Source: Sulfurospirillum sp. (lineage in GTDB: Bacteria; Campylobacterota; Campylobacteria; Campylobacterales; Sulfurospirillaceae). Taken from it: a DNA stretch of 49,302 nt. A program made the position numbers and the translations under genes. Positions 1-49,302 of the stretch are shown here, piece after piece. Below the pieces are notes generated by a model, which worked only from the letters and a program-made list of their open reading frames with translations, did no database searches and was not told the DNA's origin. Each line of letters opens with the position of its first letter. Positions within the stretch are counted from its first letter, which is position 1. Location of the stretch: the NCBI GenBank assembly GCA_016744795.1, contig JADGDR010000013.1:1-49302 (forward strand), in the 5' to 3' direction.

Positions 1-99
1 TGTGGTAACAAAATTATACCTAAATGTGCCTATTTATGGGCTTTAATACTTATATTAACTTCATGGATTTACTGGAATCTATGTGCGAAAGTTGAGTAA
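1..99 (+). CDS. C-terminal fragment of an unidentified membrane protein
   Basis: Frame 1 is open from the first base of the window to a TAA at 97-99, giving 32 residues. They include a tryptophan-rich hydrophobic stretch (AYLWALILILTSWIYWNL) that would make one transmembrane helix, then a short charged tail ending KVE. The gene starts outside the window, so neither family nor length can be judged. It runs toward clpB (convergent), and the intergenic space between them holds a hairpin. I do not recognise the protein. A short open frame at a window edge can occur by chance, but the compact hydrophobic helix makes a real gene end more likely than not. Confidence 0.45.
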   Translation, partial: CGNKIIPKCAYLWALILILTSWIYWNLCAKVE

Positions 100-146
100 T
101 TAAAATATAATTTATGTACTTTAATTATTTAAAAAGAGATTGTATA

Positions 147-172
147 CGTTCCCAAGCTGAAGCTTGGGAACG
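147..172. repeat. Perfect 11-bp inverted repeat with TGAA loop, REP-like; possible terminator
   Basis: The arms at 147-157 (CGTTCCCAAGC) and 162-172 (GCTTGGGAACG) are perfectly complementary around TGAA at 158-161. The hairpin is far richer in GC than its surroundings. It lies between the convergent partial gene and clpB, and on the minus strand it is followed by a T-rich run, so it could end clpB transcription. The arm resembles the CGTTCCCAcgC...GcGTGGGAACG palindromes that recur in many proteobacterial genomes. That resemblance is from memory and is an inference. Confidence 0.6.
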
Positions 173-196
173 AGGAAAAAATTTACATGTAAAGAA

Positions 197-2773
<2,577 letters not shown>

Positions 2774-2801
2774 ATTATACTCCTCATGTTATTTTTCTTA
2801 A

Positions 2802-2830
2802 ATTATACAACTTTAGTCTATCTCTGTCAA
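2802..2830 (-). promoter_or_regulatory. Consensus sigma70 promoter of clpB
   Basis: Read on the minus strand there is TTGACA (2830-2825), exactly 17 bases, then TATAAT (2807-2802), 28 bases upstream of the clpB ATG. Both boxes match the consensus perfectly. That is unusual in Campylobacterota, where housekeeping promoters usually lack a clear -35 box. Strong constitutive promoters gated by a repressor are typical of heat-shock genes in this phylum. Confidence 0.75.
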
Positions 2831-2831
2831 G
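2811..2831 (-). promoter_or_regulatory. HAIR-like HspR operator upstream of clpB
   Basis: On the minus strand the sequence is CTTGACA-N7-ACTAAAG. It has the 7-7-7 geometry of the HspR-associated inverted repeat (CTTGAGT-N7-ACTCAAG) and 11 of 14 matching arm bases. It overlaps the -35 box, so a bound repressor would block RNA polymerase. The same pattern occurs upstream of htpG. Assignment to HspR is inferred; no hspR gene lies in this window. Confidence 0.55.
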
Positions 2832-2914
2832 TTTCTTTATATTTTTTATTCATATTACTTCTTATTTATTTATACATATGTAAAGGTTTTATAGCTTTTT
2901 TAGTAAAATTTCTA

Positions 2915-2920
2915 TATAAT
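2915..2920 (+). promoter_or_regulatory. -10 box of the ctpA-pur operon
   Basis: TATAAT sits 26 bases before the ctpA ATG, with T-rich runs upstream and no clear -35. This is the usual Campylobacterota housekeeping promoter form. Confidence 0.5.
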
Positions 2921-2946
2921 CTACTTTTTTAATAATGGAGATATAA

Positions 2947-4251
2947 ATGAAACATTTAAAATTTGCTTCTATTGGTTTTGCTGCCACCCTTCTTGGGGCA
3001 ACACTTCTTCTTTCATCTGCTCTTATGGCAAAAGATGAAACAGCAACTAAAGAGAGTCGTCTTGCTTCGCTTGCTAAGTTTACAAAAGTTCTAGGTACTG
3101 TCGAAAAGTATTATGTAGATGATTTAAAAATTCAAGAAATAGTGAATAAGTCTATTGAAGGACTTTTATCGAATCTAGATGCTCACTCATCATACTTAGA
3201 TACAAAACATTTTAAAGATTTAAAAATCCAAACAGATGGTGAATTTGGAGGTCTTGGCATAACAATAGGCATGAGAAATGGTGCTCTTACTATCATTGCT
3301 CCGATGGAAGGAACTCCTGCTGATAAAGCTGGTGTGAAAGCAAGTGATATCATACTAAAAATCAATAAACAATCAACTCTAAATATGACTATAGATGAAG
3401 CTGTAGGTATCATGAGAGGAAAACCTGGTACTAGTTTAACCTTAACTATTGTTAGAGATGGCGAAAACAAACCTCTTTTAATACCCATTACAAGAGACAT
3501 CATTAAAATAGACTCAGTATATACTAAAACCATAGAAAAAGAGAATATCCTTTATGTTAGAGTTATCAATTTTGATAAGAATGTAGTTAGAAAAACGAAA
3601 GAAGCACTTAGTAAAAATCTGAATATTAAAGGCATTATTTTAGATTTGAGAAACAATCCTGGAGGACTTCTTAATCAAGCAGTTGGTCTTACAAACCTTT
3701 TTGTCTCTAAGGGTGTAATTGTATCTCAAAAAGGTCGTTATAAAGAACAAAACAGTGAATATACTGCAACAGTAGCTGGAACTATAGATGATATTCCTTT
3801 AGTTGTTTTAGTCAATGGTGGTAGTGCAAGTGCAAGTGAAATTGTGAGTGGTTCACTACAAGATCATAAACGTGCAGTCATAGTTGGAGAAAAAACTTTT
3901 GGAAAAGGAAGCGTTCAAGTTATCTTACCAATAGGTAAAGAAGAAGCGCTAAGACTTACAATAGCAAGATACTACCTTCCAAGTGGAAGAACTATTCAAG
4001 CAGTTGGTGTTACCCCCGACATACTAGTATATCCAGGTAAGGTACCTCATAAATCAAATGACTTTATGATAAAAGAGAAAGAATTAAAACAGCATCTTAA
4101 AGAAGAATTAAAAAAAGTAGATGGTAAAAAAATAAAGAAAAAGAAAACAAAAGAAGAGAAAAAGAAAATTATCACACAAGAAGACATACTAAGAGATTTG
4201 CAATTAAAAAGTGCTGTAGATGTCATAAAAGTACTGAGCATTAAAAAATAA
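2947..4251 (+). CDS. ctpA: Carboxyl-terminal processing protease (S41 family)
   Basis: A periplasmic serine protease that trims or degrades envelope proteins at their C-termini. A signal peptide covers about residues 1-28 (cleavage near ALMA-KD). A PDZ domain lies at about 95-175. The catalytic core has GSASASEIV with Ser295 as likely nucleophile and FGKGSVQ with Lys320 and Gln324. The Ser-25-Lys-4-Gln spacing fits the CtpB family. The tail (about 376-400) is very lysine-rich and probably disordered. The RBS GGAG precedes the ATG. It is the first gene of an operon that continues into purine biosynthesis genes, as in C. jejuni; no functional link between protease and pathway is apparent. Confidence 0.95.
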   Translation: MKHLKFASIGFAATLLGATLLLSSALMAKDETATKESRLASLAKFTKVLGTVEKYYVDDLKIQEIVNKSIEGLLSNLDAHSSYLDTKHFKDLKIQTDGEFGGLGITIGMRNGALTIIAPMEGTPADKAGVKASDIILKINKQSTLNMTIDEAVGIMRGKPGTSLTLTIVRDGENKPLLIPITRDIIKIDSVYTKTIEKENILYVRVINFDKNVVRKTKEALSKNLNIKGIILDLRNNPGGLLNQAVGLTNLFVSKGVIVSQKGRYKEQNSEYTATVAGTIDDIPLVVLVNGGSASASEIVSGSLQDHKRAVIVGEKTFGKGSVQVILPIGKEEALRLTIARYYLPSGRTIQAVGVTPDILVYPGKVPHKSNDFMIKEKELKQHLKEELKKVDGKKIKKKKTKEEKKKIITQEDILRDLQLKSAVDVIKVLSIKK

Positions 4252-4275
4252 ACACCAATAAACAGGAGAATAGAG

Positions 4276-4986
4276 ATGGAAAAACAAGAACTATTGTACG
4301 AAGGAAAAGCTAAAAGACTTTATAATACAGAAGATTCAAATCTTCTTATATCAGAGTTTAAAGATGACTTAACAGCTGGAAATGCAGCGAAAAAAGGTAG
4401 TGAAAAGGGAAAAGGTGCACTTAATTGCAAAATAAGTACACAACTTTTTGCACTTTTAGAAAGTCATGGTATCAAATCTCATCTAGTAAAAACATTAGAT
4501 GACAACAATCAACTTATTAAAAAAGTAGATATTATCATGATTGAAGTAGTTGTAAGAAACATTGCAACTGGTTCACTTACAAAACGCCTTGGCATTGAAG
4601 ATGGAACAGTACTACCTTTTACTTTAGTAGAATTTTACTACAAAGATGATGCACTAAATGATCCACTTTTAAATGACGAACATTGTATCATGATGGATTT
4701 AGTTAAAAGTGAATCTGACTTAGAAGAGTTAAAAAGACTCGGTCGTGAAATAAACTCTATTTTGAAAAAATTCTTCGCTGAACGTAGACTAAACTTAGTT
4801 GATTTTAAAGTAGAATTTGGTGTAGATAACGAAGGTAATATTCTTTTAGCAGATGAAATTAGTCCTGATAGTTGTCGTTTTTGGGATATGGATACAAATG
4901 AGAAACTAGATAAAGATGTGTTTAGACAAGACCTTGGTAATGTTAAAGTTGCGTATCAAGAAGTATTAAATAGAATTTTAAAGTAA
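4276..4986 (+). CDS. purC: SAICAR synthetase (phosphoribosylaminoimidazole-succinocarboxamide synthase)
   Basis: This enzyme joins aspartate to CAIR with ATP in de novo purine synthesis in the cytoplasm. At 236 aa it has the normal bacterial length. It opens with the family's YEGKAKRLY signature at residues 8-16 and contains the conserved [11 protein letters not shown] stretch and the later [12 protein letters not shown] signature. The RBS AGGAG lies upstream of the ATG. It starts 24 bases after ctpA and is followed closely by purS and purQ, so the three are cotranscribed. Confidence 0.98.
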
Positions 4987-4997
4987 TAGGAAACAAA

Positions 4998-5237
4998 ATG
5001 AAAGTTATCGTGAATATCCAACTAAAAGAAGGTGTACTAGATCCACAAGGAAAAGCAGTTCACCATGCACTGAGTGCTCTTAGTTTTAAAGAAGTTGATG
5101 ACGTAAGAATCGGAAAACAGATAATTATGCAAGTAGATGAAACTGATAAAGAAAAAACCATTGCAAGAGTATCTGAGATGTGTGAAGAACTACTAGCGAA
5201 TACTGTTATCGAAAACTACGAGATAGAGATAGCATAA
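4998..5237 (+). CDS. purS: FGAM synthase subunit PurS
   Basis: This is the small (79 aa) subunit of the three-part phosphoribosylformylglycinamidine synthase. It bridges PurL and PurQ and helps channel ammonia. It begins MKVIVNIQLKEGVLDPQGKAV, the standard PurS opening (VxxxxGVLDPqG). RBS AGGAAA is present. Its stop overlaps the purQ start (TAATG), which suggests translational coupling. purL is not in the window. Confidence 0.96.
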   Translation: MKVIVNIQLKEGVLDPQGKAVHHALSALSFKEVDDVRIGKQIIMQVDETDKEKTIARVSEMCEELLANTVIENYEIEIA

Positions 5238-5911
5238 TGAAAGTTAGTGTAGTCGTCTTTCCAGGGACAAACTGTGAAATTGACACAAAATATGCTTATG
5301 AAAAACTAAATGCTGATGTAGAACTAGTTTTTCATAAAGATGAAACCTTACCAACTGACACAGATTTGGTAGTTCTGCCTGGCGGTTTTAGTTATGGTGA
5401 TTATCTTAGAAGTGCTGCAATAGCTCAGTTTTCTCCTATTATGAAAGACGTAATTAAATTTGCAAAAAATGGCGGAAAAGTTCTTGGTATTTGTAATGGT
5501 TTTCAAATGCTTTTAGAGATGGGACTACTTGAAGGTGCTATGAAAAGAAACTCAAATGTACATTTCATATCAAAGTACCATCACTTAAGAGTAATCAACA
5601 ATGAAAATAATTTTTTGCAAAAACTAAATATTGGTGATGTTATAAACATTCCCATAGCTCATGGTGAAGGAAACTATTTTATAGATGAGCAAGGTTTAGA
5701 AAAACTTTATGCTAATAATCAAGTACTACTAAAGTACGCAGATGAAAATGGCATAGACAAAAATCCAAATGGTTCAGTTGACTCGATAGCTTGCATATGT
5801 AACGAGAACAGAAATGTATTTGGTCTTATGCCTCATCCTGAACGGGCTATTGAAACTCTTTTAGGTTCGTCTGATGGCGTAAAAATGCTTGAAGGTCTTA
5901 TGGAAAGCTAA
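5237..5911 (+). CDS. purQ: FGAM synthase glutaminase subunit PurQ
   Basis: A class I glutamine amidotransferase (224 aa) that releases ammonia from glutamine for PurL. The nucleophile is Cys86 in GICNGFQ. The His and Glu of the triad are His200 and Glu202 in MPHPERAIE. The N-terminal PGTNCEIDT and PGGFSYGDYLR stretches are typical. It overlaps purS by one base and is followed by the next gene through another TAATG overlap. Confidence 0.97.
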   Translation: MKVSVVVFPGTNCEIDTKYAYEKLNADVELVFHKDETLPTDTDLVVLPGGFSYGDYLRSAAIAQFSPIMKDVIKFAKNGGKVLGICNGFQMLLEMGLLEGAMKRNSNVHFISKYHHLRVINNENNFLQKLNIGDVINIPIAHGEGNYFIDEQGLEKLYANNQVLLKYADENGIDKNPNGSVDSIACICNENRNVFGLMPHPERAIETLLGSSDGVKMLEGLMES

Positions 5912-7008
5912 TGAAAAAACTTTTAGTACTGCTTTTTTGTTTTGCTACCACTATATTTGCTCAAGCTGTATATGAGAGTAATGAGACAAATAGCAATACT
6001 ATAGGTCAAGCAAAAGCACAATCTATCTTTCTATCTTATGAAGAGACTCCTTCAAAAATATATGTGGGAGAACTCTTCGCTATCAAAGTAAAAGCGATAA
6101 TAGCCAATGATGACTTTGAAGAGATTACTAATACTTTTCAAGACTCACAAAATATAGAAATCATAAATCCTGATGCAAAATGGCAATGGTTTAGTGATAA
6201 TATCTTTTATAACACTTTTTATATGAAAGCAAATGATATAAATTCTAAGCTACCAACTTTAAATTTAAATATATATAAGGATTCTTACAAAATAGATAGT
6301 GGCAAACTTAAAGGTCCAACACCAAATATCATAAAACTAAATGAGACAAAATATTTTAGTGGTGTTATAGCTAAATCACTTAAAATTAAGAAAAATAAAA
6401 CAACTCATTTTGATGATAAAAATTTTATAGTTGTTTTAGAAATAGAGGCACAACAAGCTAATTTAAAAGATTTTAGTTTAAAATGGGTAACAAGAGATGG
6501 CATTGATTCAAGTAGTAGTAATCTTCCATATTTTAAGATATTTTACTATGCTATAGTTCCTAATTATACAAAAAACTTTATATTTACCTATTTTAATTCT
6601 GTAAATAATAAATTTGAAAAATTTTCTATACCAATAGTTGTAACTGATGACAAAATAAGTACGCAAATAGATTTAAATCCAGCTCAAAGCAGTCTTCGTA
6701 TTTACAAAGATGGAGCTTATGGTTTTATTGGACTGATACTAATTTTACTTTTCATTAGAAGAAAAAAGAAAGCATATATCATCTTTTTAATTGTATTAAT
6801 TGGGCTATTTATATATGACAAAAACCCATTAAATAGCGTTAAGATAGATAAAGGAAGCAATATAAAAATTCTTCCAACTAAAAAATCTACTATATTTTAT
6901 ACCACACAAAGAACTCTTTATGCACAAAAGTTAAATGAAAGAGACAACTATATAAAAATACTACTTCCAAATGGAAAAATAGGATGGATTAATGATAGCA
7001 AGGATTAG
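5911..7008 (+). CDS. Envelope protein with C-terminal SH3b domain
   Basis: The protein has 365 aa and an N-terminal signal peptide (cleavage near IFAQA). A beta-rich region of about 230 residues with a BatD-like feel follows, then two closely spaced transmembrane segments at about 268-301 separated by a basic RRKKKA linker. The last 60 residues form a small SH3b-like domain (ILPTKKSTIFYTT through KILLPNGKIGWIN). Its position between purQ and plsC matches the C. jejuni Cj0515 locus, where a periplasmic protein of unknown role sits. No catalytic motif is visible. An envelope-binding role is inferred from the SH3b domain. The start overlaps the purQ stop. Confidence 0.8.
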   Translation: MKKLLVLLFCFATTIFAQAVYESNETNSNTIGQAKAQSIFLSYEETPSKIYVGELFAIKVKAIIANDDFEEITNTFQDSQNIEIINPDAKWQWFSDNIFYNTFYMKANDINSKLPTLNLNIYKDSYKIDSGKLKGPTPNIIKLNETKYFSGVIAKSLKIKKNKTTHFDDKNFIVVLEIEAQQANLKDFSLKWVTRDGIDSSSSNLPYFKIFYYAIVPNYTKNFIFTYFNSVNNKFEKFSIPIVVTDDKISTQIDLNPAQSSLRIYKDGAYGFIGLILILLFIRRKKKAYIIFLIVLIGLFIYDKNPLNSVKIDKGSNIKILPTKKSTIFYTTQRTLYAQKLNERDNYIKILLPNGKIGWINDSKD

Positions 7009-7687
7009 AGGTCTTTTTGTTGCACTAGCATTTAGCATAACAATTTTAATTGCCATTGCTCTTATGTATATGTTTAAAAAAAAGAATTTTATTTTAAGAA
7101 AAAAATTTTCAAAACTTCAAACTATTTTTATGAATTTTACAACAAAAATAATAGGTACTCCTGATAAAGATGTAAAACTATATCTCATAAATCATCAAAG
7201 TTTGGTTGATATTGTTGCTTTTGAAGCAGCTGATAATCAAGATAAATGCTGGGTTGCTAAAAAAGAAATAGAAAACATTCCCTTATTTGGGCATATTATA
7301 ACTATACCTAAAATGATTGCAATTGATAGAAAAAACAAACGCTCAATTATAAAAATAATAAAACTAAGTAAAGAAAGACTAAAAGAAGGAAGAGTAATAA
7401 CAATGTTTCCTGAAGGAACAAGAGGAGATGGTGAAGAACTTTTGGAATTTCAAACAGGAGCTAAAATACTTGCAGAAAAACTCAATCTAAAAGTACAACC
7501 TGTCGTGTTAGTTAACACAAGACATATATTTGATTCAAGGGGTCTTATATCAAGAAGTGGTGAGGTTTCTATAATATATTTGGACTCAATTGATCCAAAA
7601 ACAGATGAAAATTGGTTTGAAACCATGAAAATTGATATGCAAAAAAGGTTAACAGATGAGCTGGCAAACTATACTAGCCATAGGTAG
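6992..7687 (+). CDS. plsC: 1-acyl-sn-glycerol-3-phosphate acyltransferase
   Basis: This enzyme adds the second acyl chain to make phosphatidic acid for membrane phospholipids. It has 231 aa. An N-terminal membrane helix covers about residues 8-28. The catalytic HX4D box is His68-Asp73 in NHQSLVD, and the substrate-binding FPEGTR is at 139-144. It starts 17 bases inside the preceding gene, and its own end overlaps crcB, so the operon is very compact. Confidence 0.93.
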   Translation: MIARIRGLFVALAFSITILIAIALMYMFKKKNFILRKKFSKLQTIFMNFTTKIIGTPDKDVKLYLINHQSLVDIVAFEAADNQDKCWVAKKEIENIPLFGHIITIPKMIAIDRKNKRSIIKIIKLSKERLKEGRVITMFPEGTRGDGEELLEFQTGAKILAEKLNLKVQPVVLVNTRHIFDSRGLISRSGEVSIIYLDSIDPKTDENWFETMKIDMQKRLTDELANYTSHR

Positions 7688-8042
7688 TGGAGGTTTTATA
7701 GGCGCAGTTGCACGTGCTTACCTAAATGGGCTAATAAATCGTAATCTACCACATGATTTACCATTTGGAACACTTGGCGTTAATATTATGGGTAGCCTAA
7801 TTCTAGGTACACTATTTGCCCTTTTTACTTATACTGAGCTTTTTTCAACTCCAATGAAATCATTTTTATCTACAGGAATGATGGGTGCTTTAACAACTTA
7901 TTCAACTTTTGCACTAGAAACTTTTTGGTTATTCAATGTCGGAAGCTTTGTTTTAGGATTGACAAATGTTGTATTAAATGTTGTTGCAACCATATTTGCA
8001 GCAGGAACAGGTTTTAAAACTATAGAATACTTTTTAAGATAA
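7656..8042 (+). CDS. crcB: Fluoride ion channel CrcB/Fluc
   Basis: A 128-aa inner-membrane protein with four hydrophobic helices that forms a dimeric channel exporting fluoride. Family signatures are GGFIGAVARAYL near the N-terminus, a central GTLGVNIMGS, and TGMMGALTTYSTFALE, which carries the pore Thr/Ser/Phe residues. It overlaps plsC by 32 bases with AAGG upstream of its ATG. No separate fluoride riboswitch is possible in this arrangement. Its 3' end overlaps the convergent ArsC-like gene by 23 bases. Confidence 0.95.
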   Translation: MSWQTILAIGSGGFIGAVARAYLNGLINRNLPHDLPFGTLGVNIMGSLILGTLFALFTYTELFSTPMKSFLSTGMMGALTTYSTFALETFWLFNVGSFVLGLTNVVLNVVATIFAAGTGFKTIEYFLR

Positions 8043-8433
8043 TGGATTTCACCTTTGTTTTAATTTTATAAGCCAATTCTCTATATGTAGATTCATCTTC
8101 CTTATCTATAATTGAAAATTCCATATGAATAGTAGGAACGCATCTAGGAAACTTAGGAGATACCTCTTTTGAATGAGAACAGATAGTAAGAATTAAATCA
8201 AAATCAAAATCTTCCACATCTTCAAAGACTTCTGAGCTTAATTTTGAAATATCTATGCCTTCTTCAATAAGTATTTTCTTTGCATTTGCATTTATATCAA
8301 TATCTCGTTCAACTCCTACGGCAATAAAATCTATTCCTAAATCTTTATTAATATATTTTTTTAAAATAGATTTTGCAATAATAGCACGACAAGAACTTCC
8401 AGCACTTAATAATAAAATCTTTTTCATAATCAA
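8020..8433 (-). CDS. Arsenate reductase / LMW phosphatase-like protein lacking the catalytic Cys
   Basis: The 137-aa protein has the low-molecular-weight phosphatase fold of thioredoxin-linked arsenate reductases. The P-loop, normally LCTGNSCRS, reads LSAGSSCRA: Ser10 replaces the nucleophilic Cys while Cys15 and Arg16 remain. The second redox pair is half lost: TICSHSK keeps one Cys, but the usual Cys-Pro further on is Ser-Pro (EVSPKFP). Ordinary arsenate reduction therefore looks impossible. A binding or regulatory role, or a different substrate, is more likely. AAGGG precedes the first ATG; Met3 is an alternative start. It is monocistronic and convergent with crcB. Confidence 0.8.
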   Translation of the reverse strand: MIMKKILLLSAGSSCRAIIAKSILKKYINKDLGIDFIAVGVERDIDINANAKKILIEEGIDISKLSSEVFEDVEDFDFDLILTICSHSKEVSPKFPRCVPTIHMEFSIIDKEDESTYRELAYKIKTKVKSIILKSIL

Positions 8434-8539
8434 CCCTTAAATTTACACTAGTCTTAGTATATATTATTATTCTTTAATTTATGTTAAAAATTAACTCAAA
8501 ACTTGATACATAATTATAAATAAAACCCATCTTTCTTAA

Positions 8540-8560
8540 CTTGATAGTATATGGCTAAAG
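8540..8560 (+). promoter_or_regulatory. HAIR-like HspR operator upstream of htpG
   Basis: CTTGATA-N7-GCTAAAG has the same 7-7-7 layout as the clpB element and differs from it at only two arm positions (10 of 14 match the HAIR consensus). TTGATA inside it could act as a -35 box. A -10 at the right spacing is not clear (TCTTAT at 8564). Assignment is inferred from sharing between two chaperone genes. Confidence 0.45.
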
Positions 8561-8610
8561 ATATCTTATATTAAAATATTAACTTTATCCTTTTTTTATA
8601 CTATTTTTGC

Positions 8611-8616
8611 TAAAAT
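8611..8616 (+). promoter_or_regulatory. Possible -10 box of htpG
   Basis: TAAAAT is preceded by TTTTTGC, the T-run plus TG form seen in Campylobacterota promoters. It lies about 25 bases before the htpG ATG. It could be the main promoter, with the HAIR-like element further upstream. Confidence 0.4.
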
Positions 8617-8641
8617 ATAAAAAAATTAAAGGAAACTATAG

Positions 8642-10531
8642 ATGTCAAAACATCAATTTCAAACCGAAGTTACACAACTTCTAGACCTCATGATTCACTC
8701 TTTATACTCAAATAAAGAGATATTTTTAAGAGAACTAATCTCAAACTCATCTGATGCATTGGATAAATTAAATTACCTAGCACTTACAGATGATAATTTT
8801 AAAAACTTACAATACCAACCTAGAATAGAAATCGCTATAGACAATAAAGCTAAAACTCTAACACTAAGTGATAGTGGTATAGGTATGAATGAAGAAGACC
8901 TAGTAGAAAATTTAGGAACAATTGCAAAAAGTGGAACAAAATCATTTGTTCAAAATCTAAGTGGTGACCAGAAAAAAGATTCAAATATGATAGGTCAATT
9001 TGGTGTTGGCTTTTACTCTGCTTTTATGGTTGCTTCAAAAATAGAAGTTACTTCTAAAAAAGCTGGCAATGAAAAAGCATTTACATGGGTAAGTGAAGGT
9101 GCTGGAGATTATGAAATAATTGAAACTGCACGAGAAACTCACGGAACTTCAATTAAACTTTATCTCAAAGATGATGAAAATGAATTTTTAGAGTTCGATA
9201 GAATAGAGTCTATCATAAAAAAATACTCAAACCATATCCCTTTTGCTATTTGGATGGACAAAGAAGAAACAATCCCTGCTGTTACAGATGATGAGGGGAA
9301 AGAGAAAGAGCCTGCAAAAACAGAAACTAATAATATCCAAGTAAACAAAGCTTCAGCTCTTTGGAGAATGAATAAAAGCGAAATTAAAAAAGATGAATAC
9401 AAAGATTTTTACAAGCAAATTTCACACGATAGTACAGATCCTATCCTTTGGACACATACAAAAGCAGAAGGAACAATAGAATACTCAACACTTTTTTATA
9501 TACCATCAACTGCTCCAATGGATCTTTTCCGTATGGACTATCAGCCTGGCGTAAAACTTTATGTAAAAAGAGTATTTATTACAGATGATGAAAAAGAGTT
9601 ACTTCCTATTTACCTTAGATTTGTTAAGGGTATCATCGATGCAGAAGATTTACCACTAAACGTTAGTCGTGAGATACTTCAACAAAACCGTATTTTAGAA
9701 ACTATCAAAAAAGCTAGTGTTAAAAAGATACTTGGTGAACTTAAAAAACTTCAAACTAAAGATAGAGAAAAGTATTTAGAATTTTATAAAACTTTTGGAA
9801 GAGTTCTAAAAGAAGGTCTTTATGGTGATTTTGAAAACAAAGATGCACTTTTAGATTTAGTTATGTTCAAATCAAGTAAACGTGATGGATTTGTAACTCT
9901 TAAAGAGTACAAAGAAGCTATGAAAGATGATCAAAAATCAATATACTACATTACTGGTGAAGAAGAAGCTATTCTAAGAAATTCTCCACTTATAGAGCAA
10001 TTTAAAGCAAAAGATATTGAAGTCCTTATCCTTGATGAAGATGTTGATAGTATTGTTATGCCTATGGTAAATGAATATGACAAAACTCCAATCAAACCAG
10101 TAAATAATTCAGATATTGATGAAGAGATAAAAGAAGATAAGCAAGAGACTAAGGAAAATGAAGATAAATTTCAAGCAATCTTAGTAAAAATGAAAGAGAT
10201 TTTAAAAGATGATGCAAAAGATGTTAAGATTTCATCTCGTCTTAGTGACTCTCCATCAGTTCTTATATATGACAAAAATGACCCTGATTTTCAAATGCAA
10301 CAGATGTTAAAACAGATGGGACAAGACAATCTTCCGACTGTAAAACCTATACTTGAAATCAATCCTAAACATGAAATTTTTGAAAAACTATTAACTAAAT
10401 CTGATGATTTACTTCTGAATGATGTTTCATTTTTACTAATGGATCAAGCTAGACTAGCTGAAGGAATGAAAATAGATGACATAACAGGCTTTGCAAAAAG
10501 ATTAAATAAAATTATAGCAAAAGCACTATAA
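8642..10531 (+). CDS. htpG: Hsp90-family chaperone HtpG
   Basis: A cytosolic ATP-dependent chaperone, 629 aa, normal length. The N-terminal GHKL ATPase domain shows [29 protein letters not shown] and [11 protein letters not shown]. The middle domain has the conserved [10 protein letters not shown]. The C-terminal dimerisation domain follows an acidic linker (about 490-515, rich in Glu, Lys and Asp). AAAGGAAA precedes the ATG. It is monocistronic and ends at a strong hairpin. Its upstream region carries an element shared with clpB, which fits heat-shock control. Confidence 0.98.
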
Positions 10532-10536
10532 AAGAA

Positions 10537-10570
10537 CTTTACATGTAAGGAGAAATCCTTACATGTAAAG
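10537..10570. terminator. Hairpin built from two TACATGTA palindromes, between convergent htpG and rhodanese
   Basis: The arms at 10537-10550 and 10557-10570 are perfect 14-base inverted repeats, each containing TTACATGTAA. The flanking A10551 and T10556 can also pair, leaving a GAAA tetraloop: a 15-bp stem closed by a GNRA loop. The hairpin begins six bases after the htpG stop and ends four bases before the rhodanese stop codon, so it can serve both genes. On the + side TTTT follows shortly. Paired uptake sequences in other bacteria form terminators in just this way. Confidence 0.75.
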
Positions 10571-10574
10571 ATGC

Positions 10575-10967
10575 TTATTTTGTATACGGAACTAATTTAA
10601 AACCTTGTTTTCCAAGACTTTTAACTCCACCTTTTAAATTGATAACATCATAACCTTGTTTTCCAAGAAAATCTGAAACTACTGTAGTTCTATTTCCTGT
10701 ACGACATATAAGAGCAAACTCTTCACCTTTTTTTACATATCCACTCAAAGTATCTAAAAATTTCTGCGCATCATAATTTCCACGTGCATCAAAAAAAGTT
10801 ATGGGTATAGAATCTTTCACTATACCTGTTTGAACCCACTCAGGTTCAGTCCTAATATCTATAATCTTTATACCACTTTGAACTAGTTCTGGAGTCACAT
10901 TTGCAGTCTTTACACCAGCTAACATAAAAGTAGAAATCATAAATAATCCTAACATTAATTTACCCAT
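10575..10967 (-). CDS. Exported rhodanese-like protein
   Basis: A single-domain sulfurtransferase-like protein of 130 aa with an N-terminal hydrophobic signal (MGKLMLGLFMISTFMLAG), so probably periplasmic. The active-site loop is ICRTGNRTT with the persulfide-forming Cys, and IIDIRTEPEW is the usual first motif. The open frame can be extended three bases to a TTG. GGGAG lies six bases before the ATG at 10967 but only three before the TTG, so the ATG is the likely start. The htpG-rhodanese adjacency is known from C. jejuni. The physiological sulfur donor and acceptor cannot be told from sequence. Confidence 0.9.
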   Translation of the reverse strand: MGKLMLGLFMISTFMLAGVKTANVTPELVQSGIKIIDIRTEPEWVQTGIVKDSIPITFFDARGNYDAQKFLDTLSGYVKKGEEFALICRTGNRTTVVSDFLGKQGYDVINLKGGVKSLGKQGFKLVPYTK

Positions 10968-11023
10968 CAATCACTCCCAATAAATTTGATTTTGATTTTA
11001 GCCTATATAAGTTGTAGTAATAC

Positions 11024-13054
11024 TTAAGTGACTAATTTAGCTTCTTTTAAAAAGGGAGAGTGTACATATTCTATTTTTTTTATCTTGTCAAATTTTGCAT
11101 AAGATAATGCTAACTTGTCCTTAGCTCTTGTGGTTGCTACATAAAAGAGTCTTCTCTCCTCTTCTAAACTTCCGCCTTTACTCATCAATTTTCTATTAGG
11201 AAATCTTCCATCCATAAGGTCTATCACGTAGACTTGACAAAATTCTAAACCTTTACTTGCGTGAACACTTAAAAGGTTGACTCCCTCTCCATCACTCATC
11301 TCACTACTTCCAAGTGTTAAAGCATTAAGAAATCTCTCACTTGAGCTATACCCACCTGCTAAATCTTTTAAAAGATGACCTTTTCTAAAAATACGCCCTC
11401 TAGCTTCTTTTTTAGCTATTTCATCTACGCTACCATCTTTTCTTGTAGCTCTTTGTGCAGCCAAAAAATCTGCAATTTGACTAAATATTTCAGAACTTAG
11501 AATATGATTAACCAAGGTTTTGGGATGTTTAATACGTGTTGAATTTTGCATATAATTATAAAATTTATAAATAAATTTTGCTCCATCAACGCTTAATCTA
11601 GCATGTTTTAAAATAGGGTTTGACAAAAAAGCCTCATTAAAACCCTCTTTATAAAACCGACTTACACTACCAAATTCATGACAATCATCAAAAAGTCCAA
11701 GCTGATAGTTTTTTGCTCTTTTTTTAAATGGATTGGCTATATCTTTTGGATGAAAAAATCCCTGATATATATCTCCATCTCCAAGCTTAAACAATGCCTC
11801 AAATAACTCTTTTGAAAGAGCGGCACCTACACCTTTTGCATACTCAAAGGTATGAATAAAAGCCATCATATCTTTTGAGTTGACTACCACACTAATAAGA
11901 TCAATCATAGCTTTGACTTCACGTGAATCAAAAAAGCTAATACCACCTTTTCTCTTACAAGCAATTCCAACTTCTCTTAAAGTAGCCTCAATTCCATCTG
12001 CACTAGAGTTATTTCTAAAAATAACAGCTACTTCTTCATGAGGAGTCTTTGAAGATTTTATTAAAGATGATATAGCTTGATACTGTGTAAAAAGTTCATT
12101 ATATATAAGCAATTTGGGAGATTCACACTCACCTGTTCGAGTAACCTCTAGTTTTTTATCATAAAGTCTTGGATTATGTTCTATAACTCTATTTGCAAGA
12201 GAAAGTATTTTTGAAGTTGAACGGTAATTCTTATTAAGTTTAAATACATTTGCACCCTTGTATCTTTCACCAAATGAACCTATAATCTCTATATTTGCTC
12301 CATTAAAAGCATAAATACTCTGGTCATAATCACCTACACAAAAGAGTGATTTTTTATCAAATCCATCTATGAGTGAGCCTTGAAGGGTGTTTGTGTCTTG
12401 GTACTCATCTACTAGAACTTCACTAAACTTTATAGTATCATCTTTTTTAAGAGCCTCTCTCATCATAATGAGCAAGTCATTAAAATCTACATAACCATAC
12501 TCATTTTTCAGCTCTTTAAACTCCTCAAATATATCTTCATATATATCGAAATAATCCCCATGTTCACTTCCATCTTCTTCTAACCATTGAGAAAAACTTA
12601 AATTTATCGTTGAATTTTGATAGAGTGAAAATAAATCATATAAATATGATGATTGATATACTCTTATTGAAGAATCAATATGATCAAATCGACGTTTAGC
12701 ATAAATGGTTTTTAACAGCATTTTTAAATCTTTTGGCTGTTTTAAGCTTACCTTGTATCCTAATTTTTTAAGAAGTCTGTAGCTTACAGCATGAAAAGTA
12801 CCTGATTGAATCTTGGAGACTACGTCTTTATTAAAAAATTGAGCAACACGCTCTAACATCTCGGCGGCTGCTTTATTTGTAAAAGTAAGTAGTAAAATAT
12901 GTTCTGGTTTTACATTTTGTTCTTTTAAAAGATATGCAATTCTAGCTACTATGGTTGAAGTTTTCCCAGTTCCAGCACTTGCTATGATAAGGTTTGAACC
13001 AGCCTTGGCAGTGGCTGCTTCTAATTGTTCTTTGTTTAGTCTACTTAGTGGCAT
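11024..13054 (-). CDS. UvrD/PcrA/Rep-type superfamily 1A DNA helicase
   Basis: A 676-aa 3'-5' helicase of the UvrD/Rep group. The Q motif (LNKEQLEA) and Walker A ASAGTGKTST are at the N-terminus. Motif II is VLVDEYQDTN, motif III region DYDQSIYAFNGAN, motif IV region LNKNYRST, motif V LLSVHASKGLEF and motif VI VATTRAKDKL. It likely acts in repair or in clearing blocked replication forks. It is somewhat shorter than E. coli UvrD (720 aa) and lacks an obvious RNA-polymerase-binding tail. It is divergent from the pilin genes that begin at 13149. Confidence 0.93.
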   Translation of the reverse strand: MPLSRLNKEQLEAATAKAGSNLIIASAGTGKTSTIVARIAYLLKEQNVKPEHILLLTFTNKAAAEMLERVAQFFNKDVVSKIQSGTFHAVSYRLLKKLGYKVSLKQPKDLKMLLKTIYAKRRFDHIDSSIRVYQSSYLYDLFSLYQNSTINLSFSQWLEEDGSEHGDYFDIYEDIFEEFKELKNEYGYVDFNDLLIMMREALKKDDTIKFSEVLVDEYQDTNTLQGSLIDGFDKKSLFCVGDYDQSIYAFNGANIEIIGSFGERYKGANVFKLNKNYRSTSKILSLANRVIEHNPRLYDKKLEVTRTGECESPKLLIYNELFTQYQAISSLIKSSKTPHEEVAVIFRNNSSADGIEATLREVGIACKRKGGISFFDSREVKAMIDLISVVVNSKDMMAFIHTFEYAKGVGAALSKELFEALFKLGDGDIYQGFFHPKDIANPFKKRAKNYQLGLFDDCHEFGSVSRFYKEGFNEAFLSNPILKHARLSVDGAKFIYKFYNYMQNSTRIKHPKTLVNHILSSEIFSQIADFLAAQRATRKDGSVDEIAKKEARGRIFRKGHLLKDLAGGYSSSERFLNALTLGSSEMSDGEGVNLLSVHASKGLEFCQVYVIDLMDGRFPNRKLMSKGGSLEEERRLFYVATTRAKDKLALSYAKFDKIKKIEYVHSPFLKEAKLVT

Positions 13055-13123
13055 TAGTTCCCTATTTTTTAGCGAATTATAGTGAAATTATATTTTCTTT
13101 TAGATTAATTGTGTTAATATTGA

Positions 13124-13145
13124 TAAAATTAAAATGTGGAGGAAG
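13124..13145 (+). promoter_or_regulatory. Likely -10 and strong ribosome-binding site of the first pilin gene
   Basis: TGATAAAAT (TAAAAT at 13124-13129) resembles an extended -10. GGAGGAAG at 13138-13145 is a near-perfect Shine-Dalgarno placed before ATG 13149. The strong ribosome site fits an abundant structural pilin. It lies downstream of an in-frame ATG at 13134, which rules that one out as the start. Confidence 0.45.
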
Positions 13146-13148
13146 TTT

Positions 13149-13793
13149 ATGAAAAGAAGTGGTTTTACAATGGTGGAGTTAATCTTTGTTATCGTTATTA
13201 TAGGTATATTGGCAGCTGTTGCTTTACCTAAGTTTAATAGTGTAAAAGATAATGCGAAAGCAAATACAGAAATGTCCGCTATGAATAGCTTAGAGGGTAC
13301 TATTGTTGGTGAAGTTGAATTTAGGTTACAAGACTACAAAGATAGAAATGTTAAATGGCATGATAAAAACATTACAGGAGCAGGTACTGCTGCTGAATAT
13401 AAAATTATAAATAATGACAAAGATGTTTTTAAAAAAATCATGAAAAAAGGTGATAAATTCCAAATTATTGGTTTTGCTTCACCAAATAGTGATAACAATG
13501 CAACTAATGATGTTTTAATCATCACAGGAGAAGCATCTGATACTACAAATGGTATTAAACAGCCAAGTGATGGCGATATAATCGGAAAACCAGATAGAAA
13601 TGACTTCTGGGTATTTAATCCAAATAATTTTGACATAAATATTACTGGATCAACAAAATATCATAAACAAAACGTAGAAGTTGCTGCAGAAAGCATTACT
13701 CTAGTTGATGTCAATGATAGTAAAACAGGAACTATCATAATTACAAATATAGATGGTGGAACAGCTAGTACTGTTACAAATGTACCTAAATAA
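13149..13793 (+). CDS. Type IVa pilin, MSHA-type major pilin candidate
   Basis: The protein has 214 aa. It has a short class III leader (MKRSG) followed by FTMVELIFVIVIIGILAAVALP: processing after Gly5, Phe at +1, Glu at +5 and a hydrophobic assembly helix, all required for prepilin peptidase and pilus packing. The C-terminal part is Asn/Asp/Thr-rich, contains the pilin-like DRNDFWVFNPN stretch and has no cysteine. An ATG 15 bases earlier is in frame, but GGAGGAAG lies between it and this ATG. It is the first of two tandem pilin genes that converge on the msh operon. The strong RBS suggests a major subunit. Confidence 0.88.
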   Translation: MKRSGFTMVELIFVIVIIGILAAVALPKFNSVKDNAKANTEMSAMNSLEGTIVGEVEFRLQDYKDRNVKWHDKNITGAGTAAEYKIINNDKDVFKKIMKKGDKFQIIGFASPNSDNNATNDVLIITGEASDTTNGIKQPSDGDIIGKPDRNDFWVFNPNNFDINITGSTKYHKQNVEVAAESITLVDVNDSKTGTIIITNIDGGTASTVTNVPK

Positions 13794-13799
13794 GATAAT

Positions 13800-14390
13800 A
13801 TGAAAAATCGCAAAGCCTTTACAATGGTGGAACTTATCTTTGTAATTGTTATCATAGGTGTGCTAGCATCTATGGCGATACCTAAGCTCTCTAATGTGAC
13901 TGATGGAGCTAAAAAATCTGCTGAGATAGCTACTATCTCAGCACTATCAACTGCTATAGAAACTGCAAATGGAGAATGGAGTATTAATGAAGGTGATTTT
14001 ACATGGGGAATTGGGAAGAACCCTTCGAGTGAACTTGAACCCAATGGCTACCCTAGTAAACTAGAAAAAAATGGAAAAATTTTTGGAAAAATTTTAAAAG
14101 ACTCAGGTAACTTTAAAAGAATAATATCAAATTTAGATACTAACCTATCAATATTTACTGGACCAGCTTCTAATCCTAAAAATGGAGTGAAACTTGATAC
14201 AAATGCACCAAATAGTGATATAGTAGATAGACCTGATAAAAATGATTTTTGGGTATACTCCTATGGAAAAAATGATTGTAATCTTACATGTAATCATTGT
14301 GTGAGTAAAACTATTTATTATGGTGACTTAGTTCTCATAGACGTTATAGGGCAAATTTCAACGGACTTTTCAACTCTTACATGTAACTAA
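13800..14390 (+). CDS. Type IVa pilin-like protein with cysteine-rich C-terminus
   Basis: The protein has 196 aa. The leader MKNRKA precedes FTMVELIFVIVIIGVLASMAIP; the residue before the cut is Ala instead of Gly, and Glu +5 is present. The stretch DRPDKNDFWVYS parallels the first pilin, so the pair likely arose by duplication. The C-terminus is cysteine-rich (NDCNLTCNHC and a terminal LTCN), as in pilins closed by a disulfide loop. Both LTCN units are encoded by TTACATGTAA palindromes. It starts six bases after the first pilin with only a weak RBS, suggesting lower or coupled expression. Its last four bases overlap the end of a small convergent ORF. Confidence 0.87.
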   Translation: MKNRKAFTMVELIFVIVIIGVLASMAIPKLSNVTDGAKKSAEIATISALSTAIETANGEWSINEGDFTWGIGKNPSSELEPNGYPSKLEKNGKIFGKILKDSGNFKRIISNLDTNLSIFTGPASNPKNGVKLDTNAPNSDIVDRPDKNDFWVYSYGKNDCNLTCNHCVSKTIYYGDLVLIDVIGQISTDFSTLTCN

Positions 14391-14482
14391 ATACTAGTTA
14401 TCTTCTGAATTATCCAAAAAATTACACCGAGTATAATACTACTAATAATAGCAACAGCTATAGTTCCTGTTTCCATCTCCAC
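14387..14482 (-). CDS. 31-residue single-pass membrane peptide at the end of the msh operon
   Basis: A GTG at 14482 overlaps the TAG stop of mshG (TAGTG) and has GGAGGT six bases upstream. The frame reads (M)EMETGTIAVAIISSIILG and on through VIFWII to a basic end, stopping at TAG 14387-14389. It has a short acidic head, about 20 hydrophobic residues and QKITSI at the tail: a single transmembrane helix. ATG at 14476 is an alternative start. Size, coupling and topology suggest a small membrane partner of the pilus platform. I do not recognise a family. Chance is possible for so short a frame, but the Shine-Dalgarno and overlap argue against it. Confidence 0.55.
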   Translation of the reverse strand: MEMETGTIAVAIISSIILGVIFWIIQKITSI

Positions 14483-15732
14483 TATACACCTCCTACAGCT
14501 TCTGCAATAGACCACATAGGCAAAAAGATACCTAAAGCGAGCAAGAGTACAAAACCAGCAATTGCTGCGATTAGAAGAGGTTCTATCATGATAGCAACAT
14601 TATCTACTAAGTATGCATACTTTTTTCTATATATTTGCGAAATTTTATCAAGCATTGCACTAAGGGAACCACTGCTCTCACCTGCACTTATCATTTGAAG
14701 AGTCATACTTTCAAACTGTTTTGTATCTTCAAAACCATCTTTAAGACTTCTTCCTTCTTCAATTGCTTCAATAATCTTATTTAATTGTTTTTTTAAATAT
14801 TCATTTTCAACAATACCAATGGCAGTTTGTAAAGCATCTAGAATAGGAACACCAGATGTTGAAAGTTTATCAAAAACAAAAATAAATCTTCCTATCATAG
14901 AGAGGTAAATAACCTGTCCTACGATATAGACTTTTAACATATATTGATCAAATCCTAGTTTAAAATTTCTACTTTTTTTATACATATAAGATAAAAATAA
15001 ACTAATACAAATCATCCCAATAAGTACAAATAGACCATAATGCGTTATTGCATTTTCTATCCAAAGTAAGAGTAGTGTTGGAAATGGCAATACAGTATTA
15101 TATTCTTCAAACATAGACTGAAACTGAGGAACTACTAGTGTAATTACAAAGGAAAAAGCAATAACCATCGCAAAAATTACTATAATTGGGTATCTTGTTG
15201 CCTTTTTTAATTTCATTCTATTATCTTGCACTTCTTGCAGAATATCTGCTAGTTTTTCTATTGACTCATCTAAAGTTCCTGTTTTCTCACCTAAATCAAT
15301 AAGAGCAATAGATATGGTTCCGACTTCACTCTCATATCGTTCAAAAGCGACTGAAAGACTAATCCCAGATTCTATCTCTTTTAAAACATGTTCATATATT
15401 TCTAAAAGTCTTTTATGCGTAGTTGTTTTTATGATATCTTCAAGGCAAATAGTTATAGGAAGACCAGCATTAAGCATGGTTGATATATGATTTAAAGTTG
15501 CAATATAAGGATCAAGTGGAATTTTTTTAGCTCTTAATTTGTCTTTAAGTATTAATTTTATCTTATCAATTTTAATACTATTTGGCTCTTTTATCTCTTT
15601 AATTTCTACAAAAACACCTATACCTAAGGCTTTAAAACTTTGTATAGCTTCTACCTTATGAGAGGCATTTAAAATATGCTTATGTCTTTCTCCCCCAAGT
15701 ATATACTCAATTTGGAAATAATTATTTTGCAA
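14482..15732 (-). CDS. mshG: Type IV pilus inner-membrane platform protein (PilC/GspF/MshG family)
   Basis: A 416-aa polytopic platform protein that links the assembly ATPase to pilin polymerisation. Two GspF domains are visible, at about 85-210 and 285-410, the first with LNHISTMLNAGLPI, the second with IGRFIFVFDKLSTSGVPILDALQ. Three hydrophobic segments occur, near residues 180-205, 230-250 and 383-410. The start is a TTG inside the last codons of mshE (overlap 11 bases), with GAAGAGG about nine bases upstream. No ATG occurs before the first GspF domain. The N-terminus (QIEYILGGERHKHILNAS) matches the usual small beta domain, supporting the TTG. Confidence 0.92.
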   Translation of the reverse strand: MQNNYFQIEYILGGERHKHILNASHKVEAIQSFKALGIGVFVEIKEIKEPNSIKIDKIKLILKDKLRAKKIPLDPYIATLNHISTMLNAGLPITICLEDIIKTTTHKRLLEIYEHVLKEIESGISLSVAFERYESEVGTISIALIDLGEKTGTLDESIEKLADILQEVQDNRMKLKKATRYPIIVIFAMVIAFSFVITLVVPQFQSMFEEYNTVLPFPTLLLLWIENAITHYGLFVLIGMICISLFLSYMYKKSRNFKLGFDQYMLKVYIVGQVIYLSMIGRFIFVFDKLSTSGVPILDALQTAIGIVENEYLKKQLNKIIEAIEEGRSLKDGFEDTKQFESMTLQMISAGESSGSLSAMLDKISQIYRKKYAYLVDNVAIMIEPLLIAAIAGFVLLLALGIFLPMWSIAEAVGGV

Positions 15733-17389
15733 CTCTTAAAACCTCTTCAAGTGTTGTATCCCCTCTAAGTGCTTTTGTCAAGCCATCTATAATCATAGGT
15801 TCAAAATCATCTTCTTTTTCGGCCTTTCTTGCAATTTCATATTTGTTCATATTAATTGAAATCATATGAGACACACTTTCACTTACCCTTAAAATCTCAC
15901 TTATCATTGTTCTGCCACTGTAGCCAGTAAAAGCACATTTAATGCAACCCTCACCCTTGTAGAACTGATAATTTTTAGGTATATACTCTTTTACTTTTTC
16001 TATCATTTTTACTGGTGGTATAAAAACTTTTTTACAACTTGGACATACCTTTCTTACAAGACGTTGAGCCACAACACCTATTAGTGAATCTGCAATTAAG
16101 TATGGCTCTAAATTCATTTGAATCATTCTTGTAATTGCACTTGGAGCATCATTTGTATGAAGTGTTGTAAAAACTAGGTGGCCTGTAAGCGAAGCCTGAA
16201 CGGAGATATTAAGTGTTTCAGAATCTCTAACCTCACCTACCATAATAATATCAGGATCTTGCCTTAAAATTGAACGAAGTGCGTCTGCAAAACCATAATG
16301 TATTTTATCACTTACTTGAATTTGCTGAGCTAAAGGCAACTGATACTCTATTGGGTCTTCTATTGTTATCATCTTGTTTTCTATGCTTTTTATCTCATTT
16401 AATGCTGCATAAAGTGTTGTAGTTTTTCCACTTCCTGTTGGTCCTGTTATGAACACAATACCATAAGGTGAACTTAAAATTTCATTAAAAAGCTTTAGAT
16501 TTTTCTCTTCCATACCTAAATCTTTTAATTTTAATAGTATTTTGTTGGAATCTAAAATCCTCATAACTATTGATTCACCATGCATAGTTGGAGCAGTCGA
16601 GAGTCTAAAATCATAGTTATTGTTATATACTTTCATAGAAAAACGTCCATCTTGAGATTTTCTTTTCTCTGAAATATCTAAGTTACCTAAAATTTTAATA
16701 CGCGAAGCAAGAGCATTATAAACGTCCAAATCAAACACGAAACTTTCTCTTAAAACTCCATCAACTCTTGTTCTTACTGAAACATTGAATCCTGATGGTT
16801 CAATATGAATATCACTGGAGTTTACTTTAATTGCACTTTTTAAAATTTGCTCAATAAGTTGCATTACAGAGCTTTGTTCATTATCTGTTTTGTATAGCCC
16901 TGAGTTTACCTCTTTTTTTATATTCTCAACAATTGTTTTAGTAGTTGAAATTATATCTAGCCTATCAAAAATATATAAAATATCACTATGTAAAGAAACA
17001 TGTAACTTTATTGGCTTGGTTGCTATGCTTCTCTCAAGCAATTCAACTGATTCATAGTTTAAAGGATCAGATACAGTAACATGAATATATTCATCATCCT
17101 CCATAAACACTACGGCATCTGCATTTCTTAGCATATTTATGGAAAAACTACTCATAAGTTGGTAATCTACTTCTACGCCATAAAGGTCTATAAAATCTAA
17201 GTTTAATTGATCTGCTAATAATTCTGTAAACTCTTTTTCAGTAATAAATCCATTTTGAACAAAAATTTCACCCAATTTTTTTGTAAAATTACTCTCTTTT
17301 TGCTCTGCTAAAGCACTCATTAATTGTAGGTTTGTTATGTAACCTTTCTCTTCTAAAATATCTCCTATACGTATTTTTTGACGTATCAT
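15722..17389 (-). CDS. mshE: Type IV pilus assembly ATPase (PilB/GspE/MshE family)
   Basis: A hexameric cytoplasmic ATPase powering pilus extension, 555 aa. The N-terminal GspE-N domain (about 1-160) opens RQKIRIGDILEEKGYIT, the type that binds cyclic-di-GMP in MshE. The conserved positions were not checked one by one. Walker A is GPTGSGKT (316-323), the Asp box includes EDPIEY, and Walker B is MVGEVRD (383-389). The tetracysteine zinc site is CPSC (449-452) plus CIKC. No retraction ATPase (PilT) is in the window. It directly follows the 178-aa protein and overlaps mshG. Confidence 0.95.
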   Translation of the reverse strand: MIRQKIRIGDILEEKGYITNLQLMSALAEQKESNFTKKLGEIFVQNGFITEKEFTELLADQLNLDFIDLYGVEVDYQLMSSFSINMLRNADAVVFMEDDEYIHVTVSDPLNYESVELLERSIATKPIKLHVSLHSDILYIFDRLDIISTTKTIVENIKKEVNSGLYKTDNEQSSVMQLIEQILKSAIKVNSSDIHIEPSGFNVSVRTRVDGVLRESFVFDLDVYNALASRIKILGNLDISEKRKSQDGRFSMKVYNNNYDFRLSTAPTMHGESIVMRILDSNKILLKLKDLGMEEKNLKLFNEILSSPYGIVFITGPTGSGKTTTLYAALNEIKSIENKMITIEDPIEYQLPLAQQIQVSDKIHYGFADALRSILRQDPDIIMVGEVRDSETLNISVQASLTGHLVFTTLHTNDAPSAITRMIQMNLEPYLIADSLIGVVAQRLVRKVCPSCKKVFIPPVKMIEKVKEYIPKNYQFYKGEGCIKCAFTGYSGRTMISEILRVSESVSHMISINMNKYEIARKAEKEDDFEPMIIDGLTKALRGDTTLEEVLRVAK

Positions 17390-17926
17390 TTACAAGTACC
17401 AATGGCTTTTAATTTTTTTACCATCTACATATTCTTCAATAATAACAACTTTTTTCTTTTGATTCTTTATCGAAATTCTGTACTCTTTTAAATCTGTTTT
17501 AATAATTAATTTTCCATTTTCACTTGTATAACTTTTTTTTACAAGATTTTCAAAAACTATAGAAAGAGTGTGATTTGAACGTGGTAGTCTTAAATTTTTT
17601 AGATTAATTCCATCATTCATAAACTGATAAATCAATTTTTTTTGTAAAAGTAAAGTGGCAAAATAGGAGCCATTTTCACGAAACTGTGGAGTTGACACAA
17701 GACCTCTTACAATATAACCCAAGGGATTTATGTAATCTGTTTTTGCACAAGCATCTCCAATTATTGAAAGTATATTTTCATTTTTTTCTGCATTTTTATA
17801 AAAAATTGCACTTTTTAAACAAATATTTTTGTATTTTTTTGCTTGATAATCTTTAATTATATCAGCATGAGTATATGCAAATAAACTTACATGTAAAAAC
17901 ATCATAACCATTAATAATTTTTTCAT
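17390..17926 (-). CDS. Exported protein of unknown function in the msh operon
   Basis: The protein has 178 aa and a signal peptide (MKKLLMVMMFLHVSLFAYTHA); the mature part is probably periplasmic. An Asp/Tyr/Lys-rich segment with two cysteines (NICLKS and DACAKT) that could pair in a small helical repeat is followed by a beta-rich C-terminus ending KKIKSHWYL. I do not recognise a family. The Vibrio msh order, from memory, goes mshN-mshE without such a gene, so it is an added component here. It overlaps mshN by four bases and abuts mshE, so it is cotranslated with the machine. The His in the signal core comes from a TACATGTA palindrome. Confidence 0.8.
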   Translation of the reverse strand: MKKLLMVMMFLHVSLFAYTHADIIKDYQAKKYKNICLKSAIFYKNAEKNENILSIIGDACAKTDYINPLGYIVRGLVSTPQFRENGSYFATLLLQKKLIYQFMNDGINLKNLRLPRSNHTLSIVFENLVKKSYTSENGKLIIKTDLKEYRISIKNQKKKVVIIEEYVDGKKIKSHWYL

Positions 17927-18630
17927 TTTTTACTCCTGTAGAGTTCTAATAATCTTTTTACTTCTTCTGAACTATAGTATTCCAAATAAAGCTGTAAAGC
18001 TTTAATCGCATCATCTTTATTACCAAGTTTTTGTTTTGATTTTGCATAGATAAGCCAAGCAGAAGAATCACCTGATTTTAATGTACTCGCTTTTTTTGAC
18101 CAGTAAATACTTTTTTCAAAATTTTCTTTTTCAAAATAAAAATCTGCTAAACCTACAGCAGATTCAAAATTTCCTGCTGCTCTAAAGCGTTCAAGTAAAG
18201 CATCTTCACTCTTGACTACCTTTACATGTAAAATGATTTTTTTATTTTTTATAGATAACAATGTTTCATTATTTGTTTGAAACATCTCATCTTTGCTCAT
18301 AACTTTATTAGTATTTGGTAAATTTAAATTAGGTGAAAGTACGATGGTATCATATTGAATCTTCTTCAATACACTTTTTTCCTCTATTTTTAGTGCTTGA
18401 TTAATTGGCTTTATCTTTTTTACTTTAAAAATTTTTTGAGGCACTTTTTCTTTAATTATTTTGTTTACATACGGAGGTTCTTTTTTGAAATTTTCAATCA
18501 ATATATTATTATTTATAAGATAAAACATAGCTCCCAAAACTACAGAAAAAAGAAAAACTAATTTTAAATACTTTTTCATTTTCATTTTAAATACTCTTCG
18601 TTCTAAATCTTCAAATGTTGCATTAGTCAT
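17923..18630 (-). CDS. mshN: MshN-like membrane-anchored TPR protein
   Basis: A 235-aa protein with a short cytoplasmic start, one transmembrane helix at about 22-41 (YLKLVFLFSVVLGAMFYLI) and a basic, proline-containing linker. The C-terminal TPR-like repeats (about 150-232) include ESAVGLADFYFEKENFEKSIYWSKKA and KSKQKLGNKDDAIKALQLYLEYY. Topology and position, after the MshM ATPase and before MshE, match MshN, which is thought to help secretin or pilus assembly. It overlaps the preceding gene by eight bases. Confidence 0.78.
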   Translation of the reverse strand: MTNATFEDLERRVFKMKMKKYLKLVFLFSVVLGAMFYLINNNILIENFKKEPPYVNKIIKEKVPQKIFKVKKIKPINQALKIEEKSVLKKIQYDTIVLSPNLNLPNTNKVMSKDEMFQTNNETLLSIKNKKIILHVKVVKSEDALLERFRAAGNFESAVGLADFYFEKENFEKSIYWSKKASTLKSGDSSAWLIYAKSKQKLGNKDDAIKALQLYLEYYSSEEVKRLLELYRSKK

Positions 18631-19420
18631 TAATTAGTCCTAAATCTAATGCTGTCATGGTTATCAAATCTTTATGAAGTTTTTGGTACTTTTTTAAGCC
18701 GTTTAATTTTGCATAATTAAGTAATTTCATTAATATAAAAAGAAATTTTTTTATAGTCCTGAAATTTCCATCACAATATTTTGTTATTTTTTTAGCATCT
18801 GATTTTGAAAACATAGTTGCTATCTCACTATATGAATTTGCCATCAAAGAACTTTGTATATATCTATAAACCTCGTTTGTATCGAGTTTTCCATAATTTA
18901 CAATTACTTTGGTTCTTGATTTAAAATGTTTTTTATTCAATATAATAGAACCCTCTTCTTTATGCATTGACAAAACAAACTGCAATACTTTAGTGTCACT
19001 CAAAATCCTAATAAGTTCAAATTGTTCTTCATTTAAAAGTTGTGCTTCATCAATGAATATGGTATGAATAGTATCTTTATACTCTTTTACAAGCTTGTCT
19101 TTTAAAGCATTAAAACTTATTTCTCTATCAAACTCCATACCTTTTGCTTCATAAAGTAGTTTTATTAAATCTCTTTTATCAAAAAAAGGATGATTAATAA
19201 GAATTGTAAGTTGTCTGTTTTTAATCTTATCATTAAGAATTTTTAAAATATAACTTTTTCCAACACCAGGATCCCCAATAAGAAAAATTAATGATGCATT
19301 TTTTTCATCTATAGCTTCTTTAATTTTGCTCTTAGTTATTTCTGCACTACTACTATCAAAATAGTATCTAGGATTCAAATCATCTCTGAACAAAAAACCA
19401 GCTGCTTCAAAATCTCTCAT
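18623..19420 (-). CDS. mshM: MshM/ExeA-type AAA ATPase
   Basis: A 265-aa P-loop ATPase of the ExeA/MshM group, which in type II secretion and MSHA systems works in energy-dependent placement of the secretin. Walker A is GDPGVGKSY near residue 48. Walker B is TIFIDEAQLL near 116-125, followed by the sensor-like QFELIRILSD. It opens MRDFEAAGFLFRDDLNPRYY, of which a diverged duplicate survives at 30146-30286. No transmembrane helix or peptidoglycan-binding domain is fused, unlike ExeA. It is coupled to the secretin gene by an ATGA overlap. Confidence 0.9.
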   Translation of the reverse strand: MRDFEAAGFLFRDDLNPRYYFDSSSAEITKSKIKEAIDEKNASLIFLIGDPGVGKSYILKILNDKIKNRQLTILINHPFFDKRDLIKLLYEAKGMEFDREISFNALKDKLVKEYKDTIHTIFIDEAQLLNEEQFELIRILSDTKVLQFVLSMHKEEGSIILNKKHFKSRTKVIVNYGKLDTNEVYRYIQSSLMANSYSEIATMFSKSDAKKITKYCDGNFRTIKKFLFILMKLLNYAKLNGLKKYQKLHKDLITMTALDLGLIND

Positions 19421-20850
19421 TTAAGTTCTTTATTGTATATATCATTAATATCATCTAATGTAGGATTGTGTTGCCCATCTACTATGCGTGGCGTTATCAC
19501 AATAATGAGTTCACCCTTTTTAATATTTTTTGAATTACTTTGAAATAATTTTCCAAAAAGTGGTATTGAAGAGAATCCTGGAACACTTGTGTCTACAAAA
19601 ACTTCTTGACTACCTATTAAGCCGCCTATTACAACTTTATTATTATTTTTGACTTTTACTATTGAAGAAAGCTGTTTTATTTTTATATCTGGAGCTAAAA
19701 CAGGTATTCCATTTTTATCAACATGTTTAGCATCTTCATTTACCAATTCACTTATTACTGGATTTATTTTTAAAATAATATAATCATTTTTAGTGACTTG
19801 TGGGGTAATGTCAAGTGTTACACCAACAAAAGTAGAATCATTTTCATAACTAATTGCGGTGTTTCCACTATCGCTAGATAAATCTGTTGTACTTTCAGTT
19901 TGGTATCTGTAGTTCACTTCTGTTCCAACATTTATGATAGCTGGTTGATTATTTAGAGTCATAACTTTTGGATTTGAAACTATATTAACATCTCCTTGCG
20001 TTTTGAGAAATTCTATTAACCCTTTCATACTAAAATCATAGCCAATAAGATAATTAGGTTTTTTAAAACCTTTTACTTTAACACCATCTAAACGTGAACG
20101 AAGCGCATCTGAACTGCCATTTATGCTAAGTTCAAATTTGCTCCAGTCTATGCCTTGTGTATTTTTGTCACTGTAAATTACTTCTATTATTTTAGCTTCA
20201 AGAAGTATTTCTTTATGTAATCTATTCATTAATGATGTTATATATTTTTCAACTCTAAAAAGTTGCTTCTTTGTTCCTGTAACAGTAAGCATTCCACCTT
20301 CTTGGTTAATAAGTACTTTACTTTTTATTTGTTGTGTATCTTCATCTCTATATAAGATATATCCAACATCTTTAGCAATTTTATCCCAAAATTGAAATTC
20401 TGAAGTATAATCCATTGTTGTAGAATCTTCTCCTTCTCCAGATGATCCTGTTTTTATTACCTTATTGCTACTACTTTTTCGTTCTGAAAAACTAACATAA
20501 TCTATGAAATAAGTTTTTGTTTTAAAATTTGCAAGTTTCAGTATTTTTTGGTTGTTTTTTAATTCATAAAAAATATTGTTTTCACTAAGCATTAAATCTA
20601 ACAAATCTTTTAAAGAATAATCTTCTACATTAATATAGTTTAATTTTTTATTCAGTGCCTTTTTTACACTATCATCTTCAAAAATAATTGTCATTTTACA
20701 CTCATCAGTGATATTTTCAATAACATCCATTAAATTGATACTCTGCCCATTTGTTTCTTTGATACTAAATGAAAAAAACTTATTTTCACAATTAGCACTT
20801 AAGCTTAACGAAAAAATACTTAGCAATAGACCTACTATAATCAATCTCAT
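19417..20850 (-). CDS. mshL: MSHA-type outer-membrane secretin
   Basis: A 477-aa secretin (GspD/PilQ/MshL family) forming the outer-membrane pore for the pilus. A signal peptide (about 1-19, ending SLSA) is followed by an STN/N0-like domain at about 50-108, an N1-like region (TVTGTKKQLFRVEKYITSL), then the secretin core. The core starts near KEILLEAKIIEVIYSD and includes VSNPKVMTLNNQPAIINVGTEV, GVTLDITPQVTKND and VKNNNKVVIGGLI. It ends shortly after IVITPRIV. No lipobox is visible in the leader. It lies between the PilP-like gene and the MshM ATPase gene, as in Vibrio. Confidence 0.94.
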   Translation of the reverse strand: MRLIIVGLLLSIFSLSLSANCENKFFSFSIKETNGQSINLMDVIENITDECKMTIIFEDDSVKKALNKKLNYINVEDYSLKDLLDLMLSENNIFYELKNNQKILKLANFKTKTYFIDYVSFSERKSSSNKVIKTGSSGEGEDSTTMDYTSEFQFWDKIAKDVGYILYRDEDTQQIKSKVLINQEGGMLTVTGTKKQLFRVEKYITSLMNRLHKEILLEAKIIEVIYSDKNTQGIDWSKFELSINGSSDALRSRLDGVKVKGFKKPNYLIGYDFSMKGLIEFLKTQGDVNIVSNPKVMTLNNQPAIINVGTEVNYRYQTESTTDLSSDSGNTAISYENDSTFVGVTLDITPQVTKNDYIILKINPVISELVNEDAKHVDKNGIPVLAPDIKIKQLSSIVKVKNNNKVVIGGLIGSQEVFVDTSVPGFSSIPLFGKLFQSNSKNIKKGELIIVITPRIVDGQHNPTLDDINDIYNKELK

Positions 20851-20852
20851 CT

Positions 20853-21224
20853 CTATTTATCCTCAATTTTCAAAATTTTATTTTGTCTTTTTAACTTATA
20901 TTTAATTATTTTATTTCTCTTTTTTGCTAAAATACTATTGTTTTTTATCTGAATTATTTTGTATCCATTAACTTTATCACCAACGTTATACCAATGAGAA
21001 TTTATGAATACTCTATTATTTAATATTGACATAACATAAAAAGTTTTATCATATATTTTTTTATTAAAAACTTTTTTCATACCTTTTTGTAATGTTTTAA
21101 ATGGATTATACTTGACATATACAATAGTTTTACTTTGTGGTGGTTCTATTAGTTTTTCTATTTTATTCTTTAAATCATGTGAATATAAGTTTATAATCAT
21201 AACTAAAATTAAAACTAATTTCAT
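20853..21224 (-). CDS. Small exported PilP/MshK-like protein
   Basis: A basic 123-aa protein with a signal peptide (MKLVLILVMIINLYSHD). Its C-terminal half (NNRVFINSHWYNVGDKVNGYKIIQIKNNSILAKK) has the short beta pattern of GspC/PilP homology-region domains, which contact the secretin. Position between the PilO-like and secretin genes supports a PilP/MshK role. Sequence alone gives only weak family support. Confidence 0.72.
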   Translation of the reverse strand: MKLVLILVMIINLYSHDLKNKIEKLIEPPQSKTIVYVKYNPFKTLQKGMKKVFNKKIYDKTFYVMSILNNRVFINSHWYNVGDKVNGYKIIQIKNNSILAKKRNKIIKYKLKRQNKILKIEDK

Positions 21225-21826
21225 AATCCAACTCCATAGGCATTTATTTCAAAACTAAATCTAATATTACCTTTGACTAAAGATATATCTATTTTTTTAA
21301 ATTCTAAAAGTGCTTCAAAGTTTTCAATATACTGTACCAAAGCCAAAACATTAGCATATTTACCAATACCATCTATCTTAATGCTTTTTTTGAGTTTGAA
21401 AATAGTAGTTAAACTATCTTTTGCATCAATACTTTTAAGTGAAACTATTTTTATATTTTTTCGTACACTAAATTTTAATATTTTATCCAATGTATTTGCC
21501 CAACGAATGTTATTAAAAAATGCATATTTTATCTTATATACATTTGCCATTACATAATTAATATCATTTTTTTGAACTTCAAGTTCTTCTTTTACTACCA
21601 TAAGTTCTTTTGTTTTTTTTGATAAATGTTTTTTTAATCTATTAATTGGATTTTTACTAATATTTACTTGTAATAACTCTATACTATTTTTTAGCTCACT
21701 CTGACGCTCAAGCATTGGTGAAACAAATTGATTTAATAAAAAACCAATAACTATAATGAATGAAATAAAAATCATTAATTTCTGATTTTTATCTGCTGTT
21801 TTTAAATAATTATCAAAGGTTTTCAT
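21221..21826 (-). CDS. PilO/MshJ-like inner-membrane pilus protein
   Basis: A 201-aa protein with the PilO architecture: a short cytoplasmic N-terminus, a transmembrane helix at about 18-37 (MIFISFIIVIGFLLNQFVS), a periplasmic coiled coil (about 40-85) and a ferredoxin-like domain. The domain includes IKIVSLKS and KIDGIGKYANVLALVQYIENFEALLEFKKID, a typical PilO stretch. It would pair with the PilN-like part of the preceding protein. The ATGA-type overlaps on both sides show tight coupling. Confidence 0.85.
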   Translation of the reverse strand: MKTFDNYLKTADKNQKLMIFISFIIVIGFLLNQFVSPMLERQSELKNSIELLQVNISKNPINRLKKHLSKKTKELMVVKEELEVQKNDINYVMANVYKIKYAFFNNIRWANTLDKILKFSVRKNIKIVSLKSIDAKDSLTTIFKLKKSIKIDGIGKYANVLALVQYIENFEALLEFKKIDISLVKGNIRFSFEINAYGVGL

Positions 21827-23316
21827 CTTTTAATCTCTATTTTACTTGTATATATATTATTATCTGATTTTATTTCATTTGTACTAATACCGATAAAACC
21901 ATTTTTTATTAAATCTTTCATAAATTCAGTAATTCTATCTCTATCATTGTACTGAGCAACTATATATATACTCATACTATTTTTACCTATTATATTTATC
22001 TTTGTTGTAAAAAGTAAATGCTTTTGCAAAAGCTTGTTAACACTGAGTAAAAAACTACTATAGCTTCTTTTTGAATCTCTTAAGTTTTCTAAGTGTTCCA
22101 CGCTTTTTTCAATATTTTGAACTATATTATTCATATTGTCTTTTTTAATGGATATGGATTTCAACTCTTTATTTACAATATTTATTTTAGTTTTATATTT
22201 TAATTGATTTTTTTTTAAAATATTGTATTTCTCTTTTAAGTTATCTTGCTCTTTTTGTAATTTAATATTTTCAAACCAGATTGAACCTGCAAAAATTGAA
22301 CTTAATATAACTATAAAAGATGCTAAAAGCATAATTTTACCAGACTCTTTTTTATAAAAAACTGGTTCTTTTTCAAAAAGAGTTAAATTATGTCTAAAGT
22401 CATTTTTTTCTAATTGATCATAAATATATGATGTTACAATTTTTTCAAAGAAATTGCCCTCTTCTTTAGTTTTAAACATATTGAAATCACAAATTTCAAC
22501 ATCATTAAAACCAAAATTTTGAATAAATTCTCTTGCACCTCTTAAACGTCCATTTCTCATACTTAAAAAGATTCTGTCTATTTTTTCAAAACCAAATACA
22601 CTTCTATTATGCAAAACTATATCATTTATTTTTGTAAACATTGAAGAAAAAATAGTCTCTATTTCATTAAAAAGAACAGTTTCACCTTTTTCATAAGTGG
22701 AAACGTCAAGTCCTTTTTTTGACAAATGCTCTTCCAATTCACCTATGCTTATATCAATTCCTGCAACTTCAATTTTTTTGCTCATTTCTTCTAAATCTAT
22801 AAGAGATTTTGTAGAAAGATATTTACCATCTTTATATATACTTAAAAAAGCTTCATGTTCATCTATATATACAAAAAGATCGTTTTTCGCTTCTATGATT
22901 TTATTTTTATAAAGTGTTGTAAATGACAAAAAAGGAAGAGCTAAAAAATCTATATATTTAGTTTGATTTAAAACACCACTTAAAGACTCTGTTATTCTTT
23001 CAATTTCAACAGCAAAAGCTTCAATAAGTATACTATCTTCAAAATCTAATTCTTTTTTTATATATGCAATTTTATATTTTTTTTGTAAATCTAAACCTGC
23101 ATCATCATACATTTTTATTTCTATATTTGTTTTTAATTCCTCGTCATTCATTGTCTGTGAAACTTTAAAACTATGAAGTATTACGTCTCTATAGACAATA
23201 CGAGAACCAATTAAAGAATTTTTATTAAATTCATCGTTAGTGAAATTTTTTCCATCATAACAAGTGGATAAACGACCAAAAGGGTCAATATAAGTAAGTG
23301 AACCTGCATTAGCCAT
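21823..23316 (-). CDS. MshI-like fused PilM/PilN-type assembly protein
   Basis: The protein has 497 aa. The N-terminal ~320 residues look cytoplasmic, with an actin-fold-like DLFVYIDEHEAFLSIYKDGKYL segment reminiscent of PilM. A single transmembrane helix follows at about 328-348 (KIMLLASFIVILSSIFAGSI), then a coiled coil and a small C-terminal domain as in PilN. PilM and PilN functions thus appear joined in one chain, as in MshI. It follows the minor pilin genes after 21 bases with a weak RBS (AAGG). Confidence 0.75.
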   Translation of the reverse strand: MANAGSLTYIDPFGRLSTCYDGKNFTNDEFNKNSLIGSRIVYRDVILHSFKVSQTMNDEELKTNIEIKMYDDAGLDLQKKYKIAYIKKELDFEDSILIEAFAVEIERITESLSGVLNQTKYIDFLALPFLSFTTLYKNKIIEAKNDLFVYIDEHEAFLSIYKDGKYLSTKSLIDLEEMSKKIEVAGIDISIGELEEHLSKKGLDVSTYEKGETVLFNEIETIFSSMFTKINDIVLHNRSVFGFEKIDRIFLSMRNGRLRGAREFIQNFGFNDVEICDFNMFKTKEEGNFFEKIVTSYIYDQLEKNDFRHNLTLFEKEPVFYKKESGKIMLLASFIVILSSIFAGSIWFENIKLQKEQDNLKEKYNILKKNQLKYKTKINIVNKELKSISIKKDNMNNIVQNIEKSVEHLENLRDSKRSYSSFLLSVNKLLQKHLLFTTKINIIGKNSMSIYIVAQYNDRDRITEFMKDLIKNGFIGISTNEIKSDNNIYTSKIEIKR

Positions 23317-23337
23317 ATAGAACCTTAATTTTCATAT

Positions 23338-23772
23338 TTAATCTCTTAGTGTAACATAACCTGACATTGGTAAAACTGAAATTATCTTAGTTAAATCATT
23401 ATATTTTACTGTTATGTTAGCTTCAACAAACAAAAGTTTTCCTAAATTATTGTATGGTCTACCATATTCATCAAAACAAATTCTAGGTATTGTAGTATTA
23501 ACTTTTACTAAATCACTAAAGCTTTCTAATAAACTTTCTTCATCTAAACGAATACATGTAAAGTCATCTCTTTTACTCCAAGGAACATTAAATCCATTAA
23601 TATCATTTCCTATTGCATTTTTTTGTGTATTTTTTATCTTCATAGTTATTGTATTTGTGTATTTAAGTAAATGATTATCAGGCAATAAACCACCACCAAT
23701 AGAAGCCAAAATACCAATAAGGATAATGACGAAAATAAGCTCTACCATACTAAAAGCCTTAGAATTTCTCAT
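23338..23772 (-). CDS. Minor pilin (type IV / pseudopilin family)
   Basis: A 144-aa protein with leader MRNSKA followed by FSMVELIFVIILIGILASIGGG, so prepilin-type with Ala before the cut and Glu at +5. The remainder is a short globular domain with FDEYGRPYN, a pattern seen in GspH/FimT-type minor pilins. It overlaps the preceding minor pilin gene by four bases. Probably part of the tip-priming complex along with the three prepilin genes upstream. Confidence 0.85.
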   Translation of the reverse strand: MRNSKAFSMVELIFVIILIGILASIGGGLLPDNHLLKYTNTITMKIKNTQKNAIGNDINGFNVPWSKRDDFTCIRLDEESLLESFSDLVKVNTTIPRICFDEYGRPYNNLGKLLFVEANITVKYNDLTKIISVLPMSGYVTLRD

Positions 23773-24218
23773 GGTCTTTGCAGTGTCCTTCTTATAAGAG
23801 ATATGTTGCTATCTTTGTTTTTAGGGTGTGTTGAGTTTGTTTCTACTCTTACTTCTAACATTACCATGCCATGAGAGTCTTCTGTTTGAATAGATGTGTT
23901 TCTATCACAAGAGTTATTTCCATCTTTTCCTTGGTATAAAAAGTATGTACTTATGTTTATATCTGCTTTAAACCTTTGGTCACTTGAAGTTATATTTACT
24001 TCATGCAAACAACCTTTAATTCCTTTCCTATCATAACCCTGTATTGCTAAAAGTGTTAGTTCTATTGCACTATCCATAAAAAGTTCTGCACTCTCTTTAA
24101 TATATAAATCTTTAGTATGTTTTACAGAAATTGTTGCATATTTCATGGCTATCATCATAATCCCACTTATCATAACTATGACCAAAAGTGCTTGAAGTAT
24201 GCCAAATCCTTTACGCAT
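23769..24218 (-). CDS. MshP-like minor pilin lacking Glu5
   Basis: A 149-aa protein with the short leader MRKG and then FGILQALLVIVMISGIMM. Position +5 is Gln instead of the near-universal Glu, as is common for GspK/PilX/MshP-like minor pilins that sit at the tip. The body is small, with two cysteines (KGCLHE and NSCDRN) that may form a disulfide. It directly follows the MshO-like gene (overlap one base). Family placement rests on context and leader. Confidence 0.78.
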   Translation of the reverse strand: MRKGFGILQALLVIVMISGIMMIAMKYATISVKHTKDLYIKESAELFMDSAIELTLLAIQGYDRKGIKGCLHEVNITSSDQRFKADINISTYFLYQGKDGNNSCDRNTSIQTEDSHGMVMLEVRVETNSTHPKNKDSNISLIRRTLQRP

Positions 24219-25060
24219 TAAAGCACCACCTTTTGTTTAGAAATAGTTACATTTTGCTCAACACCATTTATGTGACGAGAAAGAGTAAGGTTAAAATATA
24301 TGCTATCATTTACAATACCAACTTCAAAACCTTTTGCCTCTTTTGAAAGAATTGCAACTGATCCACTACAAATCTTTTCATTATTATTCCAAGGTCTATA
24401 ATTATAAATCAAATAAAGTGTATTTGTTTCATTTGTATCACTACAGTTTATGTCCTCTCCTCTTGCAATTACATAAGAACTATCAACAATATAATATTTT
24501 TCATATATTTCATTTGGTTTGTTTGATAAAACTACACAATCAACGCTAATACTATCTATATTACTTATATTAATATCTTCACCTGTATCAAATGCTCCAG
24601 CAAAAATAACTCCAAGTTTTGTTTCATCATTTATATCAAATTTTTTCTCTAAAATATCTCTTATTCCTAATACATTAATATTATAAGTTCTTATCTTATT
24701 ATTTGATTTATTAGAGTCATCCATATCTACAAAACCACTATAATAACCTGCTTTTAAAGCCTCATTTAATGTTCCAGACCACTCTAGTATTTTATAATCA
24801 TCATTTATTATATTGTTTATTTTAGTTTTGTTTGTTTGATTTTTTTTATAACCATAAATACTATTTGGCACTCTGTCATAAAGTAAGGCTGAGATCTGGT
24901 CTACTACTATTTGAGAATCAAAGGAAAGTTCACTTAAAGCTTTGCTTTTTGCTACTCTTTGGTAAAGATGTTTTAGTGAAACAAAAGTTCCAGCACAGAG
25001 TATTCCCGTAATAACAATAACAACTATCATCTCAACAAGAGTAAAACCTAGTTTTTTCAT
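24218..25060 (-). CDS. MshO-like minor pilin
   Basis: A 280-aa prepilin. The upstream TTG at 25066 is in frame, but the ATG at 25060 overlaps the stop of the preceding gene (TAATG) and gives the normal leader MKKLG followed by FTLVEMIVVIVITGILC, with Glu at +5. The long globular part (about 250 residues) contains cysteines at ISVDCVVLS, GEDINCSD and EKICSGS. Size and place, between a smaller pilin and the MshP-like gene, fit MshO. It is likely a tip-complex subunit. Confidence 0.82.
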   Translation of the reverse strand: MKKLGFTLVEMIVVIVITGILCAGTFVSLKHLYQRVAKSKALSELSFDSQIVVDQISALLYDRVPNSIYGYKKNQTNKTKINNIINDDYKILEWSGTLNEALKAGYYSGFVDMDDSNKSNNKIRTYNINVLGIRDILEKKFDINDETKLGVIFAGAFDTGEDINISNIDSISVDCVVLSNKPNEIYEKYYIVDSSYVIARGEDINCSDTNETNTLYLIYNYRPWNNNEKICSGSVAILSKEAKGFEVGIVNDSIYFNLTLSRHINGVEQNVTISKQKVVL

Positions 25061-25710
25061 TACCAAGACCTCTTATTTAGTATCATTTGACCTATGTTGG
25101 CTGAAGTGTAGTTAAACTGAGTAAGTTGTTTTCCTTTTTTACCTCTTTTGCCTTGATACGTTATATTTATATCTATATACTTTAAATTTGTAGTAACGGG
25201 GATTTGTGTTTTATTTTTATTGATATACAAATTAATCTTTGCACTTTTGTTTAAATAATCATAACTTATATTATCATCTATATATTTAACCTCTACATGT
25301 AAACCATATTTTGATAAATTTGTTGTGTTTTTATCGTATATATTAAAATCATCTATATCATTTTCAAATATATCATCTGTCATTTCACTACCCAATTTAA
25401 AACTTGTCGTTAAATTATGCTCGCAAGTTCTTCCACCAATAAAACCACCAATCCTATGAAATGAAGTCATGTTGCAATCAAAATATTTACTATTTGTATG
25501 TAAAATATCTCTTGAGTTTGTATTATTTTGATCCCAAGGGAGTTTTGAAATCATCCTCATCATAGAAATTCCATTAAATATTGCATCTTGACGAATGGTA
25601 AAACTATCTGCTTTGTTAAGCGACAACACTATCTTCGGAATTACAGTAAAAACTATAGCGATAATAACAATAGTAAAAATAAGTTCTATTAAACTCAAAC
25701 CCTTTTTCAT
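25060..25710 (-). CDS. Minor pilin of the msh operon
   Basis: A 216-aa prepilin with a very short leader, MKKG, followed by LSLIELIFTIVIIAIVFTVIP: Gly before the cut, Leu at +1, Glu at +5. The globular part carries three cysteines (KYFDCNMTS, GRTCEHN) and many Asn/Asp. It follows the giant MshQ-like gene with an ATGA overlap and overlaps the MshO-like gene at its end. Probably a minor subunit. The MshC/MshD slots are the nearest equivalents, but sequence does not decide which. Confidence 0.82.
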   Translation of the reverse strand: MKKGLSLIELIFTIVIIAIVFTVIPKIVLSLNKADSFTIRQDAIFNGISMMRMISKLPWDQNNTNSRDILHTNSKYFDCNMTSFHRIGGFIGGRTCEHNLTTSFKLGSEMTDDIFENDIDDFNIYDKNTTNLSKYGLHVEVKYIDDNISYDYLNKSAKINLYINKNKTQIPVTTNLKYIDINITYQGKRGKKGKQLTQFNYTSANIGQMILNKRSW

Positions 25711-28700
25711 CTAAAAGTTTTTACTCCCCTCTTTACGTTTGTAGCATTAAAATCAAAACCAACACTGCTACCGCTAAAATCTCCACTATGTATATGGTTA
25801 CCATCTATTTTAAAAAACTCATATTTAAAACAAGGATGAGTAGAACAATTTTCTAACTTATTGTAACTTTCATATTTGTTATACCAGAGATATTCAGGTA
25901 TATCTAGATGAATATATGATTGAAAATCACTATTTTCATTATGACTTAAAGTAAATTCTGTAGTTCCATTTTTTATTTGTTTTTGACCGATGTCAGCTAA
26001 ATATGCATTTTGTGAATTAAATAAAAATGTTTTTTTATCTTTTAATGTAACAGTAGAATTGTTATCATCTTCATTCACATACCAATTTAAACTACTTTGC
26101 CTATATTTTCCTAATTTGTAAACTTCTACATGTAAAGAGTTATTAATTGACTTTTTATTAGTACGTATATCTTGTGTTTTTACCCTTCCATAGTAAAAAA
26201 AAGTATTTTGATCTAACTCTTTTGTTCCTTTTGTATCGTTTTTATCTGTTACATTTATGTTTGTTATATTAAAGTAAAAAGGACTCACAGTTTTTGTTTT
26301 ATCTCTATCAAAATTAATAAAAAATGTCACTTCTGCTGTGCCATTATCATCAGTTGAAAAATGAGTCTTATCATAATTTGTTAAATTTATATCAAGACTT
26401 TTTGTTATATTTACTTTAGTAGAATTAATATCATTTTCATCGCTATAAATATACAAGATTTTATCAAGATTATTTGATAGGACACTACTATGCAATATAT
26501 TTATATCTATACTTTTCGCATAACAACTATCATTATAATTTTTTGTTGTTACATTTTGCCTATTTTTTGCTGTTATGTCTAACTTAAGTTTTGCTGACAT
26601 ATTTAAATCACGAGAAAGGTATGTAAAATCATTATAGTAATTTTTAAAACTCGCAGTTATATTAAAATGGTCTGTGAGTATTGTCATAGTTCTATTATGC
26701 TCCATTATTAGCCTATTTTCATCATTAGTATCATCGGCGTCAACTTTTGCAAATTCAGAACCATGTATTTCATGTATTCTTACGTTCACATCTCCTACCT
26801 CATTGTAGTTTACGCTTACTTCTTTTTCGCCATTTTCAAAACTAAAAGTCTCTACATGTAAAGAGCCTTTTAAGCATTCATTCTTTAAAATATTTGTTTC
26901 TATTTCAAATGAATTACCTTTTGTTTCATTGTAATTAACGCCATTTTCTGCTTTAAAATCTATGTTAAAGTCTTCTCCTGCACGTTTTTTATTTGGAAGT
27001 GTAAAATTAAAGCTAATTGGTCTAATTGCAAAATTGTCAGATGAACAAGTTATATTGTCATCTGTTTTTATCTGTACTCTTGCATCTTTTACTGCTTTTG
27101 TTACATTAAAAGTTATCTTATCTTTTTTATTTAATAAATCTACATTAACAAATGAACTTAGATAGTCATTTCCCTTTGGACAAGTACTTGCTTGAACTAT
27201 TCTTGCTTGAACGCTTCCTTTATATTCTTGAAGTGCATTATTTTTTTCATTAAGTGCAATTATGTTCAAATCAAAATTCTGCGATACTTTTTTGGTTGAT
27301 ATATTTCTATCATTAATATTTCTAAAAATATCCAAAGCATCAAAAAATGGATTTAATGGTACTTCCTTACAATTTGTTTTAGTTCTAAAAGAACCATCAT
27401 AATTTTTTCCACTATTTTCATAACCATAAATGGTTTTTATTTGTTTATCTGTAAGTTTAGTATTAAATATTTTCAGCTCATCCATTAAACCAACAAAATT
27501 CTGCTTTATGTTAAATTTTCCTCCATGACTATCTTGCTCTTGCCCTAGAATTAAACTTTTTTTGTATATATTTAAGTGACCTGTTCCAAATTCATCTTCA
27601 CACTCTAGTTTTTTTCCATCAACATACAAACATACCATATTGTACTTTCTAGTAAGAAAAATTTGATGCCATTTTCCATCAGTTACTTTGTACTCTTCCA
27701 AGTCAAAACTTTCTCCCTGATCTTTTATTTTAACATGAATACTTTTATCGTAATAAAGATAAAGTTCAAATTCATCATCATCTACAGAATTACCAAGTCC
27801 ATGAATAATTTCTTGTTGTTTTCTTTCAAATGATGTTTTAATCCACACTCCTAGGGAAAAATCATTTAAACCATTCATTGCCCTATAATCTAAGCTTACA
27901 TAATCATTTTTTGAATTTTCACTAAAATCTCCTGCTCTATTAATTTTAGATTCCGATGATGTTGTTGCCTTATTTGCTCTACCATCATAATGATTTAAAC
28001 TATTGTCCTTAACTTCATTAACAGTTCCATTCCAAACGCATTCATCAAACCTATATTCAACTATAGACTCTACAAAAGGGCAATCTTTAATGATTCTTAC
28101 AGTTCCATCGTAATTTTTACCACTATTTTCATAGTTATAGATAGCTTTTATTTGTTCATCTGTAAGTTTAGTATTAAATATTTTCAGCTCATCCATTAAA
28201 CCAACAAAATTTTGACTTCTTTTAAAATCTCCGCCATAACTATCTTGTTCTTGTCCTACAATTAAACTCTTTTCATGTACTTCTAAGCGACCTGTTTTAA
28301 AACCACTTTGACACTTTGATTTTTTCCCATCAACATACAAACATACAGTACGGCTCTTTCTAGTTAGAAAAATTTGATGCCATTTTCCATCTGTAATTTC
28401 ATAATCTTCTACATCAAAATCTTGTCCATTATTTTTTATGTTTACATGTAAGGTCTCATCTTCTTCAAGATAAAGTTCAAATTCATCGTCATTTACAGAA
28501 TCACCAAGAGCATGAAGAATTTCTTGTTGATCTCCTTCATTCGATGTTTTAATCCACATCCCAATAGAAAAATCATTTAAACCATTCATTGCTCTATAAT
28601 CTAAGCTTAGATAATCATTTTTTGAATTTTCACTAAAATCTCCTGCTCTATTAATTTTAGATTCCGATGACGTTGTTGCCTCATTTGCTCTGCCATCATA

Positions 28701-29978
28701 ATGATTTAAACTATTATCTTTAACTTCCTTAGCAGTTCCATCCCAAATACATTCATCAAAACGATAATCAGCAATCAATGATCTATCTTCTCCTCCACAA
28801 CTACTTGTGCAAGTTCTCAAAGGAGTATCATCACCCATAGCTCTACCCACACTAAGATTTGCCCAATAATTATTATAAAAATGATGCCTATCATTTACTC
28901 TATAAACATTTCCATAAAAACAATTTCCTTTTACTGCTGATGAATAATTAGATTCTATTTTTAAATCATACTCACTTGTATTAGTTATTTTATTATCATA
29001 TATAGTTGCATCTGAAACATACGGCGCAAGATATATACCAATTTTTGCCTTGCGTATACAAACATTATGAATTTTTAATGAATGTGAATTACTTAGTTTT
29101 ATTGCAATATCTTTTGCTAAAATTATGCAGTTTCTAATAGCAAGTTTTGTCCAAGCACCATAACCAAATACTATTCCTGATTCTCCTAGTCTTGTATCTA
29201 TATAGGTTTTTTCTATTATAGTTGCATTTCTATGGTTTTCATTAATATTTATTGCATTTTTTTTGCTTATTATGTTTGCATTAGTTAAATAATTAAATCC
29301 AAGTTCAAAGTTTAATCCAATTCCTTCGGAATTAATAGTAATATTACTTAAGGTATGCTCGCCATTTACACCTCTTGAAGCTTCTATGCCAGTTCCCATA
29401 CTTTTTATTGTTATGTTTTGAAAAATAATATTATTTCTAGAATTATTTATGCTTATACCCATTGAATTAGTTGAAGTTAAATCTAAATTTTTAAAAAAAG
29501 TAGCTCCATTTTTTAAATAAATTGATGAGTATCTTGAATTTATTTTTAAGTTTTCAAAGCTGTGTTCTGTACCATTTTCTATGTATATGCCTCTATTACC
29601 AGCTTCAATAATTAAATCTTTAAAAATATGTTTGCCATAAATATTTGAAACACTTACAATTCCATCACTTTTAGAAATAATTTTTAAATTATATATTTTT
29701 GAGTCATCACCTAATCGCATTCCAACTAAAGAACCACTATTTATTACTATGTTTTCTTTATTTCCAATACCTCTTAAAGTTAAATTTTTTTTACTAATAT
29801 CAACAGATTCGTTGTATATTCCTTCGCATATTTCAACAGTATCTTTAGCCTTTGCAATTTTAATTGCACTTTTAATTGTACTGTAATACTTGCCACCCTC
29901 ACAACTGCCTACAACAAGTGTTGAAGCATCTACATGTAAAGCAAAAAGAAATAAAACTAATAAAATGCATTTTTTCAT
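25707..29978 (-). CDS. mshQ: Giant MshQ-like surface protein: beta-helix, two LamG domains, MshQ-type tail
   Basis: The protein has 1423 aa. A signal peptide (about 1-19) is followed by a right-handed beta-helix at about 25-375, built from recurring short strands (GIYIENGTEHSFENL, SIYLKNGATFFKNL). Two tandem LamG/concanavalin-like domains follow at about 401-638 and 639-873, each starting YRFDEC and ending YENSGKNYDG. A long Asn/Asp/Thr-rich C-terminal half contains NFAIRP and an MshQ-like stretch (LDITAKNRQNVTTKNYN). Beta-helix and LamG domains suggest glycan or surface binding, so it may be a pilus-associated adhesin. It heads the operon, whereas MshQ ends it in Vibrio. No clear Shine-Dalgarno precedes the ATG. 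Four TACATGTA copies lie inside. Confidence 0.85.
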   Translation of the reverse strand: MKKCILLVLFLFALHVDASTLVVGSCEGGKYYSTIKSAIKIAKAKDTVEICEGIYNESVDISKKNLTLRGIGNKENIVINSGSLVGMRLGDDSKIYNLKIISKSDGIVSVSNIYGKHIFKDLIIEAGNRGIYIENGTEHSFENLKINSRYSSIYLKNGATFFKNLDLTSTNSMGISINNSRNNIIFQNITIKSMGTGIEASRGVNGEHTLSNITINSEGIGLNFELGFNYLTNANIISKKNAININENHRNATIIEKTYIDTRLGESGIVFGYGAWTKLAIRNCIILAKDIAIKLSNSHSLKIHNVCIRKAKIGIYLAPYVSDATIYDNKITNTSEYDLKIESNYSSAVKGNCFYGNVYRVNDRHHFYNNYWANLSVGRAMGDDTPLRTCTSSCGGEDRSLIADYRFDECIWDGTAKEVKDNSLNHYDGRANEATTSSESKINRAGDFSENSKNDYLSLDYRAMNGLNDFSIGMWIKTSNEGDQQEILHALGDSVNDDEFELYLEEDETLHVNIKNNGQDFDVEDYEITDGKWHQIFLTRKSRTVCLYVDGKKSKCQSGFKTGRLEVHEKSLIVGQEQDSYGGDFKRSQNFVGLMDELKIFNTKLTDEQIKAIYNYENSGKNYDGTVRIIKDCPFVESIVEYRFDECVWNGTVNEVKDNSLNHYDGRANKATTSSESKINRAGDFSENSKNDYVSLDYRAMNGLNDFSLGVWIKTSFERKQQEIIHGLGNSVDDDEFELYLYYDKSIHVKIKDQGESFDLEEYKVTDGKWHQIFLTRKYNMVCLYVDGKKLECEDEFGTGHLNIYKKSLILGQEQDSHGGKFNIKQNFVGLMDELKIFNTKLTDKQIKTIYGYENSGKNYDGSFRTKTNCKEVPLNPFFDALDIFRNINDRNISTKKVSQNFDLNIIALNEKNNALQEYKGSVQARIVQASTCPKGNDYLSSFVNVDLLNKKDKITFNVTKAVKDARVQIKTDDNITCSSDNFAIRPISFNFTLPNKKRAGEDFNIDFKAENGVNYNETKGNSFEIETNILKNECLKGSLHVETFSFENGEKEVSVNYNEVGDVNVRIHEIHGSEFAKVDADDTNDENRLIMEHNRTMTILTDHFNITASFKNYYNDFTYLSRDLNMSAKLKLDITAKNRQNVTTKNYNDSCYAKSIDINILHSSVLSNNLDKILYIYSDENDINSTKVNITKSLDINLTNYDKTHFSTDDNGTAEVTFFINFDRDKTKTVSPFYFNITNINVTDKNDTKGTKELDQNTFFYYGRVKTQDIRTNKKSINNSLHVEVYKLGKYRQSSLNWYVNEDDNNSTVTLKDKKTFLFNSQNAYLADIGQKQIKNGTTEFTLSHNENSDFQSYIHLDIPEYLWYNKYESYNKLENCSTHPCFKYEFFKIDGNHIHSGDFSGSSVGFDFNATNVKRGVKTFR
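27360..28778 (-). repeat. Tandem ~714-bp duplication encoding the two LamG domains
   Basis: Units at 28065-28778 and about 27360-28064 encode domains whose first ~70 residues are nearly identical (NSLNHYDGRA, SSESKINRAGDFSENSKNDY, SLDYRAMNGLNDFS). They diverge more in the middle, around the ELYL region, and are again alike at NFVGLMDELKIFNTKLTD. Uneven conservation along the unit points to duplication followed by partial homogenisation or by selection on the middle, exposed loops. Confidence 0.85.
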
Positions 29979-30145
29979 TAATTATGTTCTATAATCATAG
30001 ATATATTTGCTTTTTTTGTTATGTCTACAGACAACTGATAATCATCTTTCAAGATTAATCCTTTATTGTACTTTTTATTATTAAGATTTAAAAAGTACTT
30101 AATTATAACAGAATTATTTTCAAAGTATATTTTAAGGACCTATGC

Positions 30146-30286
30146 TTAAAATATGAGAGCTACAGTTTTACAATTTATTGTCTCTTTTAACTTTTTTTTA
30201 GCCATCTCTTCAGTTCTACTATCAACATAGTATCGAGAATCCATATCATCTCTAAAAATCATTCCAGCTGCTTCAAACTCTCTCAT
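30146..30286 (-). pseudogene. Truncated duplicate of the MshM ATPase N-terminus
   Basis: A 46-codon frame from ATG 30286 to TAA 30146 reads MREFEAAGMIFRDDMDSRYY and on to LKETI. It aligns without gaps to the first ~37 residues of MshM at 18623-19420, with about 22 identities, and still resembles it to LIF. It stops before the Walker A region, so it cannot be an ATPase. It is the remnant of a second, diverged MshM gene. Confidence 0.8.
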
Positions 30287-30336
30287 TTTTGCTCCATTGC
30301 TATCTTGTTGTTATCCTGCAATTAAACTATTTTAGT
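30287..30336 (-). pseudogene. LamG-domain remnant adjoining the MshM fragment
   Basis: Read on minus, the stretch gives SLIAG-stop-QQDSNGA, matching SLIVGQEQDSYGG of the LamG domains in the giant surface protein, with about four fifths of bases alike. It runs straight into the MshM remnant and, at the other side, overlaps the stop of the epimerase gene. It is the scar of a lost second copy of a LamG-bearing gene. Confidence 0.7.
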
Positions 30337-31181
30337 ATTGACTTTAAGGTTTTATTTAAGTTTCCATATTTAAAAATATATCCTTCTTTTTCTAATCTAA
30401 ATGGAACCACAAATGATCCTTTTAAAAGAGATTCAGCACCTTCTCCATACCTCATTTTCATCAAAAATGCTGGTACATTTAACCAAGCTGGTCTTCCTAT
30501 TATTTTGCCAAAAACACTCATGAAAGTCTTCATAGTAACACATTCAGGAGCTACTAAATTGTAAGTCCCTTGCATATTAGTTTCTTCTATGGCTCTTTTA
30601 AAAACTTCTATTACATCATCCATATGTACCCATGAAAATGGTTGTTTACCATCTCCTGGAATTGCCCCAAGTCCTAGCTTAAAAGCCAATTTAAATTCAT
30701 CAATAGCTCCCCCAGATTTGCCTAAAACAACTCCTAGTCTAAATACTACACTTCTAAGCCCAAATTTTTCTGCTTTTTGTGCTTCAGTCTCCCACTCTTT
30801 CGCTAAAAGAGACAGATAACTTGTAGCAAATTTTATAGAATCATCCTCGTGAACTAAGTTCTCTTTATATATCCCCACTGCTGATGCTGAAATAAAAAGT
30901 GATGGTTTCTTCTGCAATAAAGATATCTCTTTAATAAGCTTTTTTGTTGTTTCTATTCGACTTACATAAAGTTCATGTTTATATGTTTCATCCCATTTCC
31001 TAACAATAGGAGCACCACATAAGTTTATTACCACTTCACAACCGCAAAGAGAATTTGACAAAACTTCAGAATTTTCAAGATGTTCTCGTCCAATTCTCAC
31101 TACTTCGTAACCACTATCTACTAAAACCCTTGATATCTCTGTACCTATAAAACCACTAGCACCACAAATCGCTATTCTCAT
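30327..31181 (-). CDS. TIGR01777-family NAD-dependent epimerase/dehydratase-like protein
   Basis: A 284-aa SDR-fold protein with a C-terminal DUF1731 domain (E. coli YfcH type). The N-terminal GASGFIGTEISRVL is the extended-SDR nucleotide-binding motif GxxGxxG. ISASAVGIYKEN holds the region of the active Tyr. The DUF1731 part includes APECVTMKTFMSVFGKIIGRPAWLNVPAF and the end FRLEKEGYIFKYGNLNKTLKSIL. AAGG lies upstream of the ATG. Substrate unknown for the family. It is monocistronic, and its last codons adjoin the decayed LamG/MshM scar. Confidence 0.88.
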   Translation of the reverse strand: MRIAICGASGFIGTEISRVLVDSGYEVVRIGREHLENSEVLSNSLCGCEVVINLCGAPIVRKWDETYKHELYVSRIETTKKLIKEISLLQKKPSLFISASAVGIYKENLVHEDDSIKFATSYLSLLAKEWETEAQKAEKFGLRSVVFRLGVVLGKSGGAIDEFKLAFKLGLGAIPGDGKQPFSWVHMDDVIEVFKRAIEETNMQGTYNLVAPECVTMKTFMSVFGKIIGRPAWLNVPAFLMKMRYGEGAESLLKGSFVVPFRLEKEGYIFKYGNLNKTLKSILK

Positions 31182-31755
31182 TAAATTGACCTTACTATAT
31201 ATTATGATATAATTTATTTATATTTTAGTGTTATTTTACTTAATTAATAGATAAACAACAAAACTTAAATTTGTCTATTACAATATAATCAAACCTATCA
31301 TTGTTTTATCTCCTTTACATGTAAAGTGTAAATACATTATATTTATTATTAAAGTTAATTATATTATTTTAAATATATTTTTATGCTACTGTTTTAACTT
31401 TTATTGTAAAAAATTGCACTTGTAACTTGAATTTATGAAAATACTAAGTGATTTAAGAATAAGAGGTGAGTTTACACGAGTTTATTTTACAGTATCAAAA
31501 AAGATGCCCCGTGCCCTTGGGTCTAGGAGTAGTTCATTTTTACTATTTTATATAACCTTTTTTATATAAAAACAACATCAACACGTAAATATAACTTGTG
31601 CTACAAATAAGATAAGTCCCATTTTTTTCCTTTTTATTTTAGATTTTTCTTTACATGTAAAGAGTTTAATTGATTATTATGTTTTACAATATTATCCAAT
31701 GCACCATGAATAGCTTTATTATGACTCTTATATATGTTCGTCGCTCATTGAATTA
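31182..31755. other. Non-coding, very AT-rich stretch with two perfect CTTTACATGTAAAG palindromes
   Basis: No intact gene is visible. It holds two perfect 14-base palindromes at 31313-31326 and 31649-31662. A GC-richer patch lies at about 31505-31535 (GATGCCCCGTGCCCTTGGG), inside a 44-codon + frame starting at ATG 31435 that I cannot assign. A minus-strand fragment at 31650-31735 reads NIYKSHNKAIHGALDNIVKHN and probably continues the remnant at 31756-31880 after a frameshift. It looks like a graveyard of decayed genes. Confidence 0.6.
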
Positions 31756-31880
31756 TTATATCATAACCTTAGGATGACCCAAAGGTATGGAATTAAACCC
31801 TCTTTTGATTAATTTTTCAGCATTATTTATTGTCTCAACTGCATCTTTCCTTTTTTGATTCCAAGTAGGATCTATTTTAA
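31756..31880 (-). pseudogene. Start-less coding remnant downstream of the ankyrin gene
   Basis: An open stretch on minus reads IDPTWNQKRKDAVETINNAE and on to IPLGHPKVMI before a TAA. There is no start codon; an ATG just upstream hits a stop after three codons. A further stretch in another frame (NIYKSHNKAIHGALDNIVKHN) follows. Composition is protein-like (regular Lys/Asp/Ala pattern, no stop in about 41 codons). I do not recognise the family. Lying next to an ankyrin-repeat gene, it could be a toxin-tip remnant of a polymorphic toxin locus, which is only a guess. Confidence 0.45.
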
Positions 31881-31896
31881 ATTAAATTACCATGAT

Positions 31897-32877
31897 TTAT
31901 TTTCCTTTTTTTAGTATATTTATAATTGCTATATTATTATTTAAAATTGCAATCTGATTTAATTTGCTACAAAAATTATCATTACTACATAATCCTTCTT
32001 TTATTAGTAACTCTAAACCTGTAATCTCATTTGTTAAAGCATAATATTTCGCAAGATCAAAAATACTATCTTTATTTAAGTTTTTTAAAGAATTCCTTTT
32101 AAAAATTTCTTCTAAATATTGTAAATTTTTACTATGAATAATTTTGTAAGTATCTTTAATAGTAATTTTAAAAATATCTTTTGAAATTTTCTTTTTATAT
32201 GATATATTTGGTTTTGAAATATATTTGACTAATTCGGTTAAATAACTACCTTTAATATAATATATAATATCTCTATTATTTTTATTAAATAATTTCAAAT
32301 CTGCACCATTTTCTATAAATATCTTAAAAACTGTATAGTTATCTGATATATAGCTATACATCAAAGCAGAAGTACTTCCATCTCCATCTTCACTTTTAAA
32401 ATTAACATTTGCACCACTATCAATAAAAAGTTTTGCAAGGTATGCATTATTATTTAAAGTTGTATTTGTAGCTATCATTTGAATTGGTGTCATATATTTA
32501 AAAGAAGGAATCATATAATTCAAATTTGGATTATATGACAATAATAATTTCATCATTTGTATATTTTCTTTTTCGACAAACAATGAAGCACCAATCGCTC
32601 TATATCCCTCAAATTCTTTATCAATAATACTTCTATCTTTCGACAAATAGAATTTTACTTGTTCTATATCTCCATTTTGAATTGCAACAAAAAAGTTATT
32701 CATCAGTAAATCTACTGCTTTTTCTTTTCCTTCATAAAAATCATCTTTTACAAGACTATAAAATGTTTTATAATCTTCACCATCAATTGCTTTTTTTGCT
32801 TCATCAAGACTATTTTTATTAAACTGAAAAAATGTAATTCCTATAACTAATATTATTAAAACCAATATTTTTTTCAT
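31897..32877 (-). CDS. Exported or membrane-anchored ankyrin-repeat protein
   Basis: The 326-aa protein opens with a hydrophobic signal or anchor (MKKILVLIILVIGITFFQF). Ankyrin-like repeats cover about residues 55-200: ENIQMMKLLLSYNPNLNY, NAYLAKLFIDSGANVNFKSEDG and NYTVFKIFIENGADLKLFNKNN are three clear units. The rest is Lys/Ile/Asn-rich and helical. It likely acts in the periplasm by protein binding. Ankyrin proteins often serve as immunity partners of secreted toxins, but nothing here proves that. AAAGGAG precedes the ATG, which also overlaps the stop of a 25-codon ORF. Higher AT and surrounding remnants suggest an accessory, possibly acquired, gene. Confidence 0.85.
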   Translation of the reverse strand: MKKILVLIILVIGITFFQFNKNSLDEAKKAIDGEDYKTFYSLVKDDFYEGKEKAVDLLMNNFFVAIQNGDIEQVKFYLSKDRSIIDKEFEGYRAIGASLFVEKENIQMMKLLLSYNPNLNYMIPSFKYMTPIQMIATNTTLNNNAYLAKLFIDSGANVNFKSEDGDGSTSALMYSYISDNYTVFKIFIENGADLKLFNKNNRDIIYYIKGSYLTELVKYISKPNISYKKKISKDIFKITIKDTYKIIHSKNLQYLEEIFKRNSLKNLNKDSIFDLAKYYALTNEITGLELLIKEGLCSNDNFCSKLNQIAILNNNIAIINILKKGK

Positions 32878-32951
32878 GTTTTTGTCTCCTTTAATCTAAG
32901 TTTTTTTATAAGCAAAAGTATATTTTGCTTTCGCACCCTATTTGTTATCAT
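32874..32951 (-). CDS. 25-residue upstream ORF coupled to the ankyrin gene
   Basis: ATG at 32951 has a strong Shine-Dalgarno (GAAGGAG, five bases away). The frame encodes MITNRVRKQNILLLIKKLRL plus KETKT and ends in TGA overlapping the ankyrin ATG (ATGA). It is very basic and amphipathic. It may act only to couple or tune translation of the ankyrin protein, or be a small peptide in its own right. No family is recognised. Confidence 0.45.
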   Translation of the reverse strand: MITNRVRKQNILLLIKKLRLKETKT

Positions 32952-33339
32952 CTTCACTCCTTCTTTTGTTATGTTAGACTTAAACTAAGACACCTTTTTT
33001 TCCTTTTAATTAAATATGTTTTTTACAAAATCTATTAAGATGCAGATGTTATTCCAGAGTAGTATGTTCTAGAACATTCTGCTATATTGGCATTTCTGTC
33101 TATGGTAAATATTTGTCAATATAAGAAATACAATAGTTATATATATTAAATATAACATACTATCTAAAATATTATTAATCTTAATATTAATATGTAAATT
33201 TAAAATACTTCTTTAATGCCACCTTTGTTATTGTTACATGTAATTATGGATATAAGGAATTTTTATTATTATAGGCTTAAACCCTTATTTACCAACATTT
33301 TGATATAATCGCGACAAAATATACATAAGGCATTTTATA
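32952..33339. other. Intergenic region with a decayed coding end and the valS promoter
   Basis: On minus, 33115-33035 is open and reads IFTIDRNANIAECSRTYYSG then ITSAS and a stop. It looks like the C-terminal end of a lost gene and has no start. TTACATGTAA occurs at 33234-33243. The valS promoter lies at 33304. The rest is AT-rich without recognisable content. Confidence 0.5.
33304..33309 (+). promoter_or_regulatory. -10 box of the valS-metNIQ-dedA operon
   Basis: TATAAT preceded by TTTTGA lies 30 bases before the valS ATG. No -35 is evident, the usual pattern for this phylum. A ribosome site (AAGG) follows at 33327-33330. Confidence 0.5.
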
Positions 33340-35985
33340 ATGGGCGAAAAAAGCACAGTCTACAATCCTAAGATTGTAGAAGACAGTTACTATAAGATTT
33401 GGGAAGATAGAGGCTATTTTGAAGTAGATGGAAACAAAAACATCCAAGCAAAAGATAAAAATGGGAAAAACAAAAACTTTTCAATTATGATGCCACCTCC
33501 AAATGTCACAGGTAGCTTACATATAGGTCATGCACTTACGTTTACTCTTCAAGATATCATCACTCGTTACAAAAGAATGGATGGTTTTAAAACTCTTTGG
33601 CAACCAGGAACTGATCACGCAGGAATTGCTACACAAAATGTAGTTGAAAAACAACTTTTAGCGAAGGGAACAACTAAAGAAGAGCTAGGTCGTGAAAAGT
33701 TTTTAGAAAAAGTTTGGGAATGGAAAGAGATTAGCGGTAACCAAATCTTTCATCAAATGAGAAAACTTGGAGTATCTCCTGCATGGTCTCGTGAGAGATT
33801 TACTATGGATGAGGGTCTAAAGCACTCAGTTAAAAAAGCATTTGTAAAAATGTATGATGAGGGCATGATAATTCGTGGTAATTACATGGTTAACTGGTGT
33901 ACACATGATGGAGCTTTAAGTGATATTGAAGTTGAATATGAACAAAACAAAGGTAAACTTTATCATATTAAATATCCTATAGAAAATAGCGATGAATTCA
34001 TGGTAGTAGCAACCACAAGACCAGAAACTTACTTTGGTGACACTGCTGTTATGGTTCATCCTGATGATAAAAGATATTCTCACCTAGTAGGCAAAAATGT
34101 AATTCTACCATTAATAGAGCGAAAAGTAAAAATCATAACCGATAAACATGTTGATATGGATTTTGGAACAGGTTGTGTTAAAGTAACTCCTGCTCATGAC
34201 ATTAATGATAATGAAGTTGGAAAACGTCACAATCTAGAATTTATTACTATTTTTGATGAAAAAGGTTTTTTAAATTCTCATTGTGGAGAGTTTAAAGGGC
34301 AAGAACGTCTTGAAGCAAGAGAGCCAATTGCAGCAAAACTTAAAGCTGAAGGTTTTATTGACAAAATTGAAGATTATGAAAACCAAGTAGGTCACTGCTA
34401 CAGATGTAAGAACGTAGTTGAACCTTACATTTCAAAACAGTGGTTTGTAAAAAAAGAGATATCTGAAGGTGCGACAAAAAAAGTAAATGACCATCTTGCA
34501 GAATTTTATCCAGCTCATTGGATAAACTCATTTAATGCTTGGATGAGCGAACATAGAGACTGGTGCATATCTCGTCAACTTTGGTGGGGACATCAAATAC
34601 CTGTTTTTTATTGTAAAGAGTGCGACCATGAGTGGGCTAGTGAAAATGACCATGAAAAAAATTGTCCTACATGTAAGAGTACAAATATATACCAAGATTC
34701 TGATGTTTTAGATACTTGGTTTAGTTCAGGTCTATGGCCTTTTTCAACTCTTGGCTGGGGAAATGCAGGTGCATTTGAAGGTGAAAAATGGGAAAGCAGT
34801 GACTTAGAAGATTTTTACCCAAATTCACTTCTTATAACTGGCTTTGACATACTTTTCTTTTGGGTAGCTCGTATGATGTTTCAAGGTGAACATACTTTTA
34901 AAGAATTGCCATTTAAAGATATTTATCTCCACGCTCTTGTAAAAGACGAAAATGGTCAAAAAATGAGTAAATCAAAAGGTAATGTAATTGATCCTCTTGA
35001 AGTAATACAGGAGTTTAGTGCAGATACCATTCGTTTTACTCTTGCAATTCTTGCAGTTCAAGGACGCGACATTAAATTAAGTCAAGAAAAACTAGAACAG
35101 ATGAGGAACTTTACAAATAAGCTTTATAATGCTTCAAAATATCTTCTTATGAACGCAGACTCTTTTGCAGATTTAGCTGACATTGAGATAAAAACAGACC
35201 TTGGTCGTTACATGAAATCTCGTTTACATGTAGCTACTCGTGAAGTTCGTGAGCATATGGACTCATATAGATTTAATGACGCAGCAACAACACTTTACAG
35301 ATTTTTATGGGGAGAGTTTTGTGACTGGGGAATTGAGCTTAGTAAGGCTGAAAAATCAAGTGTTAGTGAACTTGGAGCTATATTTAAAGAAGCTATGAAA
35401 CTCATGCATCCATTTATGCCTTTTATATCTGAATTTTTATATCAAGAATTAAGTGATACAAAATTAGAAAATGTTGAGTCTATTATGGTTAAAACGTATC
35501 CTAAAAATATAAAAAAAGATGAAGAGATTGAAAAAGTATTTGAACTCATCATTGAATCAATAGTAAGTATACGTCGTGCAAAAGCTACCATAGATTTGCC
35601 TGGTAAGATTGAAACCATAAGCATTAAACTAAATGAAAACATAGATTTAACAAAAGCAATTCCATTTTTAAAACTTCTTGGAAAAAGTGCGGAAGTAAAT
35701 TTTGTAACTCAGAAGTTTGAAGATGCGGTAAGAGATGTTAGTGATAACCTGGAAGTTTTCATTCCTCTTAGTGGTGTTGATTTAACTCCAATCATAGCAA
35801 GATTAAATAACCAAAAATTAAAGCTTGAAAAAGAGATAGCAAAATTAAGTGGCATGTTAAACAACAAAAGATTTGTAGCAAATGCTCCAAAAGAAGTAGT
35901 TGAAACAAACAAAAAAACACTTAGTGATGCAAGGTCAAAATTAGAAAAAATAGAAGAAGAACTTACTTCTTTAATAGCTGTTTAA
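33340..35985 (+). CDS. valS: Valyl-tRNA synthetase
   Basis: A class I synthetase charging tRNA-Val, 881 aa, normal length. The HIGH motif is in [15 protein letters not shown] near residue 60. KMSKS is in [10 protein letters not shown]. The CP1 editing domain includes [17 protein letters not shown]. Two zinc-knuckle-like stretches occur ([17 protein letters not shown], and CKEC followed later by CPTCKS). The C-terminal coiled coil covers about 815-880. The last Cys pair of the second knuckle is encoded by a TACATGTA palindrome; a second copy encodes LHV. metN follows after 11 bases. Confidence 0.98.
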
Positions 35986-35996
35986 AAGGTATTTCG

Positions 35997-36953
35997 TTGA
36001 TTAAAATTGAAAACTTAAACAAATACTTTGGAAAAGAAAAAGTCCTTAGTAACATAAATCTAAAAATTGAAAAGGGTGAAATCTTTGCAATGGTAGGACA
36101 TAGTGGAGCAGGAAAATCAACCTTGCTTCGTTGCATTAATGGACTTGAAAGTTATGAGATAGGAACTTTGAAAGTTTTTGATAAAGAGATAAAAAATTTA
36201 AAACCTGATGAATTAAGAAAATTTAGAAAAAGTGTTGGAATGATTTTTCAGCACTTCTCTTTAATGCAAAGAAAAAGTGTCTTTGAAAATGTTGCTGTTC
36301 CTTTAAGAGTCTGGGGTTTTGACAAAGAAGAGATTAAAAACAGAGTAAATGAGTTATTAAAACTTGTAGGACTAGACAAGAAGAGTACGGCATATCCAAG
36401 TGAGCTTAGTGGTGGTCAAAAACAAAGAGTGGCAATTGCAAGAGCTTTGACACTTGAACCAAGCATACTTTTAAGTGATGAAGCAACTAGTGCATTAGAT
36501 CCAAATACAACAACATCTATTCTTCAATTATTGAAAAAAATAAATAAAAAATTGGGAATTACTATCGTAATTGTAACCCATGAGATGGATGTTGTAAAAG
36601 CCATTGCTCAAAGAGCTATTTTACTTGAACATGGTAACATAATAGGACAAGGTGAAATAGAAAAATTATTCTTGCAACCTGATGAAAAAATGAAAAAATT
36701 CTTAGGTGAAGAAGAGATTGTACCAAAAGATGGAGTAAATATACGTCTATATTTTCCAAAAGAGACTGCTCAATACTCAATTGTAACACAAATGGCAAGA
36801 ACTTTAGATATGGATTTCAACATTGTTTGGGGAAAACTAGAAGAGATAAACAACCATGTAATTGGAAGTTTAGTTATTAACCTAAAAGATGAAAACAAAA
36901 ACAGAGTCATAGAGTATATCAATAACAAAAATGTAAGATGGGAGATTATATAA
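35997..36953 (+). CDS. metN: Methionine ABC transporter ATP-binding protein
   Basis: The 318-aa ATPase of the MetNIQ methionine importer. Walker A is GHSGAGKST (34-42), the signature is [15 protein letters not shown], Walker B ends [10 protein letters not shown], and the switch His is in [10 protein letters not shown]-terminal NIL/ACT-like domain (about 240-318) gives feedback inhibition by methionine in this family. The start is TTG at 35997, with AAAGG seven bases upstream and the typical opening [12 protein letters not shown]. No ATG gives a complete N-terminus. No SAM riboswitch is possible in the 11-base gap after valS. Confidence 0.95.
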
Positions 36954-37594
36954 TGTTTGAAAAAATTTTACTCCCTGCTATTTGGGAAACTATCTATATG
37001 AGTTTAACCGCAACCTTTCTTGCAGTTGCTTTTGGATTTATTCCAGCAATCATGCTAATTTTAAGTGATAAAGATGGCTTAAAGCCAAATGCCTCTTTAT
37101 ATAGAAGTTTGGATTTCGTAATCAATACTCTTCGCTCTTTTCCTTTTATCATTTTAATGATTATTCTTTTTCCTGTTACTAAAATGATAATAGGTAAAAG
37201 CATAGGAACAACAGCGGCAATCGTACCTCTTACAATTGGAGCTGCTCCTTTTGTTGCAAGACTTATTGAGAGTGCATTAAAAGAGGTAGACAGAGGTGTA
37301 ATTGAAGCGGCTAAATCATTTGGAGCAAGTAATTTTCAAATTATTTATCGAGTAATGATAGTTGAAGCACTTCCTGGAATCATTTCAGCAATAACATTAA
37401 CATTAATAACAATAGTAGGTTTCTCAGCAATGGCAGGAGCCGTAGGAGGTGGTGGTTTGGGTGATGTAGCAATTAAGTATGGTTACTATCGCTTTCAAAC
37501 TGACATCATGATTTACACTGTGCTGATACTTGTTGTATTAGTACAGTGTTTCCAGTCAGTTGGAGATTATCTCTATAAAATTACAAAAAAATAA
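36953..37594 (+). CDS. metI: Methionine ABC transporter permease
   Basis: A 213-aa inner-membrane permease with five likely helices. The EAA loop is EAAKSFGASNFQIIYRVMIVEALPG, which contacts MetN. An in-frame ATG exists 15 bases earlier, but ATG 36953 overlaps the metN stop (TAATG), has GGGAG eight bases upstream and gives the usual opening [18 protein letters not shown]. Stretches such as FSAMAGAVGGGGLGDVAIKYGY are highly typical of MetI. Confidence 0.95.
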   Translation: MFEKILLPAIWETIYMSLTATFLAVAFGFIPAIMLILSDKDGLKPNASLYRSLDFVINTLRSFPFIILMIILFPVTKMIIGKSIGTTAAIVPLTIGAAPFVARLIESALKEVDRGVIEAAKSFGASNFQIIYRVMIVEALPGIISAITLTLITIVGFSAMAGAVGGGGLGDVAIKYGYYRFQTDIMIYTVLILVVLVQCFQSVGDYLYKITKK

Positions 37595-37602
37595 GGAATA
37601 AA

Positions 37603-38412
37603 ATGAAAAATCATATATTAAAATTAGCTCTTAGTGTAGCACTAATAGCAGGGTTAAGCGGTTGTGGCGATAAAAAGGATGAAAATGTTAAAGAAACAAA
37701 TAAAGTTATTCGTATAGGGGCAACTCCAATACCTCACGTAGAGATATTAGAACAAGTTAAGCCTATTCTTGCAAAAGCTGGTTACACTCTTGAAATAAAA
37801 GAGTTTACAGACTATGTAACTCCAAATATTGCAGTAAATGAAGGTGATTTAGATGCAAACTTTTTTCAACATCTTCCATATTTAAATGAGTTTAATAAAA
37901 ACAAAGGTACAGATTTAATTAAAACTGTTAATGTACACCTTGAACCAATGGGAGTCTACTCAGCAAAAATTAAAAACTTAAATGAATTAAAAGATGGAGA
38001 TTCAATCGCAGTTCCAAATGACCCAACAAATGAGAACAGAGCCTTAGATGTTCTTGAGGATGCAGGACTTCTTAAGTTTGCAAAAAAAGAGTTAAAAACA
38101 AAAATTGACATCATAGAAAATCCAAGAAATTTTGTAATTGAAGAGATAGATGCTCCACAACTTCCTCGCGTACTTGATGATGTTGCAATTGCTGTAATCA
38201 ATACAAACTATGCTCTTAATGCTAATTTGAATCCTACAAGAGATGCTTTATTTATGGAATCAATCAATTCTCCATATGCAAACATTATTGTAGTAAAACG
38301 TGGTAATGAAAACTCTGAAGCAATAAAAGCCCTAGATAAGGCTATCAACTCAGAAGCAATTCGTAAATTTATACAAGATAAATATAAGGGTGCGATTATA
38401 GCAGCGTTTTAA
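37603..38412 (+). CDS. metQ: Methionine-binding lipoprotein
   Basis: A 269-aa NlpA-family periplasmic substrate-binding lipoprotein. The signal ends in lipobox LSGC with Cys21 as the lipidated residue, followed by a charged tether (GDKKDENVKE). Core motifs are IRIGATPIPHVEIL, EGDLDANFFQHLPYL, VPNDPTNENRALDVLEDAGLL and VAIAVINTNYALNANLNP. RBS AAGGA is present. It works with MetN and MetI in methionine uptake. Confidence 0.96.
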   Translation: MKNHILKLALSVALIAGLSGCGDKKDENVKETNKVIRIGATPIPHVEILEQVKPILAKAGYTLEIKEFTDYVTPNIAVNEGDLDANFFQHLPYLNEFNKNKGTDLIKTVNVHLEPMGVYSAKIKNLNELKDGDSIAVPNDPTNENRALDVLEDAGLLKFAKKELKTKIDIIENPRNFVIEEIDAPQLPRVLDDVAIAVINTNYALNANLNPTRDALFMESINSPYANIIVVKRGNENSEAIKALDKAINSEAIRKFIQDKYKGAIIAAF

Positions 38413-38421
38413 GAAAAAAAT

Positions 38422-39021
38422 ATGGATTTATTACATGAAATAATTGCTTTTTTAGTTCAGACTATGAGTTCTTTAGGATACATTGGCATCTTTGCTTTAA
38501 TGTTCCTAGAGAGCACCTTTTTCCCTTTTCCAAGTGAAGTTGTTATGATACCTGCTGGGTATCTGGCTTACCAAGGAGATATGAATATATATATCGTCCT
38601 TTTTATGGGTATTTCAGGCTCACTTGCTGGAGCATTGCTAAACTACTACCTCTCTCGTACACTTGGACGCAAACTTCTACTAAAATATGGTCACTATATT
38701 TGGTTTGAAGAAGACAAACTCATAAAAATGGAGAAATTTTTTAAAGCTCATGGAGAAATTTCCACATTTAATGGCAGGCTTATACCTGTTATTAGACAAT
38801 ACATTTCACTCCCAGCTGGGCTTTCAAATATGAATATATTTAAATTTTCTCTCTATACTAGTTTAGGGGCAGGTGTATGGGTAACAATTCTTACACTTTT
38901 AGGATATATGTTAGGAAACAATCAAGAACTCATAAAAGAACATCTTCAAACAATTACTCTCATTACTTTGGTATCTATAACTATAATGTCAGTAGTATAT
39001 ATAAAGTATAGAGGTAAATAA
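38422..39021 (+). CDS. DedA-family membrane protein
   Basis: A 199-aa polytopic protein with FFPFPSEVVMIPAGYLA and the family signature NGRLIPVIRQYISLPAGLSNM, plus four or more hydrophobic segments. DedA proteins are membrane transporters or flippases (some flip undecaprenyl phosphate or phosphatidyl lipids). The specific substrate here is unknown. It starts nine bases after metQ and is probably the last gene of the valS operon. The stop codon lies in a terminator hairpin. Confidence 0.92.
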   Translation: MDLLHEIIAFLVQTMSSLGYIGIFALMFLESTFFPFPSEVVMIPAGYLAYQGDMNIYIVLFMGISGSLAGALLNYYLSRTLGRKLLLKYGHYIWFEEDKLIKMEKFFKAHGEISTFNGRLIPVIRQYISLPAGLSNMNIFKFSLYTSLGAGVWVTILTLLGYMLGNNQELIKEHLQTITLITLVSITIMSVVYIKYRGK

Positions 39022-39037
39022 GTATATATTTACCTCT
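39010..39037. terminator. Bidirectional hairpin between convergent dedA and mog
   Basis: An 11-bp perfect stem (39010-39020 with 39027-39037, AGAGGTAAATA / TATTTACCTCT) around a six-base loop. It includes the dedA stop codon and ends nine bases before the mog stop. T-rich sequence follows on the + side. It suits termination from both directions. Confidence 0.65.
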
Positions 39038-39045
39038 TCATTTCA

Positions 39046-39579
39046 CTATTTTGACTTTGGTCTAAAAGGTTTTATGACGTCTTCATTACATTCCAAATAA
39101 GGTCCATCAATCAAATCTATACAATATGGAACAGCAGGAAAAACTGCATCTAAACACTCTCTAATCGATTTTGGTTTTCCAGGAAGATTTATTATTAAGC
39201 ACTTTCCTCTTATTCCAGCAGTTTGACGAGAAAGTATTGCTGTTGGTACGTACTTTAAACTTACTTGACGCATAAGTTCACCAAAACCAGGCATCATCCT
39301 ATCACATACAGCTTCAGTAGCCTCAGGAGTCAAATCTTTTGGATCTGGTCCAGTTCCTCCAGTTGTAACTATAAGACAACACTCTTGAACATCAGCCATA
39401 TCTTTTAATGCTTCTTTTATTAGATCTATATCATCAGGAATAACCTCATATACACTCTCCCACTCACTACTTAAATACTCATTCATAGTATTAATGATAG
39501 CTTTTCCTGAAAGATCTTCGTAAATGCCAGCACTAGCACGATCAGATAGTGTTAATATTCCTATTTTAATTTTATTCAT
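39046..39579 (-). CDS. mog: Molybdopterin adenylyltransferase
   Basis: A 177-aa MogA/MoaB-fold enzyme that adenylylates molybdopterin before molybdenum insertion. It opens KIGILTLSDRASAGIYEDLSG, with the conserved TTGGTGPDPKDLTPEAT, MPGFGELMRQVSLKYVPTAILSRQTAGIRG and INLPGKPKSIRECLDAVFPAVPYCIDLI. It is the last gene of the seven-gene minus operon, overlapping the BioV-like gene by four bases. Confidence 0.95.
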   Translation of the reverse strand: MNKIKIGILTLSDRASAGIYEDLSGKAIINTMNEYLSSEWESVYEVIPDDIDLIKEALKDMADVQECCLIVTTGGTGPDPKDLTPEATEAVCDRMMPGFGELMRQVSLKYVPTAILSRQTAGIRGKCLIINLPGKPKSIRECLDAVFPAVPYCIDLIDGPYLECNEDVIKPFRPKSK

Positions 39580-40070
39580 AACATATGTCCTTTATCTTTT
39601 ATAAAATATATTGTAGCAAATTCTTGAAAAAATTTCTTTACATGTAAAGGGTCTACAGTTTTATCATCAGCTCCTATATACACTTCTATTTCAATGCCTC
39701 TATTTGTTAATTCTCTTAACCTATCTCTATCCCATTCATAATACAAAAGTTCTTTAAGTTCATTTTGCGTTGCTTTTTTAAAAAATTTCATATATTCTAA
39801 TCCAATACTTTTTAAAAAATTTTTACAATACTCATCAGAATCTTTTTTAAAAAATATAGTTTGAAGTTTTTTAAATTTATCATTTTGTTCATGAAAAAAA
39901 GCAGGTGAAATTAGCTGTAACTTATCAATTCTTTGTTTACATGTAAAGGCATACTCAAATGCTTTTTGTGCTCCATAACTAAAGCCCACAACACAAAAAT
40001 CACCTTTACATGTAAACTTATCAAAAAGTTCACTTTCGTTTTGTAAACAAAAACCACTAAAATATTTCAT
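39576..40070 (-). CDS. bioV: BioV-like pimeloyl-ACP methyl ester esterase
   Basis: A small (164 aa) alpha/beta-hydrolase resembling BioV, the Helicobacter enzyme that removes the methyl from pimeloyl-ACP methyl ester to close the early biotin pathway. It opens [16 protein letters not shown]. The nucleophile is Ser31 in GFSYGA, the acid is Asp135 or Asp136 in YIGADDKTVDP, and His162 is in KDKGHML. A TTG one codon upstream of ATG 40070 is in frame; the ATG is chosen because it gives the usual N-terminus. It overlaps the FtsH-like gene by 14 bases. Three TACATGTA copies fall in under 500 bases (two FTCK, one PLHV). Confidence 0.8.
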   Translation of the reverse strand: MKYFSGFCLQNESELFDKFTCKGDFCVVGFSYGAQKAFEYAFTCKQRIDKLQLISPAFFHEQNDKFKKLQTIFFKKDSDEYCKNFLKSIGLEYMKFFKKATQNELKELLYYEWDRDRLRELTNRGIEIEVYIGADDKTVDPLHVKKFFQEFATIYFIKDKGHML

Positions 40071-41712
40071 CAACTATCTCTTTTATTTGAACTTTGCTTA
40101 TGCTTTCATCTTCAAAGAGTTTTTGTGATACTTTTTCTATTGGAGCACTCATACCAAGTAAAAACTTTTCTACTTCATCTTTTGCTTCACCAAGAATAAC
40201 AGCCACGTCATCAGGATAAGGTACTAACCCTCTTCCCATACCATAAAGTTCACTCATGTTTTTTGCTATCTCTCTTGCTCTGAGTAAATCATCTGTTGAA
40301 TTTGAAAAAGTCTCATTATATTTAATTTTAGTTATCGCTATTCCTGCTAAATAAACTTTTATTTTAGAGAACATTTGAGTCTTTGACTCTATTTCCATAT
40401 CAAGGTCTTTTAGTCTATCATTAATTATGGTTATCTTGTCAAAATCAATTTCAAACCAATATGCACAAAGTGCTTTAGCAGCTTGATAATGAGATTGTAT
40501 ATCTTTTTCTTCATCTGAAAAATTAAGTACTTTTTTCTTTCCTAAGAGTACCTTTTGGCGAACAGCTATGAAATCTTCTTCATTTACAACTTCTCTATTC
40601 TCTCTTAAAGCATTTATTGCTGCTTCATTTACTAAAGTTGCAAGTGCAGCTCCACTAAATCCAACACTCATCTTAGCTATATTTTGTACATCACCTTCAA
40701 AAGGTTTTCCTTTAAGATAGATATTAAGTATTTTTACTCTATCAGCCATATCAGGCATAGGAATAAAAACCCGTCTATCAAAGCGACCAGAACGTAAAAG
40801 TGCTTCATCTATAACATCTATCTTATTAGTTGCTCCAATAACAATAACACCACTGCTATCTTCAAAACCATCCATTTGAGTTAAAAGCTCATTAAGAGTT
40901 GATTCTCTCTCATCATTTCTCATTCCTCCCCTAGCTTTACCAACCGCATCTATCTCATCAATAAAGATTATAGAAGGTGCATTTGATTTTGCATAAGAAA
41001 ATAATTCTCGTACTCTTTTTGCTCCCATTCCTACATAGATTTGAACAAAACTAGCACCACTTTGGTAAAAGAATGGAACATCAGCTTCACCAGCAACTGC
41101 TTTTGCTATAAGTGTTTTTCCAACTCCTGGAGGACCTACAAGAAGAACTCCTCTAGGAAGAGTTATACCAAATTTTTTATATCTACTAGAGTTCTTCAAA
41201 AAATCAACTATCTCTTGAAGCTCTTCTTTTACTTCACTAATTCCTGCTATATCTGAAAACTTATGTTTTGAAGTGGTAGGTTTAATTATAGTCTGAGTAA
41301 ATCCATCGTGAGCATAACTATTGTATTTCTCATTCTCTTTTTTAATATCAGCTTCTCTTTTTTTTCTACCATATAAAACTAAAGCAAATATCATAATAAA
41401 AAAAAGTCCTATTACAAATAAATCTTTTAAAAATGGATTATCTTTTATAGTTTCAACTGGCACATTTTTTAATAACTCTTTTATGTCTATTCCATCTTTT
41501 ACAATAGAATATTTACCCTCAGTCGTAAACAATACAACTTCATCCGCATCTATATGTGCTTTTTTAATACTATTTGTGGCTAAAAGTGTTTTGTACATTC
41601 TAAAATCAATTGCTTGTGCATCATTTCTCATAAGCACAACTAAAATAAGTAAAACAACGACAGATACTGCCATAAGCGATACCATAAGTTTTTTAGATTT
41701 GAAATTTAGCAT
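40057..41712 (-). CDS. FtsH-like membrane AAA+ ATPase with degenerate protease motif
   Basis: The 551-aa protein has two N-terminal transmembrane helices (about 9-28 and 98-114) flanking a periplasmic domain, then an AAA domain. Walker A is GPPGVGKT (193-200), Walker B FIDEID (250-255), pore loop FVQIYVG and the second region of homology RSGRFDRR (307-314). Where FtsH has the zinc-binding HEXXH, this protein reads SHYQAAKAL (about 407-415), so the metalloprotease appears dead. The matching gene beside mtaB-mscS-aroB in H. pylori (HP0286) and C. jejuni is also a short FtsH homologue. Unfolding or assembly without cleavage is the likely role. It overlaps mtaB by 20 bases. Confidence 0.9.
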
Positions 41713-42940
41713 AATTACCTTCTTCTTTTACATTATAACTTTCTATAGTTACCCACTCTTTTAATATATCTCTATTTGATTCAATCGAAATTTTGTTATA
41801 AAACTGATCATAACCAATATATATGCCATCTTTTTTCTCTTCAACCAAAACCTCTAAAGAAATTTTATTTGCTTTTCTAAACTCAAAATTTTTCTGATAT
41901 ATGAGCAATTCAATATCTTTTAGCCTCTGTTTTGCTATATCACCTCTAATTTCTGGCTTCATAGTTACACTTGGAGTATTATCTCTCTTAGAATAAACAA
42001 AAGAGTGTATATGTGTCAAAGGAAACCTTTTTAGTGTTGCATAAGCTTCGTCCCAAAGATTCTGAGTCTCCCCAGGATGTCCTGTTATAAAATCCGTACC
42101 TAAAGCATAGCCAAGGCTACTAAGCTCTTCAAATAACTCTAAATCTCTTTTGACATTGTTTCTTCTTCTCATCAATTTTAGCATCTCTTCACTTGTATGT
42201 TGAAGTGCTAAATGAAGATGTTTTTCTAACCAAGGTTCACCTAGAATTTCTCTAAAACTATCATCAATTTGAATTGGTTCAATGCTTCCAAGTCTTATTC
42301 GTCTTACACCTCTTATTTGTGAAATTCTTTTAAGTAAATTGCCAAGACTACTTCTCTTATCTTGTCCATAGCTTCCTATGTTCGTTCCTGTTAAAACAAA
42401 CTCTCCATACCCATTAAATGCAAGTTTCCTTACCTGTTCTAGTATTAGCTCTTCATCTTGACTTCTAGCATTACCCCTGACAAATGGAATAATACAATAA
42501 GAACATCTAAAGTTACATCCTTCTTGAATTTTTAAAAAGGCTTTACTTTTACCCAAATAGTCACTAACTATTGTTTTTTCTAAAGAGTTTAAATCTCCCA
42601 TCTCAACAAAACGTGTTTTTTCATTTAAAAGTTTGTTGATATTCTCTTTTTCAGAGTGTCCCATAACTCCAAAAACTTTATTATCTTTAAAAAGGTCTTC
42701 ACCTTTACTAAAAGCACCACATCCTGCAAGAATGACTTTTGCTCCTCTTTTGTTTGCACCATTTATGTAGCTTCTTACGCCACTGTCAGCCCCATTGGTA
42801 ACCGTACAAGAGTTTACAACAATTACATCAGCCTCTTTTTCATCTGTAACAACTTCAAAGTCTTTTAGATTTTGTATCATTATTTGTGTGTCATATATAT
42901 TTGTACGACAACCGAAGGTCTTAAAAAAAACTTTTTTCAT
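41693..42940 (-). CDS. mtaB: MtaB-like tRNA methylthiotransferase (radical SAM, MiaB family)
   Basis: The 415-aa enzyme probably converts t6A37 to ms2t6A in tRNAs. The N-terminal UPF0004 domain has the three auxiliary-cluster cysteines Cys11 (FGCRTN), Cys45 (NSCTV) and Cys74 (AGCGA). The radical-SAM cluster is Cys142, Cys146 and Cys149 in GCNFRCSYC. A C-terminal TRAM-like region includes ISLEVLVEEKKDGIYIGYDQFYNKI. The shorter spacing FGCRTNIYDT fits MtaB better than MiaB. It overlaps mscS by one base (TAATG). Confidence 0.9.
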   Translation of the reverse strand: MKKVFFKTFGCRTNIYDTQIMIQNLKDFEVVTDEKEADVIVVNSCTVTNGADSGVRSYINGANKRGAKVILAGCGAFSKGEDLFKDNKVFGVMGHSEKENINKLLNEKTRFVEMGDLNSLEKTIVSDYLGKSKAFLKIQEGCNFRCSYCIIPFVRGNARSQDEELILEQVRKLAFNGYGEFVLTGTNIGSYGQDKRSSLGNLLKRISQIRGVRRIRLGSIEPIQIDDSFREILGEPWLEKHLHLALQHTSEEMLKLMRRRNNVKRDLELFEELSSLGYALGTDFITGHPGETQNLWDEAYATLKRFPLTHIHSFVYSKRDNTPSVTMKPEIRGDIAKQRLKDIELLIYQKNFEFRKANKISLEVLVEEKKDGIYIGYDQFYNKISIESNRDILKEWVTIESYNVKEEGNYAKFQI

Positions 42941-44550
42941 TAGTAAAGTACACCTCTATTTATGTCTAAATCTGCTGGCATTTGTTTGCTTGAATGCCTT
43001 ATATTAATTGTTTGTGTAGGATATGCTATTTTGATATCATCTTCTTTATTTATAGCATCTACTATATCTGCACTAATGGTACTTCTTAACGTAAGAGCAG
43101 CATAAGAGTTAGTCATATACCATGTACTAATAGTCAAACCATGCGGTTCTAAAAATGAATATATTCTTGGTTCTACATTAGTATTTTTAAGGCTATATTG
43201 ACTTCTTAGTTGATTTAAACTTCGTCTTGCTATATCTGTGTAACCTTTTGAGTATTTTTGAGTTATACCCTTAATGATGTACATAGCTTTTTTATGATTT
43301 GAATCAAAAGTAATAGTAAGATCAATTCCATCCCAAACTGTTTTTAGAGTTCCATGAGTATAATTAGATATCAATGTTGTAAAAATATAGTTGTTTGGTA
43401 TGAAAACCACTCTTCCAGAACGTCTATTTTCAACATAAGTAGTATATGTTATATCTTCAAGTATAGTCATTCTTAAAAGAGAAATATCTATAATATCCCC
43501 CACATAAGGAAGCCCATCTTTTTGCACCTTTACTCTATCTCCAACATGAAAACTACCGCCAAAAACTATAACCATCCAACCAAGTATGCTCATAAACCAA
43601 TCTTTCATAGCAATAGCAATACCAGCAGATGCAAAACCTAAAACAGTAACAAAATATGAAACATTTTCTATATATGAAAAAAGAAGGATTATAACTATTA
43701 AAGTAAAATTGATTAAGTTTATCGCTTTATTTGCCATGTAAAAACGTTCATTATCTTTTATATATTTTTTTATTATAAATTTAAAAATAAAAGAGATAAT
43801 TATAACAATTAGCACAAAAAGGCCTATATCAAAAGCTCTTTTCATTTGATTTTTTATATCAATCGTTACTTCCACCCTTATTCTATCAACTTTTTTTGAA
43901 TACACAGCATACGTTGTTTCAGCCAAATTATACGCACTATTAAAGGCTAAAATATCTTGTGAAATAATAAAAAACTTCTCTTCAATACTTGAAGATGCTT
44001 GTATTTTGTATATCTCTTTCAATAGTCCTTCTTGTTCTTTTAATTTTAAAATTAAATAATTCAAAGAGTCTATTTTATTCTTATAATTTTTTCTATTTTG
44101 TTCTATCTGTTTTATGTAGGAGTAAGCAGTAATAATAGAAAATGGATTCCCTATTTCAGGTTTTTTGGCCAATTCACCCGGTTTCACAATCTTTAAAAAT
44201 GGTGAGTTCTTATACTCTTTAAGTAATTCTATCTGTTTTTCAAGTCTATCTTGTTCTTTTAAAAACTCAGATAATTGCTGTTTTGATTTTTTATCTCTTC
44301 TTCTTGATAAACTTTTGACTCTCCTATCAACAACTCTAAGTTCTTTTATTAATCCTTGATAAGTTATATAATTTTGATATCCTATTAGCCAAATATTGTT
44401 TGATAAACCTTTTTCTATATCATTTATTTGCTTTATAGTTATATCTATTTTTAGTAAATCACTTTTACTAATTTCTACTTCTTCTCCACCATCAAGTGCA
44501 TAGCTTATAGTACTAAAAAAAAGTAAAAAAGACAAAATAACCTTTAACAT
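42940..44550 (-). CDS. MscS-family mechanosensitive channel with periplasmic domain
   Basis: A 536-aa protein with a signal peptide (about 1-18, ISYA). A long charged helical periplasmic domain follows (coiled coil at about 65-120), then several membrane helices from about 228 to 320. The MscS core includes the pore-lining helix region FASAGIAIAMKDWFMSILGW and the beta domain GDRVKVQKDGLPYVGDIIDISLLRMTI. The end PTQTINIRH is typical of the C-terminal domain. It likely releases ions or osmolytes under turgor. It is coupled to aroB by a seven-base overlap. Confidence 0.9.
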   Translation of the reverse strand: MLKVILSFLLFFSTISYALDGGEEVEISKSDLLKIDITIKQINDIEKGLSNNIWLIGYQNYITYQGLIKELRVVDRRVKSLSRRRDKKSKQQLSEFLKEQDRLEKQIELLKEYKNSPFLKIVKPGELAKKPEIGNPFSIITAYSYIKQIEQNRKNYKNKIDSLNYLILKLKEQEGLLKEIYKIQASSSIEEKFFIISQDILAFNSAYNLAETTYAVYSKKVDRIRVEVTIDIKNQMKRAFDIGLFVLIVIIISFIFKFIIKKYIKDNERFYMANKAINLINFTLIVIILLFSYIENVSYFVTVLGFASAGIAIAMKDWFMSILGWMVIVFGGSFHVGDRVKVQKDGLPYVGDIIDISLLRMTILEDITYTTYVENRRSGRVVFIPNNYIFTTLISNYTHGTLKTVWDGIDLTITFDSNHKKAMYIIKGITQKYSKGYTDIARRSLNQLRSQYSLKNTNVEPRIYSFLEPHGLTISTWYMTNSYAALTLRSTISADIVDAINKEDDIKIAYPTQTINIRHSSKQMPADLDINRGVLY

Positions 44551-45581
44551 TCAAAATTCCTCAAAACTTCAAATAAAACTTCTTTTTCTATATCATCTTT
44601 AATTGAATATCCGCCTATGTTCTTTGCAAGTATAAATTTTATCTTTTGATTGAAACTTTTTTTATCTAAGAAAAACATATCATAAAAAGATTCTACCGAT
44701 TTTACATCATAAGTTACTGGTAAGGCATACTGTTCAAGTAAAATTTTTACTCTTTGTAGTTGGGTTTCACTCAATAATCCTAATGTAAAAGAGAGTTCAT
44801 TTGCCATACACATACCAATGGCAACTGCTTCTCCATGAAGATATTTACTGTATTTTGTTTCATTTTCAATAACATGTCCAAAAGTATGCCCATAATTTAA
44901 AACAGCTCTCACACCCTCTTCTCTCTCATCTTGACTTACAACATCTGCTTTTATTTTTATGCACTCTTTAATTGCATATTGTAAATTCTCTTCTACATGT
45001 AAAGAGTTCTTTTCTAACCACTCAAAGAAACCTTTATCAAATGTTACTGCCATCTTTATGATTTCTGCAACTCCTGCACTAAACTCTTTTTTTGGTAAAG
45101 TCTTTAAAAAGGTAGTTTCACAATAGACTCTACGAGGTTGCCAAAAAGTACCAACTAGGTTTTTCCCATACTTATTGTTTATACCAGTTTTCCCACCAAC
45201 ACTAGCATCTACTTGAGCCAAAAGTGTTGTAGGAACTTGTATAAAATCTATACCACGTTGATAAATAGAAGCTGCAAAACCTGTCATATCGCCTATAACA
45301 CCACCACCAAGAGCAATCAAAACTGATTTCCTATCAAGTCTTAGCTCAAAACACTCTTCCAAAATATAATTTAGTGTTTCAAAATTCTTATACTTCTCTC
45401 CATCTGGAACTGTGATAACATGACATTCACGAGCTTCAATCAATTTCAAAAGAGTATCTACATGTAAAGCACTAACTGTTGGGTTTGTAACCACTGCTAC
45501 TTTGGTATCTAATTTTATTTTTTCTAACTCATTTATAAAAACTGAGTAAGATTTTTCTTTTAATTTTATATCTATTTTCAT
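44544..45581 (-). CDS. aroB: 3-dehydroquinate synthase
   Basis: The 345-aa NAD- and metal-dependent enzyme for the second step of the shikimate pathway. Motifs are ALGGGVIGDMTGFAASIYQRG, QVPTTLLAQVDASVGGKTGIN and KNLVGTFWQPR. The metal ligands lie in GVAEIIKMA, NYGHTFGHVIE and HGEAVAIGM. Two TACATGTA copies encode ALHVDTLL near the N-terminus and SLHVEEN mid-protein. It follows the TrkA-like gene after six bases. Confidence 0.97.
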   Translation of the reverse strand: MKIDIKLKEKSYSVFINELEKIKLDTKVAVVTNPTVSALHVDTLLKLIEARECHVITVPDGEKYKNFETLNYILEECFELRLDRKSVLIALGGGVIGDMTGFAASIYQRGIDFIQVPTTLLAQVDASVGGKTGINNKYGKNLVGTFWQPRRVYCETTFLKTLPKKEFSAGVAEIIKMAVTFDKGFFEWLEKNSLHVEENLQYAIKECIKIKADVVSQDEREEGVRAVLNYGHTFGHVIENETKYSKYLHGEAVAIGMCMANELSFTLGLLSETQLQRVKILLEQYALPVTYDVKSVESFYDMFFLDKKSFNQKIKFILAKNIGGYSIKDDIEKEVLFEVLRNFEC

Positions 45582-45587
45582 ATTATA

Positions 45588-46991
45588 TTATACCTGCATT
45601 GGGATAAAAAGCTGATAAGAGTTCGAAAGTTTAAAGTATAATTTTTCCATATCTGTTGAAAAAATTGAAAACATATTTGACTCCATTATCTTATTATTAA
45701 AGGGAACAAATTGTAAAACATCATCTCTATTTCTTAATTTCAATAGAGGGTTGCTTTTAGAATTTATGATTTCAACTTTTTGATTAAATAGTTTTGAAAG
45801 ATTGTCGAAATGTTCCGCTAAAGAGTTCTTATGCATTGAATTATCTGGATTAAAACTATAAAGTTTTATATCTAAATCCAATTGTGCAGATATATCAAAT
45901 ATCACTGCTGATTCTTTTTCTATATCTTCAGAATTACTACTGAGTACAACACCCTCTTTAAGACTTGAAAAGCCCCAAGCACCTATTTTGAAAACTGGTA
46001 ATTTTGATTCATATAAATAATCTATATTGTTCATAAAAAATCTATTTGATACTACTATAAGTCCTATGTCTTTTTCACTCAAATCAGTTTTCATAACACT
46101 ACTAGCATCTCTATTATAATAGTCTATTTCTATACTTATGTGCTTATTATTATAACTTTTTAGCTTTTCAAAGGTATTTGAATATGTTGGATTGATTATC
46201 TTTACATGTAACTTGTTACTGCTAATTTTTGAATGAAGTAGAAGTGCATCATTAACTAGTCTATCTATCTCTTTTGAACTCATATATAACATATCTACTA
46301 AACAATAAATACTACTACCAAAAGGAGCAGGAAACTGTCCAAGTTCTCTTTTTATACTTTTGTAAACACTTTGTAAAACATTTGGGTCACCAACCACAAG
46401 AAGTACGTCATTTGGCTGTATCATTAGAGTTGGGCGAGAAAGTATAAGCGAATTAGCTCTAAAAATTCCAGAAATTCTCCACTTTTTTTGAGCTATACTA
46501 GCAATATGCCGATAAACATAAGAACTTCCAATTGGAACTCTTATCTCCATAATCTCACCAGCTCCTAAACCAACATTTTGAGCAATAACAGGCATATCTG
46601 GCAAAAAATCCACAAAACGAGAACTAAGAACATCACGAGATCCAAGAATCTCTAATCTATTATCTTCTATATTTAGTTCCCATCTATCTAGTAAAACTAT
46701 CTGCACTTCTTTATTAAGCGTACGTATGTTATTATAGGCACCCATAGCATCAATCTTTTTAGAGACTATTATCATAATTTGATAATAGTCACGAAGTACA
46801 AAAGGAGAGAGCTTTTCAAAACTTGTTGGATCAAATTTGTAAAAAAGAAAATTTTCAAGTTTTTTAGTAGGTACGGTTTTGTCTCTATATGCGACAACAT
46901 CATATGAATTATCAGTACTTGTACTATTCATAACTCTTTCTAAAAAATGTTTTGCTAAAATACCATCAGCAATTATAAGAATTTTTTTCAT
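45588..46991 (-). CDS. TrkA-N/TrkA-C domain protein (COG3400-like, HP0282-type)
   Basis: The 467-aa protein starts with a degenerate Rossmann/RCK-N domain (MKKILIIADGILAKHFLERV). A TrkA-C-like domain at about 145-220 includes GAGEIMEIRVPIGSSYVYRHI and IQPNDVLLVVGD. The C-terminal half (about 240-467) is specific to this family and has no motif I recognise. It lacks membrane helices. Proteins of this kind head the aroB-mscS cluster in H. pylori and may regulate an ion channel or transporter; adjacency to mscS makes that attractive but unproven. It is first in the seven-gene operon. Confidence 0.8.
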   Translation of the reverse strand: MKKILIIADGILAKHFLERVMNSTSTDNSYDVVAYRDKTVPTKKLENFLFYKFDPTSFEKLSPFVLRDYYQIMIIVSKKIDAMGAYNNIRTLNKEVQIVLLDRWELNIEDNRLEILGSRDVLSSRFVDFLPDMPVIAQNVGLGAGEIMEIRVPIGSSYVYRHIASIAQKKWRISGIFRANSLILSRPTLMIQPNDVLLVVGDPNVLQSVYKSIKRELGQFPAPFGSSIYCLVDMLYMSSKEIDRLVNDALLLHSKISSNKLHVKIINPTYSNTFEKLKSYNNKHISIEIDYYNRDASSVMKTDLSEKDIGLIVVSNRFFMNNIDYLYESKLPVFKIGAWGFSSLKEGVVLSSNSEDIEKESAVIFDISAQLDLDIKLYSFNPDNSMHKNSLAEHFDNLSKLFNQKVEIINSKSNPLLKLRNRDDVLQFVPFNNKIMESNMFSIFSTDMEKLYFKLSNSYQLFIPMQV

Positions 46992-47017
46992 TAGTTCTCC
47001 ATAGATTATTAAAGGAT

Positions 47018-47023
47018 ATTATA
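47018..47023 (-). promoter_or_regulatory. -10 box of the TrkA-like/aroB/mscS/mtaB/ftsH-like/bioV/mog operon
   Basis: On minus the sequence reads TTTGGTATAAT, an extended -10 (TG-N-TATAAT), 26 bases upstream of the first ATG in the 37-base gap to the divergent OmpA-like gene. Confidence 0.5.
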
Positions 47024-47028
47024 CCAAA

Positions 47029-48159
47029 ATGGCAAATCAAACAAAATTTATACTAAGATCAGCGACTATGCTTATAGTTTTTACTTTACATGTAGCTGCT
47101 TTTGATACTTTTATTCAAAGTGCTTACAAACAAGACTATGAATTAACTCAACTAAAAAAACAATATAAATCTTTAGAAAAACAAAAAACTAAACTAGGAA
47201 ACACCATCACAAATGGGCATAATCAAAAAATAGATTTACATGTAAGTATCTTAGAAAAACAAAAAACTATTGCATTAAATGTAATTATGAAGTACTTTAT
47301 TGTTCTTGCAAACAAAGAAATATCTCTCTTATATAATGAAGATAATCAAATTCAAAACAAAAACTATAATCAAGCACTCAATAATTTTAAAGACTATACT
47401 GGATTAGATTTTAAAAAAGATGCTATAGAAAAAGTTATAGATAGTGTTAATATACCAAAAAATTATAACGATGCTTATCAAATTTTTACACAACAAGATA
47501 TGGATGAAAAACTCTCTATTAGTAAAATTCTTAAAATTAACGATTCACAAAAAGCCTTTATATCTCTAAGAAGCTACTATAATCAATATATAAATATGAT
47601 AAATAATTTAAAAACTAAAATAGATAAAATCAATAATACAAAACAAAAATTAGATAAAGAAAAACTCACTTTAGAAAAAATAGAATATATAAAAGAACAT
47701 TATAAAATTTTATTTCAAAAATGCAAAATACTATTTGTAATAGGAACACTCCAAACAAAACTTTCAACACCAATTGCCATAAAAAAAACTATTAAAAAAC
47801 AAGCAAAAATCAAAGACATAAAATTAAGACGTATTCATTTTATGGGTAACTCTAGTGAAATTACTAGCTACTCCATAAATATAGTCAAACAAAATGCAAA
47901 AAAACTTTTAAAACTAAAAAATTTTATTTTAGAACTTCACGGATACTCTGATAACTTTGGGGATAAAAAAGATAATTATCGTTTATCAAAAGAGAGAGTT
48001 GAAAAAACAAAAAAGGCCTTAGTTAAATTTGGTCTCAAGGCAAAGAATATAAAAATATTTTATTATGGCGATGAAAAACCAATAAAAACCAATAAAACAG
48101 AACATGGACGTCTTTTGAATAGACGTGTAGAATTTAAGATATTTAAGGATAAAAAATAA
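47029..48159 (+). CDS. OmpA-family protein with coiled-coil periplasmic region
   Basis: A 376-aa, very lysine-rich protein. A signal-like segment is [15 protein letters not shown] (residues 14-28). Met1 gives a long n-region, and Met14 is an alternative start. Coiled-coil helices cover about 33-75 and 185-240. The C-terminal OmpA/MotB domain (about 270-375) has [36 protein letters not shown] and ends [13 protein letters not shown], the peptidoglycan-binding signature. It probably tethers the envelope to the cell wall. It overlaps tgt by one base (TAATG). Two TACATGTA copies are present, one in the signal core. Confidence 0.83.
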
Positions 48160-49286
48160 TGGATTTTAATATAAACCATACAGATGGTAAAGCAAGGGCT
48201 TGTACTATAAAAACTGCACATAGCACAATAGAAACCCCAGTCTTTATGCCTGTTGGTACAGTAGGAAGTGTCAAAAGTTTAGATTCAAAAGATATGTATG
48301 AAGAGTTAGGTGCAAAAATAATTTTAGGCAATACTTACCACCTATACCTAAGACCAAATGACGAAGTAATAAAACATTTTGGTGGACTCCATGGTTTTAC
48401 AAAGTTTCCAAATAGTTTTTTAACTGATAGTGGCGGCTTTCAAGCTTTTAGTCTTAGCGATATAAGTAAAGCAGACGAAAATGGAATCATGTTCAGAAGT
48501 CATATAGATGGAAGCAAACACTACTTTACCCCTGAAAAAGTACTTGATATACAGTACAATTTAAACTCAGATATTATGATGATTTTAGATGATTTAGTTG
48601 CACTTCCAGCAACAAAAGAACGTATTGCTCTTTCCATTCAAAGAACAACAGACTGGGCAAAAAAAGCCATAGAATACCACATGAGCCAAAAAGCAAAAGG
48701 TATTGGCGTAAATCAAAATCTATTTGCTATCATCCAAGGTGGAACAGATAAAGAATTTAGAGAAAAATCTGCAAAAGAATTATGTGCTCTAAAGGACTAT
48801 GATGGTTATGCAATAGGTGGTCTTAGTGTTGGTGAAATAAACCAAGATATGTATGATACAGTAGAATGGACAACTCAGTTTATGCCTGAAAATAAACCTC
48901 GTTATCTCATGGGAGTTGGTACACCTGAAGATTTAGTGGAAAATGTTGAACGTGGTGTAGATATGTTTGACTGTGTTATGCCAACAAGAAATGCTAGAAA
49001 CGGAACTCTTTTTACCTCTTTTGGCAAAATAAACATAAAAGCATCAAAATTTAAGCTCGATAAAAATCCAATCGATCCTGAGTGTGATTGCCATACATGT
49101 AAGAACTATAGTCGTGGTTACATGTCTCACCTATTTCGTGCCCGTGAACTTACCTACTTTAGACTTGCTAGCCTACACAATCTTCATTACTATTTAAATC
49201 TTATGAAACAGATGAGAAAAGCTATATTAAATAATGAGTTTAGTGACTTTAAAAATGAGTTTTATACAAAGAGAAATAAAAAATGA
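48159..49286 (+). CDS. tgt: Queuine/preQ1 tRNA-guanine transglycosylase
   Basis: A 375-aa enzyme that swaps guanine 34 of GUN-anticodon tRNAs for preQ1. The general acid/base is Asp90 in [10 protein letters not shown], and the nucleophile is Asp271 in [15 protein letters not shown]. The zinc site is Cys309, Cys311, Cys314 (CDCHTC) and His340, with the same spacing as the Zymomonas enzyme. Length is normal. The Cys314 codon lies in a TACATGTA palindrome. It ends 16 bases before the window edge; nothing further can be called there. Confidence 0.98.
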
Positions 49287-49302
49287 TATAATGGTGACAT
49301 AT

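Follow-up and report, generated by a model that had tools for sequence, protein, structure and literature searches.

Remnants of msh genes form a scar next to the msh pilus operon in a Sulfurospirillum genome

Remnants at the start of the msh operon

Operons encoding MSHA-type type IV pili (msh) are best studied in Vibrio cholerae. The intact operon of the Sulfurospirillaceae genome analyzed here resembles them in encoding MshE with MshEN and T2SSE domains, a secretin, an MshM-type AAA ATPase, pilin-like proteins and an MshQ-like protein bearing LamG domains, and it differs from them by the beta-helix region and the two LamG repeats of the latter protein. In the window, i.e. the whole stretch of 49,302 nt that was analyzed, reading of the minus strand in all frames revealed a scar at 30344-29979 between an epimerase-family gene and this operon (Table 1), and the scar belongs to no known msh operon. 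It is bordered by the 3' end of the epimerase gene (stop codon 30329-30327) and comprises three short remnants, namely LamG' and mshM', whose identities, order and join can be read directly, and the less firmly assigned DGC', so that the order at the locus is epimerase, LamG', mshM', probable DGC' and intact mshQ. The initial annotation had located a LamG-MshM fusion at 30146-30336; these coordinates are right, and the scar reaches further toward mshQ, where it includes the probable start of a diguanylate cyclase (DGC) gene. This probable third piece, together with sister genomes in which the locus proved unstable, extends the first description. The coding pieces of the scar cannot yield a working protein; mshM' stops after 46 codons with an incomplete Walker A motif, and LamG' carries a TAA.

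Table 1. Coordinates of the features at the scar and of the related intact genes in the window.
Feature	Coordinates	Strand	Basis
Epimerase-family gene	30327..31181	-	Pfam Epimerase and DUF1731; orthologues in G001, G002, G004
LamG', remnant of one mshQ LamG domain	30287..30344	-	In-frame TAA; window scan and shuffles
mshM', first 46 codons of a diverged mshM, then TAA	30146..30286	-	Amino acid and DNA similarity to mshM
Extended -10 promoter-like box TGTTATAAT	30102..30110	-	Consensus match only
Perfect 10-bp inverted repeat GTACTTTTTA / TAAAAAGTAC, 11-nt loop	30068..30098	.	Located between promoter-like box and leader ORF
DGC', probable first 15 codons (LKDDYQLSVDITKKA) of a deleted cyclase gene	30008..30052	-	TTG start after AAGGAT
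Leader ORF of 24 codons (LKDDYQLSVDITKKANISMIIEHN) containing DGC'	29978..30052	-	TTG start after AAGGAT; direct reading
Intact mshQ-like gene, first gene of the msh operon	25707..29978	-	Pfam Laminin_G_3 (two stretches), Beta_helix
Intact mshM, source family of mshM'	18623..19420	-	AAA_22; full-length match across the family

The LamG' piece lies outside the epimerase gene over 41 nt (30327-30287), save for the last base of the stop codon, and its remaining part (30344-30328) overlaps the last epimerase codons. When the 41-nt core was compared with the whole 49-kb window on both strands, the two best places fell within mshQ, at homologous sites of its two LamG repeats (at 28267 and 27556, with 32/41 each), followed by a next place with 26/41. 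With the epimerase codons included (58 nt), the matches amounted to 44/58 for LamG2, 40/58 for LamG1 and 33/58 for the next place in the window. The local score of 67 was reached by none of 200 dinucleotide shuffles (mean 35, maximum 47), and the mshQ genes of the genus members G002 and G004 scored 36 and 36.5, respectively. On the basis of window scan and shuffles, a chance origin of LamG' was rejected. One could still argue that the LamG likeness is fortuitous or unrelated and that a truncated mshM alone landed beside the epimerase gene by ectopic insertion of a short msh fragment, given that the piece is only 41-58 nt long and includes the GGAG before the ATG, a Shine-Dalgarno-like sequence that could account for a few of the matching bases. 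However, this explanation is very improbable and already largely refuted by the scan and the shuffles, in which the LamG repeats took the top two ranks of all 49-kb positions with 6 of 41 bases more than the next one; moreover, frame and relative order agree with an msh remnant.

A search of the intact MshM against its own genome returned three places: MshM itself, a distant paralogue on contig C9 (30%) and the minus strand at 30143-30286, which showed 54% amino acid identity over residues 1-48 (E=1.5e-10) and one TAA. The coding part of mshM' spans 138 bases (30286-30149, minus strand) and is 79% identical to the own mshM over 103 nt (E=1.3e-17) or 72.5% identical without gaps over the full 138 nt; beyond it, a weak similarity perhaps reaches as far as about 30131. 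The minus-strand frame reads NSLIAG*QQDSNGAK (asterisk, stop codon), directly followed by MREFEAAGMIFRDDMDSRYYVDSRTEEMAKKKLKETINCKTVALIF and a second stop, which represents the MshM N-terminus. Thus, the claim of the initial annotation that a LamG stretch with an in-frame stop runs straight into a diverged MshM N-terminus (QQDSNGAK-MREFEAAG...) was borne out.

In the phylogenetic tree, mshM' was grouped with the mshM genes of its own genome and of G004 (support 97) and a grouping with G005 was rejected (AU p=0.017), therefore the fragment derives from the own or a near lineage. The three possible arrangements of mshM', own mshM and G004 mshM are equally likely for these 138 nt (AU 0.60, 0.47 and 0.51). 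Since mshM' differs from the own mshM at 27.5% of the sites, and own and G004 mshM differ from each other at 22%, the fragment is as far or farther from its own intact gene than the latter is from G004, which means that either the duplication is old or the fragment evolves fast. Dating the split by this tree was discarded, because 138 nt are too short to separate a recent duplication from a divergence at about the split of the own genome and G004. The changes private to mshM' are distributed over codon positions 1, 2 and 3 as 6:5:8 compared with 3:1:4 and 3:2:6 in the intact genes; this even spread would agree with a loss of constraint, albeit at too few sites and with small numbers.

The join between LamG' and mshM' lies at the mshM' start codon, with LamG similarity up to the A-run before the ATG and mshM similarity from there onwards. 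LamG2 reads GGAGGAAAATTTAAC, the scar GGAGCAAAAATGAGAG and the mshM start CTTAAATGAGAG, and the two parents have AAAT in common. At the junction of epimerase and LamG', the epimerase end AATAC and the LamG2 sequence TATAC have ATAC in common. Hence, the alignment of the junction that had been suggested as a check for short direct repeats did yield short shared sequences, and judged by sequence both LamG' joins look like short-homology deletion joins, in which the shared bases may have played a role. The counterparts in the intact operon are LamG2 at 27573-27516, LamG1 from 28284 and the mshM start at 19420; the initial estimate of about 9 kb in the same relative order is essentially right, the measured distance being 8.1-8.8 kb with strand and order preserved. 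The pieces of the putative second copy have the orientation and order of the adjoining intact copy.

The third piece had been overlooked and is the probable start of a DGC gene. It scored 48 against the start of the G004 cyclase, compared with 32 for the next best 14-mer in a six-frame scan of the window, and in a genus-wide search the best match outside the own copy was again the G004 cyclase gene, aligned start to start at merely E=0.08. The GGDEF protein of G004 begins with MKDSYKLNIEITKKVKQIIDKH and is encoded upstream of mshQ, from which a repeat and a block of two small genes separate it; a cyclase homologue in G014 begins with KRDIYALHVEITDKVKK and adjoins valS. With about 15 codons left, DGC' is devoid of the GGDEF domain that is present in the G004 homologue, and it is therefore a stump and not a cyclase. 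The TAA of the leader ORF containing this stump overlaps the ATG of mshQ by one base (TAATG). The DNA between mshM' and the probable cyclase start has no clear match. Its assignment to the end of the chemoreceptor gene that precedes the G004 cyclase was rejected, as 3/200 and 6/500 shuffles reached the score, much of which stems from DGC' itself. A 36-nt match (86%) of the leader to an AMP-ligase gene of G004 is AT-rich and was taken as chance.

The two LamG repeats of the intact MshQ-like protein (window positions 27369-28775) are 74% identical to each other, which points to a recent internal duplication, and the beta-helix region ahead of them is unmatched in the G002 and G004 proteins.

The msh locus in related genomes

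The own genome (G000) was compared with the other five genomes of the genus (G001-G005), of which G004 matches the record JALSME01, a metagenome-assembled genome labelled Sulfurospirillum. Based on UvrD identity to the own protein, G002 is the closest sister (94%), followed by G004 (90%), G001 (87%), G003 (84%) and G005 (79%, partial). The cluster is retained in G004 and G005. In G002 (L011:4441-6736), the msh cluster is gone and an msh-type mshM is absent. An mshQ stump of 526 residues with LamG domains (L011:4945-6525) begins two bases past the epimerase stop, and a pilin remnant lies between this stump and uvrD. The site is empty in G001, where epimerase and uvrD adjoin with zero genes between them (L010:10508-13539), and G003 is also without an msh-type mshM. 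Taken together, an msh-type mshM occurs in three of the six genomes and an mshQ stump in a fourth, while the other two have no msh-type mshM. These patterns indicate that msh genes were lost more than once in the genus, with some doubt for each single genome due to incomplete assemblies. Like the scar, the G002 stump lies at the epimerase-uvrD site and goes back to an msh cluster that was lost; it differs by retaining the mshQ start, two LamG domains and a pilin remnant and by having neither an mshM piece nor an adjoining intact cluster.

Among the wider family, G038, G041, G043 and G015 have one msh cluster with uvrD and two pilin genes as its neighbours, and in G043 the other side of the cluster could be seen to adjoin valS. 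The second msh cluster that had been proposed to be sought in relatives was found in none of them: a second msh-type mshM is absent from all 44 family genomes and all 399 genomes of the order (E<=1e-35 for the order). The two mshM matches in G028, a 100% complete assembly in a single contig, are overlapping parts of one gene with a TGA inside one of them (C1:1786206-1787001). The absence of an intermediate or second cluster from relatives does not exclude an event specific to the present lineage. An unrelated intact gene containing both fragments, which would have refuted the initial reading, was not found in the genus; strong DNA matches were obtained to mshM only, and the sisters lack a counterpart of the joined scar.

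The window corresponds to a complete contig, and the genome is assembled in 30 contigs, which leaves some room for pieces wrongly joined by the assembler. However, the flanking genes lie near each other in relatives as well (epimerase by valS, msh by uvrD), and the pieces have diverged from every other genomic copy and are therefore not misplaced copies, which makes an assembly artefact extremely improbable.

Contig C9 of the own genome harbors a second, distant MshE/MshM-like pair (252386-256196; 48% and 30% identical). MshE-like matches at this level exist in all six genus genomes and probably belong to a separate type IV pilus or secretion-type system.

Origin of the scar

Pseudogene scars resulting from tandem duplication and short-homology deletion are of an ordinary kind in bacterial genomes, and the present scar is a further instance of such decayed remnants. 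In common with other remnants of duplicated or collapsed operons, it lies beside the intact operon and contains shortened and diverged parts of adjacent genes, which follow the operon order, include an in-frame stop and are joined at about four shared bases; it differs by including a piece of a gene from outside the operon, the cyclase start, and otherwise in nothing essential.

The initial annotation had explained the fragments by an older duplicate of the mshQ-to-mshM interval that lost its interior. The scar is a collapsed msh remnant and such an older duplicate fits the data, but the duplication itself stays unproven, also because relatives have no second msh-type MshM. On balance, we consider it probable that the scar arose by a tandem duplication that included mshQ and reached from the DGC start to about mshM codon 50, followed by deletions. 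The position of DGC' between mshM' and mshQ suggests these limits of the duplicated unit. Such a duplication (DGC start, mshQ, further genes, mshM to about codon 50) would have created the join of mshM' and DGC', whereupon at least two deletions would have eroded the copy nearer to the epimerase gene. One of them may have connected the epimerase 3' end with the LamG domain and another one the LamG domain with the mshM start, using about four shared bases each (ATAC and AAAT). A third deletion would have placed codon 15 or thereabouts of the cyclase copy that remained next to the DNA immediately preceding mshQ.

Several observations argue for this sequence of events. The identities of LamG' and mshM' are accompanied by preserved operon strand and relative order and by a join exactly at the mshM' start codon, mshM' falls with own and G004 mshM and not with G005, and DGC' sits where a tandem DGC-mshQ-...-mshM' copy predicts it, in line with the cyclase upstream of mshQ in G004. 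The large deletions at the locus in the sisters G002 and G001 are also consistent with it. Weaker points in favour are that LamG' is closest to the own mshQ and that the present msh genes diverge in species order: MshE is 85% identical to G004 and 80% to G005, UvrD 90% and 79%, therefore the present cluster does not look foreign. On the other hand, neither a second msh cluster nor an intermediate exists in any relative, the distance of mshM' to the own gene equals or exceeds that between own and G004 mshM and the tree expresses no preference for the own gene over G004, the history is long with three deletions and one duplication, and DGC' rests on 15 codons.

Alternatively, LamG' and mshM' could have been left by a resident msh cluster that was decaying like the one in G002, before a related cluster with its DGC-mshQ upstream end came in through homologous recombination toward uvrD or mshE and illegitimate recombination toward mshM'. 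Such a replacement predicts the same order of pieces. It is also compatible with the cyclase-free G002 locus, since mshQ follows the epimerase directly there and a cyclase precedes mshQ in G004, so that the cyclase-mshQ end could be from outside; moreover, the second LamG domain of G002 appears nearer to the G004 mshQ than to the own one when compared by eye. Against it, LamG' is of the own mshQ type and not of the G002 type, the divergence of the msh genes from G004 and G005 keeps in step with UvrD and bears no foreign mark, and mshM' takes no definite place in the tree. We regard a replacement as possible but rather unlikely. A second msh segment is the likelier yet unproven reading, because a replacement leaves the same order of pieces and mshM' cannot tell the two apart.

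The importance of the scar is modest; together with the sister genomes, it reveals repeated rearrangement and loss of msh in this genus of Sulfurospirillaceae. A literature search returned general MSHA and rearrangement papers only.

Putative expression signals

The scar also marks a place where the upstream region of the present operon may be built from pieces of another gene, which is directly testable. TGNTATAAT occurs seven times on the minus strand of the 49-kb window, one of these occurrences being the promoter-like box in front of the leader ORF, and the inverted repeat in front of mshQ could be a candidate operator. It is conceivable, though doubtful, that expression of mshQ and the pilus operon now depends on the promoter, Shine-Dalgarno sequence and first codons of the deleted DGC gene and that the stump serves as a translationally coupled leader. 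In that case, expression signals that once belonged to a c-di-GMP gene would have passed to the pilus genes. A general scan for consensus promoters found sites in the region to be no commoner than in shuffles, hence the reuse of promoter and leader stays a lead.

Furthermore, the 46-codon mshM' frame or an RNA from the scar might have been kept as a functional element regulating the operon. The frame is intact behind GGAGCAAAAATG with the Shine-Dalgarno-like GGAG, and the inverted repeat and the promoter-like box are close by. However, the element is not conserved in any of the five other genus genomes, the private changes are spread evenly over the codon positions (6, 5 and 8, small numbers), which fits lost constraint, and Rfam gave no match in 29900-30500, on which ground a structured RNA there was rejected. 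A retained regulatory function therefore has hardly any probability.

In G004, the repeat between the cyclase gene and mshQ (L047, about 1500-1880) ends in inverted copies (GACTTCTTGCATAACCCCTTG ... CAAGGGGTTATGCAAGAAGTC) and resembles a miniature mobile element; it is followed by two small genes like a toxin-antitoxin pair.
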